A stretch of DNA of 64,000 nucleotides from Paenibacillus sp. FSL W8-0426 (GTDB lineage Bacteria > Bacillota > Bacilli > Paenibacillales > Paenibacillaceae), in assembly GCF_037969725.1 (NCBI RefSeq), contig NZ_CP150203.1:5100001-5164000 (forward strand), written 5' to 3'. The position numbers and the translations under genes are program-made. Below are positions 1-64,000 of the stretch, piece after piece (within the stretch, counting starts at the first letter, position 1; each line of letters begins with the position of its first letter). The notes under the pieces were generated by a model. The model did no database searches, was not told where the DNA came from, and saw only the letters and a program-made list of their open reading frames with translations.

Positions 1-436
1 GATCGTGAATCGCCTCATGGGATCTTTTATCGGAAATGATGAGATCCGGCTTCAGAGAAGCAATCGTCTCCAGGTTCGGCTCGTTGCGTGCGCCGACATC
101 GGTTACGTTGCTATCCAGCGCAGCTTCGGAAGTGACGTATACTTTATAATTTTCATTATCCGCGTTACCGACAGGCTGTACGCCCAGAGCAATGACATCT
201 TCCGTAAATGTCCATTCCAGAACAACAACGCGTTCTGCCGGCTTGTCGAGTTTTACCTCGCCGCGATCGTCTGTTACTGTGATCGGACCTGCAGCATTTT
301 CAGTCTGCGCACTGCCCGTATTTTGTTGGCCCGCTTCGGATGCGCTCCCGCCAGCACTATTATTCGAAGATCCACACCCCGCCAGCGCAAGAGCAAAAAC
401 AACCAATAGCGCAATTCCGTTCCAACCTTTTCTCAT
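1..436 (-). CDS. Iron-siderophore ABC transporter substrate-binding lipoprotein (partial, N-terminal part)
   Basis: The gene runs off the left edge, so only about 145 N-terminal residues are visible. It begins with a charged n-region (MRKGW), a hydrophobic stretch and a lipobox ending in LAGC, so it should be a membrane-anchored lipoprotein. After a Ser/Asn/Gly-rich linker comes the start of a FecB/FhuD-type fold (ITVTDDRGEVKLDKPAERVV, then LEWTFTEDVIALGV), typical of ferric-siderophore binding proteins. A GGGGGAG ribosome binding site precedes the ATG. A promoter and Fur box lie directly upstream. The class is clear, the exact siderophore is not. Confidence 0.85.
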   Translation of the reverse strand, partial: MRKGWNGIALLVVFALALAGCGSSNNSAGGSASEAGQQNTGSAQTENAAGPITVTDDRGEVKLDKPAERVVVLEWTFTEDVIALGVQPVGNADNENYKVYVTSEAALDSNVTDVGARNEPNLETIASLKPDLIISDKRSHEAIHD

Positions 437-472
437 GTTCGTAAGTCTCCCCCTGTTTATATGTATAGACAT

Positions 473-529
473 GATAATAATTCTCATTATCACTCATAAA
501 ATTATGCGACATGATTGGGGGTTTGTCAA
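473..529 (-). promoter_or_regulatory. Promoter with Fur box for the siderophore-binding gene
   Basis: On the minus strand a TTGACA -35 (524-529) and CATAAT -10 (501-506) are 17 bp apart. At 473-491 sits GATAATAATTCTCATTATC, which agrees with the classic 19-bp Fur box at 16 positions and would cover the transcription start. Iron repression of the downstream lipoprotein gene is inferred. Confidence 0.8.
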
Positions 530-575
530 CAACATTGATGATATCACTCAACAATTCTAGGAATGACAACTTAAA

Positions 576-599
576 GGCCCGCCGGAAGCGAGCCCTTTT
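576..599 (-). terminator. Probable bidirectional terminator
   Basis: GGCCCGC pairs with GCGAGCC (one G-U pair) around a five-base loop, with short T runs on both strands. It lies between the cueP-like gene and the siderophore gene promoter. Confidence 0.55.
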
Positions 600-671
600 C
601 TGCGGGATATTCTTCTTTGACGTGATTGTTCACGCAAAGCCCTTCTTTTTACCATTGTACAACTTTTGGAA

Positions 672-1217
672 TCAGCTTAACTGCATCGTTGTAATGCATG
701 TATTGTCTTGGTCGTATGTAGAGATCTGTGCTTCGGCGACCTTTCCGTCATGAACCATCTTGACAAGATAACTTCTGTCTCTGGGCAGCCAAATGTCAAC
801 GAAACCATTGGATGCCGTCTTGAGCGAAGAATCTTTCATGAGCGTATTTCCTTCGGAATCGAGAATGGTGACGAGAAAATCCTCGTTTTTCATTTCCCCT
901 TGGCAACCGGTCAGACTGTGGATCTCGCAGGGATGGGTTTGCTGTACATACGGGGCAATGGATAAAAAGAAGGCATCTTCCGGCAAATCATAATCCGCCG
1001 TTTGACCGTCGTTCCCTACGACCGTCAGCGTTTTTGCATCAATGGAGGCCGATTGGGCGGACACCTTGCCTGCCCCGATATCCTCGACCAGCTGTTTGAT
1101 ATTGATATGATCCCCGGATGGCAGCGCCGTTTCTTCTTTTTGCATGTTTCCGGCAATCAGATACGTTCCCAATGCAACGACAACTAACACCCCTGCGGCC
1201 CACGTCGCTTTTTTCAT
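672..1217 (-). CDS. cueP: CueP family copper-binding protein
   Basis: A 181-residue protein with one N-terminal membrane anchor (residues about 4-24, KKATWAAGVLVVVALGTYLI) and an extracytoplasmic domain. The segment APYVQQTHPCEIHSLTGCQG carries the Cys/His pattern characteristic of CueP, followed by the conserved NGFVDIWLPR and a late Cys (NTCITT). In Salmonella CueP is a periplasmic copper-binding protein; here it would be displayed on the outer face of the membrane. The ATG at 1217 was chosen because AAGGAG lies 11 bp upstream, rather than a longer in-frame start at 1292. No copper exporter gene is adjacent. Confidence 0.8.
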   Translation of the reverse strand: MKKATWAAGVLVVVALGTYLIAGNMQKEETALPSGDHINIKQLVEDIGAGKVSAQSASIDAKTLTVVGNDGQTADYDLPEDAFFLSIAPYVQQTHPCEIHSLTGCQGEMKNEDFLVTILDSEGNTLMKDSSLKTASNGFVDIWLPRDRSYLVKMVHDGKVAEAQISTYDQDNTCITTMQLS

Positions 1218-1392
1218 CTGGCGTTCATCTCCTTGTCCGTTTTGTTTTATTATAAAGGAGAAGCTGTCCAAGTGAGCGATTCGACCGCCCATTTCACCAT
1301 ATTTTCACACTTTTAACCGATTGTTCCTGCCCCGTCGTTTCAGCGCTTTCCGTTCAAATCTCAGAGAATACACGATCCGTTTTTATGCGCCA

Positions 1393-2043
1393 TTAGCTGA
1401 ACTGCCAAAAGCCTGCCACCAGCTCTTTCCCTCCACCCTTATCGAACCCGGAATAAAGAAACAACGCCCCATAACCAAAAACATACTCTTCGGCGAGACC
1501 ATCCGCATAACCGTCTTCATCGATCTGAATGAAAAAATCATATCCCTCCTCCAGAAGAGCGGAAGTATAGTGTCTTTCATCCTGAATTAATCGGGGATTG
1601 CCCCCGATTTTCACGAGAAAAGCTTGCTCCCTCGCTTCTTCATCAGCCATGCGTATTGGTGCGCTCAGTGCATGCCTTTCCAAACCGGGATGGGCATATC
1701 GTGCTGACAGGCTTGGCGGTGAATGCGGGTGGCGAATGACCCTGACGGCGCAAGCCGGATAGATGTTATTTTCGAAATGCGTGTCCTCGTCGCAGGGCAC
1801 AAAGACCGACAGCATGTCTCCAGCCTGCCCACCCCGTTCCAGCCCTGCAGTAACTTCAGCCGGCATAACCAGGGCCATGTAAAAGCGATAATCCCCGTCT
1901 GCAAGATTGTCTTGCTCCCGCTCATTGTCGAAATAAGCTGGTGCGCTGCCGCCAATCCACCCCGACGTAAAATCGTCCGATCGTTCGGCGTAATATAACA
2001 AGCTGTAAGTCCGTTCTTCGAAAAGCTCTTTCCAGAGTGACAT
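1393..2043 (-). CDS. DUF1963-like protein of unknown function
   Basis: A 216-residue soluble protein. Its C-terminal part (KIGGNPRLIQDE, then FIQIDEDGYAD and GYGALFLY) resembles the C-terminal portion of the YwqG/DUF1963 family, which sits in the broad group of bacterial immunity-like proteins. The N-terminal half is not recognised. The start at 2043 has GGGAG seven bases upstream. No toxin gene is adjacent. The family assignment is by eye and moderate. Confidence 0.6.
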   Translation of the reverse strand: MSLWKELFEERTYSLLYYAERSDDFTSGWIGGSAPAYFDNEREQDNLADGDYRFYMALVMPAEVTAGLERGGQAGDMLSVFVPCDEDTHFENNIYPACAVRVIRHPHSPPSLSARYAHPGLERHALSAPIRMADEEAREQAFLVKIGGNPRLIQDERHYTSALLEEGYDFFIQIDEDGYADGLAEEYVFGYGALFLYSGFDKGGGKELVAGFWQFS

Positions 2044-2091
2044 ATCTAAACTCCCTTCCATATACAGCATCTTTCCACAAATAACGTAATA

Positions 2092-2979
2092 TCAGGTTCG
2101 TTTGGCAAGCCAACGTTTAAGCAAAGGCAAAACCACGGCAGGCTGCATCGCCCCGGTATGGTCCATTCGCTCTCCTTTGACGATCTCAACGTCCCACCCA
2201 TAAGCTTCGAGTTCATGCCTGTGCCGCTTCAAGCGATCCGCGATGTCTACCCTGACGTTTCCAAACGACTCACCATATTCTATCAAATCAAGTTCCCCTG
2301 CAAAGGCCAATTTGGGCATGCCCAAGACGGGATGGATGATTCGGTCATCGAAATCGGCAAGATGCTGGTACATGGTCATGAACTGTTTGCATTGATCGGG
2401 ATGGATGCTCACCTCCACCTCGTTCCAATCGATGTCTTCGGGTTCTACGAGCTTTTTGTCCTGCGCTCCCGTTTCCTGCCCTGCTCCTTCCTTGTTCTGA
2501 TTCGATAGCGCCTGTTCATACGTTTTCGTCGTTACGGTCAACATTTCTTTATAGGGTCCGCCGTAGGGCGGGAAACCTCCCATGATCAGTCCGTTCAACC
2601 GATCCGTGCGAATGGAAAGTTGGAGTCCGGCAAGCGCCAGCCAGGAGTAACCGTAGTACCAGAATCGGTCCACTTGCATCTGGTCCGCGATTCGCAGCAT
2701 ATCATTGGTGATATGCTCAGGCGTAAAACGGTCAGGTTCAGGCTGTGCCATGTAATGTCCTTCATAATCAAAATACAGCACGCAAAAGTCGTCCGACAAC
2801 CCTTGTACCAGTTTCTCGCCCAGTTCGGGGTCCACCCCCCACAATCGCAGCATTTCCGCCTCTTCGCCATATACGGCAGGTTTGGTCCCCGGCAGCATGA
2901 CGACGCCATCTTTCGGGTTACCCACCAAGCCAACCTCGATCATTGAACCATTGGGCAGCGTTACCTTCTTTTTCAACAA
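2092..2979 (-). CDS. Alpha/beta hydrolase
   Basis: About 295 residues with an alpha/beta-hydrolase layout. The nucleophile elbow is GYSWLA, and a likely catalytic His lies near the C-terminus (ERMDHTGAM). No signal peptide is present, so it is probably cytoplasmic. No ATG fits; AAGGAG at 2986-2991 best supports a TTG start at 2979 or 2976. It is divergent from the double-MerR regulator at 3133, which may control it. The substrate is unknown. Confidence 0.7.
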   Translation of the reverse strand: MLKKKVTLPNGSMIEVGLVGNPKDGVVMLPGTKPAVYGEEAEMLRLWGVDPELGEKLVQGLSDDFCVLYFDYEGHYMAQPEPDRFTPEHITNDMLRIADQMQVDRFWYYGYSWLALAGLQLSIRTDRLNGLIMGGFPPYGGPYKEMLTVTTKTYEQALSNQNKEGAGQETGAQDKKLVEPEDIDWNEVEVSIHPDQCKQFMTMYQHLADFDDRIIHPVLGMPKLAFAGELDLIEYGESFGNVRVDIADRLKRHRHELEAYGWDVEIVKGERMDHTGAMQPAVVLPLLKRWLAKRT

Positions 2980-3132
2980 ACTCACTCCTTTTTCTTTACT
3001 TGTCTTCAGTCTATAACATGGATGCAATCTTTCGGTTCGGGTGCAAGTTTTCCTTAAAGAATGGTACCTGCAGCGGGAATATGTTATCGTAGCACTTTAA
3101 GGTTTAAGTTCAAGGTTAAGGAGCAGATGGAC

Positions 3133-3846
3133 ATGGACAGGATATTCACTCCCAGCGAGATGGCTTCCGCGTTAAACGTCAGCACGACCACGCTGCGCCG
3201 TTACGAGGAACAAGGACTGATTCCCGATGTACCGCGTACTCCCGGCAATCGCAGAACATACATGGGCGTTCATTTACACGCATTTGTCGCGATCCGGAGC
3301 CTGCTGAGTGCTTATGATATTCCCGTGGTGTACGCAGCTATGCGGGAAATCAGGCAAGGTGAGAAGCTGAAGGCGTTATGGCTCGTAAACGGGCAGCTGA
3401 CCCACGCACAGTCGGAGAAAGAACGGGTTGAAAAGATCTGGTCCATGCTGCGCGATTCAAACCGGGGAAATCCGATGGCGGCAGACGTGCCGGACGGACT
3501 GACGATTGGCAAGGCTGCAGGGCTGGCCGGGGTCAATGCTTCTGCCATTCGCCATTGGGAGAAGGAAGGGTTGATTCATTCGGAACGTGACCCCATGAAC
3601 GGTTATCGGATCTACCCGGCAAACCAAACGAGAAGAATTTTGCTGATCAGCAGTTTGCGCAAAACGGTGTATTATATCGGCCATATGAAGCAGCTCCTCG
3701 AACTGTTGGAAGAACGTGACCCTGTTCAGGTCGAAAGCTCGCTCAGTCTTGCCATGACAAAGCTGAACGAGCGGCTCGTGCGGCAGTATGCAGGCATCCA
3801 GGCCCTTATGCGATACATCGAAGCACTTGATGAATATAAATCGTAA
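3133..3846 (+). CDS. Transcription regulator with two MerR-type HTH domains
   Basis: A 237-residue protein. Residues about 5-70 form a MerR HTH (FTPSEMASALNVSTTTLRRY, then EEQGLIPDVPRTPGNRRTY). Residues about 122-190 form a second one (LTIGKAAGLAGVNASAIRHW, then EKEGLIHSERDPMNGYRIY), followed by a helical tail. Canonical MerR proteins carry one HTH and dimerise; this may place both in one chain. The ATG at 3133 lies nine bases after AAGGAG; the earlier ATG at 3127 is too close. It is divergent from the hydrolase gene. The inducer is unknown. Confidence 0.8.
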   Translation: MDRIFTPSEMASALNVSTTTLRRYEEQGLIPDVPRTPGNRRTYMGVHLHAFVAIRSLLSAYDIPVVYAAMREIRQGEKLKALWLVNGQLTHAQSEKERVEKIWSMLRDSNRGNPMAADVPDGLTIGKAAGLAGVNASAIRHWEKEGLIHSERDPMNGYRIYPANQTRRILLISSLRKTVYYIGHMKQLLELLEERDPVQVESSLSLAMTKLNERLVRQYAGIQALMRYIEALDEYKS

Positions 3847-3906
3847 CCGAACAACGTTCCATATTCGCCAAAACGCCATTACGGTCTGCCTTATCCATGA
3901 TGAACG

Positions 3907-3944
3907 GAAAACAGGCGAGGAACATTCCCCGCCTGTTTTCTTTG
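3907..3944. terminator. Bidirectional terminator
   Basis: GAAAACAGGCG pairs perfectly with CGCCTGTTTTC, with T runs outward on both strands. It serves the convergent regulator gene (plus) and the GH30 operon (minus). Confidence 0.85.
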
Positions 3945-4028
3945 TACAGCGACTGTTTTGGCACGAGCTGGCCTCACATCACCTTTGCTGTTTTGAGTTC
4001 CATTTCCCCATCCGACCCTGGCAGCCCC

Positions 4029-5408
4029 TCAGTCCCTCACGCCAAAGGCAAGCGTTAACGCGCTCTTGGCCTCCATGCCGAAACTCATCGTTTCGTATCC
4101 CGGCACCCTTACTTCCACGCTCTCCGAATGAGACCGGTCATTGAACAGCACCACGGCAATCGATCCGTCCACGTTCCGGAACGCTACCGTTGGCACGGCA
4201 TCGTCACTGTTTGAACCTATGCGTACGGCCCCGGGACGAATATGTTTGCTGAAATGAGCCAGCGCGTAATAATCAAGCGTATAGGTGAGCTCCCGCGTTT
4301 GCTGGTTGATCTTCACGATGCCCCGGCATGTACTGTTGCCGAATCCCGGCACCGTCGGTCCGTTCTCTTCGTCCAGCGCCATATTCCACAGCACGAACGA
4401 ACGGCTGTGATTGCGCAAAATGCCGATGCCCGTCCGCATCACGTTGCTGAACGCCTGCTCGAACGGCGGTATCCATTCTCCGCCAGATCCTTCCGTAAAG
4501 TGCACTTCTTTCTCCGGAAAAGCAGCCCACACATCGCTCTGCGCCGAGGAGCTTCCGCCGTACCAATGCCATGCCACTCCGTCTACCGCGTCGCTCGCCT
4601 GCTCCAACACTTCCAGCGGGTACTCCGGCTTATCCCAGTTGTGGTCATAACAGAAAATTTTGGCGCCGATGCCGTTCGCTGCGAACCTCGGTTTCAGATG
4701 CTCGCGGACAAATCTGGCCTGATCGGCGGCCGGGAAAATCATGCCCGGATAATGCGGCGGCGAAAACAGCGCCTCGTTCTGAGGCGTTACGGCGTATACG
4801 GGGATGCCGTGCTCCGCGTAAGCCTGTACATAGCGGACGAAATAATCGGCGTACGTCGCGTACCACTCTTCTTTCAGCGTGCCGCCGATCATGGAGCCGC
4901 TGGTTTTCATCCAGCCTGGCGGGCTCCAGGGCGAGCCCATCATTTTAAGCTGCGGATTCAGCTGCAACGCCTCTTTCATCAGCGGAACGACGTCCTGCTC
5001 ATCATGGGCGATCGTAAACCGCTCCAATATGGGGTCGGTCTCGCCTTCGGGCAGATCATTATAACTATAAAACTCGCGGGCATAATCGGAAGCGCCCATC
5101 GGATTGCGAATAACGGACAGGCCGATCCCCCGTTTATCGTCAAACAGCTTGGGCATCAGCTCCGCGCGCTGTTCCGCGCTCAACACCTGATGGATCAGAT
5201 AAGCGGCCGAATCCGTGAATGACGCGCCGAATCCGTCCATTTCCTGATACCGCTCGCGGTCGTCAACGACGATGACGCGTGCATCGACGGAAGAAGGAGC
5301 CGGGGCCAGCTCCGCTTTCGTTTTTTTCGCAAACAATTGCCCTTCCCCGTTCGATTCGTAGATCAAAACTTCGCTTTTACCCCTATCCATGTTCGTGTTC
5401 ATGTTCAC
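4029..5408 (-). CDS. Glycoside hydrolase family 30 (glucosylceramidase-like)
   Basis: A 459-residue enzyme without signal peptide, so probably cytoplasmic. The GH30 core is evident: QEMDGFGASFTDSAAYL near residue 55, acid/base Glu212 in TPQNEALFSP and nucleophile Glu306 in VHFTEGSGGEW, with a C-terminal beta domain. It is the last gene of the sugar operon, 15 bp after the binding-protein gene, and likely cleaves an imported oligosaccharide (beta-glucoside or beta-xyloside). AGGAGG lies seven bases before the ATG. Substrate specificity cannot be read from the sequence. Confidence 0.9.
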   Translation of the reverse strand: MNMNTNMDRGKSEVLIYESNGEGQLFAKKTKAELAPAPSSVDARVIVVDDRERYQEMDGFGASFTDSAAYLIHQVLSAEQRAELMPKLFDDKRGIGLSVIRNPMGASDYAREFYSYNDLPEGETDPILERFTIAHDEQDVVPLMKEALQLNPQLKMMGSPWSPPGWMKTSGSMIGGTLKEEWYATYADYFVRYVQAYAEHGIPVYAVTPQNEALFSPPHYPGMIFPAADQARFVREHLKPRFAANGIGAKIFCYDHNWDKPEYPLEVLEQASDAVDGVAWHWYGGSSSAQSDVWAAFPEKEVHFTEGSGGEWIPPFEQAFSNVMRTGIGILRNHSRSFVLWNMALDEENGPTVPGFGNSTCRGIVKINQQTRELTYTLDYYALAHFSKHIRPGAVRIGSNSDDAVPTVAFRNVDGSIAVVLFNDRSHSESVEVRVPGYETMSFGMEAKSALTLAFGVRD

Positions 5409-5423
5409 GCCTCCTGTCCCCGG

Positions 5424-7061
5424 TTACAGACCGAGCTTTTCCTTGTTGGCTTTCATTTTTTCACTGCGAATGTCCACGATTTTGCTCCAACCGTTGCTGT
5501 CCAAAAACTGCTTGTAATCGTTCAGAATGGCCTCGAACTGCGCATCATCCTTGGCCCGAATCATGCTGACCATCGTGCTGTTCCATTTGGTGTTGATCGC
5601 GGTCAGTCCGCGGGCTTCCGGCGTGCCCTGATCCGGGTCGATGTTTTCCAGAATAAAGTGGGGTACCAATTTGCCCTCGCCCCATTGCTGCATTTGCTTG
5701 ATCGATTCCGGGAAGGCGTCTTCGCTATAGGCTTTGTGTTTGTCGTGCCCGAAGAACATGAATTCGCCCATGCGGTACTCCTTTTTGAATTTGTCCGCAT
5801 TGGTCTGCTGCAGCTCCTTGATTTCCGGCGTGAACTGAACCGAACCATCCGCATTCTTCACATAGGTCTCGCCTTCGATGCCGTAGTTCATGAGCATCTG
5901 TCCTTCCTCGCTCAGCAGGTACGTGAACAACTGCATCGATTTGGCCGGATCGGCATTTTGTTTGGTGATAAAACTCACCATCCAGCCGGAGATCCCGGAT
6001 TGGTTCAGCTTGGGCTTGTTGCCCGCCGTGCTTTGCGGCCCGTCCACGGCCATATATGCCTTGTCCGGATTAGCCGACATGAAAATTTGCAGGTTGCCCC
6101 CCTGCTGCGGCGTGCCGTCCAGCAGAATCGTCGCGTATTTGCCGGACTTGACCTTCTCTTCGAATGCAGTGCCGTCATCCGCAAAGCTGTCGTCGCTGAT
6201 GTTCCCGTCCCGGTGAACCTGGTTCAGCGTCCGGAGCCATGCCAAATAATCGTCGTCCAGGTTGCGGTTGTAGAAACCGCCATTGCCGTCCTCCAGCGGA
6301 ACGCCGATAAAATCCTGCAGCACGTCGCCGAGGGACCCGGTGCCTTCGCCGATCGAGTTGAACCCGAACGGGATCAGCTCTGGAAACCGTTCCTTGATCT
6401 GCTGCATGGCAGAACGGAATTCCTCCGGCGTGCCGAAGTCGGGACGACCAAGCGCCTCATAGACGTCCTTGCGAATGATGAACGCCGTTTTGGCCGGGAT
6501 CGTGCCATCGTTGTAATCCGCCTGCGTATTGGAGTAATTCGGATATCCATACGTTTTGCCGTCGGACAGCTGGAACCATTTGAGCGTATCCTGGGCGGCG
6601 ACGGTGTTAAAATAAGGATCGTACTTTTCCGCCAGATCGTTCAACGGAAGCGCCCATGAGGAAGCTTTTTGCACAACCGGGGAGTTGATGCCGAACGTCG
6701 TGATAAGATCCGGCATCTCTCCGCCTGCAAAAAACGTGTTCAACTTCGTGTCGTCTCCGGTAATGAACTTGATGTCCAGGTTCAGGTCTTCCTTGATTTT
6801 TTTCGTCACGACGTCTTTGCCGTAATCCGTGTTCCACCAGTCCGCGTTGACATACCAGGTAAGCTGCGTCGGTTCCTCCTTGGTATCCAGCTTCCAGGCA
6901 GGTGTACTTGCATCCGGCGTGTAGCGCCCTTCAATGGATACCCAGTTATCTCCCTTGGAGCCGCTCCCCCCTCCGCAGGCGCTGGCAACGAGCATAACAG
7001 CCATTAGAACAGCGGTCAGGGTAATCCTTTTCGATCTTTTGCGTTGCATTTTCGTGGTCAT
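5424..7061 (-). CDS. Sugar ABC transporter substrate-binding lipoprotein (LplA-like)
   Basis: A 545-residue extracellular solute-binding protein. The N-terminus has a Lys/Arg-rich n-region (MTTKMQRKRSKR), a hydrophobic stretch and the lipobox LVASAC. The mature part is rich in aromatic and acidic residues as in large LplA/YtcQ-type binding proteins of Paenibacillus. The ATG at 7061 has AGGAGGG nine bases upstream. It follows the two permease genes and precedes the GH30 gene, so it should bind the oligosaccharide that GH30 cleaves. Confidence 0.9.
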   Translation of the reverse strand: MTTKMQRKRSKRITLTAVLMAVMLVASACGGGSGSKGDNWVSIEGRYTPDASTPAWKLDTKEEPTQLTWYVNADWWNTDYGKDVVTKKIKEDLNLDIKFITGDDTKLNTFFAGGEMPDLITTFGINSPVVQKASSWALPLNDLAEKYDPYFNTVAAQDTLKWFQLSDGKTYGYPNYSNTQADYNDGTIPAKTAFIIRKDVYEALGRPDFGTPEEFRSAMQQIKERFPELIPFGFNSIGEGTGSLGDVLQDFIGVPLEDGNGGFYNRNLDDDYLAWLRTLNQVHRDGNISDDSFADDGTAFEEKVKSGKYATILLDGTPQQGGNLQIFMSANPDKAYMAVDGPQSTAGNKPKLNQSGISGWMVSFITKQNADPAKSMQLFTYLLSEEGQMLMNYGIEGETYVKNADGSVQFTPEIKELQQTNADKFKKEYRMGEFMFFGHDKHKAYSEDAFPESIKQMQQWGEGKLVPHFILENIDPDQGTPEARGLTAINTKWNSTMVSMIRAKDDAQFEAILNDYKQFLDSNGWSKIVDIRSEKMKANKEKLGL

Positions 7062-7092
7062 GTTACATTCCCTCCTTTTGGATATAAAGCGC

Positions 7093-7980
7093 TTACTCTT
7101 TGACAGCACCAAGCATCATGCCGGAGATGAAGTACTTTTGCAGCAGCGGATAAATAATGACGATCGGCAATGTCGTGATCACGATGGTAGCCAGCTGCAC
7201 ACCCTTGGTCGCCGTTTCGATCACAACAGACCCCGCCACATTTTGCATCGATTGCGTTTGCGACTGAACGATGATCTCGTACAGCTTCATCTGCAGCGGA
7301 TACAATGCTTCGCTCGTGACATACAGCTTCGTCGTCATAAAGTCGTTCCATTGGCCAACCCCGTTAAATAACGCAATCGTCGCCATGGCCGGCATCGATA
7401 ACGGAATGAACAGGCTGAGGAAAATGCGCCAATCCCCCGCACCGTCAATCTTTGCCGACTCCTCCAGCGAATCGGGCACCCCTCTGAAAAAATTCATCAG
7501 AATGATCACGTCGTAATAACTTAGCAGGGCAGGAATGATGTACACCCAGAAGCTGTCCAGCATGCCCAGGTCCTTGATCAGCAAATAGGTCGGAATCATG
7601 CCGCCTGAGAAAAACATCGTAATGACGCCCATGGAAACGTACACTTTGCGCCCCCGCACGTATCGTTTGCTGAGGCCGTACGCCACCATCGCACAGAAGA
7701 AAACATGGGTCACAACGCCGATGACCGTTTTGGAGATCGAGATGAAGAAGGCCTGCCATATGGAGGAATCCCGGAACACGGCCCGATAGTTTTCCAGGGA
7801 CAGCTCGGAGGGCCAGAAGATGTACCCTCCCTCTGCCAGCGCTCTGCTGGAAGCGAATGATGAAACGATGACGTTCCATAGCGGAACCACAATCGCGATC
7901 ATCGTGATGACGAGCAGCACGACATTCACCGCGTTAAAAATTCGGCTGTCGGTATCGCCCTTGATTGCTTTTGAACTCAC
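7093..7980 (-). CDS. Sugar ABC transporter permease (LplC/YtcP-like)
   Basis: A 295-residue inner-membrane protein with six predicted membrane segments. The cytoplasmic EAA loop is visible (LEESAKIDGAGDWRIFLSLF followed by IPLSMP), which contacts the ATPase. The start is GTG at 7980 with GGAGGG about seven bases upstream. It is 29 bp after the other permease gene. The operon encodes no ATPase; by analogy with Bacillus MsmX a shared ATPase elsewhere would energise it. Confidence 0.9.
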   Translation of the reverse strand: MSSKAIKGDTDSRIFNAVNVVLLVITMIAIVVPLWNVIVSSFASSRALAEGGYIFWPSELSLENYRAVFRDSSIWQAFFISISKTVIGVVTHVFFCAMVAYGLSKRYVRGRKVYVSMGVITMFFSGGMIPTYLLIKDLGMLDSFWVYIIPALLSYYDVIILMNFFRGVPDSLEESAKIDGAGDWRIFLSLFIPLSMPAMATIALFNGVGQWNDFMTTKLYVTSEALYPLQMKLYEIIVQSQTQSMQNVAGSVVIETATKGVQLATIVITTLPIVIIYPLLQKYFISGMMLGAVKE

Positions 7981-8009
7981 GGATTTCCCTCCTTTTGTCG
8001 CTCTCCGCT

Positions 8010-9005
8010 TTACAGAACGGATTGATTGTCGTTAAGCTTGCTTGTTATTTTGTTGGCGGTGACGAGCAGAATGACCGAAACGATCGATACGCCAAGACCG
8101 ACCGCAGTCGCGTAGGAAAAGTCTCCCTGCGTCATCCCCATGCGGTACACGTAAGAATTGATGACCTCCGCCTTTTCCCTGTTCTGGGAGTTCATCAGCA
8201 CGAGCGTCTGATCGAGGTTAGACCCCAACAAGCCGCTGACGGTCAGGATCAGATTCAGGCTGATGATCATCTTCATGTTCGGAATCGTGATGTTCCAGAT
8301 TTGACGCATCCGGTTCGCTCCGTCGATTTTGGCCGCTTCGTAATACGTCGGGTCGATTTTGGCCATCACCGCGAGGTACAGAATCGTGCCCCAGCCCGCC
8401 TCCTTCCAAATGTCGGAGAGAACCGCGATCCACCAATATTTGCTCGGGTCAAGCAAAATGTTTTGCGGCTGGCTGATGAGGCCTAAGGACAACAGGATCT
8501 GGTTGAAGAGGCCGGTCGTCGACACCCAGGTGATCAGCATGCCGCCAAGCACGATCCAGGACAGAAAATGCGGAAGATACGATATCGTCTGCACGATTTT
8601 TTTGAAACGGCTCCCGCTGACCTCGTAAATCATGATCGCCAGAATGATCGGCACCACGAAGCCGATGGCCAGCTTCAGAAAGCTGATGCCCAGCGTATTG
8701 ACGACCGAATCCCAGAAATACGGATCGGTCAGGATGATCCTGAAGTTATCCAGCCCTACCCAAGGCGCGCTGTCGATCGTATCGATGACCGTATAATTTT
8801 TGAAAGCAATGGTCAGACCGTAGATCGGGATAAAATTGAATACGATCATGAAAATGACGCCAGGCAAAATCATGGATTGAAGCTCCCACTGCCTGATGAA
8901 ATCCGTGCAAAATGCCTTGGCACGCTGCACGACAGGCTTTTTGCCCGGCGGCCGCACCATTGCGCCCACTGCCTCAGCCGACGTAGCCGCCGCTGGTTTG
9001 CTCAT
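8010..9005 (-). CDS. Sugar ABC transporter permease (LplB-like)
   Basis: A 331-residue membrane protein with a cytoplasmic N-terminal extension and six membrane segments. The EAA loop reads YYEAAKIDGANRMRQIWNIT followed by IPNM. It is the first gene of the transport operon after the LacI-controlled promoter and pairs with the downstream permease to form the channel. Confidence 0.9.
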   Translation of the reverse strand: MSKPAAATSAEAVGAMVRPPGKKPVVQRAKAFCTDFIRQWELQSMILPGVIFMIVFNFIPIYGLTIAFKNYTVIDTIDSAPWVGLDNFRIILTDPYFWDSVVNTLGISFLKLAIGFVVPIILAIMIYEVSGSRFKKIVQTISYLPHFLSWIVLGGMLITWVSTTGLFNQILLSLGLISQPQNILLDPSKYWWIAVLSDIWKEAGWGTILYLAVMAKIDPTYYEAAKIDGANRMRQIWNITIPNMKMIISLNLILTVSGLLGSNLDQTLVLMNSQNREKAEVINSYVYRMGMTQGDFSYATAVGLGVSIVSVILLVTANKITSKLNDNQSVL

Positions 9006-9047
9006 GTGTCTCGCCCCTTTTTATTCGTTTTTATAAAATTCACCCAA

Positions 9048-9076
9048 ATAATAAAAACGTTTTTATTTTTGAGCAA
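9048..9076 (-). promoter_or_regulatory. Sugar-operon promoter with LacI-family operator in the spacer
   Basis: On the minus strand TTGCTC (9071-9076) and TATTAT (9048-9053) are 17 bp apart. The spacer contains the perfect palindrome ATAAAAACGTTTTTAT (9051-9066), identical to one upstream of the LacI-type gene. Binding there would block RNA polymerase directly. Confidence 0.8.
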
Positions 9077-9262
9077 AAAAATTTATCCCCAGATTTTTTT
9101 CAAATCCCCTTTTTCAAAGGGAAAATCCGGTGATAAGCCTATGCTTCCGAAGCAGCTTTCTTTCAGAAAGCTTTTAGAACGCTTCGCTTCTCCAGATTGT
9201 TCTGCCTCTCCGTTAACGTGTGCATCTTTTTTGCGGTTTATATCCTTTCCTTATCCCCGACA

Positions 9263-9276
9263 TGAAAGCGTTTACC
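9263..9276 (-). promoter_or_regulatory. Probable CcpA cre site
   Basis: TGAAAGCGTTTACC matches the consensus TGWAANCGNTNWCA at 13 of 14 positions. It lies between the LacI-type gene and the transport operon, consistent with catabolite control, but about 190 bp upstream of the promoter, so its effect is uncertain. Confidence 0.5.
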
Positions 9277-9309
9277 ATTTTGCCAAAGGAGGCCCTCTTA
9301 TCGCGAGGG

Positions 9310-10320
9310 TTACTCCCGTGCCATCTTGATCTGCGTGGAATTGCGCACGACCAGCTCGCCCGGCAGCTTTTCATGACGGCCTTTCTCGTCTTTCTCGATC
9401 ATGCGAATCAGATCGTTCACGACGAGCATCCCTTGTCTTGCAATTTGGTTGCGTACCGTTGTGAGCGGAGGCGTGAAATACTGTGCAATGTCGATATCGT
9501 CGAATCCAACGACGCTGACGTCTCCCGGAATGTCGTAGCCAAGCGACTTCAGCGCACGCATCGCTCCGATGGCGCTCAAGTCATTGCCTGCTAGGAACGC
9601 GTCAGGCAGCTTGCCGGCATGCACGTTAACGAATGATTTGACTGCGCCGTACGAGCTTTCTTCCTCGAAGTATCCCTGCAAAATGTAATCCTCATCCTGC
9701 GGCAGATTGTAATCGCGCAAAGCATCCAAGTAACCGGCCTTCCGCTGCTCGCTGTCGAACATCGTTTCAACGCCGGAAATGTAGGCGATTTTTTTGTGCC
9801 CGAGGCTGATCAAATATTTCGTGGCCTCATACGCATCGACATAGGAATCGAAGATGATGCTGCCCATCGATTCGCTCTGGATTTCGCGGTCCAGGAACAT
9901 GGCCTTGACCCGGTTTTGCTCCATGACGGCAATGTCGTTTTCATTCACCCGCATCTCCTCGTACACGATGACTCCATCCACGCGTCCGCCCAATATGTTG
10001 CTCATGATGACCTGCTTATCCTTCGTTACGAAGATGTTCAGCCCGTATCCATGGCGGTCGCATTCGCGGGACATCGTCTCGACGAGCGTATAGAAATATG
10101 GCCCCGACACACTGGTCGTGAAAAAGCCGAGCATTTTCGATTTGCCGGATTTCAGCAGCTTGCCGTTGATGTTCGGTACATAATTCAACCGTTTCGCCAC
10201 GTCGAGAATATGCGATTTGGTCTCGGGATTCAGCACGTCCACGCCATTAAGCGCATTGGAGACCGTAGAGATGGACACGCCAGCTTCCTTTGCTACATCT
10301 TTGATCGTTACCTTTCTCAT
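9310..10320 (-). CDS. LacI family transcription regulator of the GH30 sugar operon
   Basis: A 336-residue repressor-type protein. The N-terminal HTH is typical (MRKVTIKDVAKEAGVSISTV, then SNALNGVD), followed by a periplasmic-binding-protein-like effector domain. The ATG at 10320 has AGGAAG upstream; longer in-frame extensions lack a ribosome site. Identical palindromic operators at its own promoter and at the transport promoter indicate autoregulation and control of the operon, which follows in the same direction. Confidence 0.92.
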   Translation of the reverse strand: MRKVTIKDVAKEAGVSISTVSNALNGVDVLNPETKSHILDVAKRLNYVPNINGKLLKSGKSKMLGFFTTSVSGPYFYTLVETMSRECDRHGYGLNIFVTKDKQVIMSNILGGRVDGVIVYEEMRVNENDIAVMEQNRVKAMFLDREIQSESMGSIIFDSYVDAYEATKYLISLGHKKIAYISGVETMFDSEQRKAGYLDALRDYNLPQDEDYILQGYFEEESSYGAVKSFVNVHAGKLPDAFLAGNDLSAIGAMRALKSLGYDIPGDVSVVGFDDIDIAQYFTPPLTTVRNQIARQGMLVVNDLIRMIEKDEKGRHEKLPGELVVRNSTQIKMARE

Positions 10321-10336
10321 CTGCGACTTCCTTTTT

Positions 10337-10387
10337 ATAAAAACGTTTTTATGGAATGAATATACTATACAAGCGTTTTCATGGCAA
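10337..10387 (-). promoter_or_regulatory. Promoter and downstream operator of the LacI-family gene
   Basis: TTGCCA (10382-10387) and TATATT (10359-10364) on the minus strand are 17 bp apart. The palindrome ATAAAAACGTTTTTAT (10337-10352) follows just downstream of the expected transcription start. The spacer also holds a weak cre-like sequence (10368-10381, 12 of 14). Confidence 0.75.
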
Positions 10388-10442
10388 TCCTTTTTTTTCG
10401 TGCACATCGATTTTTTTTCAGGAAAACTCTCTCGCAAAAATG

Positions 10443-10484
10443 AAAAAGGCTGCACCAAATGATCTTATCTCATCTGGAGCAACC
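10443..10484 (-). terminator. Terminator of the PTS-like gene
   Basis: An imperfect 14-bp stem (GGTTGCTCCAGATG with CATTTGGTGCAGCC on the minus strand) is followed by TTTTT, just after the stop codon of the PTS IIC-like gene. Confidence 0.65.
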
Positions 10485-10493
10485 CTTCTTTTA

Positions 10494-11900
10494 TTACTTA
10501 TTTCGAGGTTGAACGTTCCTGCCCAGCAGCCAGAAAGCCAGTGCACCGGCCGAAACAAAGGCAAGCGCCATGCCGACGAGCCCTTGCAGCAAATTCAGGC
10601 TGCCTTCTTCGATCCACAAAGGGAGTTCAAGCAGCCCGAGCGTACTGCCCAGCGCAAACGTCTTTACCTTCAGCAGTCCCATGTACAAGCCGCCAACCGC
10701 GCCTCCCGCAAGGGCCGAAACAAAAGCGGCTCGCCGCCTCATGTTTACGGCATACATCGCGGGTTCGATAAAACCAATCAGCGCTGTGCCAGCAGCCCAG
10801 TAGGCAAGCCTCCTGTGATCAGACTTGCGCTCGCGCAATGCAACGGCCATGGCCGCTCCAGCCTGTCCCATCACAGCCACCGTGAAAGCCGGCAATAACA
10901 TCATGGAACCATTCGTGACCAACTCACTGATCAAAATCGGAACAACAACAAATTGCATCCCCAGCAGCATCAACAACGCGTAGAACGCACCGACAAGAAC
11001 GATCGTGAGCACTGGAGTCTTATCCATCATCGAAGTGATGGTTTCCGTCAAATGGTTCTGCGCATACATGCCAACGGGACCTAACACAAGCAGCATGACC
11101 GGGATCATCACCAGTAACGCCAGCGCGGCGGGCAAAACGCCTTGAAGCCCCTTCGGCAATACGCGCCCCAACGCTCGTTCGATCCATGCAGCGCCCACTA
11201 CCGCCAGAATGACCCACAGAGGGGCCGTATAGAATGATGACACCGGGACAAGATCAACGCCAAACAGACTGAATGCCTGCTCCCCGCTCATCACTCCTGC
11301 CACGGCTGGATACAAAGTAAAAGCACCAATGCCAGCCGCTGCGTATGGATTGCTGTTCATCCTCCGAGCCGTACTGAACGCGACCAACACAGGCAAAAAA
11401 TAAATCAAAGCGTCCGCTATGCTGCTAAATACGACGTATACCGTGCTATTCATATCCACAATATCCGTCACATCAAGCGTATCCAGTAACACAAACGTCA
11501 AAAGCACGAACTTGATCAAGAGCACTCCCAAAAGAGCAGGCATTAAAGGCCTGAATACGTCGGAAGCAAAATGCATGATCGAAAAAGGTTTCCTTCTTTT
11601 TCCCGTTCGCCCCGCTTCTTGCGACCCAATGGCGTTTGCATGATCCTCCCCTTCAATACCCAGGAATGCCGACAAAGCTTGATATCCATCTGATGCCTCG
11701 TCCCGAAGTACGATCTGTGCGCCGCTTTTGCTTGCGTGAATCTCTGCCTCCATCTCGGCGACATCCATCGCCGACAGATTCATGTCGCTACTACGCTTTA
11801 ACTCTACAACGGTTTTGCCGTTCTCGTGCTCGACTTGCTTGATGTTCTCCATTCCTCCTGCGAGTCGTAAAACGGAGTCCATCAGTACTCTGTCATTCAT
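10494..11900 (-). CDS. PTS IIBC-like protein with a degenerate IIB domain
   Basis: A 468-residue protein of the glucose/beta-glucoside PTS class. The C-terminal part is a IIC membrane domain with the conserved motif GFIEPAMYAVN. The first 80 residues align with an EIIB domain (LRLAGGMENIKQVEHENGKT), but the phosphorylated cysteine and the TRLR segment are replaced by ENGKT. No IIA domain or partner gene is nearby. It may be a sensor, a transporter using another IIB, or a decaying gene. AAGGAG precedes the ATG at 11900; the long upstream extension is not supported. Confidence 0.75.
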   Translation of the reverse strand: MNDRVLMDSVLRLAGGMENIKQVEHENGKTVVELKRSSDMNLSAMDVAEMEAEIHASKSGAQIVLRDEASDGYQALSAFLGIEGEDHANAIGSQEAGRTGKRRKPFSIMHFASDVFRPLMPALLGVLLIKFVLLTFVLLDTLDVTDIVDMNSTVYVVFSSIADALIYFLPVLVAFSTARRMNSNPYAAAGIGAFTLYPAVAGVMSGEQAFSLFGVDLVPVSSFYTAPLWVILAVVGAAWIERALGRVLPKGLQGVLPAALALLVMIPVMLLVLGPVGMYAQNHLTETITSMMDKTPVLTIVLVGAFYALLMLLGMQFVVVPILISELVTNGSMMLLPAFTVAVMGQAGAAMAVALRERKSDHRRLAYWAAGTALIGFIEPAMYAVNMRRRAAFVSALAGGAVGGLYMGLLKVKTFALGSTLGLLELPLWIEEGSLNLLQGLVGMALAFVSAGALAFWLLGRNVQPRNK

Positions 11901-12032
11901 ATGTACAATCTCCTTATGCTGCGGTAAAACCGAGTTTTGTGAAGCTACTATTCTATATACACATTTCCACAAAAAAACTTCAATAGGCAATATAAACTAA
12001 TTTCCCTTTTATGTGTATTCGCATAAATTCAG

Positions 12033-12077
12033 AAAAAAAGAGCTGTACATTTGCCCAAGATGGCAAACATACAGCCC
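12033..12077 (-). terminator. Terminator of hcp
   Basis: A long stem (GGGCTGTATGTTTGCC with GGGCAAATGTACAGCTC on the minus strand) is followed by seven T, just downstream of the hcp stop codon. Confidence 0.85.
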
Positions 12078-12098
12078 TGTTCAACGGGTAAAAACCGA

Positions 12099-13391
12099 CT
12101 ACGACAATGCCAACATGGCGTTCATATCTTCCTCTGCTGTCGTTATCAGTTTAAGTCCAAACATGTCGACGAGCACGTCGAGCACGCCTTGCGAGATGAA
12201 TTCCGGCGGCTTCGGTCCGATCCGGATATCCTGAATGCCCAGGCTGAACAGTCCCAGCAAAATGGCCACGGCTTTTTGCTCGAACCAGGACAATACGATG
12301 CTGACCGGCAGCTCGTTCACGGTGCAGCCGAAGGCATCGGCGAGGGCAAGCGCGATTTTGACCGTCGAACCGGAATTGTTGCATTGTCCCAGATCGATAT
12401 AACGCGGAATGCCCGTGTCGCCAACCGTCCCGTAATCCACGTCGTTGAAGCGGAACTTGCCGCAAGAGGTCGTCAAAATCACCGTATCGTTCGGCAGGCT
12501 CGTTGCCAGTTCCCGATAATAGTTTCCGCCTTTGCCCGGCGCATCGCAGCCTGCAATGACGAAGAAGCGGCGAATATGCCCGTCTTTAACCGCTTGAATG
12601 ATTTCGGGAGCCAGACCGATGACCGTTTCGTGGTGATATCCTGTCGTCAATACCTGCTCCGATGGTACATCAGCCGCAGGCAAGGACAAAGCACGCTCGA
12701 TCAGCGGCGCGAAGTCGTCATTCACGATTTTGGTCACGCCCTCCAGTCCGGCAACCTCGTAGGAGAAGAAGCGGTCCGCGTAACTGCCCTTGATTGGCAT
12801 AACGCAGTTCGTGGTGGCCAGAATGGCGCCCGGGAACTGCTCGAACAGCCTGCGCTGGTCATACCATGCTTTGCCGATGTTGCCTTTCAAATGGGCATAT
12901 TTCTTGAGCGCGGGATAACCGTGCGCCGGCAGCATCTCCGAATGGGTATAAATGTTGATGCCTGTTCCTTCCGTCTGGCGCAGCAATTCTTCCAGCGCAT
13001 ATAGATTGTGCCCTGTCACGACGATGCACTGTCCTTCGATCCGGTTCTGGCTGACGGTAATCGGCTGCGGGATGCCGAAACGGTCCGTATGGGCGCGATC
13101 CAGCACATCCATAATACGTATGGCCGCATTCCCTACCCTCATTGCCATGTCCAGATGTTCCTGCACGTTGAAATTCGAGTTCGTTAACGTCATATATAAC
13201 GCTTCATGCGTAACACGGTTTACCTCGGGGTCTTCATAACCCAGCTGTCTGGCATGCGTGGCATATGCTGCGATTCCCTTCAACGCAAAGATCATCGTAT
13301 CCTGCAGGCTGGCAATCGTCTCGTCTTTGCCGCACACCCCGATCACCTTGCAGCCGCCCGTTGGCGTCTGCTCGCACTGGTAACAAAACAT
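12099..13391 (-). CDS. hcp: Hybrid-cluster protein (hydroxylamine reductase)
   Basis: A 430-residue metalloenzyme. Cys3, Cys6, Cys14 and Cys20 form the CX2CX7CX5C iron-sulfur motif (MFCYQCEQTPTGGCKVIGVC). Later conserved Cys segments (CDAPGKGG, TSCGKFRFND, QCNNSGS) fit the hybrid cluster. Hcp proteins act on nitric oxide or hydroxylamine during anaerobic nitrogen metabolism. The length matches the short class that lacks part of the helical bundle of the roughly 550-residue E. coli type. The start at 13391 has GGAGGG upstream. A possible Fnr site lies at 13461-13476. Confidence 0.92.
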   Translation of the reverse strand: MFCYQCEQTPTGGCKVIGVCGKDETIASLQDTMIFALKGIAAYATHARQLGYEDPEVNRVTHEALYMTLTNSNFNVQEHLDMAMRVGNAAIRIMDVLDRAHTDRFGIPQPITVSQNRIEGQCIVVTGHNLYALEELLRQTEGTGINIYTHSEMLPAHGYPALKKYAHLKGNIGKAWYDQRRLFEQFPGAILATTNCVMPIKGSYADRFFSYEVAGLEGVTKIVNDDFAPLIERALSLPAADVPSEQVLTTGYHHETVIGLAPEIIQAVKDGHIRRFFVIAGCDAPGKGGNYYRELATSLPNDTVILTTSCGKFRFNDVDYGTVGDTGIPRYIDLGQCNNSGSTVKIALALADAFGCTVNELPVSIVLSWFEQKAVAILLGLFSLGIQDIRIGPKPPEFISQGVLDVLVDMFGLKLITTAEEDMNAMLALS

Positions 13392-13460
13392 AACATTCCC
13401 TCCATGCATGATCAGTCTGTTTTTCTCCCATTCAGCGTAACAGACCACGATTCGGGCAAG

Positions 13461-13476
13461 TGTGACGGCGCACACA
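13461..13476 (-). promoter_or_regulatory. Possible Fnr/Crp-family site upstream of hcp
   Basis: TGTGACGGCGCACACA fits the form TGTGA-N6-TCACA with one mismatch. It is 70 bp upstream of the hcp start codon. Anaerobic activation is plausible but unproved. Confidence 0.4.
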
Positions 13477-13639
13477 TTTACCAATCATTTTCCATGCCGT
13501 TCTCAAGATCAGCCGGGACGCTTTTTTCGTTCCAACGATCATTTATTGAGCAGCTTTATGCCAAAGGTAACCATCTGGCGTCCATGCCAAACATGATTAT
13601 GAGCCATCTTTACCAGCCTGCATTTTAATTATGACATTA

Positions 13640-13668
13640 TTGCCATATATAAATTTCAAGGTTACAAT
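13640..13668 (+). promoter_or_regulatory. Promoter of the TetA(L)-like MFS gene
   Basis: TTGCCA and TACAAT are separated by 17 bp. The region between hcp and the MFS gene holds no coding sequence. Confidence 0.6.
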
Positions 13669-13759
13669 GAATTATTAGAATCGCGGCAGCCTGCAGATTC
13701 GTTTGATTCATAGGCTGCCTTTGCGAACATACTATAGAAAAACAGACAGGAAGGATCCA

Positions 13760-15100
13760 ATGAAAGACAAAATCGTCATGCCGCTATGGACATGCTGCCT
13801 CTTCATCGTGGTCATGAACACTACCATGTTTAACGTTTCCCTGCCCGTGATCATTCAGGATCTGCACATCACCTCGGATCTTGGGTCGTGGGTTATTTCG
13901 AGTTATTCTATCGGCTATGCGCTCTCTACCGTTATTTTCAGCCGACTCTCCGACCATGTGCCTGTACGCAAACTGGTTACGGTTGGACTGATCATCCTCG
14001 GTTGTTCATCCGTCCTGGGACTGTTCGCCCACAATTTCACCCTGTTATTGATCACGCGCATCCTGCAATCGGCTGGAGCCGGAGTCATGGCCGGACTGGG
14101 TTTGGTCATCGCGAGCCGTTATGTTCCGGTGGAGCGCAGGGGCGCCGCCATCGCGATGATCTCGTCCGGGAGTGCCATGGCCTTCGGACTTGGCCCGATC
14201 GTCGGCGGACTTGTCAGTGAATACTTGGGCTGGAACGGACTGTTTGCGATTACCGTGCTGGTGCTTGCGGCCTTGCCGTTTTTGCTGCGTTTTTTGCCGC
14301 GAGAAACGATTCAGGCCGAAAAATCGTTCGATATCACCGGTGCAGCACTTACCGTAGTGAACGCCACGACGGTGCTTGTGGCCGTGACGCAGCAGTCGTT
14401 GATCTGGCTGCTCATCGGCCTGGTTTCGCTCGCCGTGCATATTGCTTATATCCGCAAAGCAAACGGCTCGTTCATCAATCGTGAGGTGTTTGCAACCAAA
14501 GGTTATTCGCGTCTGCTGATCATCGGCTTTTGCGTGCTGATCGTCAATCTGGGTAATCTGTTCCTGATGCCGCTCGTGCTTGCTGACCTGTTCGGACGGT
14601 CCTCGCTGGCGATTGGACTGCTGATTGCTCCAGGAGCGATCGTTGCAACATTCCTGGCGCGGTTTGTCGGCCGCTGGATTGATCGTTTCGGAAACATGCG
14701 CTTCCTGATCATCGGCCATATATTGCTTGCCAGTGTATTGCTTTTATACGTATTCGGGTTGAAATATTCGGCCTTGATCATCACCGTGGGTTACTTGTTT
14801 TTCTCCCCTGCATTGTCGGCCTCCATCGCCTCAATGAACAACGAGGCTTCACGGGTGCTGCCCAAAGCGCGGATCGGTGCCGGCATGGGTCTTCTGCAAT
14901 TGATCCAGTTTTTCGGCGGCTCTCTCTCCGTGGCTGTCTGCGGGCTGCTGCTGCACAGCTTTCCGGGGGTCCCGGTGAAAGAAGCCTATCCTTACGTGTA
15001 CGGCTGCCTGCTGCTCGTTTGCCTGATTTCGCTCGCGCTGGTGCTTCTCTACGCTCGCTCTACGCGCAGTAATTCAGCGGCATCCGCAGCTGCAAACTGA
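13760..15100 (+). CDS. MFS drug-efflux protein, TetA(L)/TetK-like
   Basis: A 446-residue membrane protein of the 14-segment drug:proton antiporter group. The N-terminal part matches TetA(L)/TetK closely in pattern (FNVSLPVIIQDL, SWVISSYSIGYALST, FSRLSD, then RILQSAGAGVMAGLGLVIAS containing the motif C-like GAG region). It would sit in the cytoplasmic membrane and export a drug or metabolite. AGGAAGG lies upstream of the ATG at 13760, and a consensus promoter is found at 13640. Actual substrate is unknown, and resistance should not be assumed. Confidence 0.85.
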   Translation: MKDKIVMPLWTCCLFIVVMNTTMFNVSLPVIIQDLHITSDLGSWVISSYSIGYALSTVIFSRLSDHVPVRKLVTVGLIILGCSSVLGLFAHNFTLLLITRILQSAGAGVMAGLGLVIASRYVPVERRGAAIAMISSGSAMAFGLGPIVGGLVSEYLGWNGLFAITVLVLAALPFLLRFLPRETIQAEKSFDITGAALTVVNATTVLVAVTQQSLIWLLIGLVSLAVHIAYIRKANGSFINREVFATKGYSRLLIIGFCVLIVNLGNLFLMPLVLADLFGRSSLAIGLLIAPGAIVATFLARFVGRWIDRFGNMRFLIIGHILLASVLLLYVFGLKYSALIITVGYLFFSPALSASIASMNNEASRVLPKARIGAGMGLLQLIQFFGGSLSVAVCGLLLHSFPGVPVKEAYPYVYGCLLLVCLISLALVLLYARSTRSNSAASAAAN

Positions 15101-15164
15101 CTTTTCCCCATAAAGCGCGATCCAGAAAATCGAATGTATCAACATCGGTCATGCCGCATATCGC

Positions 15165-15195
15165 AAAAAAGGTCCGCTTCAACAGCGGGCCTTTT
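15165..15195. terminator. Bidirectional terminator
   Basis: GGTCCGC pairs with GCGGGCC (one G-U pair) around TTCAACA, flanked by A6 and TTTT. It separates the convergent MFS and DUF2625 genes. Confidence 0.85.
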
Positions 15196-15217
15196 CCCAT
15201 TTTCATATCATTAATAA

Positions 15218-15883
15218 TCACGGAGATGGTTTCGCGGACAAAGCGGTTTTCCATGCCTCCGCGACAGAAACAGGAGCTTTGGTGCTATTCTCGCCTCCAC
15301 CCTCTTGCGACCAAAGCGGCGGATAATAGGCAAATACTTCGCCTGGCCGGAGCTGCTCCATCGTATCCTGCCAGTCATTCCAACGAAACGTCTCGTAAAA
15401 CTGCTGCAAATTTCCGTTGGCCAGCCAATTCATGAACCCTGAATAGGCCAGCTCCGTCGATTCCCATTCCATCGTGTCCGGTGCAAAATAATAGATATGA
15501 CCGGTGCGTCCGAACCTGCCCGTATCGAGCGCAAAAAATCCGCCTGCCGCATCATAAGCCACCAGCAACACGCCCGGTAACGCCGGAACGGTAGACTGCT
15601 CGTCCAATCCGTTCCAGAATGTCAGGCTGCCGTAGCTGCCTTCGCCTCCGGAACCAAGCAACGTGATCCAGCCATGGTCGAATCGCATTCCCCCCGTCTC
15701 ATACGCTACGGTACCCAAATAAGAACGGGTGCTGACTTGCAGCCGCACAAGCGTTTCTTCTGCCACTTCGCGCCGTGCAGGGACGTAGTTCCATGTATTC
15801 TCGCCGCTGTCCAGCAGCTCCCGCAATTCCTCCCAGGCGTGATGCTCCCGATCATATAGCTGATCCGCATTCAATGCATCCAT
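15218..15883 (-). CDS. DUF2625 family protein
   Basis: A 221-residue soluble protein. Segments VSTRSYLGTVAYETGGMRFD, HGWITLLGSG, GGFFALDTGR, YYFAPDTMEWE and FYETFRWNDW match the DUF2625 pattern, whose function is unknown. It may belong to the immunity-like proteins found scattered in this genome. AAGGAG precedes two adjacent ATGs (15886 and 15883); the second has the better spacing. It follows an SMI1/KNR4 gene on the same strand at 59 bp. Confidence 0.8.
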   Translation of the reverse strand: MDALNADQLYDREHHAWEELRELLDSGENTWNYVPARREVAEETLVRLQVSTRSYLGTVAYETGGMRFDHGWITLLGSGGEGSYGSLTFWNGLDEQSTVPALPGVLLVAYDAAGGFFALDTGRFGRTGHIYYFAPDTMEWESTELAYSGFMNWLANGNLQQFYETFRWNDWQDTMEQLRPGEVFAYYPPLWSQEGGGENSTKAPVSVAEAWKTALSAKPSP

Positions 15884-15941
15884 CATAAAACTCCTTTCAT
15901 GCGTCAAAACTTGCGTTGATGACGTTCATGTACAATATTCC

Positions 15942-16481
15942 TTACAGCTCAATCGCCTGTTTGCTGCGGCACAGCTCAGGCAGCGAGGTCGCAACCTGCA
16001 CGCCATCTTCGTAACTCAAATTGCCCGAATGGGCCATCAAAATGGGGTATTCCCCCTTAACCGCCGCTGACCGCATATCGAACATGTAGTGATTGCCGTT
16101 TCCGTCCAAGGCAAAGGATACGGCACCCGGCATATACTCCGGCAGTTCGTATGCCAGGTTCATTTCCCTGAAATCCGCCGTGCCAAAAAGCTGAAAGTAA
16201 CGCTCCCCGTTCTGAAACTCGCCGCCATTGGAGAACAGCAGCAGTTCGATATAACTTTCCGGCAGCATCCTCTCGGGGAACGACCAATCCGCCGGATCAG
16301 GCCGTCCTCCATGGACATGCAGCGCGGGCATGCTCGCCAAAAGCTTCTCCCGCCCTGCCCGAATCTCTCCGACCTCCTCTTCGTTCAGCCGGGCATTCCA
16401 CTGTCCCAAAAATTGCTCGAGCTCTGCCTTCGACGCCCCCGGCTGCCTGGACCACTCATGTTCAAATACATCACTCCACAT
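15942..16481 (-). CDS. SMI1/KNR4 (SUKH) family protein
   Basis: A 179-residue soluble protein. It carries the SUKH pattern: an N-terminal helical part, then FPERMLPESYIELLLFSNGG, RYFQLFGTADF, MPGAVSFALDGNGNHYMFD and a C-terminal helix. Such proteins often neutralise contact-dependent or secreted toxins, but no toxin gene is seen here. GGAGGG precedes the ATG at 16481. Likely co-transcribed with the DUF2625 gene. Confidence 0.8.
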   Translation of the reverse strand: MWSDVFEHEWSRQPGASKAELEQFLGQWNARLNEEEVGEIRAGREKLLASMPALHVHGGRPDPADWSFPERMLPESYIELLLFSNGGEFQNGERYFQLFGTADFREMNLAYELPEYMPGAVSFALDGNGNHYMFDMRSAAVKGEYPILMAHSGNLSYEDGVQVATSLPELCRSKQAIEL

Positions 16482-16745
16482 GCTCGTCCCTCCTTCTCCT
16501 GCACATTTGGCATGCACCAAGAAAACGCAGCATACATCTTGGGCCGCCATTCGTTCTTTCCCTTTTTTACCATTCCGACTATGAGCATATCACGGCCTTT
16601 TTCCCCGTTCAAACCCTGTCCATCTTTCCGTTCGTCCCGTAAGAAAAAACAAAAAGTCTGTTCGCACCCTTTACAATCTGACCATCGTCAGGTAATATCA
16701 ATAAATCATGCCGCGCGGCAACAATAAAAAAGACGGAGGTTAAAC

Positions 16746-17957
16746 ATGGTTACCCTGACTCATAACAAAACGAATGCACGATTATGGGGAAAATCGTTCA
16801 TTTTCATCATGCTGGCCAACGCCCTGCTGTTCATGGCCTTCGAAATGCTGCTCCCTACCTTGCCGCTGTTCGTATCAAGCTTGGGTGGTGACGCATCGCA
16901 GATCGGACTCGTCACAGGCATCTTCATGTTTTCGGCAATCCTGGTCCGCCCTTTCACCGCAATCCTGGCAACCAAATGGAATAAAAAAATGCTGCTCATC
17001 GCAGGCATCGCCATCTGCGCACTGGTTACCGGTTCATACTACCTCGCGTCAGGCATCGGCATGATTTTGCTGCTCCGGGTCATTCATGGCTTTGGCTTCG
17101 GACTCGCGACAACATACTTCGCAACCATTGCCACCGAGAACATTCCCAAGCAGCGCCGGGGTGAAGGCATGGGTTACTTCGGCGTCGGCGAGACGGTGGC
17201 CATTTCCGTCGGCCCCTTGATCGGAACGAGCCTGCTGCTGCAATTCAACTACCAAAGCCTGTTTATGGGCGGCATGTGCATTTTGCTGCTGGCGCTGCTC
17301 ATGACCGTGTTTGTATCCCGAAAACCGGTGCAGCAAAATGATTCTCAAACGTCGGAGACGCCTCATACAGCCGTCAAACTCATCGAAAAAAAGGTGCTGT
17401 TCCCCTCCATTCTCATCATGCTGGTCGGTATTGCGGCAGGTTCGATCATGTCGTTTGTCGCGTTGTTCGCTGAAGAAAAAGGCTTTACGCAGGTCGCCTG
17501 GTTTTTCTTCGTCATCGCCATCGCCAGCTTTGTCGTCCGGCTGTTTTCCGGCAAAATGTTTGACCGGCTGGGGCCCGGCTCTGTGCTCGTGCCATCGGCC
17601 ATCCTCGCCATCGCAGGCTTGTCGGTGCTGACCATCGCGCAAAATGACGTGCACTTCCTCGTCGCCGGCGCGTTGTACGGCTTCGGGTTTGGAGCCATTT
17701 TCCCCGCGATCCAGACGTGGTGCGTAAATTTGGTGGAAGAGCATGAGCATGAAAATGCCATGGCATCGTTTTTCAACTTTTTCGATCTCGGCATCGGCGG
17801 CGGCTCGCTCGTACTGGGTATGTTGGCATCTGCATTTTCCTATACGTTGGTGTATGATATAGCCATAGGCATCTTCGTGGTGTACATCTTGCTGTACGTC
17901 ATGTACGCCCGAAGACGGCGCCAAACGACCCATCATTCACTGGAGGCAGACATTTGA
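16746..17957 (+). CDS. MFS transporter (12 membrane segments)
   Basis: A 403-residue membrane protein of the major facilitator superfamily. The motif A-like loop after TM2 is short (FTAILATKWNKK), and RVIHGFGFGLATT is in TM4. ACGGAGG lies ten bases before the ATG. The stop codon overlaps the TTG start of the following TetR gene, so the two form an operon in which the regulator probably senses an exporter substrate. The closest named relatives would be YwoG/YfkF-type exporters; the substrate is unknown. Confidence 0.85.
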   Translation: MVTLTHNKTNARLWGKSFIFIMLANALLFMAFEMLLPTLPLFVSSLGGDASQIGLVTGIFMFSAILVRPFTAILATKWNKKMLLIAGIAICALVTGSYYLASGIGMILLLRVIHGFGFGLATTYFATIATENIPKQRRGEGMGYFGVGETVAISVGPLIGTSLLLQFNYQSLFMGGMCILLLALLMTVFVSRKPVQQNDSQTSETPHTAVKLIEKKVLFPSILIMLVGIAAGSIMSFVALFAEEKGFTQVAWFFFVIAIASFVVRLFSGKMFDRLGPGSVLVPSAILAIAGLSVLTIAQNDVHFLVAGALYGFGFGAIFPAIQTWCVNLVEEHEHENAMASFFNFFDLGIGGGSLVLGMLASAFSYTLVYDIAIGIFVVYILLYVMYARRRRQTTHHSLEADI

Positions 17958-18529
17958 GCAAACAACGAATCAAGGATATTGCCATACAACATTTTATCCG
18001 CTTCGGGTACGAGGGCACCAAAATGGCCCAGATTGCCGAGGAAACCGGGATTCGCAAACAATCCCTTTCCTACCATTTTGCATCCAAAAAAGCGCTGCTT
18101 GTGGAAATTTACGAGGAAGTGGTACAGGAAGAGCAGCAGTTCGTGCGCGAGTTTTTCGCTCAATCGGCAGGGCAGACCCTGGAACAGCAGCTGCACTCGT
18201 TTTTGCAGGAGCATAAAAATCGTTTCCTCACGCATCCCAACGTGGCTTTTATGTACATTCTGTCTTTCATTACGCCCTTGGAAGTCCATGACTTCGTGCT
18301 GGCTCAGTACCGGACCTATCTGCGCACGCTCAAGGAAGAACTTGCTGGCGTGTTCGTGCAGCACCCTGACATTCGCCTGAGTCCCGAGGAAGCGACCGTC
18401 GCTTTTGTCACGCTGATGGACGGCCTTGACGTTCAGCTCGTGTACGAAACGCGGCAATCCTTCGAACAGGCACTCGCCATCGCCTGGAACGTGTTCTGGA
18501 CCGGCATCCAGCGGAGCATTTCTTCCTGA
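17954..18529 (+). CDS. TetR family regulator
   Basis: A 191-residue protein with the N-terminal TetR HTH (IKDIAIQHFIRFGYEGTKMA, then QIAEETGIRKQSLSYHFASK) and a helical ligand-binding domain. Translation starts at TTG, overlapping the exporter stop codon by four bases, after GGAGG. Translational coupling with the exporter suggests it regulates this operon. Confidence 0.88.
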   Translation: MSKQRIKDIAIQHFIRFGYEGTKMAQIAEETGIRKQSLSYHFASKKALLVEIYEEVVQEEQQFVREFFAQSAGQTLEQQLHSFLQEHKNRFLTHPNVAFMYILSFITPLEVHDFVLAQYRTYLRTLKEELAGVFVQHPDIRLSPEEATVAFVTLMDGLDVQLVYETRQSFEQALAIAWNVFWTGIQRSISS

Positions 18530-18530
18530 A

Positions 18531-18574
18531 CGACAAAGAGCCTTCTCCCTAGGGAAAGGCTTCTTTGTCGTTTG
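18531..18574. terminator. Terminator after the TetR gene
   Basis: A hairpin of about 40 bases (CGACAAAGAGCC paired with GGCTTCTTTGTCG) with TTT follows directly after the stop codon. It may also serve the convergent lipoprotein gene. Confidence 0.75.
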
Positions 18575-18593
18575 CGCTGCCAACTAACGATTA

Positions 18594-20225
18594 TTATTTA
18601 ACCGTCAGAATGACGCGTTGGTAGCGTTTCAACTGATGTTTGCCGTTATCCTGAACCTCGGCTACAATATGGATCGTATCGCCTGCCTTGGCATCTTGGG
18701 GCACGGTAAAGGTAACCGTGTCGGTGTCGCTGCCTTGCAACTCGATCGTGTCGATTTTCTCGTCTTTGCCGACCTCGCGATGCAAGCCCAGCAGCAGGTC
18801 TCCGACTTTCTCTTCCACGACCTTGTTCTCCACCGGGGAATCCTGATACGTATCGGCTTCGGCGTATCTCCACCATGTATACGTAAGTTGGTCCCCATCC
18901 GGGTCCGTACCTTCCGCATGCAGCGTCACCTGTTCGCCAGGGCTTGCTTTCAAGTCGATGCCTTCCTTGACGGTCAGCGCCGGATTATGGTTTGCGCCTT
19001 CGAACGTGTCTGCAGCGGCCCAATCGGCACGTGCGGCAAAGTCATCCTGAATGTCGTCAAACCATCTCATCAGGGAATATTCCGCTTCGTAACGTTTGGT
19101 GTACGGATCGTAATCCAGCACGTTGTTGCGGAACAGCTTGTCATTCACGACGCCGAAGCGTCCGCCCCAGCCGCCGTAGGAAGGATCCTCCATGCTGCGC
19201 AGGCCGTTATCGATCAAATAGAAGAAGGACGGGGAGTCCCCTTCGGAAATAAAGTCGTATTTTGCATACTGCGGGTTCTTCTTGATATACTCCGGATCTC
19301 CGCGCTGCTCTTCAGGCAGCTCGCCTTCGATCATTTTGCCGTCGGCCATCGTTGCATACATGTCCAGCAGCTTGCCGTGCCCGGTCAACAGGTTTTCTTT
19401 CATCCAGTCGCCGTGCAGCTTGCCATTGACTTCCTCGGCATGCATTTTCCATGCATAAGCGAAGTGCCAGAAGTTCGATTGATCGTTCAGGATGCGGATG
19501 TCCGGCCAGCTTTTGGCGATGTAATCGTTATAACTGTCATCCTGGTCAAGAATGATGTAGAGCACCAGTTTGTCGCTGACTTTTTTGCGGATGTCATCCC
19601 ACTCGTCCGTGCCTTTATATTGATCCTCAATCGATTTGAGCGCACGGGCCGTCGTATTGGTCCCGCCCCACGTTTGCACGTACAGATCACGCTGATCATC
19701 GTCGAGGAACAATGTTTTCAGAAATTCGGAGCCTTCGGTCTCTTTTTCCATTTCGCCTTTATTGGAGATGTTCCCGATTTTCGTCATGACGCGCAGATCT
19801 TCCGGTTTAGGATAACCGTCCGCATGTTTGATCAGGTTGGGGTAGATTTCGCCATAGGCATCAATCATGTCGTACACCCACTGCGTGCCCGTCCAGCGGA
19901 ATGGCTTGATTCCCGCATCCGGATCTCCGGCGTAGTGGTACACCGAGCTGGTCAGCACGATGCCTGCCAGGTCCATTTCATTGGAGTACAGCAGGAAGCG
20001 AATGACCGAGTTCATATCATCGACTTCGCCGTCGGTCGTAATGACCGTTCTCGCTTTAGCTGCCGTCGTTTGATCCGTTGTTCCCTTGTCTTCATTTTGC
20101 TCTTGCTGCGCTGACGGGCTCGGTGTCTCATTGCCCGCCTGCGGCGTTTTGGAGGCGCATCCGCTAATGACCAACGTGCAGATGCAGCATGTGATCAACG
20201 TCCTGAGCCACATTGGTTTCTTCAT
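18594..20225 (-). CDS. Sde182/DUF1593 family lipoprotein
   Basis: A 543-residue lipoprotein (lipobox VISGC, Cys about 23). After a low-complexity linker comes the nucleoside-hydrolase-like domain of the Sde182 (DUF1593) family: RTVITTDGEVDDMNSVIRFL, then YVQTWGGTNTTARAL. The C-terminal 130 residues form a beta domain (LTYTWWRYAEADTY). The family is named after a cellulose-associated protein of Saccharophagus; its activity is not established. GGGAG precedes the ATG. A LicT-type RAT leader and cre-overlapped promoter upstream suggest induction by beta-glucosides. Confidence 0.85.
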   Translation of the reverse strand: MKKPMWLRTLITCCICTLVISGCASKTPQAGNETPSPSAQQEQNEDKGTTDQTTAAKARTVITTDGEVDDMNSVIRFLLYSNEMDLAGIVLTSSVYHYAGDPDAGIKPFRWTGTQWVYDMIDAYGEIYPNLIKHADGYPKPEDLRVMTKIGNISNKGEMEKETEGSEFLKTLFLDDDQRDLYVQTWGGTNTTARALKSIEDQYKGTDEWDDIRKKVSDKLVLYIILDQDDSYNDYIAKSWPDIRILNDQSNFWHFAYAWKMHAEEVNGKLHGDWMKENLLTGHGKLLDMYATMADGKMIEGELPEEQRGDPEYIKKNPQYAKYDFISEGDSPSFFYLIDNGLRSMEDPSYGGWGGRFGVVNDKLFRNNVLDYDPYTKRYEAEYSLMRWFDDIQDDFAARADWAAADTFEGANHNPALTVKEGIDLKASPGEQVTLHAEGTDPDGDQLTYTWWRYAEADTYQDSPVENKVVEEKVGDLLLGLHREVGKDEKIDTIELQGSDTDTVTFTVPQDAKAGDTIHIVAEVQDNGKHQLKRYQRVILTVK

Positions 20226-20313
20226 CCTCTTCTCCCTTTCTGCGTTCGACCTGATGTGTGGTGCCGAAGGATTTTTCTTACAGCCTTTCTTTTAATATCG
20301 GCCAAAAAAAAAC

Positions 20314-20395
20314 AAAAAAACCCGAGTATCTATGCATGCGGACAGAGTCCGTGCACGTGATAATCAGGTTTTGCCTGCGCTAGCAGTCACAATCC
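20314..20395 (-). promoter_or_regulatory. LicT-type RAT antiterminator and overlapping terminator (Sde182-like gene)
   Basis: The minus strand at 20395-20367 reads GGATTGTGACTGC, a four-base loop, then GCAGGCAAAACC: a 29-base ribonucleic antiterminator. Its 3' end overlaps a terminator whose arms ACCTGATTATC and GATACTCGGGT pair at ten of eleven positions (one G-U) and are followed by T7 (20314-20320). The layout matches E. coli bgl and Bacillus lic leaders. Confidence 0.88.
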
Positions 20396-20409
20396 TTCGT
20401 ATGAATATG

Positions 20410-20446
20410 ACTGTAACACATTTCTGTACAAATGTAAACGTTACCA
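20410..20446 (-). promoter_or_regulatory. Promoter overlapped by a cre site (Sde182-like gene)
   Basis: On the minus strand TTTACA (20433-20438) and TACAGT (20410-20415) are 17 bp apart. TGTAAACGTTACCA (20433-20446, plus strand) matches the cre consensus at 13 of 14 positions and covers the -35. The RAT begins about 15 bases after the -10. Confidence 0.75.
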
Positions 20447-20637
20447 ATGGAAATTTAGTTCGTCATTGCGAATAACGATGGATGGCATTCATTCAAAAAG
20501 CGGCTGCAGCATGCCGGCCGGAATCGTGCTGCTTGTTCTGTTTTCTCGGGAAATCCTCCCATTTGGTATACTGTGCATGTAGAATCTAAGATAAAAGGCA
20601 TACCGGTCCATTCATTGTCGCAGAGGAGGAACCATTT

Positions 20638-21201
20638 ATGATCTATGTTGCATTGCTTCGGGGCATCAATGTCGGGGGCAACAACAAAATCAACATGAAA
20701 CAACTGAAAGAGACGTTTGAAAAATCAGGCTTCACCGACGTGGTGACCTACATCAACTCCGGTAACATCATCTTTGTCGATCATCGCGAACGAGCCAACG
20801 CCCATGCCGAAATCTCCCTCCAGCTTGAACAAGCGATTGCGGATGATTTTGGCTTGCAAATCCCGGTCATCGTGCGGAACATTCATGAAGTCGAAGTGGT
20901 CATCAAGGCACTTCCGGAGGACTGGAGCAACGGTGACCAGAGCAAAAGCGACGTTCTGTTCCTCTGGGACGAAATCAATGATGCTTCGGTGTTGGACAGG
21001 CTGCCCATCAAACCCGGAATCGGGACGCTGATCTACGTTTCGGGAGCCGTATTATATTCCGTCAGCAGGGAAGATGCCGCCAAAAGCGGCATGAACAAAC
21101 TCGTCGGCTCCAAGCTCTACAAATTCATTACGGTGCGAAACGTCAATACGACGCGACAAATTTACAAGCTGATGCAAGCGATCGACGAGAAAAAGAATTA
21201 A
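20638..21201 (+). CDS. DUF1697 family protein
   Basis: A 187-residue cytoplasmic protein. The N-terminus MIYVALLRGINVGGNNKINM and TYINSGNIIF are the DUF1697 hallmark. Function is unknown. GAGGAGG lies upstream of the ATG. It appears to be monocistronic, divergent from the Sde182-like gene. Confidence 0.88.
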   Translation: MIYVALLRGINVGGNNKINMKQLKETFEKSGFTDVVTYINSGNIIFVDHRERANAHAEISLQLEQAIADDFGLQIPVIVRNIHEVEVVIKALPEDWSNGDQSKSDVLFLWDEINDASVLDRLPIKPGIGTLIYVSGAVLYSVSREDAAKSGMNKLVGSKLYKFITVRNVNTTRQIYKLMQAIDEKKN

Positions 21202-21318
21202 CTTTCACTGATTTAACACAACGCGCCCTTTCATTTTACCTGCCTTTAACGCTTCCTCGTTAACATGATAAACATCACTATCATATTTCCACACAAACGT
21301 TAAAGGGGATCGGTCCAT

Positions 21319-22905
21319 TTGAAAAAGAAGACGCCTTGGCTGGCCATGATGTCCATGTCAGCCATTCTGGCTGCGGGCACGGCAGCTTATGCACCACACA
21401 CTCATGCATCCGGCACGTCTGAAGCCACTAGCGATCATGTCATTTTGCGTACGGCCATTCAGAACATGCAGGGTGCCGTTACCTGGGACAGCAGCAGCCG
21501 CAGCGTCGAGATCCGGATGGACGGCGTCCGCGCACAGCTCCCGGTCGGCTCGGACGCCATCACCATCAATGGTTCAACATTGGCTCTGGACAGCAAGGCG
21601 TATCTTCAAAACGGAACCACTTACGTTTCTCCAAATACATTGAAGCAGATCCAGAAGCAGGTGATCGCGGCCCAAAACAACACCGGCTTCGAACTCGCAG
21701 CATCGTTTCAAATGCCGAGCGGCAAAGCCGAAATCGCAGCTTCCACCCCTGATGGACAGCGTTTGCTGGTAACCGAAGCGGATGAAGGAAGCATCTCCGT
21801 ATTGGACATCTCGGATCTGGGCCAAGTGAGCGTACTGCAAACCGTGAGTTTCCATGACCTCTCGCCAAAGGCCGAAGTGACGAGCGTTACGGTATCCAAA
21901 GACGGCAAATACGGACTGGCGGTCGTTCGAACCGGCGATACGGACACCGAAGCGAACAAAGGCATTTTGGCCGTTGTTGACCTTGACAGCTACCGTACCG
22001 TCAAAACGTACGAGCTCGGCATCGGTCCGGATTCCATCGCGCTTTCGCCGGACGGACAACATGCCGTCATCGCCATCGAAGACGAGGAGATCAACAAAGC
22101 CACAGACGAAATCGATTACGCCAACGCCAAACGGCCTGGCAGCATCATGATCGTTTCGTTTGCTGGGGGCAATCCGCTGGAAGGCAAAGTCACGAATGTG
22201 CCCGTATCCCTGGAAGATGTGAAAGGCGCAGCCTATCCGCATGATCCGCAGCCCGAATACGTTGCGATTAGCCCTGACAGCAAAACCGCGGCCATCACCC
22301 TGCAAGAAAACAATGCCGTGGCCATCGTTGATCTGCAAACCAAAACGCTGAGCACCATTTTTGCTCTCGGCACGACGTCTCACGCGGCAGACCTGAAGGA
22401 TGACGGCATCGTACAATTTACGGACAGCCTCACTGCACGTTATGAACCGGACGGCGTCGCGTTTACGCCAGACGGAAAGTATATCCTTACCGCCAATGAA
22501 GGAGATCTGGGCAAAAACGAATTCGATGACGGCGTGAAGGCGGGCGGACGCGGCATCAGCGTCTGGGATCTGCAAGGGAAACGCGTCTATGACAGCCAAA
22601 ACCTGATCGATGAAGCGACGGCCAAAGCAGGCCTGTACCCGGATGATCGCAGTCCGAACAAAGGCAGCGAGGTGGAAAACCTGACCGTATCCACGGTGGA
22701 CGGCCGTACCTATGCCGCCGTTGCGTCCGAACGTGCCGATGCAATCCTTTTCTTCGATCTGGCAGACCCTGCGAACCCGGATTATCTCGGACTGATCCGG
22801 GCGGCTGGCGAATCCCCTGAAGGCATTCATCGCGTGAATGGCCGCAGTCTGTTCGTCAGCGCGGACGAAAGCACGGGAACGATCAGCTTTTACGAGAAAA
22901 AGTAA
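21319..22905 (+). CDS. Exported beta-propeller protein (choice-of-anchor I type) with stalk domain
   Basis: A 528-residue secreted protein. A signal peptide (to about residue 31, ending in THASG) is followed by a copper-amine-oxidase-N-like stalk domain (about 45-115). The rest is a beta-propeller with YVTN-like repeats (LLVTEADEGSISVLDISDLG, then SIALSPDGQHAVIA and VAISPDSKTAAITL). Choice-of-anchor I proteins are surface proteins without assigned activity. The start is TTG at 21319 after AAAGGGGAT. A role in phosphate or carbohydrate metabolism is guesswork. Confidence 0.78.
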   Translation: MKKKTPWLAMMSMSAILAAGTAAYAPHTHASGTSEATSDHVILRTAIQNMQGAVTWDSSSRSVEIRMDGVRAQLPVGSDAITINGSTLALDSKAYLQNGTTYVSPNTLKQIQKQVIAAQNNTGFELAASFQMPSGKAEIAASTPDGQRLLVTEADEGSISVLDISDLGQVSVLQTVSFHDLSPKAEVTSVTVSKDGKYGLAVVRTGDTDTEANKGILAVVDLDSYRTVKTYELGIGPDSIALSPDGQHAVIAIEDEEINKATDEIDYANAKRPGSIMIVSFAGGNPLEGKVTNVPVSLEDVKGAAYPHDPQPEYVAISPDSKTAAITLQENNAVAIVDLQTKTLSTIFALGTTSHAADLKDDGIVQFTDSLTARYEPDGVAFTPDGKYILTANEGDLGKNEFDDGVKAGGRGISVWDLQGKRVYDSQNLIDEATAKAGLYPDDRSPNKGSEVENLTVSTVDGRTYAAVASERADAILFFDLADPANPDYLGLIRAAGESPEGIHRVNGRSLFVSADESTGTISFYEKK

Positions 22906-22962
22906 ACGGCCTTACAGGCCATAGAGCAGTGACCTCATCGGCATAACAACACATGAGTAACC

Positions 22963-23020
22963 AAGAAGGAGCGAATTCCCGTGACATCATTGTCAAAGGG
23001 AGATTCGCTCCTTCTTCTTT
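22963..23020 (+). terminator. Strong terminator after the beta-propeller gene
   Basis: AAGAAGGAGCGAATTCCC pairs with GGGAGATTCGCTCCTTCTT around a 17-base loop, followed by a T-rich run. Confidence 0.85.
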
Positions 23021-23112
23021 GTGAGGAAGCTGCTCATGGGCAGCTCCCTAGCTATTTCGAAATGTCCTTGTTGATCAGACTCTTTCGTTCGTAAATGTAA
23101 TGCCCCCTGCGT

Positions 23113-25362
23113 TCATTCCCAGAAGAAACGACCGTTGAACACTTTTTCGTCGAGCAGCTTGAACGTTTCCTCTGACAATTCCTTTTTCATTTTGGCACGG
23201 ACGGCTGCTTTGTCCAGATTGTATTGGGAGGACATGCCGATTTCGGTCTCTTCGTTGTTTGCATCAAAACGCATGATTGGTGCCGTCGCATCCTTCGTCC
23301 ACGGCGTCCATGCCGCGAGCTCATTGCTGCCGCCATTGCCTGGATGACCCGTGTACAGGAATTGTTTCAGGTACGCCGCCATCGCATCGGACAACGCTTC
23401 GCGGCCCGGCTTGTTGGCGTCCGTGAAGTAACCTTCCGGGAAGTAGGACGCAATGCCGTCTGCGCGGCCGGTGTAGAAGTCCATGTCCGCTCCGTGCGGC
23501 GCGCCAAGCAGCGTTCGGAGCTTGTCGGAAATGACGCCAGGCTGCGTGCCCCATGCAAAACGGTATGCGTATACGGACGGTTGCCCGGAAACCTTGGTCA
23601 ACCGTTCGGCTACGCGCTCCGCGTTGAAGCCCGCATAGGCTTCGCTGCCGTATTTGAGCGCTGCGGCATACTGCTCGGCTTTCGTTTTGTCCGTAAACAA
23701 CGTGCCGTCATTGATCGCCGGGGAGAAGTTCGGATCGCCGAAGGCAAAGCCGGAAAACTCGGTTTCCAGGCTGCCCAGCAGGACGGGCACTTTGGCATAA
23801 TCCCCGCTGCCGATCGCGTCGAAGCCCTGCTTCGGAATCACCGTGCCGTCACGGAACAGATGCGGGAACGGCTCCATGCGGATGGCCGTGCCGCCGAATG
23901 CGCTCACCAGCTTATCCGCAGGCAAGCCGCGCAGATAAGCTGCCACTTCTTCCTTGGACTGCTTGGCGATCCACGCTTTCGCTTTCTCGGCAGTCGCCGC
24001 CTTGCCTTCATCCACGAGCAGCTTCTCCAGCACGTCGCCGGACTTCTTCTCCCCTTCTTCCGGCGCTGCCGTCGTCAAACCGCCGCTGAATGCCGCGACC
24101 TTCTGGAACAGCCCCTCGCCCAGCGGCGAAATCATGGCCGCGAGCACGTCGCGCGCGCCTGCCGACTGTCCGGCGAGCGTAACGTTATCCGTGTCGCCGC
24201 CGAAGCTTTTAATGTTTTCCTGGACCCATTTCAAGGCTTGAAGGGTATCCAGCAGACCGAAGTTGCCCGAATCGTCGAGGGCGTCACCGGTCTCCAGCGC
24301 AGCGTTTTTGAAAAATCCGAGCGCACCGAGGCGGTACTCCACCGAAATGATGATGCAGTTCGTTTTGCGGGCCAATTGCTCGCCCTGGAACTCCTTGGTG
24401 GACCCGGTCATATTGCCGCCCCCATGCACAAATACCATGACCGGAAGCTTGGAGCTCGTCGTATTCGGACGCCAGATGTTCAGATACAGCGAATCCTCGC
24501 TGCCCACCGTCTTGGTACCGGACAGCTGCAGGCTTTTCTCCGCAAACTCCTTCGCCGATCTCGTTTCCGTCCATGCCTCCGGATCAACCGGTGCTTTCCA
24601 GCGCAATTCGCCTACCGGCGGTGCTGCGTAAGGAACGCCCAACCAGCCGAGGGTGCCGTATTGCTCGTATGCCACGCCGTCGATCGGGCCGTACTTGGTC
24701 TGCTGCTGCGTTTGCGGCGTAAACGCCTTGGGTTCGGCGCTGTTTTTCCAGCTTTGTTCCAAGGTGCCCCTGCCATTTTTGAGCTGGGCCTGCAGCGCCT
24801 GCGCGGTGGCCTCCGCCAACTGGCGGTTGGTCAACTCGCCGGCTTGCCCCAGCGCCGCCATGCCTTTGCCGACAGCAAACGCGGCCGCCCCGCCTGTTTC
24901 GTAATCCGTGCCTTCTTCGTATCCAAGCGCTTTCAGCAGCATGAACGCATACCCTCCTGCCGTAATCGGCGCGGACGGCTCAAATCGGTTGTCCGACGCT
25001 CCTTGCTGCAAATAGGGATGAAGTTTGAGATATCCGACGACCGGCTGCAACACTTTGCCCGCAAGCTGCGCATCTTCGTATGTATCCGTGCCTTGATACG
25101 AGAGCGCCTCCTTCTCCAATCCGGATAAACGCAAGTACATGACCGCGGCCTGAATGCGGGTTGCTTTTTTATTCAAATACGCTGCGGTAACCCCCTGTCC
25201 GCTGCCACGGATCAGCTGGGATTGGATCAGTTTGTCGATGGCCGCGGACGAAGCGGAAGCCGCTCCGGAAGTTTCGGCCGCATAGGCAGGCAAACCGGAT
25301 ACGCATAATCCCAAAATGCTGGCGATGGCCATCGTGCGTTTCATTTTTTTCATTTTTCTCAT
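23113..25362 (-). CDS. Exported type-B carboxylesterase with N-terminal SLH-like domain
   Basis: A 749-residue secreted protein. A signal peptide (ending near AYAAE, residue 30) is followed by a degenerate S-layer-homology-like region (about 65-150) that may hold it at the cell surface. From about 220 on is a type-B carboxylesterase: oxyanion motif HGGG (314-317) and nucleophile Ser400 in AGQSAGA; a likely catalytic His is in APHGADM. It is monocistronic behind a long leader with two RAT elements and a perfect cre site, so beta-glucoside induction is likely. It could remove acyl groups from plant polysaccharides. Confidence 0.85.
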   Translation of the reverse strand: MRKMKKMKRTMAIASILGLCVSGLPAYAAETSGAASASSAAIDKLIQSQLIRGSGQGVTAAYLNKKATRIQAAVMYLRLSGLEKEALSYQGTDTYEDAQLAGKVLQPVVGYLKLHPYLQQGASDNRFEPSAPITAGGYAFMLLKALGYEEGTDYETGGAAAFAVGKGMAALGQAGELTNRQLAEATAQALQAQLKNGRGTLEQSWKNSAEPKAFTPQTQQQTKYGPIDGVAYEQYGTLGWLGVPYAAPPVGELRWKAPVDPEAWTETRSAKEFAEKSLQLSGTKTVGSEDSLYLNIWRPNTTSSKLPVMVFVHGGGNMTGSTKEFQGEQLARKTNCIIISVEYRLGALGFFKNAALETGDALDDSGNFGLLDTLQALKWVQENIKSFGGDTDNVTLAGQSAGARDVLAAMISPLGEGLFQKVAAFSGGLTTAAPEEGEKKSGDVLEKLLVDEGKAATAEKAKAWIAKQSKEEVAAYLRGLPADKLVSAFGGTAIRMEPFPHLFRDGTVIPKQGFDAIGSGDYAKVPVLLGSLETEFSGFAFGDPNFSPAINDGTLFTDKTKAEQYAAALKYGSEAYAGFNAERVAERLTKVSGQPSVYAYRFAWGTQPGVISDKLRTLLGAPHGADMDFYTGRADGIASYFPEGYFTDANKPGREALSDAMAAYLKQFLYTGHPGNGGSNELAAWTPWTKDATAPIMRFDANNEETEIGMSSQYNLDKAAVRAKMKKELSEETFKLLDEKVFNGRFFWE

Positions 25363-25563
25363 TGTGCAAAATCTCCTCGCTGTCGGATAATGTGTGATGT
25401 GCTGTCACCATTGCTTAAGTCAAAAACGGCTGTCCCTATGAAGAGCATTCCAAGGTTTGCCTGCGATCTCTCTATCTGCCCTTGTAAGCCCGATGCCCCT
25501 TCTCCTTTCCTGCGAATTTCGCTGCGATGGGTGCTTTGATTTCACCTCCAGGCAAACGATACT

Positions 25564-25650
25564 AAAAAAACCCGAATCAAAGGCAAATCGTCGCATCTTG
25601 CGCCGTGATCTGCCCTCAATCCAGGTTTTGCCTGCAATCAGTTACAACCC
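25564..25650 (-). promoter_or_regulatory. Proximal RAT and overlapping terminator (carboxylesterase)
   Basis: The minus strand at 25650-25624 reads GGGTTGTAACTG, ATT, GCAGGCAAAACC: a 27-base RAT with a shorter loop. The terminator arms ACCTGGATTGAGG and CCTTTGATTCGGGT pair along 13 positions including G-U pairs, followed by T7 (25564-25570). Antitermination would open transcription of the esterase gene. Confidence 0.82.
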
Positions 25651-25740
25651 TTGGGTATGAGGTGAATGAAGTATCGAATACGTTGTCCCGATCCCCATTG
25701 GAAGCTGTTATGCTTCATCATTGGAAGCCGGTAACCTACA

Positions 25741-25771
25741 GGTATTGCCCGAATATAAGCGGTTACAATCC
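25741..25771 (-). promoter_or_regulatory. Distal variant RAT (carboxylesterase leader)
   Basis: GGATTGTAACCG, eight bases, then CGGGCAATACC on the minus strand: 31 bases with a CCG/CGG stem in place of CTG/CAG. It lies a few bases after the likely -10, as in the Sde182-like leader. No clear terminator follows, so it may be degenerate. Confidence 0.6.
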
Positions 25772-25775
25772 TGTT

Positions 25776-25812
25776 GTTATCGTGATGTTAGCACACAATG
25801 TAAGCGATATCA
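25776..25812 (-). promoter_or_regulatory. Promoter with perfect cre site (carboxylesterase)
   Basis: TGTAAGCGATATCA (25799-25812) matches TGWAANCGNTNWCA at all 14 positions. On the minus strand its end supplies CTTACA as -35, with GATAAC as a fair -10 after 17 bp. CcpA bound here should repress. Confidence 0.7.
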
Positions 25813-25900
25813 ATACCATATTTCATATTTCGCCCAAAAAAATGGCCAGCAGGAAGCCGCCTTGTCCGGAGAATATTCTCCGGCATAGACGGCCTGTACA

Positions 25901-27178
25901 TTACTGATTTCCGTTTCCGCTTTCGGCAGACCTCGCCAATCGCTCCAGCAGCTCGACCGCCGGCATGAGAACACGCTCGTCGATATCGAAAGAAGGATGA
26001 TGATGCGGTGCCGGCAGGTCGCTGCCAACGATCATGTACGTTCCCTTGCCGCCTTGCTCCTGCACACGTCGGATCATGTAACTTGCATCTTCGCTGCCCA
26101 GGGCAGCGCTGTCTTCAAGGACGACGGCACGGCGGAATCCTTCGATGCTCTCCGCTTCCTTCGCCGCCAGCTCGGCCAGCTCCAGATCGCAATGAATCGG
26201 AATGGCGCCGCCGATCACCTCCACCGTTGCTTCCAGCTCATGCATGGCCGCGCTGCTCTCGATGATGTTGCGCACGCGCCGTTCCAGCTCGCGATTCGTC
26301 TCATCGCTCGTCGAGCGGGTCTCGATGACCATGCGCGCCTGTTCGGGAATGATGTTCGCTCCCGTTCCGCCCTCCAAAATGCCGACATTGATGCGGGTAT
26401 CCGCCGAGCTGAAACGCGGCAGCGCATGAATGTTCAGCAAGGCCGTCGCCGCGCCAAGCAGTGCATTTCGGCCCTCTTCCGGGGAAGCTCCCGCATGGGA
26501 AGACACGCCGGTGAAACGCGCCTCCAGCTTGGTCGTGGCCAGGAAGCCGCCGGACGCGCCGCGGAATTCGCCGGACGGCACATCGGTGCCGAGGTGCATG
26601 CAGAACAGGCGGTCCACCTGCTCCAGCATGCCTTTTTCGACCATGGCGTAAGCGCCGCGCACCCCTTCCTCGGCAGGTTGGAACAACAGGCGGATTTTGC
26701 CTGCGAACTGCCTGTCGCGCAGCCGTTCGGCCAAGGCAAGGCCGATCGCCGTATGACCGTCATGCGCGCAGGCATGCATCAGCCCTTCATGCCGCGAGCG
26801 GAACCCCCCCGCTTGCGGAACATGCTGTTCCGAGGCGCTTTCGCGGATCGGCAGGGCGTCCATGTCAAAGCGGAACGCGGTGGTCGGTCCTGCGTGTACA
26901 CCCTCCAGTTCCGCCACGACCGCGGTGAAGCCGCCGCGCATATGCTGAACGATCGACGGCTCCGCTCCTTCACTTAGAGCACGCTGATACGCGTCTTCAA
27001 GCACCTCCGGTTTGGGAAGGCCCCGTCTCGATGCATCGTCAATCGCATCTTTGCCATAGATGACCTGATACCCCCATTCCGTCAATAGCTGCACCACTTT
27101 GGTGGCCGTGCGAAATTCGGTGAAGCCCAGTTCGGGATATTGGTGCAAATCCCGGCGAAGCGTAATAATGTCCATCAT
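25901..27178 (-). CDS. M20 family amidohydrolase (AbgA-like)
   Basis: A 425-residue cytoplasmic metallopeptidase-type amidohydrolase. Metal-binding and catalytic signatures are LMHACAHDGHTAIGLALA and the FQPAEEG segment; a dimerisation insert lies in the middle. The N-terminal part (LRRDLHQYPELGFTEFRTAT) resembles AbgA of p-aminobenzoyl-glutamate use. It is 37 bp downstream of an AbgT-type transporter gene. The E. coli enzyme needs AbgB as partner; no second subunit is present, so other N-acyl amino acids are possible substrates. Confidence 0.82.
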   Translation of the reverse strand: MMDIITLRRDLHQYPELGFTEFRTATKVVQLLTEWGYQVIYGKDAIDDASRRGLPKPEVLEDAYQRALSEGAEPSIVQHMRGGFTAVVAELEGVHAGPTTAFRFDMDALPIRESASEQHVPQAGGFRSRHEGLMHACAHDGHTAIGLALAERLRDRQFAGKIRLLFQPAEEGVRGAYAMVEKGMLEQVDRLFCMHLGTDVPSGEFRGASGGFLATTKLEARFTGVSSHAGASPEEGRNALLGAATALLNIHALPRFSSADTRINVGILEGGTGANIIPEQARMVIETRSTSDETNRELERRVRNIIESSAAMHELEATVEVIGGAIPIHCDLELAELAAKEAESIEGFRRAVVLEDSAALGSEDASYMIRRVQEQGGKGTYMIVGSDLPAPHHHPSFDIDERVLMPAVELLERLARSAESGNGNQ

Positions 27179-27215
27179 TTGGTTTTACCCCTTTCTTGTT
27201 TGATCTCCTGATCGG

Positions 27216-28730
27216 TTACAGTCTCGGATATACTCCCGGACCCAGCGGCAGGTTGAATACGTACCACAGAACGACCATGATGACCCAAGCTGCGAAGAAT
27301 ACGATCGAATACGGCAAAATCAAGGAATAATACGTCCCCATCTTCGCGTCCTTGCGATACTCCTGCAGGAAACCGACGAAGAGCGGCACGAAAGGCGATA
27401 CGGGCGCGAGCGGAATGATGACCGAATCGGATACGCGGAAAATGACTTGCGTGAATGCTGGATGGAAGCCGAGCAGCATCATCATCGGAATGAACACCGG
27501 TGCCAGAATCGACCAGATCGCCGATCCGCTCGCAATGAACATGGTCAGCAGCGCGGACAGGAAGATGAGTCCGATAACGACCGGAATCCCGTTGACGCCG
27601 AGCTTCTCCAGCAGATCGGTAATCGTCAATGCCAGAAACTTGCCCATGTTGCTCCAGTTGAACATGGCGACGAATTGGGCGAGCGGGAATACCATGACGA
27701 TGAACCCGGCCATCGTTTTGATCGGTTCGACCAGCAGTTTCGGCAGATCATTCTGGTTTTGGATCACTTTTAATTTAATGCCGTAAGTCAGCGCTACGGT
27801 AAAGAAGAAAAGCAAAATGACAGGAACAATCCCTGAAAGGAACGGCGACCCCATCACGCCGCCCGTCTCCGGGTTGCGCAGAATGCCATTGGACGGAACG
27901 ACCAACAATGCCACGACGGCGATAAAGATCAGTGCCGCAATGCCTGCGGCGCGCAAAGCGCGATTTTCTTCCGGCGTAGGCGCTTCGAGCTTATAGATGC
28001 GCTCTCCTTCATATTTTCCCAGTCTTGGCTCCAGGAACTTATCCGTCATGAATCCGGCGACCAGCGTAAGCACAATGACCGAAACGGACATGAAATACCA
28101 GTTGTCCAATACCGTTACGCCAACGTTCGGGTCGACGGAAGCGGCTATTTCGGTGCTGATACCTGACAAAAGCACGTCCGTGGTCACGATCAGCATATTC
28201 GCGGTGAATCCGGCCCCGACTCCCGCAATCGCGGCGATCAATCCCGCTACGGGGTGCCTGCCTACGGCCAAAAAGATGAGCGCTCCCAGCGGGGGCATGA
28301 TTACCAGCGCCGCATCCGACGACACGTGGCTGAAGAACGCGATGAAAATGACGAGGTAGCTTGCATAACGTGCAGGCACGCGAACAGCCATTTTGCGCAT
28401 GACCGCTTCCAGAAGCCCTACTTTCTCGGCAAGACCGATCCCCAGTACAAGGGACAGAATCGAAGCCAGAGGTTTGAAATCGGCAAAGTTTTTAACCACA
28501 TTCGGCAGCAGCCACTGAATCCCTTCCGCGCTGAGCAGATTTTTGACCTGCACCTTCTCTCCGTCGATCGGATTGTGGGCCGTTGCATTAAAAAACGATA
28601 AAATCAGTGTGGCAACCATAAGTGCGGCGATCAGATAAATAAACAAGATAAACGGATTGGGAAGTTTGTTCCCGACTCTCTCGACCCAACCAAAAAGCCC
28701 TGTGTTCTCATGTCTTTCCGCTTTGACCAT
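27216..28730 (-). CDS. AbgT family transporter
   Basis: A 504-residue membrane protein with many hydrophobic segments. The start (WVERVGNKLPNPFILFIYLI), the long loop with NLLSAEGIQWLLPNVVKNF and the hairpin-like PLGALIFLAVGRHPVAGLIA are typical of AbgT, which moves p-aminobenzoyl-glutamate or antimetabolites. GGGGG precedes the ATG at 28730; an extended in-frame start is unsupported. Forms an operon with the amidohydrolase. Confidence 0.9.
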   Translation of the reverse strand: MVKAERHENTGLFGWVERVGNKLPNPFILFIYLIAALMVATLILSFFNATAHNPIDGEKVQVKNLLSAEGIQWLLPNVVKNFADFKPLASILSLVLGIGLAEKVGLLEAVMRKMAVRVPARYASYLVIFIAFFSHVSSDAALVIMPPLGALIFLAVGRHPVAGLIAAIAGVGAGFTANMLIVTTDVLLSGISTEIAASVDPNVGVTVLDNWYFMSVSVIVLTLVAGFMTDKFLEPRLGKYEGERIYKLEAPTPEENRALRAAGIAALIFIAVVALLVVPSNGILRNPETGGVMGSPFLSGIVPVILLFFFTVALTYGIKLKVIQNQNDLPKLLVEPIKTMAGFIVMVFPLAQFVAMFNWSNMGKFLALTITDLLEKLGVNGIPVVIGLIFLSALLTMFIASGSAIWSILAPVFIPMMMLLGFHPAFTQVIFRVSDSVIIPLAPVSPFVPLFVGFLQEYRKDAKMGTYYSLILPYSIVFFAAWVIMVVLWYVFNLPLGPGVYPRL

Positions 28731-29041
28731 GCATTTTACCCCCTGACTGAGATGGAACTGCACCCGGATGACTGAACCTGTCCGCAGGAACGATCCTTGT
28801 CCCCTTTGCAGAACAATAACGCACATTTAACGAAAATGTCGCAATTAATTTAGGACATTATATAATTAATGCCGAGAAAAACTCAATACCTGTGTTACGT
28901 ATTTTGACACAAAATAAAAAAACGATGTGCCGTCCTCCTTTGCCCCTGTCCTCCACTGGCGGACATGACAACTTAGATGGCATCATCGCTTAGGTTCTTG
29001 ATCATTGGTATGGATTCATCTTGAAATGGATGTCCTTATAT
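28731..29041. other. Intergenic region upstream of the AbgT-type operon
   Basis: About 310 bp without a gene. An AT-rich near-palindrome (AATTAATTTAGG to ATATAATTAAT, 28842-28871) probably holds the promoter of the minus-strand abg operon. No terminator was recognised after the regulator gene. Confidence 0.4.
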
Positions 29042-30346
29042 CTAACACGTTAGTCGGTACCGATTGCTTGGCCTTCCACGGCGGGTGTTCAGTTCGTTTC
29101 CGGTAATTTCCGCCAAAGAAAAAGCGGTCAGGCTGCCCATGATGCGCTGCACGTGTCTAATGGTCATGGACAGTCCAGAAGCCAAGTCGCTGGCCGTAAA
29201 TTCTTCCTTGCCCATCCTTCGGACATATACTTTGATCTTCTGGAAGGTGCGAATGCTGACGCCGGCCTTGTTCAGCTTCTCCAACAGTTCAGCGTCGTTG
29301 GAAAACGTTTCGTACGCCAGCTCCTGTTCCTCGCCGGCCGCTTCCACGATCGTTCCGTCCGTTTCATAAACGATGATCCGTCCGGCTTCATCATCCTTTG
29401 CGTACTGAATCGCCTTGCGGGCATGACGCTCCGCATCGAAGGCCGTTTCGCCGAAGCCGATGCCTGCATAACAAGGCAAATCCGTATCCAGTTCAAGCTG
29501 ATGCAAGGTGGAGTGCAGCGAATCCATGCTGCGGGCCATGCCGCCCCGGGAGCCGTACATCAGGTATCTGCCCGTTCCGTCCTGATGCAGGGAACCATCG
29601 ATTTGCTCGCAATGGTGCAGGAGCAGGCTGCGGATTTTCAATTCCATGTATTGCAGTTGGTATCGCTCCGCTCCATGTTCACCCGCCTCATGCAGGCGAT
29701 CCACCTCAACCATCAGCACGCCGATCTGGCTTTCCTTGAAAGCAGAGCTGCGGATCCGTTCCACCAGCATACGTACCGCCTGCACCGTTTCCAGTTTGGT
29801 AGAGTTGATTTTAAACACGGGGATCCCCCGTTTAAGCAAACCCTCATAGACGGCATACAAGCAGGTAATCGCCGCTTTGACGGTTCCGCGCTCGAAATGC
29901 CCGACATGGAATGCGATCATTTCCTCCACATCGTAATCGGTCGAAAAGACGTATTTGCGTAATCGTTCCTCGGGAAAGTCAAGCTCGTGCAGGCTGTCCA
30001 TCAGCCCCCAGCCCTCATTTTCCGTCATATCGATGGAAATATCCTGGATGGCTTCTTCCGAAGCGTATATAGCCTGCAGTATGGCTTTGTACAGACTTGC
30101 GCCCGTAGGCGGGCAATAAATGGCGTGTTCCTGTTCCCGCAGAACGGCCTGGGCCGCCAGATAAGGAATGGGCCCCGTGAATACCCACCCATGAACATGT
30201 CCACGGTATTTTTCGATAATGTCTGCAGTTTCCCGCGCATGCTCGTAGGGATACAGCTCATAGCTTGTTCCCAGCTCCTGCCCCTGCAAGGCATTCATTG
30301 TCCGCTCAATCGACGGCTGCGGCCCGACGATGCCGATTCGGTACAT
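29042..30346 (-). CDS. Putative transcription regulator with C-terminal HTH, probably of the abg operon
   Basis: A 434-residue soluble protein I do not recognise as a named family. The N-terminal ~100 residues form an alpha/beta domain (MYRIGIVGPQPSIERTM). The centre (about 200-320) looks like a GGDEF-/cyclase-like alpha/beta fold (QIGVLMVEVDRLHEAGEHGA, then CYAGIGFGETAFDAERHARK). The C-terminal 80 residues look like a winged helix (FTASDLASGLSMTIRHVQRI, then MGSLTAF). GAGGAGGGG precedes the ATG. It lies directly upstream of the abgT-like gene, same strand, so local control is inferred. Confidence 0.6.
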   Translation of the reverse strand: MYRIGIVGPQPSIERTMNALQGQELGTSYELYPYEHARETADIIEKYRGHVHGWVFTGPIPYLAAQAVLREQEHAIYCPPTGASLYKAILQAIYASEEAIQDISIDMTENEGWGLMDSLHELDFPEERLRKYVFSTDYDVEEMIAFHVGHFERGTVKAAITCLYAVYEGLLKRGIPVFKINSTKLETVQAVRMLVERIRSSAFKESQIGVLMVEVDRLHEAGEHGAERYQLQYMELKIRSLLLHHCEQIDGSLHQDGTGRYLMYGSRGGMARSMDSLHSTLHQLELDTDLPCYAGIGFGETAFDAERHARKAIQYAKDDEAGRIIVYETDGTIVEAAGEEQELAYETFSNDAELLEKLNKAGVSIRTFQKIKVYVRRMGKEEFTASDLASGLSMTIRHVQRIMGSLTAFSLAEITGNELNTRRGRPSNRYRLTC

Positions 30347-30383
30347 TCGCGCCCCTCCTCATCCCCAATTGGATTGTTCGTAA

Positions 30384-30974
30384 CTACTTATTGTAAAAAG
30401 GTGAATCCTTCCCTTGAAATTGGCCCAATGATAGCAAATTATGTTCCAGAATGATCATCAACTGATCCGTCATTTCCGCTGGCGTGTAGGGCATGGATTG
30501 CACAACCCACCATTCCACCAAGCCGGCGACCGATAGGCTTAAAAACTGGATGAGAACGTCCTTTTTCACGTTCGTATGAACTTGTACGCGCTGAACATGC
30601 TCCAGAATGCCCTGCTCCATTAATGAGATCATTTTCTTGCGAAAAGCCGGAACGCCCTTGCTCGTCATCAGCGTGGAATAGATGGTGGCATGCCGCTCCA
30701 GAAATTCGAACGTTCGCAGCAGCAGAGCACGCGACTGATCGCGGTCAGGCTCCCCGTCCGGCATGCAGCTGTCGTACAGTAACTGCAAGTACGTTTCGAC
30801 GCATTCGTCCAACAGGGCGTATTTATCCGCAAAATGCAAATAGATGGTTCCCCGGTTTACGTTCGCTCGGTCCGCAATCGCTTGAATCGTGATTTTCTCG
30901 AAGCCGAGTTCCTCCACCAAACCGATAAAAGCTTCCATGATGGCTTGTCTCGTCCTTTGAATACGTCTGTCCAT
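30384..30974 (-). CDS. TetR family regulator
   Basis: A 196-residue protein with a TetR HTH (RRIQRTRQAIMEAFIGLVEE, then ITIQAIADRANVNRGTIYLHF) and a C-terminal domain with the TetR_C pattern. It is divergent from the ketopantoate-reductase-like gene, and TTGTTGA-type repeats lie between them, so it likely controls that gene and itself. Confidence 0.88.
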   Translation of the reverse strand: MDRRIQRTRQAIMEAFIGLVEELGFEKITIQAIADRANVNRGTIYLHFADKYALLDECVETYLQLLYDSCMPDGEPDRDQSRALLLRTFEFLERHATIYSTLMTSKGVPAFRKKMISLMEQGILEHVQRVQVHTNVKKDVLIQFLSLSVAGLVEWWVVQSMPYTPAEMTDQLMIILEHNLLSLGQFQGKDSPFYNK

Positions 30975-31016
30975 ATGCGTACCTCTCTATTTTTATTAGA
31001 CAACCAAGACCCGTTT

Positions 31017-31115
31017 TGTTGAATTCTCAACAGAATGCAAGAGATCGGCGATTGATCCGCTGTTTTATCAGATGATATGTTTATTTTAGTCAACAAACGT
31101 CATTTATTCAACAAT
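31017..31115. promoter_or_regulatory. Candidate TetR operators in the divergent region
   Basis: TGTTGAATTCTCAACA (31017-31032) is an inverted repeat with a four-base centre. TCAACAA recurs at 31091-31097 and 31109-31115, the last close to the start of the reductase gene. Binding by the neighbouring TetR protein is inferred. Confidence 0.5.
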
Positions 31116-31143
31116 TGTTTATTCGATATAAGGAGGTTCATTT

Positions 31144-32076
31144 ATGAACGTATTGGTTTATGGAGCAGGTGTTCTAGGCAGCTATTTGGCACATGTTCTT
31201 GCACGAGGAGGCAACGAGGTTAGCCTGCTGGCTCGAGGAAAACGGGCAGAAGAGCTGGAGAAAGACGGCCTGGTGATCCGCCACTATTTCCAGCGCAAAA
31301 CAACGGTAGATCGGATCCGCGTCATCCGGAGCTTGGAGCCGGACCATCATTTCGATCTTATCTTTGTGGTCATGAAATATACGGACTTCGCCTCGATTCT
31401 GCCGATTCTGGCCGCCAACAAAAGTGAAAATATCGTCCTCGTCGGAAACAATGTGGATGCAGATGAGATGCAAACCTACGTACACGAACACAGTCCTATA
31501 CCCAAAAACATCGCTTTCGGATTCCAAACGACGGCAGGACGTCGCGAAAACGGTCGTGTAGACTGTATTCGCATAGGCCCCGGGCAGATGGTTATCGGCG
31601 GGCTCGACGGGGGAATCCCTTTCCGGTCGGCTCTTGATCAAGCATTTTCGAAAACAAAGTACAAGCTTATCTATGAGGAAAATATCGACGCTTGGTTAAA
31701 GAATCATATCATACTGATCGTGGCGATGAACTTCGTTATCGTGATCCATAGCTATCAGATGAAAAACATCGCCCGCGATAGCCAGATGCTGCGCCAGATG
31801 ATCGCAGCGATGGACGAAGGATTTCAGGTCCTCGAATCCCTCGGTTATCCGCTGATCCCCGCCGCACAAGCTTCGCTGGTCCGCAAGTACCCTGGCCTCA
31901 TGCGGCTGGTCATGAAAATATTTCATATGCTGCCCGCCAGCCAGCTGGTTGACGGATCAGTAGATGAAATTGCGGCTTTAAGCCGCGTATTTCGTCGCTG
32001 GAAGGAGCAGACAGGGGTCCGGACTCCGCATTGGGACGCATTGGAGGAACAGTTCAACAACGCAATGACGCCGTAA
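31144..32076 (+). CDS. Ketopantoate reductase family (ApbA/PanE) protein
   Basis: A 310-residue protein with an N-terminal Rossmann NADP site (VLVYGAGVLGSYLAHVLARG) and the all-helical C-terminal ApbA domain. PanE makes pantoate for CoA, but no pantothenate genes are nearby, so another 2-oxoacid may be the substrate. AAGGAGG precedes the ATG. Probably repressed by the divergent TetR protein. A terminator follows at 32124. Confidence 0.82.
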   Translation: MNVLVYGAGVLGSYLAHVLARGGNEVSLLARGKRAEELEKDGLVIRHYFQRKTTVDRIRVIRSLEPDHHFDLIFVVMKYTDFASILPILAANKSENIVLVGNNVDADEMQTYVHEHSPIPKNIAFGFQTTAGRRENGRVDCIRIGPGQMVIGGLDGGIPFRSALDQAFSKTKYKLIYEENIDAWLKNHIILIVAMNFVIVIHSYQMKNIARDSQMLRQMIAAMDEGFQVLESLGYPLIPAAQASLVRKYPGLMRLVMKIFHMLPASQLVDGSVDEIAALSRVFRRWKEQTGVRTPHWDALEEQFNNAMTP

Positions 32077-32123
32077 GATAACGAAAAAGCATTTTTCTCT
32101 GCAGGCTGCGTCAAAAAACCAAA

Positions 32124-32176
32124 AGGGGCTGATCATGACCGGCAAGGATTGTCAGGCATGATCAGCCCCCTTTATG
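32124..32176 (+). terminator. Terminator of the reductase gene
   Basis: AGGGGCTGATCATG pairs with CATGATCAGCCCCT around a 19-base loop, followed by TTT. Confidence 0.85.
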
Positions 32177-32256
32177 TTTTATTTCAGCATTGCATTTTTG
32201 ACGAATTGCACGTATCCGATCATCAAGCCGATATATTCGCCCCACTAATCGTAAAA

Positions 32257-32273
32257 TTTACACTTGGTTAACT
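32257..32273 (+). promoter_or_regulatory. Possible PhoP half-site pair upstream of alkaline phosphatase
   Basis: TTTACA and TTAACT are spaced five bases apart, as PhoP direct repeats are. Only two repeats are convincing. Phosphate control is plausible because the downstream gene is an alkaline phosphatase. Confidence 0.35.
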
Positions 32274-32356
32274 TAGGGAAAACGTCCATTTATTATTTCG
32301 CCTGTACACTAGGTTCAGTACATACAAACACACACCATATTTAGGAGGCTGTATTC

Positions 32357-34009
32357 ATGTTAAACCGGTTGAATGCCCGTGCGGCTAAAATGCTGCTCGC
32401 GATGACCACGATCGTTGCGGCAAGCATGGGAAGCACCAGCGCTGCCTGGGCTGAAGAAAACACTGCAGCGACATCGTCTTCTTCCCCGATCAAAAACGTA
32501 ATCATCCTGATCCCGGACGGCATGGCGCATGAAGCGACCACGCTGGCCCGTTGGTACAAAGGCTCTGCCCTGACGCTCGACTCCATGGCAAGCGGTCTCG
32601 TGCGCACCTATTCTGCAGACGCGGCAATTGCGGATTCCGCGCCGGCAGGTACGGCATTTGCGACAGGCCACAAATCCCATACCGGATATGTTGGCGTCCT
32701 GCCGGATAAAGCGACCATGCCAGGGCAAAAGGCAATCGCTGCCGGCGATGCCAAAAAACCGATCGCTTCCGTGCTGGAAGCATCCAAACTGGCAGGCAAA
32801 GCAACCGGCATCATCGCTACTTCGGAAATCATGCATGCCACGCCAGCCGATTTCTCGGCACATTACCCGGATCGCAAAAATTACGATGCACTCAGCAAAC
32901 AACAAGTGTTTAACGGCATCGACGTTGTGCTTGGCGGCGGAAGCAGCTACCTGGTACCCGACGGACGGAAAGACGGCGAGAACCTGATCTCTTCCATCAA
33001 AGCGCTGGGATACGACTACGTTACAACGCCTGAGGCGATGAAAGCTTCCAAATCGAACAAGCTCTGGGGTATGTTCGCTCCAGCGGGCATGTCGTACGAC
33101 ATGGATCGTGATCCTGCGAAACAGCCCAGCCTGGCCGAAATGACGTCCAAAGCCATCGACGTTCTTTCCAAGGACGAGGACGGTTTCTTCCTGATGGTCG
33201 AAGGCAGCAAAGTCGACTGGGCTTCCCATGCCAATGATCCGATCGGCGTCATCAGCGACGTGCTGGCATTCGACGATGCCGTGAAAGTAGCGCTCGACTT
33301 TGCGAAAGCCGACGGCGAAACGGCAGTCGTGGCAGTTACCGACCATGCGAACGGCGGTCTGACCATCGGTAATGCGGCTACAACGGGCACATACGATGAA
33401 GAGCCGCTGTCCACATTTATCAGCCCGCTGAAAAAAGCCAAACTGACCGGCGAGGGCCTGGAATCCAAGCTCAATGCCAAACGCACCAATATCAAAGCCG
33501 TCATGAAACAATATTTCGGCATCACGGATCTGACGACCGAAGAAGTGGCCGCCATCAAAGCGGCGAAGCCGGGCAGCCTGAACTATGTCGTCGGTCCAAT
33601 GATCAGCAAACGTTCCGGCATCGGCTGGACGACCGGCGGACATACGGGCGGAGACGTCGTTCTCTATACGTACGCACCGAACAATGACCGTCCATTCGGC
33701 GTCATCGACAATACCGATGTGGCCAAATACATGGCACGCGTGCTCGGACTGGATCTGGAAAGCACCAGCAAACAATTGTTTGTGCCTGCGAAACAAGCCT
33801 TTACGGCCAAAGGCGCGACCTACAAGCTGGACCTGAAGGATGCCAAAAATCCGAAGATCCTCGTGACTAAAGGCAGCACCAAGCTGGAACTGCAAATTTA
33901 CAAAAACGTCGCCTTGGTCAATGGCAAAAAGACGGCACTGGAAGGCGTGATCGTGTATAACGGCGTTGACGCTTTCGTACCGCAAGGTGCCGTGGATTTG
34001 ATCCAGTAA
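32357..34009 (+). CDS. Alkaline phosphatase, PhoA/PhoB type, exported
   Basis: A 550-residue secreted phosphomonoesterase. A signal peptide (ending near SAAWAEE) precedes the catalytic domain. Metal ligand Asp is in ILIPDGM and nucleophile Ser94 in ADSAPAGTAFATG; later metal ligands are in MVEGSKVDWASHANDP, VAVTDHANGG and the His of TTGGHTGGD. About 80 C-terminal residues after the catalytic domain look like a stalk domain of the copper-amine-oxidase-N type. AGGAGG precedes the ATG. It releases phosphate outside the cell. Confidence 0.93.
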   Translation: MLNRLNARAAKMLLAMTTIVAASMGSTSAAWAEENTAATSSSSPIKNVIILIPDGMAHEATTLARWYKGSALTLDSMASGLVRTYSADAAIADSAPAGTAFATGHKSHTGYVGVLPDKATMPGQKAIAAGDAKKPIASVLEASKLAGKATGIIATSEIMHATPADFSAHYPDRKNYDALSKQQVFNGIDVVLGGGSSYLVPDGRKDGENLISSIKALGYDYVTTPEAMKASKSNKLWGMFAPAGMSYDMDRDPAKQPSLAEMTSKAIDVLSKDEDGFFLMVEGSKVDWASHANDPIGVISDVLAFDDAVKVALDFAKADGETAVVAVTDHANGGLTIGNAATTGTYDEEPLSTFISPLKKAKLTGEGLESKLNAKRTNIKAVMKQYFGITDLTTEEVAAIKAAKPGSLNYVVGPMISKRSGIGWTTGGHTGGDVVLYTYAPNNDRPFGVIDNTDVAKYMARVLGLDLESTSKQLFVPAKQAFTAKGATYKLDLKDAKNPKILVTKGSTKLELQIYKNVALVNGKKTALEGVIVYNGVDAFVPQGAVDLIQ

Positions 34010-34087
34010 ACGCTGATCGCATTTAATGATCACGCAATAAAGAGCACTACCAGCAATATGCAGCACTCTGCCTGCAAACTTTATGGG

Positions 34088-34114
34088 CTGCCGAATTCCT
34101 TCGGCAGTCTTTTG
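34088..34114 (+). terminator. Terminator of the alkaline phosphatase gene
   Basis: CTGCCGAA pairs with TTCGGCAG and is followed by TCTTTTG, 80 bp after the stop codon. Confidence 0.75.
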
Positions 34115-34254
34115 TTGTCTGTCGAAGTGAATTCGCTGCAGCAGCTTCGCCTCGTGATGGCCCCTCTTTCGTTTCCATGGTAGGACCACGTTCGAGCTTG
34201 TCGTATAATGGGCATAACCATCCTGAATTTTCACCACAAAAGGAGAGAGTTTCC

Positions 34255-34620
34255 ATGTTGATTGGACTAAACTGGATTACCCTGCGGGTGCGCGATTTGG
34301 AGGCATCGCTTGCTTTTTATCACGGCGTGCTTGGCCTGCCTGTTCACCGCAGGTTCGAAAGCCGGGGACGGCAAATCGCCATGCTTGGCACGGAGAACGA
34401 AACGAAGCTGGAGCTGATCGAAAACAGCGGGACCATTCTGAAGCCGGAAGCAGGCATTTCTATTGGCTACGAGGTATCGTCGCTGGAGCAAACCATAGCC
34501 AGGCTGAAAGAGCTGGGCGTCCCGGTCGCACGCGGACCCATCGAACCCAACCCCCGTTTGCGGTTTATTTACATTGTCGATCCGGACGGCTTCGAAGTTC
34601 AGCTTGCCGAGCATTCCTAA
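34255..34620 (+). CDS. VOC (glyoxalase/dioxygenase) family protein
   Basis: A 121-residue single-module vicinal-oxygen-chelate protein: LNWITLRVRDLEASLAFYHG at the start and RFIYIVDPDGFEVQLAEHS at the end, with the final Glu a usual metal ligand. AAGGAGAG precedes the ATG at 34255. Reaction unknown; relatives include lactoylglutathione lyases and resistance proteins. Confidence 0.85.
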   Translation: MLIGLNWITLRVRDLEASLAFYHGVLGLPVHRRFESRGRQIAMLGTENETKLELIENSGTILKPEAGISIGYEVSSLEQTIARLKELGVPVARGPIEPNPRLRFIYIVDPDGFEVQLAEHS

Positions 34621-34647
34621 GAAGATCCCAACAACCGCCTGCGCGGC

Positions 34648-35895
34648 TTACAGCTTCATTTTGCGCATGATCGGCACGCCTACCCGGTTCAGCAGCCTGT
34701 CCAGCAGCGACCAGCACCCACGCCTTGCCAGCGGCAGATGTCGGTCGTACACGGCTGAATATTCGAAATCGGCCACTGCGCCGCGATTGCGTTTGAACTG
34801 TGCTGCACCTGCGCTCTCATGAAGCAGGCAGCCGTTCTCCTTGGCTTGCCCGATCAGGCAGGCCGACAGCATCCGGTACAGGCCGACGGACTGCGGCAGC
34901 GCCGTGTCATAGCCGAACAACGGGGTTGTCATCATTCCGTTGCGGCAGAAATAACCCATGACCGCGTCGAGCCGCCCCTCTTTTCGCAAACCGTAAAGCG
35001 TCAGCGTGCCAGAGGCTTTCGCCAGCGCGATGAACGGCTCGCCGAACTGGGGATTGTCGTACGAATACTTTTCAAGGTAAAGCAGTCGGTACAGCTCGGC
35101 AATTCGCGGAATGTCCGCATCCGTCATCTCCGCTTCGGAGACAAGGGTATATCCGTTTTTGGCCAGCAGGTCGTAATCGCGCTTCAGCAGCCACCGCGAC
35201 TTCGAATTGCCGAATGTCGGGTCATTCGCCCGGTACAGATAAATCTGCCTGCTCGGAATCATTTTGCAGCCGGCCTCGCCGAGAGCGGCCGTAATTTCGG
35301 GATGCAAGCCGGGGCATAAGGAGCGAAAAACGACGGCATGGTCCGGGAAGCGTTCCCGTACCGCATGCATCACGGCGACCGCCTGCTCGCCCGTCATGGC
35401 AGGAAACAGATTCGTGGACAACAGCCAGTTGTTGACGTGCACGACCTTGTTGAATTTCGAACGGCGCATCCCCCAGCCGACCAGATTCAGCAGCCGGGAC
35501 AACCCTTTTTCGAGCAGCGGACGTTGAAGCAGCGACAATTCCTGTTTCGCATAACGCACATAATGCGTGTACGGGGAGCAAACATAAGCATTTTCGTATT
35601 GCGCATCGTTTACGGTCAAAGGCAGAATAAGGTCATCGATTCGGACGAGCATTAGCGTCGTCTCAACGTTTGCCATGTAATGCTTCGTGCCCTCCAGCAT
35701 AAGCGGCTCCAGATATGCTCTCGCATATCGGCCATCATCCGTATCAGGCCAATCCATGTGACCGACGTCGGTCCGATCATAAATGTGCACGCGTACGCCG
35801 AGGCTGCTTCCTCCCCTGCCGCCCGGTCGCTCTGCTGCTTCATGGAGGACACTTCCCCCTTTGACTCCACTCCCGTTAGTTATGTCTCGTTCCAT
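34648..35895 (-). CDS. GNAT/FemAB-like acyltransferase of unknown function
   Basis: A 415-residue protein without signal peptide. The C-terminal half has an acyltransferase-like fold: DIPRIAELYRLLYLEKYS, TLTLYGLRKEGRLDAVMGYF and GLYRMLSACLIGQAKENGC. The first 150 residues are not recognised. A start at 35895 is preferred because AGGAG lies eight bases upstream; upstream in-frame ATGs have no ribosome site. It lies 90 bp after the ankyrin gene and could be co-transcribed. Confidence 0.6.
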   Translation of the reverse strand: MERDITNGSGVKGGSVLHEAAERPGGRGGSSLGVRVHIYDRTDVGHMDWPDTDDGRYARAYLEPLMLEGTKHYMANVETTLMLVRIDDLILPLTVNDAQYENAYVCSPYTHYVRYAKQELSLLQRPLLEKGLSRLLNLVGWGMRRSKFNKVVHVNNWLLSTNLFPAMTGEQAVAVMHAVRERFPDHAVVFRSLCPGLHPEITAALGEAGCKMIPSRQIYLYRANDPTFGNSKSRWLLKRDYDLLAKNGYTLVSEAEMTDADIPRIAELYRLLYLEKYSYDNPQFGEPFIALAKASGTLTLYGLRKEGRLDAVMGYFCRNGMMTTPLFGYDTALPQSVGLYRMLSACLIGQAKENGCLLHESAGAAQFKRNRGAVADFEYSAVYDRHLPLARRGCWSLLDRLLNRVGVPIMRKMKL

Positions 35896-35985
35896 CTTGG
35901 TTGCTCCTCGCATTTCCGCAATCATTGTATCCCTGACCGTTAAGGCCAAGGTTTCACATTCCATCAGTCTCGCGAATCTTCCGGC

Positions 35986-36681
35986 TCATAGCGAGCATTT
36001 CTCTTTAATCAACAGGGCCAGCCTGCGATAAGTCGCACCATCCATGTGGCTTTCGGCCTCTTCTTCGTCCATATCCAGCCAATATTCGGCTTCCATGAGC
36101 TCATACATGTCAAGCATCGTTATTTCCGCGCATGCGGGGTGCTCAAACACGGCAACCATAGGTTCCGGTCCGTCGTCCCAGTTGTACCCGTCCACAACCG
36201 CATGCAGCAGTACGTCCGAATCGAGCTGACGAATTCGCGTGACGACCTCATTTATGGATTCCTCGTACAGAATCGCATCGACCCGCTCCTGCTCTTCATC
36301 CGTCAAGGTTAGCCTAACCGCTCCCGGCGTCTCGAGCAGCAGGTCCGCGATTTTCGGATGGTTTCGGGAGGCATACCATGCCGTTCCCGCGATCCCCATC
36401 GGCGAATCCAATCTCGCCCCATGCTCGATCAGCAGCCGGATCGCCTCCTCCTGTTTGAACTTGACCGCCTTTTTAAGCGCCGTGTCCCCTAGTTTATCCG
36501 CGACTTCCAGGTCCGGATTTTGCTGTAACACGTAGCGAATGCCTTCGATCGGCATGCGGTGCGTCAGCAGCAGCATGAGCGGCGTCCGTCCTCGTTCATC
36601 CGTTTCATTCACGTCCAACATTGTCACGGCTTCTCGAACCTGTTCAGCGTTTTTCGATTTGCTGATTTCCTGCCAGTTCAT
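35986..36681 (-). CDS. Ankyrin-repeat protein with DUF4274-like C-terminus
   Basis: A 231-residue soluble protein. Residues about 25-110 form ankyrin repeats (DVNETDERGRTPLMLLLTHR, DLEVADKLGDTALKKAVKFK). The C-terminal part (VLLHAVVDGYNWDDGPEPMV, FEHPACAEITMLDMYELMEA) matches the DUF4274 pattern. Both modules occur in bacterial immunity-type proteins; no toxin is adjacent. AGGAGG lies twelve bases upstream of the ATG. Confidence 0.78.
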   Translation of the reverse strand: MNWQEISKSKNAEQVREAVTMLDVNETDERGRTPLMLLLTHRMPIEGIRYVLQQNPDLEVADKLGDTALKKAVKFKQEEAIRLLIEHGARLDSPMGIAGTAWYASRNHPKIADLLLETPGAVRLTLTDEEQERVDAILYEESINEVVTRIRQLDSDVLLHAVVDGYNWDDGPEPMVAVFEHPACAEITMLDMYELMEAEYWLDMDEEEAESHMDGATYRRLALLIKEKCSL

Positions 36682-36781
36682 CTATTCGTTTACCTCCTGG
36701 TGTAGGAAAGAAGGGCGATCTCTCCAGCATTTTTGACAAATTCTTCATTCTCCCATTATAGTGGGGTTTCATATACGTGCA

Positions 36782-37110
36782 CAAATGCTTCTAATGTTCA
36801 TTGCGCTCACAAGGAGGTAGATTTAGGGCATTTCATTCGATTTCTTTTCTGAATTTTATCCTTCGCCGGGGGACATCATCGCTCTGCACGAACTGCCCGG
36901 CGATCCATTCGACAGTTTAGGAGCTGGGCACGATGGGCATTCTCTCAACGTTATCATGATATTTCTCTTAGTACGAGTTCGAGAGAGACAGCGATACCAA
37001 TATGGAGGAAAAAAAGCACGGGTCCAGCTTGGTCCGAGCGGCTGCTGATTGAACGCGTTGGGAATGGCCGCGAAAAAAAAGGTTTAGGCCTTTAGGGAGG
37101 ATGAAAGAAG
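36782..37110 (+). pseudogene. Intergenic stretch with a possible gene remnant
   Basis: No intact gene. From about 36853 a plus-strand frame reads FYPSPGDIIALHELPGDPFD and on through GHDGHSLNVIMIFLL to a stop near 37048, without a credible start or ribosome site. It looks like a fragment of a lost gene. The family is not recognised. Confidence 0.3.
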
Positions 37111-37239
37111 TTGAATACAAAAAAGAAGTGGTTTGTACTGCCTTGTAGTCTTGTTCTGTTGCTAGCACTTGGTAACAGCAAAATAGAAAACAAGCCTTTA
37201 TCAAGGCTTCAGGCTGTCGAGACTTTCTCGACAGCCTGA
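37111..37239 (+). CDS. Small secreted or membrane peptide, possibly a truncated gene
   Basis: A 42-codon frame starts with TTG after GGGAGG (37096-37101) and encodes MNTKKKWFVLPCSLVLLLAL, a signal-peptide-like segment, then a short polar tail ending in ETFSTA. The 3' end lies inside a perfect 13-bp hairpin (37209-37238), so the frame may be cut short by that element. It could be the N-terminus of a decayed exported protein. Confidence 0.4.
   Translation: MNTKKKWFVLPCSLVLLLALGNSKIENKPLSRLQAVETFSTA
37209..37238 (+). repeat. Perfect inverted repeat
   Basis: CAGGCTGTCGAGA pairs with TCTCGACAGCCTG around a short loop. No T run follows, so it is not a typical terminator on the plus strand. Confidence 0.55.
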
Positions 37240-37336
37240 GAACCAGCCCCGGCCGGTTTTGTCCTTGTATAGATTTAAAAGGTTCTGAAGTTTGTACGCT
37301 TCGTGCCCGTTATTCTTTACTCCGTCCAGCCAGTTC

Positions 37337-38812
37337 TTATTGAGCGCTATCCTGCGATTCTTCCTGATCGGTTACCAAAGTGTTCAGTCCGTGTATCAAC
37401 TGTTCCAGCTCGCCGAAGCTGGCGACCATCCGCTGAGTCAACATACGCTGCTCTTCCATGCTGGCCAAAATTTGTGCTGCCGCCGCGCTGGACTGCTCGG
37501 TGACGCTGGAAATTTCCGACACCTCATTGACCACTCTGGTGGAGGATGCCTTCATCGTTTCGGAGCTGCCCTCGATATCCGCGGCTTGGCTCAGCACCAA
37601 TCGGGAATTTTGGCTGATGGTACGGAATGCCTCTTCCGTCAGCCTTGCATTCTCTTTCCCCTCTTTCAAGGTAAGGCGGAGATTTTCGAATCGATCCGTA
37701 AGTGCCTGCGTCTGTTCCCTGAGCCTGGACAGAATGCCTGCAATATCAGACGCAGATTGCCCGGAATGCTCTGCCAGCTTGCGCACCTCTTCGGATACAA
37801 CGGCGAACCCCCTGCCATGCTCGCCCGCGCGTGCCGCTTCGATGGCCGCATTGAGCGCAAGCAGATTGGTCTGGCTTGCAATGTCCAAAATGCTGTCCAG
37901 CATCAAGCCGATGGATTCGCTCTCATCATTGAACTTCTTCATGTCATCGGCCGTCGTGTTGATCGCATCGTATAATTCAAGCATTTTCAGGTTGAGCTGG
38001 TCCATGTTGGCCGTTCCGTTCTCGGTGCTTTCAGCCATGCTGGAAGACAGTTCTTTCATTTTGTTCGAGTTGGACGCAACCTCGCGAATGTGCTGATCGG
38101 AGACGGCAAGCGATTCGGAAATTTCCGCCACGCTGCTGGCCTGGAATTCGACGCCTCTCGCCACTTCGGTGAAACCGATGGTCACCTCATTGGTGATGGA
38201 GCCTGTTTCTTCGACCTTGCGTTTCAACTGCTCCGTAAAGGTCGACAGACCCGATACGGCGCTTTTGACATGCTCCAGCATTTCCTCCACCCGCTCCCGG
38301 GATTGCTGCATTTCAGCCCAGCGTTGCTCGCTTTTCAGAAATAATCTTTGATTCAAGTGAGACACCATGAACAGAATAGCTCCCGTTATGGCAAGCAGGC
38401 CCGCGTTAATGGCATTACCGGTCCATTGATCTGCCGTAGCCGTCGGAACGATCAACAATTGAAGAATGTTGCCTGCAAGGGCAACCACAAAACCGACCGC
38501 AAATTTTTTGTTATCCGGATAGATCAACAGAATGGACGAGATCAGAATGCTGACCAAGGGATCATTGCTTCCCCATCCGGCAAATACGCCGCTTAACGAT
38601 ATAAGAACGGTAACCAGCCAGGGAATCAGATGGATATGTTTTTTCTTGGCGTTCGCATAGGTGATCCATGCCGTGAACAGAATCACGACAACGCTGGAAA
38701 CGATAAGTTTCGGTTCCATAAAGGCGAGCGAGGCTCCCAGAACCAGGACGATCCATAGGATGATGGCGATTATTTTGTTTCTTTTCAAGATGATTTCATC
38801 AAAACGATTCAT
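37337..38812 (-). CDS. Methyl-accepting chemotaxis-like signalling protein with membrane sensor
   Basis: A 491-residue protein. The first ~155 residues contain about five or six membrane segments and no extracytoplasmic sensor domain. The rest is a coiled-coil MCP signalling domain whose tip ([20 protein letters not shown], then [20 protein letters not shown]) binds CheA/CheW. A HAMP domain is not apparent. Such multi-pass receptors may sense membrane state or small lipophilic cues. Starts at 38812 after AAGGACGG. Confidence 0.85.
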
Positions 38813-39120
38813 TCAAACCCCGTCCTTCTGGTAAAATTGAAACTGCGATTGTAGGACGCTTTCCCTTACATCGGTTGACCTAGGCCGATTCGCACGTTCC
38901 CTGCTTCTCCCGAATCAGTCCGTATTTCTTAATCGTCTATCGTTACTTCACAAAGATGAAAGCAGCGCTACATACCTAATATCGGAATGTGATTCGCAAA
39001 AATCAATATTCTGCCAAAAATCACTTCTACCCATAGCGAAAAGGAACAAGCTATCTGAGAATTGGCCTGTTCCTTTCTAAAGTTCAATGTTTATTCAACT
39101 TATTTCTGGAGCTGATTTTC
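38813..39120. other. Intergenic region between chemoreceptor and lipoprotein genes
   Basis: About 310 bp without a gene. AAAGGAACA (39040-39048) pairs with TGTTCCTTT (39068-39076) 45 bp before the lipoprotein start; it could be a terminator or an attenuator. Nothing else recognised. Confidence 0.5.
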
Positions 39121-39720
39121 ATGAGATTTCAAAGAAGCATTATTTGTTCGATTGCTGTTTTTTCTATCGCTGTTTCAACAGGATGTGGTCAACAGAGTGA
39201 AAGCCTTCAGGGTAACAAAGTGACTACTTCTAATAACATGCAAACAGAGAACCCTACTGCTGCTTCAACAGCCGACAAAGTTGGTAGCAAAACTCTTCTC
39301 TATTCGAAAGAGTTTAATCAACAAAAGCCTGAGCTCTCTAATTTCAAAGAAGGGATCTCGTTTAACTTATCCGAGCATGTCGAGGATTTCTTCACAGCTG
39401 ACCTATCTAATATGATTAACAACAACATGGAAGCAATCGTGAATCACGACGAAAAAAAGTTTAAAGAAAACATGCTCGATGCGGATTCCATTACATTTAA
39501 TATGGATTGGTTCAATTATAAATATGAAGAAGGTGTCAAATACGAATTTAAAGAACTAAATGAAATCTCTTTCGATGAAGATGCCAAGCGTATCCAAGTT
39601 GTGGTGACTTTCGATAGAAACATAAAAAATGAAGAAATGGAACAGGGAATCATGACTTACTCTTTATTAGAAGACGCAGGTAGCGGAGAGTGGAAAATTG
39701 CAACTATGGATGGAAGTTGA
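39121..39720 (+). CDS. AT-rich lipoprotein of unknown function
   Basis: A 199-residue lipoprotein (lipobox VSTGC, Cys about 22) with a Ser/Thr/Asn-rich linker and an acidic mature domain (FKENMLDADSITFNMDWFNY). Base composition is clearly more AT-rich than its neighbours, with Asn and Lys codons such as AAT and AAA, which suggests recent acquisition. GGAG lies upstream of the ATG. I recognise no family. Confidence 0.65.
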   Translation: MRFQRSIICSIAVFSIAVSTGCGQQSESLQGNKVTTSNNMQTENPTAASTADKVGSKTLLYSKEFNQQKPELSNFKEGISFNLSEHVEDFFTADLSNMINNNMEAIVNHDEKKFKENMLDADSITFNMDWFNYKYEEGVKYEFKELNEISFDEDAKRIQVVVTFDRNIKNEEMEQGIMTYSLLEDAGSGEWKIATMDGS

Positions 39721-39758
39721 ATGTTAGTGCGGAGCATGGCTTGGGACGATGCGCGATT

Positions 39759-40166
39759 CTACAAATTGCCTTCCACATCGATCCCGTCCGCCGTCTCAAG
39801 CGTTTTCGAGGCCCATGCCACGAATCGGTCCATAAACGATCGCAAATCCGGTTCCTCGAACGTTTGCAGGTTCAGTTCGTCCAGCACGCTGAGCCATACT
39901 GCTTTGCTTATCGGATTATCGAAACAATGGTCGAAGCTTTCCATCATCTCTCCGCGATGCATGTCCTCCAGCGGAAAATATCGTTCCAACACCTCCAGAA
40001 TCGGCACAAAATCTTCCGCGTAGATAAACAACATTTCTTCTTCTACCACCTGGGACTGAGCTTGTTCATCCATATACAATGGGGAGAGGGTATAACCGAT
40101 ATTCCTGCCGGGTCCCTCGTAACGGTATAGAAGTACAGGTATTTGCTTCTTTGGTTGCCGTGTCAT
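39759..40166 (-). CDS. Hypothetical protein
   Basis: A 135-residue acidic soluble protein starting MTRQPKKQIPVLLYRYEGPG. It has a basic N-terminus and a helical acidic C-terminal half (DFVPILEVLERYFPLEDMHR). GGGGGG lies eight bases before the ATG at 40166. It precedes no partner on the same strand and lies near an SMI1/KNR4 gene, so an immunity-type role is possible but unsupported. Confidence 0.6.
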   Translation of the reverse strand: MTRQPKKQIPVLLYRYEGPGRNIGYTLSPLYMDEQAQSQVVEEEMLFIYAEDFVPILEVLERYFPLEDMHRGEMMESFDHCFDNPISKAVWLSVLDELNLQTFEEPDLRSFMDRFVAWASKTLETADGIDVEGNL

Positions 40167-40259
40167 GGGCAAGTCCCCCCCTATCTCCGAGTTTTAACCG
40201 TATGCCTAGTGTCGCATCCACAATCAATGGATCGCTTTAACTGACCCTATCACAGCTCA

Positions 40260-40901
40260 TTACGGCTCTTCAACAGCCACATTTTCGTCTTCTGTCATTT
40301 CTTTTAGCGAGCGGTCCAGCCATAGCTCATACCAGTCCAAAAATCCAAGCCGCTCCGCATTGCCGAAATAATGGTCAGGATAAATGCCATTGCTGTTGCC
40401 GCGGTCATCCGTCCAGATCTCGCCGTAAGACTCGCCTTTGACGATCAAATTGATCGACACCCCGCAGCCGAAATTGCTGATTCGCAGCATGCCCGCAGAC
40501 CACTTCGGATCATAATATTCGTGCTCCAACGCGGCCCATTCGTCTTCGTCCTTGCTATCATCATACCAGTCATAATCCCAGTTCCATGCTTCCGTGAACA
40601 GAAAAGGATCTGAGATCGCATTCAGCTCGTCCGGGTAATCCAATACCGCATACACGCCATCCTCCGGCTTCTCCAGGCCATAGAACGGCCCTGCTCCGCC
40701 AGCGCCAATCGTCGAAAGAAATTCCCTGTACCCGTCAGGCAGCCGGATGTCCCACTTCCGTTCAAATGCTGTGATCTGCTCCTGAGTCATGACAGGCAGC
40801 ATTTCATATTCGTGATGATCCGCCCCGAACAATTCAAGCTCAGCATCAAGCACTCTTAAAAGGCTCCATTTCTCGCGGATGCGCGTCAATTGTTCATTCA
40901 T
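40260..40901 (-). CDS. SMI1/KNR4 (SUKH) family protein
   Basis: A 213-residue soluble acidic protein. The SUKH pattern is visible: VMTQEQITAFERKWDIRLPD, GYREFLSTIGAGGAGPFYGL, then WSAGMLRISNFGCGVSINLI and the GEIWTDDRGNSNGIYP segment. GGGAGG precedes the ATG at 40901. No toxin gene is adjacent. Confidence 0.85.
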   Translation of the reverse strand: MNEQLTRIREKWSLLRVLDAELELFGADHHEYEMLPVMTQEQITAFERKWDIRLPDGYREFLSTIGAGGAGPFYGLEKPEDGVYAVLDYPDELNAISDPFLFTEAWNWDYDWYDDSKDEDEWAALEHEYYDPKWSAGMLRISNFGCGVSINLIVKGESYGEIWTDDRGNSNGIYPDHYFGNAERLGFLDWYELWLDRSLKEMTEDENVAVEEP

Positions 40902-41124
40902 CCAATCCTGCCTCCCCAGATTCAACATCTCCCAAAAAGAGCCCTATGTATGCCTGACTCTTCCAACATCCTGTTAAATCCGGATGCATACCTTCCATTA
41001 ATTATCATATCGTTTATTATATCAAGCCACCCGCTTCGGTTAAAGGAACTATGGAGCTATTCCCCGCTTGCCCCGGATTACCCGTATTCTATTTTCACGG
41101 ATCATGCCGCATCTCTTCATTTCC

Positions 41125-41153
41125 TTGATAAAATTGACGATATATCCTATACT
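41125..41153 (+). promoter_or_regulatory. Promoter of the PilZ gene
   Basis: TTGATA and TATACT are 17 bp apart, ending 30 bp before the start codon. Confidence 0.65.
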
Positions 41154-41182
41154 TACTTTTTTTGAATCTGGTGGAGGAAGCC

Positions 41183-41560
41183 ATGTCGATCAACCTTAGA
41201 AGAGAACCGTTTCGTTATACTTTAAAAGAACCACTCGACTTTGACATCTATATTCTCAGCATAAACGGTGTATCTGCGCCGCATAAACCGATTCAAGCCG
41301 AATTATGCGATATTAGCCGTTCCGGATGCCAATTGTCGTTCCCGCTCGCTCTGCACGTCGAGAGCAACAACATCCGAATCGGAATGGATATGACTTTGTC
41401 CGAGGATCCCATCCATTTGGAAGGCCTGATCCGTTGGGGCCAGCAAATTGACGGCAAGTGGCATTACGGCGTGCAGCTCGATATGACCGAAGGCAACAGC
41501 GAACGTTTCTATAAAGAGATGCGCATGCTTGCCGGCCAAGGCCGAATCATCGTCAAGTGA
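41183..41560 (+). CDS. Stand-alone PilZ domain protein (c-di-GMP binding)
   Basis: A 125-residue protein that is essentially one PilZ domain. The c-di-GMP motifs are present: RREPFR (RxxxR) at residues 6-11 and DISRSG (DxSxxG) near residue 49. It should act as a soluble c-di-GMP receptor, for example in motility or matrix control, but no partner gene is adjacent. GGAGG lies just upstream of the ATG at 41183. Confidence 0.88.
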   Translation: MSINLRREPFRYTLKEPLDFDIYILSINGVSAPHKPIQAELCDISRSGCQLSFPLALHVESNNIRIGMDMTLSEDPIHLEGLIRWGQQIDGKWHYGVQLDMTEGNSERFYKEMRMLAGQGRIIVK

Positions 41561-41659
41561 GTAACACGCGGCATGTCGCCACCCTTGATCTTAACGAAAA
41601 TCAAGTCAGCTGATTGCATTTGTTGGATTCGGAGCAAATGCGAAAACCAGCGAGCATGA

Positions 41660-41698
41660 ACACCCTGCATACGGTTGAAGTCGTATGCAGGGTGTTTT
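41660..41698 (+). terminator. Terminator after the PilZ gene
   Basis: ACACCCTGCATACG pairs perfectly with CGTATGCAGGGTGT, followed by TTT; it can also serve the convergent collagen-like gene. Confidence 0.85.
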
Positions 41699-41709
41699 GG
41701 CATTCCGGG

Positions 41710-42162
41710 TTAGAAACAGGTAAACGAGCCGATCTGCTGCAGATCTATGCCAGTGTACATCCAGAAGAAACCGGTCCAGCGGAAGCCGGCTACCGAGTTT
41801 CTGCCGACGAATATGGGGTACATCCAGAAACCGGGACCGCGAGTCGGCCAAATGTACGTATAACGGAACAAGCACCCGGATATAGCTCCCGGATCTACCG
41901 CGAACGCCGAAACAGGCTGCTGGGGAGTAAACGAAGGCGGCGGCGAGGTAGGAGCCTGCACTCCTTGCGGTCCGCCACCACCACCGCCAGGGAAAAACGG
42001 TGGCGCTGAAGGACCGCCGGGACCGCCTGGTCCAAATCCTCCAGGACCACCAGGTCCAAATCCGCCGGGGCCTCCACCAGGACCTCCGGGTCCAAAAATT
42101 CCTCCAGGTCCTACACCAGGTCCGCCCGGTCCTCCGGGTCCAAAAGGGGGAAACATTGCCAT
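41710..42162 (-). CDS. Collagen-like Gly/Pro-rich protein with conserved C-terminal domain
   Basis: A 150-residue protein. Residues 1-65 are repeats of the type GPGGPGG/FGPGGPGG. After a Pro/Ser linker (PTSPPPSFTPQQ) comes an aromatic C-terminal domain with two Cys (GCLFRYTYIWPTRGPGFWMY, then FRWTGFFWMYTG and SFTCF). No signal peptide. Similar Gly-Pro-rich small proteins in bacilli are often spore- or surface-associated, but I cannot name the family. GGAG lies nine bases before the ATG. Confidence 0.75.
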   Translation of the reverse strand: MAMFPPFGPGGPGGPGVGPGGIFGPGGPGGGPGGFGPGGPGGFGPGGPGGPSAPPFFPGGGGGGPQGVQAPTSPPPSFTPQQPVSAFAVDPGAISGCLFRYTYIWPTRGPGFWMYPIFVGRNSVAGFRWTGFFWMYTGIDLQQIGSFTCF

Positions 42163-42327
42163 GCAAAATCACTCCAGTTCATTAGGCTAATGCATAGTAT
42201 GTAGGCACCCGTGTAGAAGAACCGGGCAAATGCCCATTTATATGCCGAAAAAAAAGTGAAACCCAAATGTTTGACCTGCTGGAATCCGCCCCTTCCGTTG
42301 GATGCTTCCGTCATTCTCGTCGAAAAC

Positions 42328-42376
42328 AGCAACAGCGGCACTTCCCGATAAATCCGGAAGTACCGCTGTTGCCTTA
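42328..42376 (-). terminator. Terminator of the bglP transcript
   Basis: AGCAACAGCGGCACTTCC pairs with GGAAGTACCGCTGTTGCCT (one mismatch), with TTTT on the minus strand, just after the bglP stop. Confidence 0.8.
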
Positions 42377-42382
42377 GGTCGT

Positions 42383-44278
42383 TTATGCTTTGGCCGTGTA
42401 GATCAACTCTTTTTCTTTGATCATTGTGCGTCCAGCCGATTCAATGGTGGAGTATTGGTGCATGTTGGTGATGATCACCGGTGTAATCGTGTTATATCCC
42501 GCTTTTTCGATCTCTTCGCGGTCAAACTCCATCAACACGTCGCCAACGGTCACCTTCGCGCCAGCTTGTACTTTTGGCGTGAAAAATTGCCCTTTCAATT
42601 TCACTGTATCGATTCCGATATGGATCAGCATCTCTGCCCCTTCGTCACTGACAAGACCGATGGCATGTCCGCTCTTTGAAAGGGAGAATACGGTACCATT
42701 GACCGGCGATACAGCACGACTGCCAGCAGGCTGGATCGCAAAACCTTTACCCATGATTTCTTCGGAGAATGCAGGGTCAGGCACCTCGCTAAGCGATTTG
42801 ACTTCCCCATCCATCGGGCTGAAGATTTGTGCAGCTTGAACCGTGCTTGGAGCTTCGACGACAGCTGCAGGTGCGGAAGAAGTGCTGTTGTCCGCAACCG
42901 GTGCAGCAGGTGCAGCCGCCGGAGCGTCTTCTTCTTTGATTCCCAAAATGTACGTAATCAGCGCTGCGGCCGCCATCGCAATCAGACCGCCGACAATGGC
43001 CAAGATCAATGTGCTGATCGCCGGACTAATGAAGGCAGCAACGCCCGGCAAACCGACCAGACCTGTAATGACGTAAGCTTTGACATGGAAAATCCCCATA
43101 AATGCACCGCCGATCGCTCCTCCAAGCAGAGCAGCAATAAACGGCTTTTTATATTTCATGTTTACGCCATACATGGCAGGTTCGGTGATCCCCATAATCG
43201 CCGTCAACCCTGTAGAGAAGGCCAACGATTTGGATTGCAGGTTTTTGGCGCGGAATCCGACACCGAGCGCACCGCCGGCTTGAGCCCAGTTGGCTACAAA
43301 CATCAGCGGTATGATAAAGTCATAACCCAGGCTTGTAATGGAGCCGATAACGATCGGCGTAAGGGCATAGTGCATCCCTGTAATAATGAGCAGCGACATC
43401 GTTCCGCCAATCAGAATGCTGGCAACGATAGACATGTTATCGAACAGCCATGAAATACCGCCAGACAATCCGTTACCAATAATGGAACCCAGCGGCCCAA
43501 TGGCAATCAACGTGAGTGGAACCATGATCAACAGCGTTACCGTAGGTACAACGATCAATTTCAGCGAAGCATGCGTGATGCGGTCAACCGCTTTTTCCAC
43601 GTAGGATGCAATCCAGATCGCAATAACGATCGGAATCACCGTGGACGAGTACGTTGCGGCGACGACTTTAATACCTGCGAAAGACGAATCTCCGTTAGCA
43701 AGCAATGCCGTAATCGTCGGGTGCATGATGCCCGCGCCCAGAGCCGCGCCGATAAACATGTTGCTGCCCAATTTTTTGGCTGCGCTGACTGCCAGAATGA
43801 TGGGCAGGAAGTAGAATGCGCCATCACCGATCGCAGACAAGATGATATACGTGGAGCTGGAATCGCTCATCCAGCCAAGGGCTACCAGGATCGCCACGAT
43901 CCCTTTGATCATACCCGCGCCCGTGATGGCCGGCAGGATCGGCGTGAACATCCCCGCGATGAAATCAAACAAAGCACTTACGGGATTTCTTTTCTTTTTT
44001 GTTCCGGTCGAAGCTCCTTCTCCTGTCGGAGCCTTGCTCATATTACTCACAAGCGCGTTGTATACGACGGGTACGTCGTTCCCGATGATGACCTGGAACT
44101 GTCCGCCGTTTTCCATGACGCCCATAACGCCCGGTGTATTTTTCAGCGTCGCTTTGTCCGCTTTTTTGTTGTCGTTCAAGTTGAATCTCAATCTGGTCAT
44201 ACAGTGCGTGACTTGGTCAATATTTTCTTCGCCGCCAACCAGCTTCAGGATCTCTTTGGACAATTGTTGTTTATCCAT
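42383..44278 (-). CDS. bglP: PTS beta-glucoside transporter, EIIBCA
   Basis: A 631-residue membrane permease that imports and phosphorylates beta-glucosides. EIIB spans about 1-90 with the phosphorylated Cys26 in THCMTRLRF. EIIC follows with the conserved GITEPAMYGVN. A linker of Ala/Pro joins EIIA, whose active His is in EMLIHIGIDTVKL. AAAGGAG precedes the ATG at 44278. A RAT with terminator separates it from licT, so it is expressed only when LicT is active. Confidence 0.95.
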   Translation of the reverse strand: MDKQQLSKEILKLVGGEENIDQVTHCMTRLRFNLNDNKKADKATLKNTPGVMGVMENGGQFQVIIGNDVPVVYNALVSNMSKAPTGEGASTGTKKKRNPVSALFDFIAGMFTPILPAITGAGMIKGIVAILVALGWMSDSSSTYIILSAIGDGAFYFLPIILAVSAAKKLGSNMFIGAALGAGIMHPTITALLANGDSSFAGIKVVAATYSSTVIPIVIAIWIASYVEKAVDRITHASLKLIVVPTVTLLIMVPLTLIAIGPLGSIIGNGLSGGISWLFDNMSIVASILIGGTMSLLIITGMHYALTPIVIGSITSLGYDFIIPLMFVANWAQAGGALGVGFRAKNLQSKSLAFSTGLTAIMGITEPAMYGVNMKYKKPFIAALLGGAIGGAFMGIFHVKAYVITGLVGLPGVAAFISPAISTLILAIVGGLIAMAAAALITYILGIKEEDAPAAAPAAPVADNSTSSAPAAVVEAPSTVQAAQIFSPMDGEVKSLSEVPDPAFSEEIMGKGFAIQPAGSRAVSPVNGTVFSLSKSGHAIGLVSDEGAEMLIHIGIDTVKLKGQFFTPKVQAGAKVTVGDVLMEFDREEIEKAGYNTITPVIITNMHQYSTIESAGRTMIKEKELIYTAKA

Positions 44279-44312
44279 TGCGTATTGCTCCTTTGATGTG
44301 TAATGAAAGGTG

Positions 44313-44404
44313 TAAAAAAAACCTAAACACTGGATAATGAGAGAGCCGCCCGGCTTATCATTATACAACGTTTAGGTTTTGCCTTTTTTGGTTAGTAACA
44401 ATCC
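44313..44404 (-). promoter_or_regulatory. RAT and terminator between licT and bglP
   Basis: The minus strand at 44404-44375 reads GGATTGTTACTA, six bases, AAAGGCAAAACC. Its 3' end overlaps a long stem (ACCTAAACGTTGTATAATGA with TCATTATCCAGTGTTTAGGT) followed by T8. Confidence 0.85.
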
Positions 44405-44409
44405 CAATG

Positions 44410-45261
44410 TTATTCGATTGTTTGTTCATTGCGGACGACCCGTTCAATATGAATCGTCAAGTACAGCACTTCTTCCTTGGAAAGGACCCGGCCATAGATT
44501 TTGCGCGTATAATCGCTGATCTTCACCGCACAGGCATGCGCCTCGGGGTATTGCTTGCTGACCAGATCATGAAGCGGATTGTCTTCCACCTTGTCTTCGA
44601 TCGACGTGCCTTGCAGCACGCGCTGGGCGAAGAACTTCAGATGGGTCAAGAAGCGATAATAGCTCAGAGAGTCCTCATCCAGTTCCACGACAAAGCTCCG
44701 TCTGACAATGTTAAGAATATCTTTCACGATATTCGTAATGCTGATCGTTTCGCGCATCTCGCCGTTCATTTGGGCATTTACCAGATGCATGGCGATAAAT
44801 GCACACTCGTCTTCAGGCAGCAACACGCCTAACGTTTCCTCAATAATCTGAAGTGCCTTAAGCCCGATCGCATATTCCTTGCGGTACATGCGCTTGATCT
44901 CCCAAAACAATGCGTTGCGAAGCTGCATACCCTGACGATGGCGATCAATGGCGAAATGAATATGGTCGGTCAGCGAAATGTAAATGCTCTCATGCAATTT
45001 CTCGCCAAGCACCGTTTCCGCATAGCGGATAATCTCGTCCGAGCACTCGACATATTCGACAGGAATATCGGACAGAAGCGTTTTCAGTTTCTGGGATACT
45101 TCCTTGCTTTCCAACGAGAATATTTTTTCGACCAGACTTTCGTCAATCGATTCACCTGTATGCTTTTTGAACGCAATTCCACGTCCCATGACAACAAGCT
45201 CGTTGCCTGCGGGATCGACCACGGTAACTACGTTGTTGTTCAGCACCTTCTCGATTTTCAT
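44410..45261 (-). CDS. licT: BglG/SacY family transcription antiterminator
   Basis: A 283-residue RNA-binding antiterminator. Residues 1-55 are the CAT RNA-binding domain (MKIEKVLNNNVVTVVDPAGN, then GRGIAFKKHTGE). PRD1 (about 65-170, with LTDHIHFAIDRHRQG) and PRD2 (about 172-283) carry the His sites phosphorylated by EIIBgl and HPr. When active it binds RATs and stops terminators forming. It has its own promoter and RAT upstream. RATs in this window suggest targets outside bgl as well. Confidence 0.95.
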   Translation of the reverse strand: MKIEKVLNNNVVTVVDPAGNELVVMGRGIAFKKHTGESIDESLVEKIFSLESKEVSQKLKTLLSDIPVEYVECSDEIIRYAETVLGEKLHESIYISLTDHIHFAIDRHRQGMQLRNALFWEIKRMYRKEYAIGLKALQIIEETLGVLLPEDECAFIAMHLVNAQMNGEMRETISITNIVKDILNIVRRSFVVELDEDSLSYYRFLTHLKFFAQRVLQGTSIEDKVEDNPLHDLVSKQYPEAHACAVKISDYTRKIYGRVLSKEEVLYLTIHIERVVRNEQTIE

Positions 45262-45291
45262 TTCTTCACATCACCTTGCACCGTCAAAGTA

Positions 45292-45365
45292 GTAAAAGGC
45301 AAAACCCCGGCAGGGCAATAAGATGTCCCTGCTTCTGGTTTTGCCTGATTGAACAGTAACAATCC
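45292..45365 (-). promoter_or_regulatory. RAT and terminator upstream of licT
   Basis: The minus strand at 45365-45337 is a 29-base RAT (GGATTGTTACTG, five bases, TCAGGCAAAACC). GGCAAAACC then pairs with GGTTTTGCC in a terminator with an inner GCAGGG/CCCTGC stem and a TTTT run. LicT would thus control its own gene. Confidence 0.88.
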
Positions 45366-45387
45366 AGTATTCATTAGCCTTAGGCCC

Positions 45388-45438
45388 ATACTACCATACA
45401 TTAATGAATCTGACAAGGTTTTTGTGAAAGCGGTTAAT
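45388..45438 (-). promoter_or_regulatory. licT promoter with cre-like site
   Basis: On the minus strand TTGTCA (45411-45416) and TAGTAT (45388-45393) are 17 bp apart. TGAAAGCGGTTAAT (45425-45438) matches the cre consensus at 12 of 14 positions, just upstream of the -35. Confidence 0.65.
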
Positions 45439-45601
45439 GATGCCGAAACGTATGCGTGGAGATGCTCTTCAACCCACCCCAGAAAACCGAATGAGTCAGA
45501 TTATTGCTTTTTCAGGCTTGCGCCATTGGTACTATGGACCTCTTTTCATCTCGGCTGTCGATACGCTCCCCCCAGGTCGAAGCAGCTCCCTGTCGAAACG
45601 C

Positions 45602-45705
45602 AAAAAACGGGCAAAACGCCAGCCAAAAGCAGGCTTTCGGAGCACGGCTCCATAAGCGACCTGTTTTCGCATTGGGTTTTGCCCGCCACTATGCGGTTAC
45701 AATCC
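45602..45705 (-). promoter_or_regulatory. Variant RAT and terminator after bglH
   Basis: The minus strand at 45705-45675 reads GGATTGTAACCG, eight bases, CGGGCAAAACC (31 bases). Its 3' part CGGGCAAAAC also pairs with GTTTTGCCCG, followed by T6 (45602-45607), forming a very long terminator. A TATACT -10 sequence lies six bases before the RAT. It sits 30 bp after the bglH stop and 230 bp before the licT promoter. Confidence 0.8.
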
Positions 45706-45736
45706 ATCTATAGTATAGAGAAAGTTATTTTTGCAA

Positions 45737-47341
<1,605 letters not shown>

Positions 47342-47358
47342 ATCACACGATGTTATGG

Positions 47359-47396
47359 ATCATATGTTGTTTTTAGCTGTGATGTAAGCGTAACAT
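47359..47396 (-). promoter_or_regulatory. bglH promoter with cre-like palindrome
   Basis: On the minus strand TTACAT (47382-47387) and TATGAT (47359-47364) are 17 bp apart. TGTAAGCGTAACA (47384-47396) is a near-palindrome like a cre site that is one base short, again over the -35. Confidence 0.55.
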
Positions 47397-47529
47397 AATT
47401 GCTTTTCGAAATCAACTTGTCCTTCAGCATGAACTTGTTCAAAACTGTTTTTGGGACCTGAGTCACCGGAGCATCGCAGCATGGCAGCTCTCGACGTATC
47501 GATATCCCGCCAATTAGTTTAGTTCGTTT

Positions 47530-47767
47530 TCAGGACTTTCGTCGCCCTAAAAGCCGGGATGCTTTGCGTGGCCCAATCCAGCGTGCGCTCTCCCATGCCC
47601 CATAACAGCACTGGTTTATGTCGTCCAGAATTCCCAGCCGTGCCGCCTGTTCCAGCCGTTCTCTCCCAAGGCCCTGGCTCTTTTCTTCAAACAACGCTGC
47701 GAATGCATCCTGATGTTTTGAATGGTTTTGAATTACACTCTGCAAGGTAAATATCTTTCATACTCAT
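47530..47767 (-). pseudogene. Small gene, apparently frameshifted near its start
   Basis: AGGAAGG is followed by ATG at 47767 and the frame MSMKDIYLAE, which stops at 47687. From about 47745 another frame runs to 47530 and encodes a coherent basic peptide (QDAFAALFEEKSQGLGRERL, then DDINQCCYGAWESARWIGPR). One extra base near the CTTG at 47744-47747 would separate them. An alternative is a TTG start at 47745, but that has no ribosome site. Function unknown. Confidence 0.5.
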
Positions 47768-47918
47768 GTAAGTGTCCTTCCTGTTTTCTGGGGCCATCCA
47801 CCCCATCTGTTCGATTTGCGGATTTCATTCTTAAGCTCCTTGAAACAAAACTCTCAAATAGTAGACTATTCTTTAACGTGTTTTCATAGAGATATAGAGA
47901 GTCAAGGAGGAAGCAGCA

Positions 47919-48983
47919 GTGACTGAAGAAATAAATACATCCGGTTGGGACGCCATCGAAGCAGCCTGCACCGAAGTATACGGAGCTCAGGAGCCCAAAC
48001 ATTATGGCACGGCCATCCCTTACATGCTTGGCGGACCTGATCCGCTGGATGGCATTAGCGTCTATCAGGCCGAGGCGCCTGTCCCTCATTGGCATTTCGT
48101 GACCTATGGTTTTTCCGAGCTTTATGAGAAGGAATCGGAAAACAAGGAATGGAGCGGCTATGGATTCGAACTCACCTTTCGTCTGCTGAGAAATGAAAAT
48201 GACACCGAACCTCCTGCCTGGGCGCTCAATCTTCTGCAAAATATGGGACGCTACGTCTTCAATAGCGGGAATGTCTTTCATGCCGGGGATTACCTGGATG
48301 CCAACGGCCCGATCTGTCTCGGATCCGATACGCTGCTGACAGCGCTGGCTTTCGTGGAGGACGAGGATCTCAAGGAATGCTCCAGTCCCAATGGGCGAGT
48401 GCAGTTTCTGCAAATGATCGGCATCACCGGACCGGAACTCGAAACGATGCAAACGTGGAATACGCGTGGATTTCTTGCCGCCTGTAAAGCGTATATGCCG
48501 AAGTACATCACGGATTTGGCAAGAAACTCGTACGAACAGCTCCCTTCGGTGGCGAAAGCCGTGCAGCACGGCATTGCGGAGGAAGGATCAAGCACGGCAT
48601 TTTTGTACATTCAACAGCTTGGTTGGACTGCCGGACGGAAGCGTATGCTGCAAAAGAATATTCCTGCAGAACTGCAGCTCGGAGCCAAACAGGCCGGTTT
48701 GATCGGCAAAATATTGCACAGCCGCATTTCAAAAAAAGCGCCTCTGTCCCTTATCGGTCCCGACCTCAACGTAACCTTCGAAGCCGGGGAGGATGCCTCG
48801 ATCCATGAGGATGAGGGCCGGATAACGATAACGGTTCATGAGCAGGCCGTTGCGGAACTATGCGAACAATTGCGACCCAAAGCACGGACATTCGAGCTCG
48901 CCTCGCTGCCGGGCATTCTTTTCCGCATCGAACCGACGGAAATCAAAGATCAGGAAGGTCGCGTCGTCGAAACGATCGGTTAA
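47919..48983 (+). CDS. SUFU (suppressor-of-fused) domain protein
   Basis: A 354-residue soluble protein. The N-terminal ~190 residues have the SUFU pattern: HYGTAIPYMLGGPDPLDGIS, PVPHWHFVTYGFSELYEKES and GYGFELTFRLLRNENDTEPP. The C-terminal half is not recognised. Bacterial SUFU proteins are thought to act as immunity proteins for polymorphic toxins; none is seen here. The start is GTG at 47919 after AAGGAGG. The LuxR-type gene follows after 17 bp, so they form an operon. Confidence 0.85.
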   Translation: MTEEINTSGWDAIEAACTEVYGAQEPKHYGTAIPYMLGGPDPLDGISVYQAEAPVPHWHFVTYGFSELYEKESENKEWSGYGFELTFRLLRNENDTEPPAWALNLLQNMGRYVFNSGNVFHAGDYLDANGPICLGSDTLLTALAFVEDEDLKECSSPNGRVQFLQMIGITGPELETMQTWNTRGFLAACKAYMPKYITDLARNSYEQLPSVAKAVQHGIAEEGSSTAFLYIQQLGWTAGRKRMLQKNIPAELQLGAKQAGLIGKILHSRISKKAPLSLIGPDLNVTFEAGEDASIHEDEGRITITVHEQAVAELCEQLRPKARTFELASLPGILFRIEPTEIKDQEGRVVETIG

Positions 48984-49000
48984 TCAGCAAGGAGGAAAAC

Positions 49001-49756
49001 ATGTCATCCAACACAGCAACTTTGAGGAAACGATGGGCATGCCCCGGTAGTTCTTCGAAGCCAGCCATACAATATGTAACTCACGACCATCTCAACGTTG
49101 TAATTCAAATCAATCATGTTCTGATTCAAGCCTTCCGGGACAGCCTCTCGGCAATCAAAGCAAACTTGACCGCATCCCATCTCTTTCTCTTAACCGATTC
49201 GGAGGGTGTATTGCTGGATCTGGAATACAGCAGCGACCTTGAACAGGAGGTTTTACGATCACCGATTCGCAAGGGCATGGTATTTACCGCCGAAAGCTGC
49301 GGCACTAACGCCATTTCGGAAACGATGGACTTCAATCAAGCGACCTTTTTGCCTCCAGAGAGGCATGAGAGTCCTCTGTTTCAACAATGGCATTGTTACG
49401 CCACACCATTGTCCATAGGCTCGGGGCATGCCGGATATTTGGACGTATCGACCATCGATGCGCACATGCAAGGTGAACTGATTGCCATCGCCAAGCTGAT
49501 TCCGGCTCAAATGCAGAACTGTTACGAAAACCTGGCAGCGCAAGAGGGAGTCGGCGAAACGGGCATAGAATTCACGGAAAGGCAGCGCACCATTTTGAAG
49601 TTGATCGCCCGGGGACTGACGGTCAAGGCGATTGCCCTCAAGCTCAAAATCAAGGAATGCACCGTCAACCACCATAAAAAAGTCATTTTCAACAAATTGG
49701 GCGTTCAATCGAGCACGGAGGCCGTTTCGCTGGCGAGCCGCCTTTCATGCCTGTAA
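49001..49756 (+). CDS. GAF-like sensor with LuxR-type HTH
   Basis: A 251-residue regulator. Residues about 40-165 resemble the GAF domain of AcoR-type activators (AESCGTNAISETMDFNQATF, then WHCYATPLSIGSGHAGYLDV). The C-terminal 65 residues are a LuxR/GerE HTH (FTERQRTILKLIARGLTVKA, then IKECTVNHHKKVIFNKLGV). AAGGAGG precedes the ATG at 49001. Immediately after its stop lies a lux-box-like palindrome in front of a lipoprotein gene, the likely target. Confidence 0.85.
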   Translation: MSSNTATLRKRWACPGSSSKPAIQYVTHDHLNVVIQINHVLIQAFRDSLSAIKANLTASHLFLLTDSEGVLLDLEYSSDLEQEVLRSPIRKGMVFTAESCGTNAISETMDFNQATFLPPERHESPLFQQWHCYATPLSIGSGHAGYLDVSTIDAHMQGELIAIAKLIPAQMQNCYENLAAQEGVGETGIEFTERQRTILKLIARGLTVKAIALKLKIKECTVNHHKKVIFNKLGVQSSTEAVSLASRLSCL

Positions 49757-49758
49757 GC

Positions 49759-49807
49759 CACCTATAGATTTCTATAGGTGTGATACGGGAACGTTTGTTG
49801 CTATACT
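49759..49807 (+). promoter_or_regulatory. Promoter with lux-box-like palindrome
   Basis: CACCTATAGA and TCTATAGGTG form a perfect 10-bp inverted repeat with a TT centre (49759-49780). It abuts a poor -35 (TGTGAT, 49779-49784) that is 17 bp from TATACT (49802-49807). This is the placement expected for an activator such as the LuxR-type protein encoded just upstream. Confidence 0.7.
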
Positions 49808-49867
49808 TTTTGCATGGAATCGCCTAACAGGGAAAAAACAGGCATATTTATTTTACAGGAGGGTATT

Positions 49868-50686
49868 ATGTTTACAACCAAAAAGATGTCTTTAATTGCC
49901 ATGCTGATCATGGTTATGCTCGTAGCTGCCGCTTGCGGCGACAAGGCGAAGGAAAGTAACAGCGCAGAAGAAAAGGTCCAAACGGAAAACGCCGCAAAGA
50001 CGGACAATGCTGCCACCGATGATGCAAAGAAAGAAGCAGCGGATAACGAAACAGCCGATAACGAAGCAGGAGAAAGCAAAGAAACATCCGCGGAAGCTTC
50101 CACGGACGAAGACAAAACCAAAAACGTCGAGCTGGGCACGACCGAAAAAGGATCTTATACGAATGATTACTTTGGCGTATCCCTGAAATTTCCCGAAACG
50201 TGGGAGTTCCAGGACGCTGCCGGAATGAACGAGCTGACGAATGCTTCTTCCGAAGCGATTGCTGGCGACGATGCAACGAAGAAGAAACAGATGGAGCTGT
50301 CGATGCAAAAAACGCTGAACCTGTTGATGGCATCGGAATTGCCGCTCGGTGGTCAAGAAGTTGGACCGTCCGCGATGGCCATTGCCGAGAAAGTAAGCCT
50401 GCTGCAAGGTATTCGCAACGGCAAGGATTATCTCGAAGCCACCAAAAAATTCATGCAGGACAGCCAGTTCCCGTATGAATACAACGATATCACTACCGAA
50501 ACCATCGGCGGCAAAGAGATGGATCTGATGAAAATCACGATGGATGCCGGCAATGGCACCACCCTTACGCAGGAATACTACAGCACCATTCTTGAGGGCT
50601 ATGCTTTCAACTTCATCTTTACGTATTTGGATGACAAGAGCAAAGCCACCATTGATGAAATTAAACAATCCGTGCAATTCAAATAA
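49868..50686 (+). CDS. Lipoprotein of unknown function, probable target of the LuxR-type regulator
   Basis: A 272-residue lipoprotein (lipobox LVAAAC, Cys about 22). A long Ala/Glu/Lys/Asp-rich linker (to about 95) is followed by a globular domain with YTNDYFGVSLKFPETWEFQD and LTQEYYSTILEGYAFNFIFT, resembling PsbP/DUF1795-like lipoproteins. Function unknown. CAGGAGGG lies just upstream of the ATG at 49868. Confidence 0.8.
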   Translation: MFTTKKMSLIAMLIMVMLVAAACGDKAKESNSAEEKVQTENAAKTDNAATDDAKKEAADNETADNEAGESKETSAEASTDEDKTKNVELGTTEKGSYTNDYFGVSLKFPETWEFQDAAGMNELTNASSEAIAGDDATKKKQMELSMQKTLNLLMASELPLGGQEVGPSAMAIAEKVSLLQGIRNGKDYLEATKKFMQDSQFPYEYNDITTETIGGKEMDLMKITMDAGNGTTLTQEYYSTILEGYAFNFIFTYLDDKSKATIDEIKQSVQFK

Positions 50687-50719
50687 TCGTTTGAAGCGAA
50701 CGCCCATGCAAGCTTGAAG

Positions 50720-50768
50720 CAGCCCCGTGTCCATGATCGGCAACGATCGGGACCGGGGCTGTTTGTTT
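50720..50768. terminator. Terminator between convergent genes
   Basis: CAGCCCCG pairs with CGGGGCTG, with an inner ATGATCG/CGATC stem, followed by TTTGTTT. Confidence 0.75.
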
Positions 50769-50844
50769 AGGATCACTCCGAATGCGAATGCATAATGCTG
50801 TGCTGCAATAACGTTCAAGCTTCACCCCACTACCCTCGGCCCTC

Positions 50845-52590
50845 TTACCCCGACATCGCTACCCAGTGTCCTTCCGTGACTTCGACCCAGCGGGATTGCT
50901 CCAGGTTGTAACGATCTCCGCCGTTTTCCCCGGCGTTGTCCTCTGCGGCAATGCGTTTTTTCTTCGACTCCACGGCCGGATCGGGTACCGGAATTGCCGA
51001 AAGCAGCGCTTTGGTATAGGCATGCTGCGGGTTGGAGTATAATTCCTCGCTTTCCGCCAGCTCCACGATTTTGCCTTGATACATGACGGCCACGCGGTCG
51101 CTGATATGTTTGACCATCGACAGGTCATGCGCAATGAACAGATATGTCAGGCCAAGGCGCTGCTGCAGTTCCTGGAGCAGTTGCACGATTTGAGACTGAA
51201 TGGATACGTCGAGGGCGGACAGGGGTTCATCACACACGATAAACTCCGGCTCCACGGCCAATGCCCGGGCGATGCCGATGCGCTGGCGCTGCCCGCCCGA
51301 AAATTCATGCGGATAACGATGCGCATGGGACGGATCTAATCCCACCAGTTCCAGCAATTCTTCCACCCGTTTCTCCCGTTCGGACGTACTGCTGACGAGT
51401 TGATGAATATCCAGCGCCTCGCCGATAATGTCCATAATTTTGAATTTGGGATTGAGCGATGCATACGGATCCTGGAATATGATCTGCATATGGCGTCTCA
51501 TCTTTTTCATTTCCTGCTTGGAAAGACGGCTCATCGGCACGCCTTTGAACAATACCTCGCCGCCTGTAGGTTCGTGCAGCCTTAGAATGGCACGGCCCGT
51601 CGTTGATTTGCCGCTGCCTGATTCCCCGACCACGCCTAACGTTTCCCCTTGCCGGATGTGGAAGCTGATATCGTTGACGGCCTTCAGCGTATTGCCTTTG
51701 CCGAGATTGAAATGCTGGCGAAGCGATTGGACTTCAAGAAGCGGCGCTGCGTCCTCTCCATGGCCCGCTACAAGCGAAGCGGGCTTCGGTTTTTTCTTTT
51801 CGTCCAGCCGCGGCAGCGCATTCAGGAGCTTGATCGTGTAAGGATGCTTCGGATGGGCAAAAATTTCAGCCGTCGTGCCCGTTTCCACGATTTCACCGTT
51901 TTTCATAACGACGACGCGGTCGCACATCCCCGCCACAACCCCCAAGTCGTGCGTAATGAGAATGATCGACGTGCCGAGCTGCTCCTGCATATTTTTCATC
52001 AAATTCAGAATTTGTGCCTGAATGGTCACGTCGAGCGCCGTTGTCGGTTCATCCGCAATCAACAGCTCAGGGCGGCAAGCCAAAGCGATGGCGATCATCA
52101 CCCGCTGGCGCATGCCTCCGGAAAATTCATGCGGATATTGGTTATATCGTACCTCGCTATGCGGAATGCCCACCAATTTCAGCATCTCGATCGCTTGTTT
52201 CTTCGCTTCCCGTTTGGATAAACGCTGGTGTTTGATCAGACTTTCCGCGATTTGTTTTCCGATCTTCACGGTCGGATTAAGCGAGCTCATCGGGTCCTGA
52301 AAGATCATGCCGATGTCGCGCCCGCGGATGCTTTCCATTTCCTTCTGCGTTTTGTGGGCCAGGTCCGTGCCTTTGAACAAAATCTCCCCGCTCTTCATCT
52401 GCGAAGGCGGAGACGGAAGCAGCCTCATGATCGAACGCGCCGTGACGCTCTTGCCGCTGCCTGATTCTCCGACGATGCCCAGCGTCTCGCCCTTGCGCAC
52501 CTCGAACGACACCCCTCGGACCGCATGGAACTCGTCTTCACCTGAATGAAAAGAGACGGAAAGATCATTGATTTTCAATAAAGGCTGCAT
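50845..52590 (-). CDS. Peptide/nickel ABC transporter ATPase, two fused domains
   Basis: A 581-residue protein of two complete OppD/OppF-type ATPases. Each half has a Walker A (GESGSGKS), an ABC signature ([11 protein letters not shown] in the first, [11 protein letters not shown] in the second) and a Walker B ([24 protein letters not shown]), plus the oligopeptide-transporter C-terminal extension. It should energise the permeases encoded divergently from 52737. AGGTG precedes the ATG. Confidence 0.92.
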
Positions 52591-52649
52591 GCCGTCACCT
52601 GCTCTCTTTCAATTTATGGATTGCACTCATATGTACCGATTTCCACGTC

Positions 52650-52678
52650 TTGACAATGTTTGAACCCTGAAATAATAT
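52650..52678 (+). promoter_or_regulatory. Promoter of the permease-binding protein operon
   Basis: Consensus TTGACA and TAATAT are separated by 17 bp in the divergent region before the first permease gene. Confidence 0.7.
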
Positions 52679-52736
52679 ATACTATATTCATCGGAATAAT
52701 GCAATTTAAACTTCAGCGAAAGGGGGATTACTACAT

Positions 52737-54179
52737 TTGAACGTTGCAGAAGGCAGCAAAACGTCACGGCTAGCGGACACCTTGGGTTTCATTTACGGCA
52801 AAATGCTGCAGCACCCCTCGTACCGATATGTTCTGTTCATACTAGGTCTGCCGATCCATTTGATCGTGCTTTTTGTATGGCTTAAGGAACGAAAGCAGGA
52901 TGGCTGGCTCGCTGCCGAGCAGGCCGCAAGGCAGGATCTGCTCGATCCATCCTATCGCGATTCGTTGCGCTCCCGGGTGGAAGATCAGCTCAGGCGCAAG
53001 CACCTGTTCTTCAAACAGCAGGTCAGCGAGCAGGAATTCAAACGCCAGGCTGATGAGTGGATGGAAGAAACGTTTCGAAAGGAACTCCGGGAACGTACCG
53101 CCATTCGTCTTCAAGAGCAAGGACGGCAGCGGTTAACTTTGGCGGATGCGTACCGCTCGTTGATCAGCCACCGTTGGTTTCTGGCGCTCTCGATCATTCC
53201 GGGATGTCTGATGTATCTCATGTTGTTCTTGTACGGGAATTCGTACCTCAAGTACATATTCGAAAGGATTTTGATGACGGTATTCGTCATCTTCGGCGTA
53301 GCTACGCTTGTCTTCACCATTTTGTACCTGTCCCCGTTTAACCCAGCGGCGAACATCTTGGGCGAAACAGCGACGCCGGAACAGATCGCGAACTTTAATC
53401 GCGTGTATGGGCTGGATCAGTCCTACCTGTCTCAACTGTGGAACAACATCAAGGGAATCGCGCTGTTCGATTTGGGCAAATCCTTCACCGGGAACGAAGA
53501 CGTCACGGCAACGATTGCCAGAAAATTCCCGATCACGCTGACCTTGGCGGCTATTTCGCTGCTGCTGGCACTGGTGATCGCTCTGCCGATCGGCATTATT
53601 TCGGCGATCAAGCCGAATTCATGGTTCGATTATACGTTTATGTTTATCGCACTCATCGGGTTGTCCATTCCGAACTTTTGGCAAGGCCTTATCTTTATTC
53701 TGAATTTTTCGATCAAAATGCAGTGGCTGCCCCCTACCTTCAATCCGCAAAATTGGCTATCCATCATCATGCCAACGATTGTGCTGGGAACGGGACTGAC
53801 GGCGGCGGTGGCCCGTATGACGCGTTCTTCCACCCTGGAGGTCATTCATGAGGATTACGTCATGACAGCCCGAGCCAAAGGTTTGAACGAACGCACCGTC
53901 ATATTGAAACACGCCGTTCGCAATGCGCTCATCCCGATTATCACGGTAGTTGGCTTGCAATTTGGGGGCATGCTCGGCGGAGCGGCCGTCACGGAAAAAG
54001 TGTTCAATATTAGCGGACTCGGCAGCTACATCGTCGACAAACAATTTATACCTGATATTCCGAGTATAATGGGCGGAGTAGTATACACTGCCATTACGAT
54101 TTCCATCATCAACGTCATCGTTGATCTGTTGTATGCCTTCATTGATCCGCGTGTACGTTCCAAGATGAAACAATATTAA
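52737..54179 (+). CDS. OppB/DppB-type permease with an extra N-terminal domain
   Basis: A 480-residue membrane protein. The last ~310 residues are a standard OppB-type permease (RILMTVFVIFGVATLVFTIL, EAA loop VMTARAKGLNERTVILKHAV). The first ~170 are unusual: a membrane segment (residues 30-48), a long charged helical region rich in Arg/Glu/Gln, and another membrane segment (about 150-168). It starts with TTG after AAAGGGGG. Typical OppB proteins have about 310 residues. Confidence 0.9.
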   Translation: MNVAEGSKTSRLADTLGFIYGKMLQHPSYRYVLFILGLPIHLIVLFVWLKERKQDGWLAAEQAARQDLLDPSYRDSLRSRVEDQLRRKHLFFKQQVSEQEFKRQADEWMEETFRKELRERTAIRLQEQGRQRLTLADAYRSLISHRWFLALSIIPGCLMYLMLFLYGNSYLKYIFERILMTVFVIFGVATLVFTILYLSPFNPAANILGETATPEQIANFNRVYGLDQSYLSQLWNNIKGIALFDLGKSFTGNEDVTATIARKFPITLTLAAISLLLALVIALPIGIISAIKPNSWFDYTFMFIALIGLSIPNFWQGLIFILNFSIKMQWLPPTFNPQNWLSIIMPTIVLGTGLTAAVARMTRSSTLEVIHEDYVMTARAKGLNERTVILKHAVRNALIPIITVVGLQFGGMLGGAAVTEKVFNISGLGSYIVDKQFIPDIPSIMGGVVYTAITISIINVIVDLLYAFIDPRVRSKMKQY

Positions 54180-54191
54180 AGCAGGTGCATC

Positions 54192-55706
54192 ATGACAAAA
54201 TCGGATTCTACCCTATCGTCCATGCGCTTCCGGCTGAAGTCTTCGCAGGAATACCGTCAGGCAGGCTTCGCCTGGATCGCCACCGTATTGTTGACTTTGC
54301 TGCTGCTGTTGAACAGTTACGACTGGAGCCTCGGGGAGATGAAGCCCTTTGTGCTCACGGCAGCGTTGGTTTATCTGTTTTTCGTGCTCGTCCAGACGTT
54401 GCTGACGCTGAAGCTTCGAGGCGATTTGCTCCAACATGGACAGGTCGGCACGCTCGTTCGCGGACTGGCCTGGGTTCAGCTTCTGGCCGCGTTGTCCGGC
54501 AACATTTTCATCGCTGCGTCCGCATTCCATCTGATCCGGAAGCAGAAGAGCATCGAATATACGTTTGCGGTGTATATGCTGCTCACCCAACTATTCGTGA
54601 TCGGCGTATCCGCATTGAACGTGTTCAAACCGTACGTGTCCGATACATTCCTACCTTCGATGGGAGCACTGCTGGGGCTGCTTGCAGCCGAGTTGGGCGT
54701 GCTCATTTGCATATCCCGTTATCCCGTTCAACGCCATCTTCCGCGTTGGATGACATGGCTGGGTATTCTGCTGATCCTGATCACCGTCACGGGCAATCTG
54801 TTCGCGCTGCTGCTCGGCATTTCGATCATCGGCCGCATCCGTCGGCAGGGAAAACAGAAATCGAACTTCTGGAACGACCTGTGGACCAGGCTCGCTTCCA
54901 ATATCACGGCAATGTCCGGCCTGTTCTTCATCGTCTTCCTGTTCGCGATGTCGATCTGCAGCCTGTATACCTTTGACTATGGCATGGCCGTGGAAAACGA
55001 CTACTCGGCGCTCTTGCAGCCGCCTTCCCTGGCTTATCCGCTCGGGACCGACGATTTCGGGCGCGACCTGTTCTCCCGCATCGTATTCGGAGCCAGAATC
55101 TCGCTCATCGTGGGCTGCTTGTCAACGCTTATTCCCGTCGTGATCGGCGGCGTATTGGGCGCTGTCTCGGGATTCTACGGCAGGCATACGGATAACATCA
55201 TCATGCGGCTGCTCGACATTCTTTATGCCATTCCGGGCATTCTGCTGGCGATCGCCATCATTGCCGCCTTCGGCGCCAATACAGTGAACCTGATTCTCGC
55301 GCTCAGTCTGGGAGCCATACCAACGTATGCCCGTACGATGAGAGCCAGCGTACTGTACGTCTCCACGTTTGAATTCGTGGAAGCCGCTCGTGCGCTCGGT
55401 TATAACAACCGTACCCTAATTTTCAAACACATCATTCCGAACTCGCTCGCCCCGATGATCGTCAAATCGACCCTGACCATCGGCGGCGCCGTCATTGCAA
55501 CCAGCAGCTTGAGTTATCTCGGACTCGGCGTGGAGCCGCACATTCCGGAATGGGGCAACATTCTCAAATTGGGCAGCACGTATCTGGAAACCCATTCGTA
55601 CCTGGCGATCTATCCGGGGCTCGCCATCATTCTGCTGGTGCTCTCATTCAATTTCCTGGGTGACGGATTGCGCGATGCCCTGGATCCAAAGCTGGAAAAG
55701 GCGTAA
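54192..55706 (+). CDS. OppC/DppC-type permease with an extra polytopic N-terminal domain
   Basis: A 504-residue membrane protein. From about residue 235 it is a standard OppC permease (YPLGTDDFGRDLFSRIVFGA, EAA loop FVEAARALGYNNRTLIFKHI). The first ~220 residues hold about six additional membrane segments (for example GFAWIATVLLTLLLLLNSYD and MTWLGILLILITVTGNLFAL) not found in usual OppC proteins of about 300 residues. It follows the other permease by 12 bp. Confidence 0.9.
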   Translation: MTKSDSTLSSMRFRLKSSQEYRQAGFAWIATVLLTLLLLLNSYDWSLGEMKPFVLTAALVYLFFVLVQTLLTLKLRGDLLQHGQVGTLVRGLAWVQLLAALSGNIFIAASAFHLIRKQKSIEYTFAVYMLLTQLFVIGVSALNVFKPYVSDTFLPSMGALLGLLAAELGVLICISRYPVQRHLPRWMTWLGILLILITVTGNLFALLLGISIIGRIRRQGKQKSNFWNDLWTRLASNITAMSGLFFIVFLFAMSICSLYTFDYGMAVENDYSALLQPPSLAYPLGTDDFGRDLFSRIVFGARISLIVGCLSTLIPVVIGGVLGAVSGFYGRHTDNIIMRLLDILYAIPGILLAIAIIAAFGANTVNLILALSLGAIPTYARTMRASVLYVSTFEFVEAARALGYNNRTLIFKHIIPNSLAPMIVKSTLTIGGAVIATSSLSYLGLGVEPHIPEWGNILKLGSTYLETHSYLAIYPGLAIILLVLSFNFLGDGLRDALDPKLEKA

Positions 55707-55822
55707 AACCAAACGACCCGCTTAGCCAAAAATGAGCAATATCCTTTGTTTCGATATTTGCGGAATCAAGCATAGGCATGAATCATCTTTCTTTTATCTG
55801 ACATTATCGTGGAGGTTATGAC

Positions 55823-57652
55823 ATGAAATTAAACAAACGTACGCTATTCTCGCTGCTGCTCGTGCTGGTCATCGTGATTTCCGGCTGCAGCGTCAAAACC
55901 AAATCGGATGCCCAAACAACGGAGACGCCTTCCAATACGGCGGAAACGACGGATCAAACGCCGGTTGACATCGAATTGCTGGCCCAAAGCTCAAGCGAAA
56001 ACGACGTAAACATCATTCGCGATCAGCTGACCAAAAATGGTTTCAACGTCAAGTTGAACCTGCAGCCCGACTATGGCAGCTACAAGTCCCAGCAGGACGC
56101 CGGAAACTATGACATCGCCTTGTCCAGCTGGACGACGGTAACCGGCAACCCGGATTACGCGGTTCGTTCCCTTTTCAAAACCGGCGGGGATTACAGCATT
56201 CTGGCCGACGAGGAAGTCGACAAACTGATCGACCAAGCCGCCACCCAAACGCCGGATCAATACAAAGAAACGTATAAACAATTGGAGCAGCGTCTGGTGA
56301 CGGACCAAGCCTATATCGTACCGCTGTACAATTCGTTGAAAAGCCAAGCCTTGAATCAAGAGGTCCTGAACGCGGATACGGTACGTCTGTCCAAATCACG
56401 GGCCATGGCCTGGGAACCGATTGAGTTCAAAGACAGCTCTCTGAACGCCAAACAGCCTTTGATTCTGACGCAAAGCGCGTCCGTCCTGACTTCCCTTGAC
56501 CCGATCAAAGGCAACGACGGTTCCATCAACCAGTTGAACACCAACATGTATGTGCGTCTGGTGAACTTGACGGACGATGACCAAATCACGCCGGAAGCCT
56601 CCCTTTCCCATAATTACAGCATTGCGGACGGCAATTCCGAATACTATTTCATCCTGCGCGACGACATCAACTTCGCGAAGATCGAAAACAAAAAAGCGGT
56701 GGACACCGGCGAACGCGTAGGCGCGGACGATGTCATCTTCTCCCTGGATCGCGCCAAAAATAAAGATTCCGTGCCGGATCACCGGACATACAGCCTGCAT
56801 GAGCATATCAAAACGGTAGAACTGGTCACCGATCTGGCCGCGCTCGAATCGACGCAGCAATCCGGCGGCGGCGGCTCCGTCAAAGACGCACTGGAGAAAG
56901 GATTGGACAGCAAAATCTCCGAACTGGTATCCGACAAAACAAAGGCCGACAACAAAGCCGGAAAATATCAAGTGGTCAAATTAACAACCACCGAACCTTT
57001 CCCGCAAGTATTGAACTACCTGGCTCACCAATCGGCAGGCATCGTGTCCAAGAAACAGGTCGAAAGCATCAATACGTATGATGTGGCATCGTTTGACGTG
57101 AACAAGGACATTCCTTACGGAGACCAAAATACGGTAACCGAAGGCGCGGCTTACAACAATACGCTGTACACGAGCGGTCCTTACATCCTGTCTTACAAAA
57201 ACGACTACGAAGGCGTGTTCCTGAAAAATCCCGGCTATCGCCCAGGCTCTGAATATGCGCCTAAAATTTCTCAAGTCAACGTTCGCTTCATCGCCGATGC
57301 GGACAGCGCCCTTTCCGCCCTGCGCAGCGGCGAGATCCACGTTTACTACGGCGTCCCTGAAACGAAGTACGACATTATCGAAGGCGACAGCAAATTGAAG
57401 CTGCAAAGCATGCAAAGCAATGCCGTGAGCTACCTGTTGTTCAACACGGCCAACCGCGACGTAGCCAAAAGCAGCGATCTGAGAAAAGCGGTCCTGTATT
57501 CCATCAACCAGGATGACATTCTGCAATTTTACAAAAACAACAAACTCAAAGCTTACTCCACCGTTAGCCCGCTCGTTCAAACCGGAAACGAATTGAAGGC
57601 CGACCCGGCAAAAGTGAAAGAGTTCCTGGCCGCATACAAAGCTTCAAAGTAA
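55823..57652 (+). CDS. SBP family 5 binding lipoprotein with circularly permuted domain order
   Basis: A 609-residue lipoprotein (lipobox VISGCS). Residues about 50-195 match what is normally the C-terminal part of OppA/DppA proteins (IIRDQLTKNGFNVKLNLQPD, YDIALSSWTTVTGNPDYAVR, DQAYIVPLYNSL). The usual N-terminal part starts only near 215 (LILTQSASVLTSLDPIKGND) and runs through YTSGPYILSYKNDYEGVFLK and IADADSALSALRSGEIHVYY. The protein ends at DPAKVKEFLAAYK, where a normal member would continue into the region placed here at the front. GGAGG precedes the ATG. It should bind peptides, nickel or a related ligand. Confidence 0.85.
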   Translation: MKLNKRTLFSLLLVLVIVISGCSVKTKSDAQTTETPSNTAETTDQTPVDIELLAQSSSENDVNIIRDQLTKNGFNVKLNLQPDYGSYKSQQDAGNYDIALSSWTTVTGNPDYAVRSLFKTGGDYSILADEEVDKLIDQAATQTPDQYKETYKQLEQRLVTDQAYIVPLYNSLKSQALNQEVLNADTVRLSKSRAMAWEPIEFKDSSLNAKQPLILTQSASVLTSLDPIKGNDGSINQLNTNMYVRLVNLTDDDQITPEASLSHNYSIADGNSEYYFILRDDINFAKIENKKAVDTGERVGADDVIFSLDRAKNKDSVPDHRTYSLHEHIKTVELVTDLAALESTQQSGGGGSVKDALEKGLDSKISELVSDKTKADNKAGKYQVVKLTTTEPFPQVLNYLAHQSAGIVSKKQVESINTYDVASFDVNKDIPYGDQNTVTEGAAYNNTLYTSGPYILSYKNDYEGVFLKNPGYRPGSEYAPKISQVNVRFIADADSALSALRSGEIHVYYGVPETKYDIIEGDSKLKLQSMQSNAVSYLLFNTANRDVAKSSDLRKAVLYSINQDDILQFYKNNKLKAYSTVSPLVQTGNELKADPAKVKEFLAAYKASK

Positions 57653-57738
57653 GCCTTATGCAGGGCGGTTTGATCAAAGCCGCATCTCTGGCCCTGCCGA
57701 ACCCGGACTAATCCCCGTCTGATCCTTTGGACATCAAA

Positions 57739-57784
57739 CAGCCTCTCCCGCACGCCATGTCGGCTCGCAGGAGAGGCTGTTTTT
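57739..57784 (+). terminator. Terminator of the transporter operon
   Basis: CAGCCTCTCC pairs perfectly with GGAGAGGCTG, followed by TTTTT. The rest of 57653-57922 holds no gene. Confidence 0.88.
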
Positions 57785-57922
57785 CACATTTACATCGTTT
57801 GATCCAATCGGTCTTCATTACATATCGGCACTTCCCGAAAATATTGTGTCATAACCCCCCCACTCTTCCTGTGCTCTATTTCACGAAAACTTCCCCGGGC
57901 AGAAAGAATAACATGGAAAAAC

Positions 57923-57951
57923 TTGATAACGGAACATATGTTCGCTATAAT
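57923..57951 (+). promoter_or_regulatory. SOS promoter with DinR/LexA box in the spacer
   Basis: TTGATA and TATAAT are 17 bp apart. The spacer contains GGAACATATGTTCG (57931-57944), which differs from the Gram-positive LexA box CGAACATATGTTCG at one position. LexA bound here should block the promoter. Confidence 0.82.
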
Positions 57952-57985
57952 ATAAATACTATCCTGTACATACGCGAGGCATAAC

Positions 57986-58186
57986 ATGGACGAAAATTTT
58001 ATCAAGGAACTGCGGGAAACGAGCCGCGAGGACAGAAGAAGGTCCGAACTGATTATTTTGGGCATGAAAGAAACGTTAAAGGTCAGGAAGGAACAAGGGC
58101 GTTTAAAGCGATGGCTTGGATTCAAGAGAGCGGAGAAGAGAATACTGCGACGATTCAACGACTCCCATTTTACCGATTCCAAATAA
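57986..58186 (+). CDS. Small basic protein under SOS control
   Basis: A 66-residue, strongly charged protein (DENFIKELRETSREDRRRSE, then KRWLGFKRAEKRILRRFNDS) with no membrane segment or known motif. It starts with ATG 35 bp after the -10; the ribosome site (GCGAGGC) is weak. It ends near a perfect 10-bp terminator. The LexA box suggests induction by DNA damage. It does not resemble YneA (no LysM) or TisB-type toxins. Function unknown. Confidence 0.7.
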   Translation: MDENFIKELRETSREDRRRSELIILGMKETLKVRKEQGRLKRWLGFKRAEKRILRRFNDSHFTDSK

Positions 58187-58359
58187 TCGAAAGGCAAGCA
58201 CATTAGCGCGAACGATATGTAAGGCATTCCATGCCAAAGAACGTTTCGACATTTGTTCAATAAGAAAAACAACGATTCGCAATTTTTCTTTTGCGGTCAT
58301 AGCCTTGTTCAACTTTAACTTTGCCAAAAACGGGTACCATTCCATAGGTTAAATTCAAA

Positions 58360-58386
58360 ACAGGAGGCCGGGGCGGCCTCCTGTTC
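58360..58386. terminator. Bidirectional terminator
   Basis: ACAGGAGGCC pairs perfectly with GGCCTCCTGT around GGGC, with A- and T-rich flanks. It separates the SOS gene from the convergent cyclase gene. Confidence 0.82.
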
Positions 58387-58411
58387 TTCATTCCGTGTTA
58401 ATGTAATGGAG

Positions 58412-59149
58412 TTATGGCAAGATTGCGAAGGAGCGAACCGGGAAGCCGGATGCCTTTTCGGCCTTGGGCACGATATTAAAGATGACGGCTCCCTTGGCAG
58501 GCACTTGGTCCAAATTCTTCAGCAGCTCCACCTGGTATGTATCTTGAGCAAGCACGTAATACTCTGCCAGCAGCGATCCGTTTTTCTGGTAATCGACCGC
58601 CGCATCCGTATCAAACGTTTCGTGGCCGATCGCCTGAATGCGGCGCTCCTGGAACAAAAACTCCAATGCCCCGACAGACCAGCCCGGTGCATGGCTGTTG
58701 CCTTCGGCATCCTTGTTGTCGAACTGCTCATGGCTTGGCCAGCGTTTGCTCCAATCGGTGCGCAGCGCCACGAAACTGCCCGGCTCGATCGTCCCGTGCT
58801 CCTCCTCGAATGCGAGAATGTGCTCCACATTCAGCGTAAAATCGGAGTTCGCCGCAACCGCTTCGGATTGGTCAATAACAACGAGCGGCAGCACAAGCTC
58901 CTTCAAATCCAGCTCTTCCAGATATCGAGTATCCCGAACGAAATGGATTGGCGCGTCCAGATGTGTGCCGTATTGCCCAGGAAATGTGAAGCTCTGCGCG
59001 AAAAAGCCCTGGTCATGATTGAACAACGTATCAAATCGCGCAGCATCAAAGGCGGAGAAATGCGGTGATTCCGGACCGAAGGTATGGGTCAGGTCAACCC
59101 ATTTTTTCTGTTTCAATAGCTGCAAGGCTTGTAAAAGTTCGTTCGACAT
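58412..59149 (-). CDS. Cyclase family protein (kynurenine-formamidase-like)
   Basis: A 245-residue metal-dependent hydrolase of the cyclase family. The metal motif is GTHLDAPIHF, preceded by WVDLTHTFGPESPHFSAF and followed by GFVALRTDWSKRWP. Relatives include KynB and isatin hydrolase. AGGTG precedes the ATG. It stands alone; no kynurenine genes are nearby. Confidence 0.85.
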   Translation of the reverse strand: MSNELLQALQLLKQKKWVDLTHTFGPESPHFSAFDAARFDTLFNHDQGFFAQSFTFPGQYGTHLDAPIHFVRDTRYLEELDLKELVLPLVVIDQSEAVAANSDFTLNVEHILAFEEEHGTIEPGSFVALRTDWSKRWPSHEQFDNKDAEGNSHAPGWSVGALEFLFQERRIQAIGHETFDTDAAVDYQKNGSLLAEYYVLAQDTYQVELLKNLDQVPAKGAVIFNIVPKAEKASGFPVRSFAILP

Positions 59150-59285
59150 TTGAAATCACCTCATGCGTATATTGGAATAAATTTCTCCTATTATATCCCA
59201 TCCCCTCGGATTTGTGGAGTATCCCCATGTGGAATATATGAAATAAAAAATTCCAATAATGTTCGGTCATATGTCCCCACAAGCG

Positions 59286-59310
59286 AAAAAGCCGTGCCTA
59301 GGGCACGACT
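59286..59310 (-). terminator. Terminator of the khtTU operon
   Basis: On the minus strand GTCGTGCC pairs with GGCACGGC (one G-U) and is followed by TTTTT, downstream of the khtU stop. Confidence 0.75.
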
Positions 59311-59446
59311 TTCCCAACAATATGATGTCTTTCCGTTGTCTTTGGGGTCTGTACACATCTCCCCCGTATCCAAGCAAGACTCAGGGTATTTCATCTGCCA
59401 CCTTATTTCTAATACGCTTCCTTCTACGCTTCTTTATTTTGCTTCT

Positions 59447-60673
59447 TTACTGAGATTTCTCACGAGCTTCCTCACTTTGCTTCTTGCTGCCCCTTTTCCG
59501 AAAACGCTCGTATTGCTTGTAAACCCATGGCGACTCCTTCGTCAGAATTGGGCCAAGCACGGCCAGAATCAACACGTACAGCACGGCAAACGACTGAATG
59601 GAGGCCATTAGGCCTCCCGCTTTGCCGATGTTGGCCATGATGATCGAGAACTCTCCCCGCGACACCAGCGTAAATCCTACGTTCAGCGAAGCTTTGGGCG
59701 ACATGCCGGACAGCCTGCCCGCAATCATGCCGGCACCGTAGTTGCATACAATCGTCAGCACAACGGCGAGCACCGTCATGCCCACCGCTCCCCCAAGCGA
59801 GGCAGGTTCGATCGTCAAGCCAAACCCGAAGAAAAAAATCGCGCCGAAAAAATCTTTGAACGGCATCACCTGATGCTCGATCCGGGAAGCATGCCTGGAC
59901 TCACCCAGCACAAGCCCCATCATCAGCGCACCGATGGCTTCGGCAACATGCAGCGTTTCGGAGAATCCAGCCACGAGAAACAGCAAGGTCATGACCGTTA
60001 ACAGAAACAGCTCCGATGATTTGATGTTCAGCGCTTTGTCGATGTACTTGATGCATTTCCGTCCAACGACGAGGAACACCACGATAAACAGCAGTGCCGA
60101 CAAACACACCAGCAGCACGCTTAAGAACGAAGTCGCTCCGCTAAGCACAAGACCTGTCAAAATGGAAATATGAATGGCAATGAACAGATCATCGAACATG
60201 ATCATGCCCATGATGATTTCCGTTTCCGGATTTGCGGTGCGCTTCAGATCGACCAGTACCTTGGCCACGATGGCGGTAGAGGAACTGGTCATGATGCCGC
60301 ATACCACCAGCGTTTCTTTCAGCGGCAGATCCGCCAGCCAGCCCAGGAGCAGACCTGAAGCAAAATTCAAGCCCACATAGAACATGCCCCCGGTCAGAAT
60401 GGCTTTGCCCGACTTCATGAGCCGGGACACCGAAAATTCCAGCCCAAGATAAAACAGCAAAAACAGTATGCCCAACCTGCCCATGAATTCGATAAAGGTT
60501 GAGCTTTCAATAAAACGCAAATCCACGATGCCCCACTGGGGGGCATGCGGACCGACAGCCATGCCGATCAGAATATAGAACGGAATGACCGAAAAACGCA
60601 ATCGTGCGGATATAAGCCCCGTAAGTGTAATCAGCGCAACGGCAATTCCCACTTCGAATATGAGCTTATCCAT
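59447..60673 (-). CDS. khtU: K+/H+ antiporter, CPA2 family
   Basis: A 408-residue membrane protein with about twelve segments. Typical CPA2 features are FLLFYLGLEFSVSRLM, CGIMTSSSTAIVAKVLVDLK, MGMIMFDDLFIAI and NVGFTLVSRGEFSIIMANIG. With KhtT it forms a potassium efflux system in Bacillus that protects against methylglyoxal or alkali. It follows khtT by three bases. The charged C-terminus (about 30 residues) is cytoplasmic. Confidence 0.9.
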   Translation of the reverse strand: MDKLIFEVGIAVALITLTGLISARLRFSVIPFYILIGMAVGPHAPQWGIVDLRFIESSTFIEFMGRLGILFLLFYLGLEFSVSRLMKSGKAILTGGMFYVGLNFASGLLLGWLADLPLKETLVVCGIMTSSSTAIVAKVLVDLKRTANPETEIIMGMIMFDDLFIAIHISILTGLVLSGATSFLSVLLVCLSALLFIVVFLVVGRKCIKYIDKALNIKSSELFLLTVMTLLFLVAGFSETLHVAEAIGALMMGLVLGESRHASRIEHQVMPFKDFFGAIFFFGFGLTIEPASLGGAVGMTVLAVVLTIVCNYGAGMIAGRLSGMSPKASLNVGFTLVSRGEFSIIMANIGKAGGLMASIQSFAVLYVLILAVLGPILTKESPWVYKQYERFRKRGSKKQSEEAREKSQ

Positions 60674-60676
60674 GGG

Positions 60677-61183
60677 CTACAGCCCTCCGGTAGCGAGCAA
60701 TTGCTTCAGTTGCCTGATCTGATCCCGCTCTCCTGCAACAACGACGGTTGCTCCGGCCGCAAACGTATACTCTGGCCCCGGATTAAATTGTTTGGTGCGG
60801 CTCCGCTCTACTACGGCGAGCACGACGGCACCCGTCGCCTGCCGGATATTCAGTTCTCCGATCGTTCTGCCTATGCTTGCCGAGTGCGGCTCGATTCGCA
60901 GCCATTCGATGAGCAGGCCCTCCAGCATGACTTCACGTTCGTTCTGGAACTGGGGTTTGTAGGTCATACCGCCAATAATGGCCGCGACGGCGCGTGCTTC
61001 ATCATCATCCAACGTTACGAGCGAAAGCATGTCGCCCAGCTCCTCCGGATGGTCCCCTGCTTCCATATGAAAGAGATCCCGCCGCTCGTCGTTATGCACG
61101 ACGATGACCAAATGTTCGCCGCTGCGGGTATGAAGCCAATATTTCCTGCCGATGCCCGGCAGGTCCGTTTCCTTAAAGTGCAT
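60677..61183 (-). CDS. khtT: Potassium efflux regulatory subunit with RCK_C domain
   Basis: A 168-residue cytoplasmic protein. Its C-terminal half (about 90-165) is a TrkA-C/RCK_C domain (LRIEPHSASIGRTIGELNIR, then VLAVVERSRTKQFN, FAAGATVVVAGERDQIRQL). It starts MHFKETDLPGIGRKYWLHTR as KhtT proteins do. KhtT binds nucleotide and gates KhtU. The ATG at 61183 has GGAGG eight bases upstream. It overlaps the preceding gene by 11 bp. Confidence 0.9.
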   Translation of the reverse strand: MHFKETDLPGIGRKYWLHTRSGEHLVIVVHNDERRDLFHMEAGDHPEELGDMLSLVTLDDDEARAVAAIIGGMTYKPQFQNEREVMLEGLLIEWLRIEPHSASIGRTIGELNIRQATGAVVLAVVERSRTKQFNPGPEYTFAAGATVVVAGERDQIRQLKQLLATGGL

Positions 61184-61646
61184 GGTCGACACCTCCAGCC
61201 GCCGGTGTATCCGGCACCGGGTCAGACATGCTGATCTGCGTGATCCGTATGCGCATGGAGCCCGATGGCGTGCTGACGGCCCTCACTTCTCCTTTCCGCC
61301 CCAGCAGCAATTGGTGGCCTACCGGGGACAAGAAGGAGATGCGCCCTTGGTCCGGATCGGCTTCATCCGGCATCGTAATCATGAAAGAGTCCGAAGTGTG
61401 AAAATCGATGTACTCAAAGCCCACGCTGCTGCCGATGAGAACCATCGAATCCAGCTCGCCATCCGGCTCCTGCAACAATTTCTCAACGCACTGCGTATAC
61501 GCCTTCAACAGCCGCTCCATGTGGGTACGTTCCGGTTCGCGCACGTCAAAATAGGCGTCAAGAAACGCTCGTTTCTCTTCCCCCAGCGTAATCAGCTGCG
61601 CAACCAGCTTCTCTCTGCAATTTTGCACTTGAGACCTACGGTTCAT
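61173..61646 (-). CDS. GreA/GreB C-terminal-like protein heading the khtTU operon
   Basis: A 157-residue protein. The N-terminal half is helical (NCREKLVAQLITLGEEKRAF). The C-terminal half (FMITMPDEADPDQGRISFLS, then PVGHQLLLGRKGEVRAVSTP) matches the FKBP-like C-terminal domain of GreA-type elongation factors, but the usual long coiled coil is not evident. In B. subtilis the first kht gene is khtS, which I cannot equate with this protein. Its link with potassium efflux is unclear. ATG at 61646 follows GGAGG; GTG at 61658 is an alternative. Confidence 0.7.
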   Translation of the reverse strand: MNRRSQVQNCREKLVAQLITLGEEKRAFLDAYFDVREPERTHMERLLKAYTQCVEKLLQEPDGELDSMVLIGSSVGFEYIDFHTSDSFMITMPDEADPDQGRISFLSPVGHQLLLGRKGEVRAVSTPSGSMRIRITQISMSDPVPDTPAAGGVDHAL

Positions 61647-63415
<1,769 letters not shown>

Positions 63416-63536
63416 TCCGGACCTGACAACGGGGTGTACCGGGTTCATTTACAGCATAAGCCGTCTTTGCGGCCTGGGTCCATTAAGTGGCGGCCCTTAA
63501 CCGACCGGCTCTGGTAACTCCCTCTGATCATACAAG

Positions 63537-63583
63537 AGGAGTATCCCTTATTGTCATGAAAATGGCATGGGATACTCCTTTTT
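63537..63583 (+). terminator. Terminator of gdhA
   Basis: AGGAGTATCCC pairs perfectly with GGGATACTCCT around a 21-base loop, followed by TTTTT. Confidence 0.88.
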
Positions 63584-64000
63584 GTGTGCTTAACCGCACG
63601 TGCGATGACTCGAGTGACACGGAGGAAGAACAATCTGCCGAAGACATCCACTGCACCGAATACTTCTCGTTCTTTCGCAACCCTCTGGCACATGTATGTA
63701 ATGCCCCGTGCATACTTATAAAGTCTGTAACGAACCTGAGAGAGCCTTATTGCCCCCTATCTACGCTTGACCAAATTCTAACGAATCTCACGCACGTTAT
63801 TTCAATGATTTCGGGGCATCATTCCTCTTTTCACGTTCCTAAGGGTTTCTAATGTTCGTTAGCATTCCTAAGCCTCCAAAATCACCCTAATAAGGTGTTT
63901 AAGATTCGTTAGCGCTCGAGCGGGTGAAGCTCAGGATTATCGTTGGCACTGCGGCATGAACATCGAGCACCTGCAACATTGAGCTCTGGTATGAGCATCC
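63584..64000. other. Gene-free right edge with a repeated CTAACGAA-type motif
   Basis: No convincing gene. The decamer-like element TAACGAAYCT occurs at 63728 and 63779 on the plus strand and, inverted, near 63853 and 63901. It probably belongs to the control region of a gene beyond the window. Confidence 0.35.

Follow-up and report, generated by a model that had tools for sequence, protein, structure and literature searches.

The soil bacterium Paenibacillus sp. FSL W8-0426 very probably encodes a naturally circularly permuted member of the family-5 solute-binding proteins (cluster C, OppA/DppA/GsiB-type), very common bacterial receptors, as the binder of a dedicated importer. The gene lies at 55823..57652 on the plus strand of the window (the whole stretch of 64,000 nucleotides that was analysed) and forms a single uninterrupted frame from an ATG start, which gives a GisD-like lipoprotein of 609 residues. 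An earlier note, made from the sequence alone, had described a protein whose parts are each present once, in one frame and behind a lipobox, and which ends at ADPAKVKEFLAAYKASK, and this description holds. The signal peptide, with the lipobox ISGC, ends at Cys22 (55823..55888), a residue found in all 128 rows of the family alignment, and is followed by a low-complexity tether (residues 23–45, 55889..55957) in a region where the model confidence is low (pLDDT below 50 at residues 17–43). Next comes the displaced block, which according to profile alignments and the secondary structure of the model corresponds to the C-terminal block of DppA and GsiB (DppA precursor about 372–516); the note was right to place it ahead of the rest, and its limits, given there as about 50–195, are corrected here to about residues 46–205 (55958..56437). 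A bridge between the former C- and N-termini, located at about residues 190–213 (56390..56461) by the rotation optimum of 185–215, leads into residues 206–609 (56438..57649), which profile and structure alignments equate with the N-terminal and middle part of DppA and GsiB (DppA precursor about 36–371). The new C-terminus falls directly after DPAKVKEFLAAYK.

A Pfam scan of the protein returns SBP_bac_5 (PF00496) alone, at 139.3 bits against a gathering score of 32.4, and structure comparison likewise finds the family-5 fold, while the block order departs from the canonical one and marks a permuted variant. The shuffled order is already visible in a phmmer comparison with E. coli DppA (1dpp), in which three stretches of the binder match in the order C-terminal, N-terminal and middle block (residues 65–181 to DppA 368–488, 242–336 to 32–125, and 479–590 to 208–319). 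The whole-sequence E-value is 1.6e-9 and the single stretches are weak (i-E 0.1 to 2.8), so that the proof of the block order lies in the profile work. When the SBP_bac_5 model is run over the bacterium's own genome, it matches 17 other places, each time without a break and with a start between profile positions 1 and 7 (one of them, L189, covers profile positions 1–162 only), and the binder locus is alone in having profile positions 299–366 upstream of positions 8–275.

The rotation was quantified with HHalign, using a profile of the family alignment (128 rows, 38–89% identical to the window's binder) against 13 proteins of normal order, five from E. coli K-12 and eight from the own genome. 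Unrotated, the family profile scores 252.0 over 318 columns (E 2.1e-32); rotated at cuts between 185 and 215 it reaches 350 over 457 columns (E 1.5e-45), and rotated at cut 510 it falls to 172. The binder sequence by itself behaves in the same manner (188 unrotated, 272–273 at the optimum cuts, 137 at cut 510), and four of four normal-order proteins given the same rotation as controls score highest when left unrotated. Single-domain HMMER scans left the first and second matching segments unjoined, probably owing to a long insert at about residues 335–440, and HHalign joined them. The rotated profile aligns with DppA from end to end, precursor residues 36 to 516, and puts the new termini between the DppA helix DPEKAKALL and the strand that follows it. 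The phmmer matches, the order of the SBP_bac_5 profile and the HHalign rotation thus agree in setting the C-terminal block ahead of the N-terminal and middle blocks, as the note had claimed.

An AlphaFold2 model of the binder built from the 128-row alignment (pLDDT 90.6, pTM 0.86) predicts a confident fold from about residue 45 to 609 and supersedes an earlier, weak model from 24 close relatives (pLDDT 65.5). Order-dependent alignments of the model to binders in the PDB begin at model residues 199–212 and leave the front block outside; the VIA-align rows likewise omit residues 46–198, and the fold of that block is not read from them. Taken together, the sequence profiles, the order of secondary-structure elements and the confident whole-chain model suggest that residues 46–205 sit where other family-5 binders have their C-terminal block, which answers indirectly the structural refutation named in the note. 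A search of the PDB sequences gave 43 matches, the best of them partial, and among these no solved structure that follows the family from end to end in the permuted order.

The permuted order is not peculiar to this genome. Scanning species genomes yielded 300 confirmed stretches coding for relatives. In each of the best 80 (70–100% identity) the match to the binder keeps the native order, starts no later than residue 21 and reaches at least residue 600; the native-order alignment also holds across the 128 rows of the family alignment. These 80 belong to Paenibacillus, Brevibacillus, Saccharibacillus, Cytobacillus, Neobacillus, Bacillus, Lederbergia and Sporosarcina, apart from one that is labelled Arthrobacter, perhaps wrongly. 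A class-wide draw of 398 genomes (own included; cut-off for the solute-binding protein, SBP, E 1e-25) contains the SBP in 35, near full length in 34 and as a 218-residue piece in the remaining one. An assembly error, which the note had named as one of two findings that would overturn its reading, or a rearranged pseudogene in Paenibacillus sp. FSL W8-0426 has a practically negligible probability: nothing was found in its favour, and it is refuted by the identical order in 80 of 80 loci, in the 128 aligned rows and in 34 of the 35 matching class genomes, the 35th being the fragment.

On a finer scale the distribution is patchy. The system occurs in 28 of 59 genomes of near relatives, including 26 of 36 within the genus (own included), and is absent at E 1e-30 from the other 10 of these 36. 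A phylum-wide draw of 398 genomes at E 1e-60, in which at most three candidates per genome were scored, found it in four, all of the same genus and the own genome among them. In genome G787 a 215-residue piece of the binder lies beside the tail of an ATPase gene, with no permease match at that locus (L163, 8984–9812), an arrangement that has the look of a decayed module.

When 12 family members, rotated, were placed in a tree with 21 binders of normal order, the permuted proteins grouped together (support 100/100), which is consistent with a single origin without proving it. The group has a long stem, with 1.97 changes per column, and the tree does not resolve its sister, so that the blocks are untraced to one ancestor; this leaves some room for a chimera, in which two different family-5 binders supplied the front block and the remainder and were fused in the present order. 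Such an origin is nevertheless improbable, since the rotated alignment runs continuously through DppA from 36 to 516 with each block used once, and a permutation needs no coincidence to produce this. Circular permutation is the reading supported by the single occurrence of each block, the end-to-end rotated alignment, the confident fold and the order kept in relatives, and truncation or a fusion of fragments does not fit, as the note had held. We infer that the permutation arose by tandem duplication followed by trimming, a route of which no intermediate was seen.

In the permuted protein, the polypeptide would start inside the normal lobe 2, just past the helix DPxKAKxLL, continue through the usual C-terminal block, cross the site of the ancestral termini through the short bridge (about residues 190–213) and then run through the usual N-terminal and middle parts, stopping at the helix DPAKVKEFL. 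The product is predicted to fold as an ordinary two-lobed binder with its lipid anchor on lobe 2 instead of lobe 1, an assignment that follows lobe borders of DppA that we take as given, and a tether of about 25 residues would be attached to lobe 2. E. coli GsiB, DppA and OppA, with which it shares family 5 (SBP_bac_5) and the fold, differ from it in block order and in the position of the termini, and because the termini are placed differently so is the anchor. A conserved permutation this widespread indicates that termini and lipid anchor can be relocated on the family-5 scaffold, and the family permits a direct test of whether the position of the anchor matters for delivery to the permeases.

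A precedent exists in another class of binder. TpMglB-2 (Tp0684), as described in the accessible part of its report, is also a naturally permuted, lipid-anchored protein that works with an ABC importer and has Gram-positive relatives; unlike the present protein, it is of Type I, cluster B, with a glucose-binding fold outside family 5, and the name “Type Ic / Cluster Bc” was proposed for it (PMC4990184). A literature search on permuted substrate-, peptide- or solute-binding proteins, which covered few subscription papers, found no report of the present family-5 permutation, TpMglB-2 being the sole relevant case among the matches listed.

The binder would serve a dedicated importer whose other parts are a fused double ATPase and two permeases with N-terminal extensions. 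The GisA-like ATPase is divergently transcribed (50845..52590, minus strand), and on the plus strand a GisB-like permease of 480 residues (52737..54179) and a GisC-like permease of 504 residues (54192..55706) precede the binder gene. The recognised permease parts start only at residues 171 and 226, respectively. Ahead of them the GisB-like protein carries an extension of about 170 residues, in which a charged stretch separates two hydrophobic segments, and the GisC-like protein one of about 220 residues with six hydrophobic segments, followed by an OppC-type permease. The note had proposed a search for homologues with the permuted order and the same extended permeases, and the best 80 of the 300 relatives combine both, with the module order divergent ATPase, permease, permease, SBP. 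The module matches do not overlap in 79 of the 80, the exception being two permease matches that share five bases (L052). In the best tblastn segments, alignment of the GisB extension starts no later than residue 29 in 78 of the 80; for the GisC extension it starts by residue 16 in 75, the other five aligning only from residues 102–116. Within the class-wide draw the GisB extension was found in 29 of 398 genomes, every one among the 35 SBP carriers; of the remaining six, direct reading shows in five a GisB-like permease whose alignment starts at query residue 19–29, and the sixth (G787) has nothing but remnants.

From this co-occurrence we infer a coupling between the permutation and the permease extensions. 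The extended permeases travel with the binder, and the permutation may, as the note proposed, affect its docking to them. A further step would be to regard the permutation as a functional re-engineering in which the anchor moved from lobe 1 to lobe 2 and co-evolved with the extra membrane segments of both permeases, giving a tether-and-dock importer (“cluster Cc”) in which the lobe that holds the binder at the membrane during docking is the other one than usual; this joint reading is put forward tentatively, as conceivable and rather unlikely. In the GisC-like extension (residues 1–225, 54192–54866), the second group of three segments shares 42% identity, over 104 positions, with the one group present at locus L157. 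The five of 80 loci that align only from about the second group suggest that a three-helix unit was gained or lost, and BLAST of the two halves of the extension against each other detected no internal repeat. Adjoining the ATPase gene is a 290-residue open reading frame (49814–50686) for an apparent lipoprotein with a charged low-complexity stretch, matched at E 1e-20 in 19 of the 80 relatives.

The cargo is suggested by the most distant members read (39–40% identity), whose loci have the order ATPase (minus strand), permease, permease, SBP, ggt (L157). The gene ggt lies beside the SBP in three of three Staphylococcus-type loci (L157–L159) and only in those. The closest named match of the L157 binder is Staphylococcus aureus P0122 (80% identity), which belongs to the permuted family and is 40% identical to the window's binder. 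On the analogy of the published GisABCD-Ggt arrangement, L157–L159 would be staphylococcal and P0122 would be GisD. In the accessible part of its report, gisA is divergent from gisBCD-ggt and GisABCD-Ggt supports growth on glutathione (GSH) and glutathione disulfide (GSSG), with complete Gis systems reported there only in S. aureus and close relatives (PMC10355420). The window's module resembles this system, as that part describes it, in its divergent ATPase, two permeases and lipoprotein binder, and differs in that ggt is within the staphylococcal operon and none adjoins the window's module (PMC10355420). No ggt lies beside the window's binder gene, and two are found elsewhere in the own genome. 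In the 80 relatives and six other loci, nothing matched the L157 ggt within up to 10 kb of DNA on each side, several stretches being shorter than 10 kb and two of the 80 having less than 3 kb downstream.

Glutathione or GSSG import is the likeliest function because the family is shared with the staphylococcal arrangement, at 40% identity and with no adjacent ggt; by this analogy the cargo is probably glutathione, its disulfide or both, and would supply the cell with sulfur. It is quite possible, though less likely, that the binder carries something else, such as other small peptides, opine-like compounds or metal chelates, given that it is only 40% identical to the staphylococcal protein, that ggt was found next to the SBP in no loci but the three of Staphylococcus type, and that its NCBIfam matches (SapA, NikA, GsiB, DppA and others) are all far under cut-off. 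Against another cargo stands the relationship of all four module genes to those of L157 (40–50% identity, ATPase divergent in both). Weak hints of the same kind come from local motifs nearer to GsiB than to DppA: WTTVTGNPDYA in the family, WSASTGEADWA in GsiB and WTGDNGDPDNF in DppA; and NYLAHQ, NILAHP and ADLAMD, respectively, where OppA has LVHP. Val106 of the binder also aligns with the DppA Asp at precursor position 436, which by the renumbering used here is the mature D408 described as contacting the ligand in the accessible part of PMC3295651. On the other side, four binders of the own genome outscore GsiB against the family profile, and no full list of glutathione-contact residues for transfer was found in the accessible parts of three papers (PMC6236770, PMC3295651, PMC11719327).

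The permuted order also bears on comparisons already in print. GisD and GsiB sequences were said, in the accessible part of the Gis report, to indicate different recognition (PMC10355420), and this difference may partly reflect the hidden rotation; the string “permut” is absent from the main text of both Gis papers (PMC10355420, PMC12510641). Linear alignments can misjudge GisD-like proteins in precisely such comparisons of substrate recognition with GsiB. As the order is common to relatives in many Bacilli, including kin of the staphylococcal glutathione importer, nature has rewired a receptor fold that is otherwise commonplace.

Between the divergent ATPase and permease genes, a likely promoter of the permease/SBP operon was recognised by eye (TTGACA, 17 bases, TAATAT; 52650..52678, plus strand). 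Just downstream of its −10 box, comparison of intergenic regions revealed a conserved element, TACTATATTCATCGGAATAATGCAAT (TACTATA...ATCGGAATAATGCAAT; 52680..52705, plus strand), a candidate operator. TACTATA, four bases and TCGGAAT occur in 60 of 88 ATPase–permease intergenic regions and a looser form in 69, in a survey that picked the wrong site at some loci, such as L024; none of the three regions of Staphylococcus type has the looser form. With up to three mismatches the element has one copy in the whole genome, so no sulfur regulon is seen. A site for the cysteine repressor CymR was suspected, and the accessible parts of two papers (PMC3519770, PMC2869319) gave no printed consensus for comparison. 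Rfam has no match at gathering score within 49000–59500. On the 3′ side of the binder gene, a hairpin (CAGCCTCTCC...GGAGAGGCTG) followed by five T (57739–57784) is likely, by eye, to be a terminator.

Lastly, three database proteins of 873 residues (P0124–P0126) are reading frames that join permease and binder domains. In P0126, from S. aureus, a GisC-like permease runs into a GisD-like binder at a shared FLG, with the end of the permease and the signal peptide lost, a junction that resembles a deletion between short repeats.
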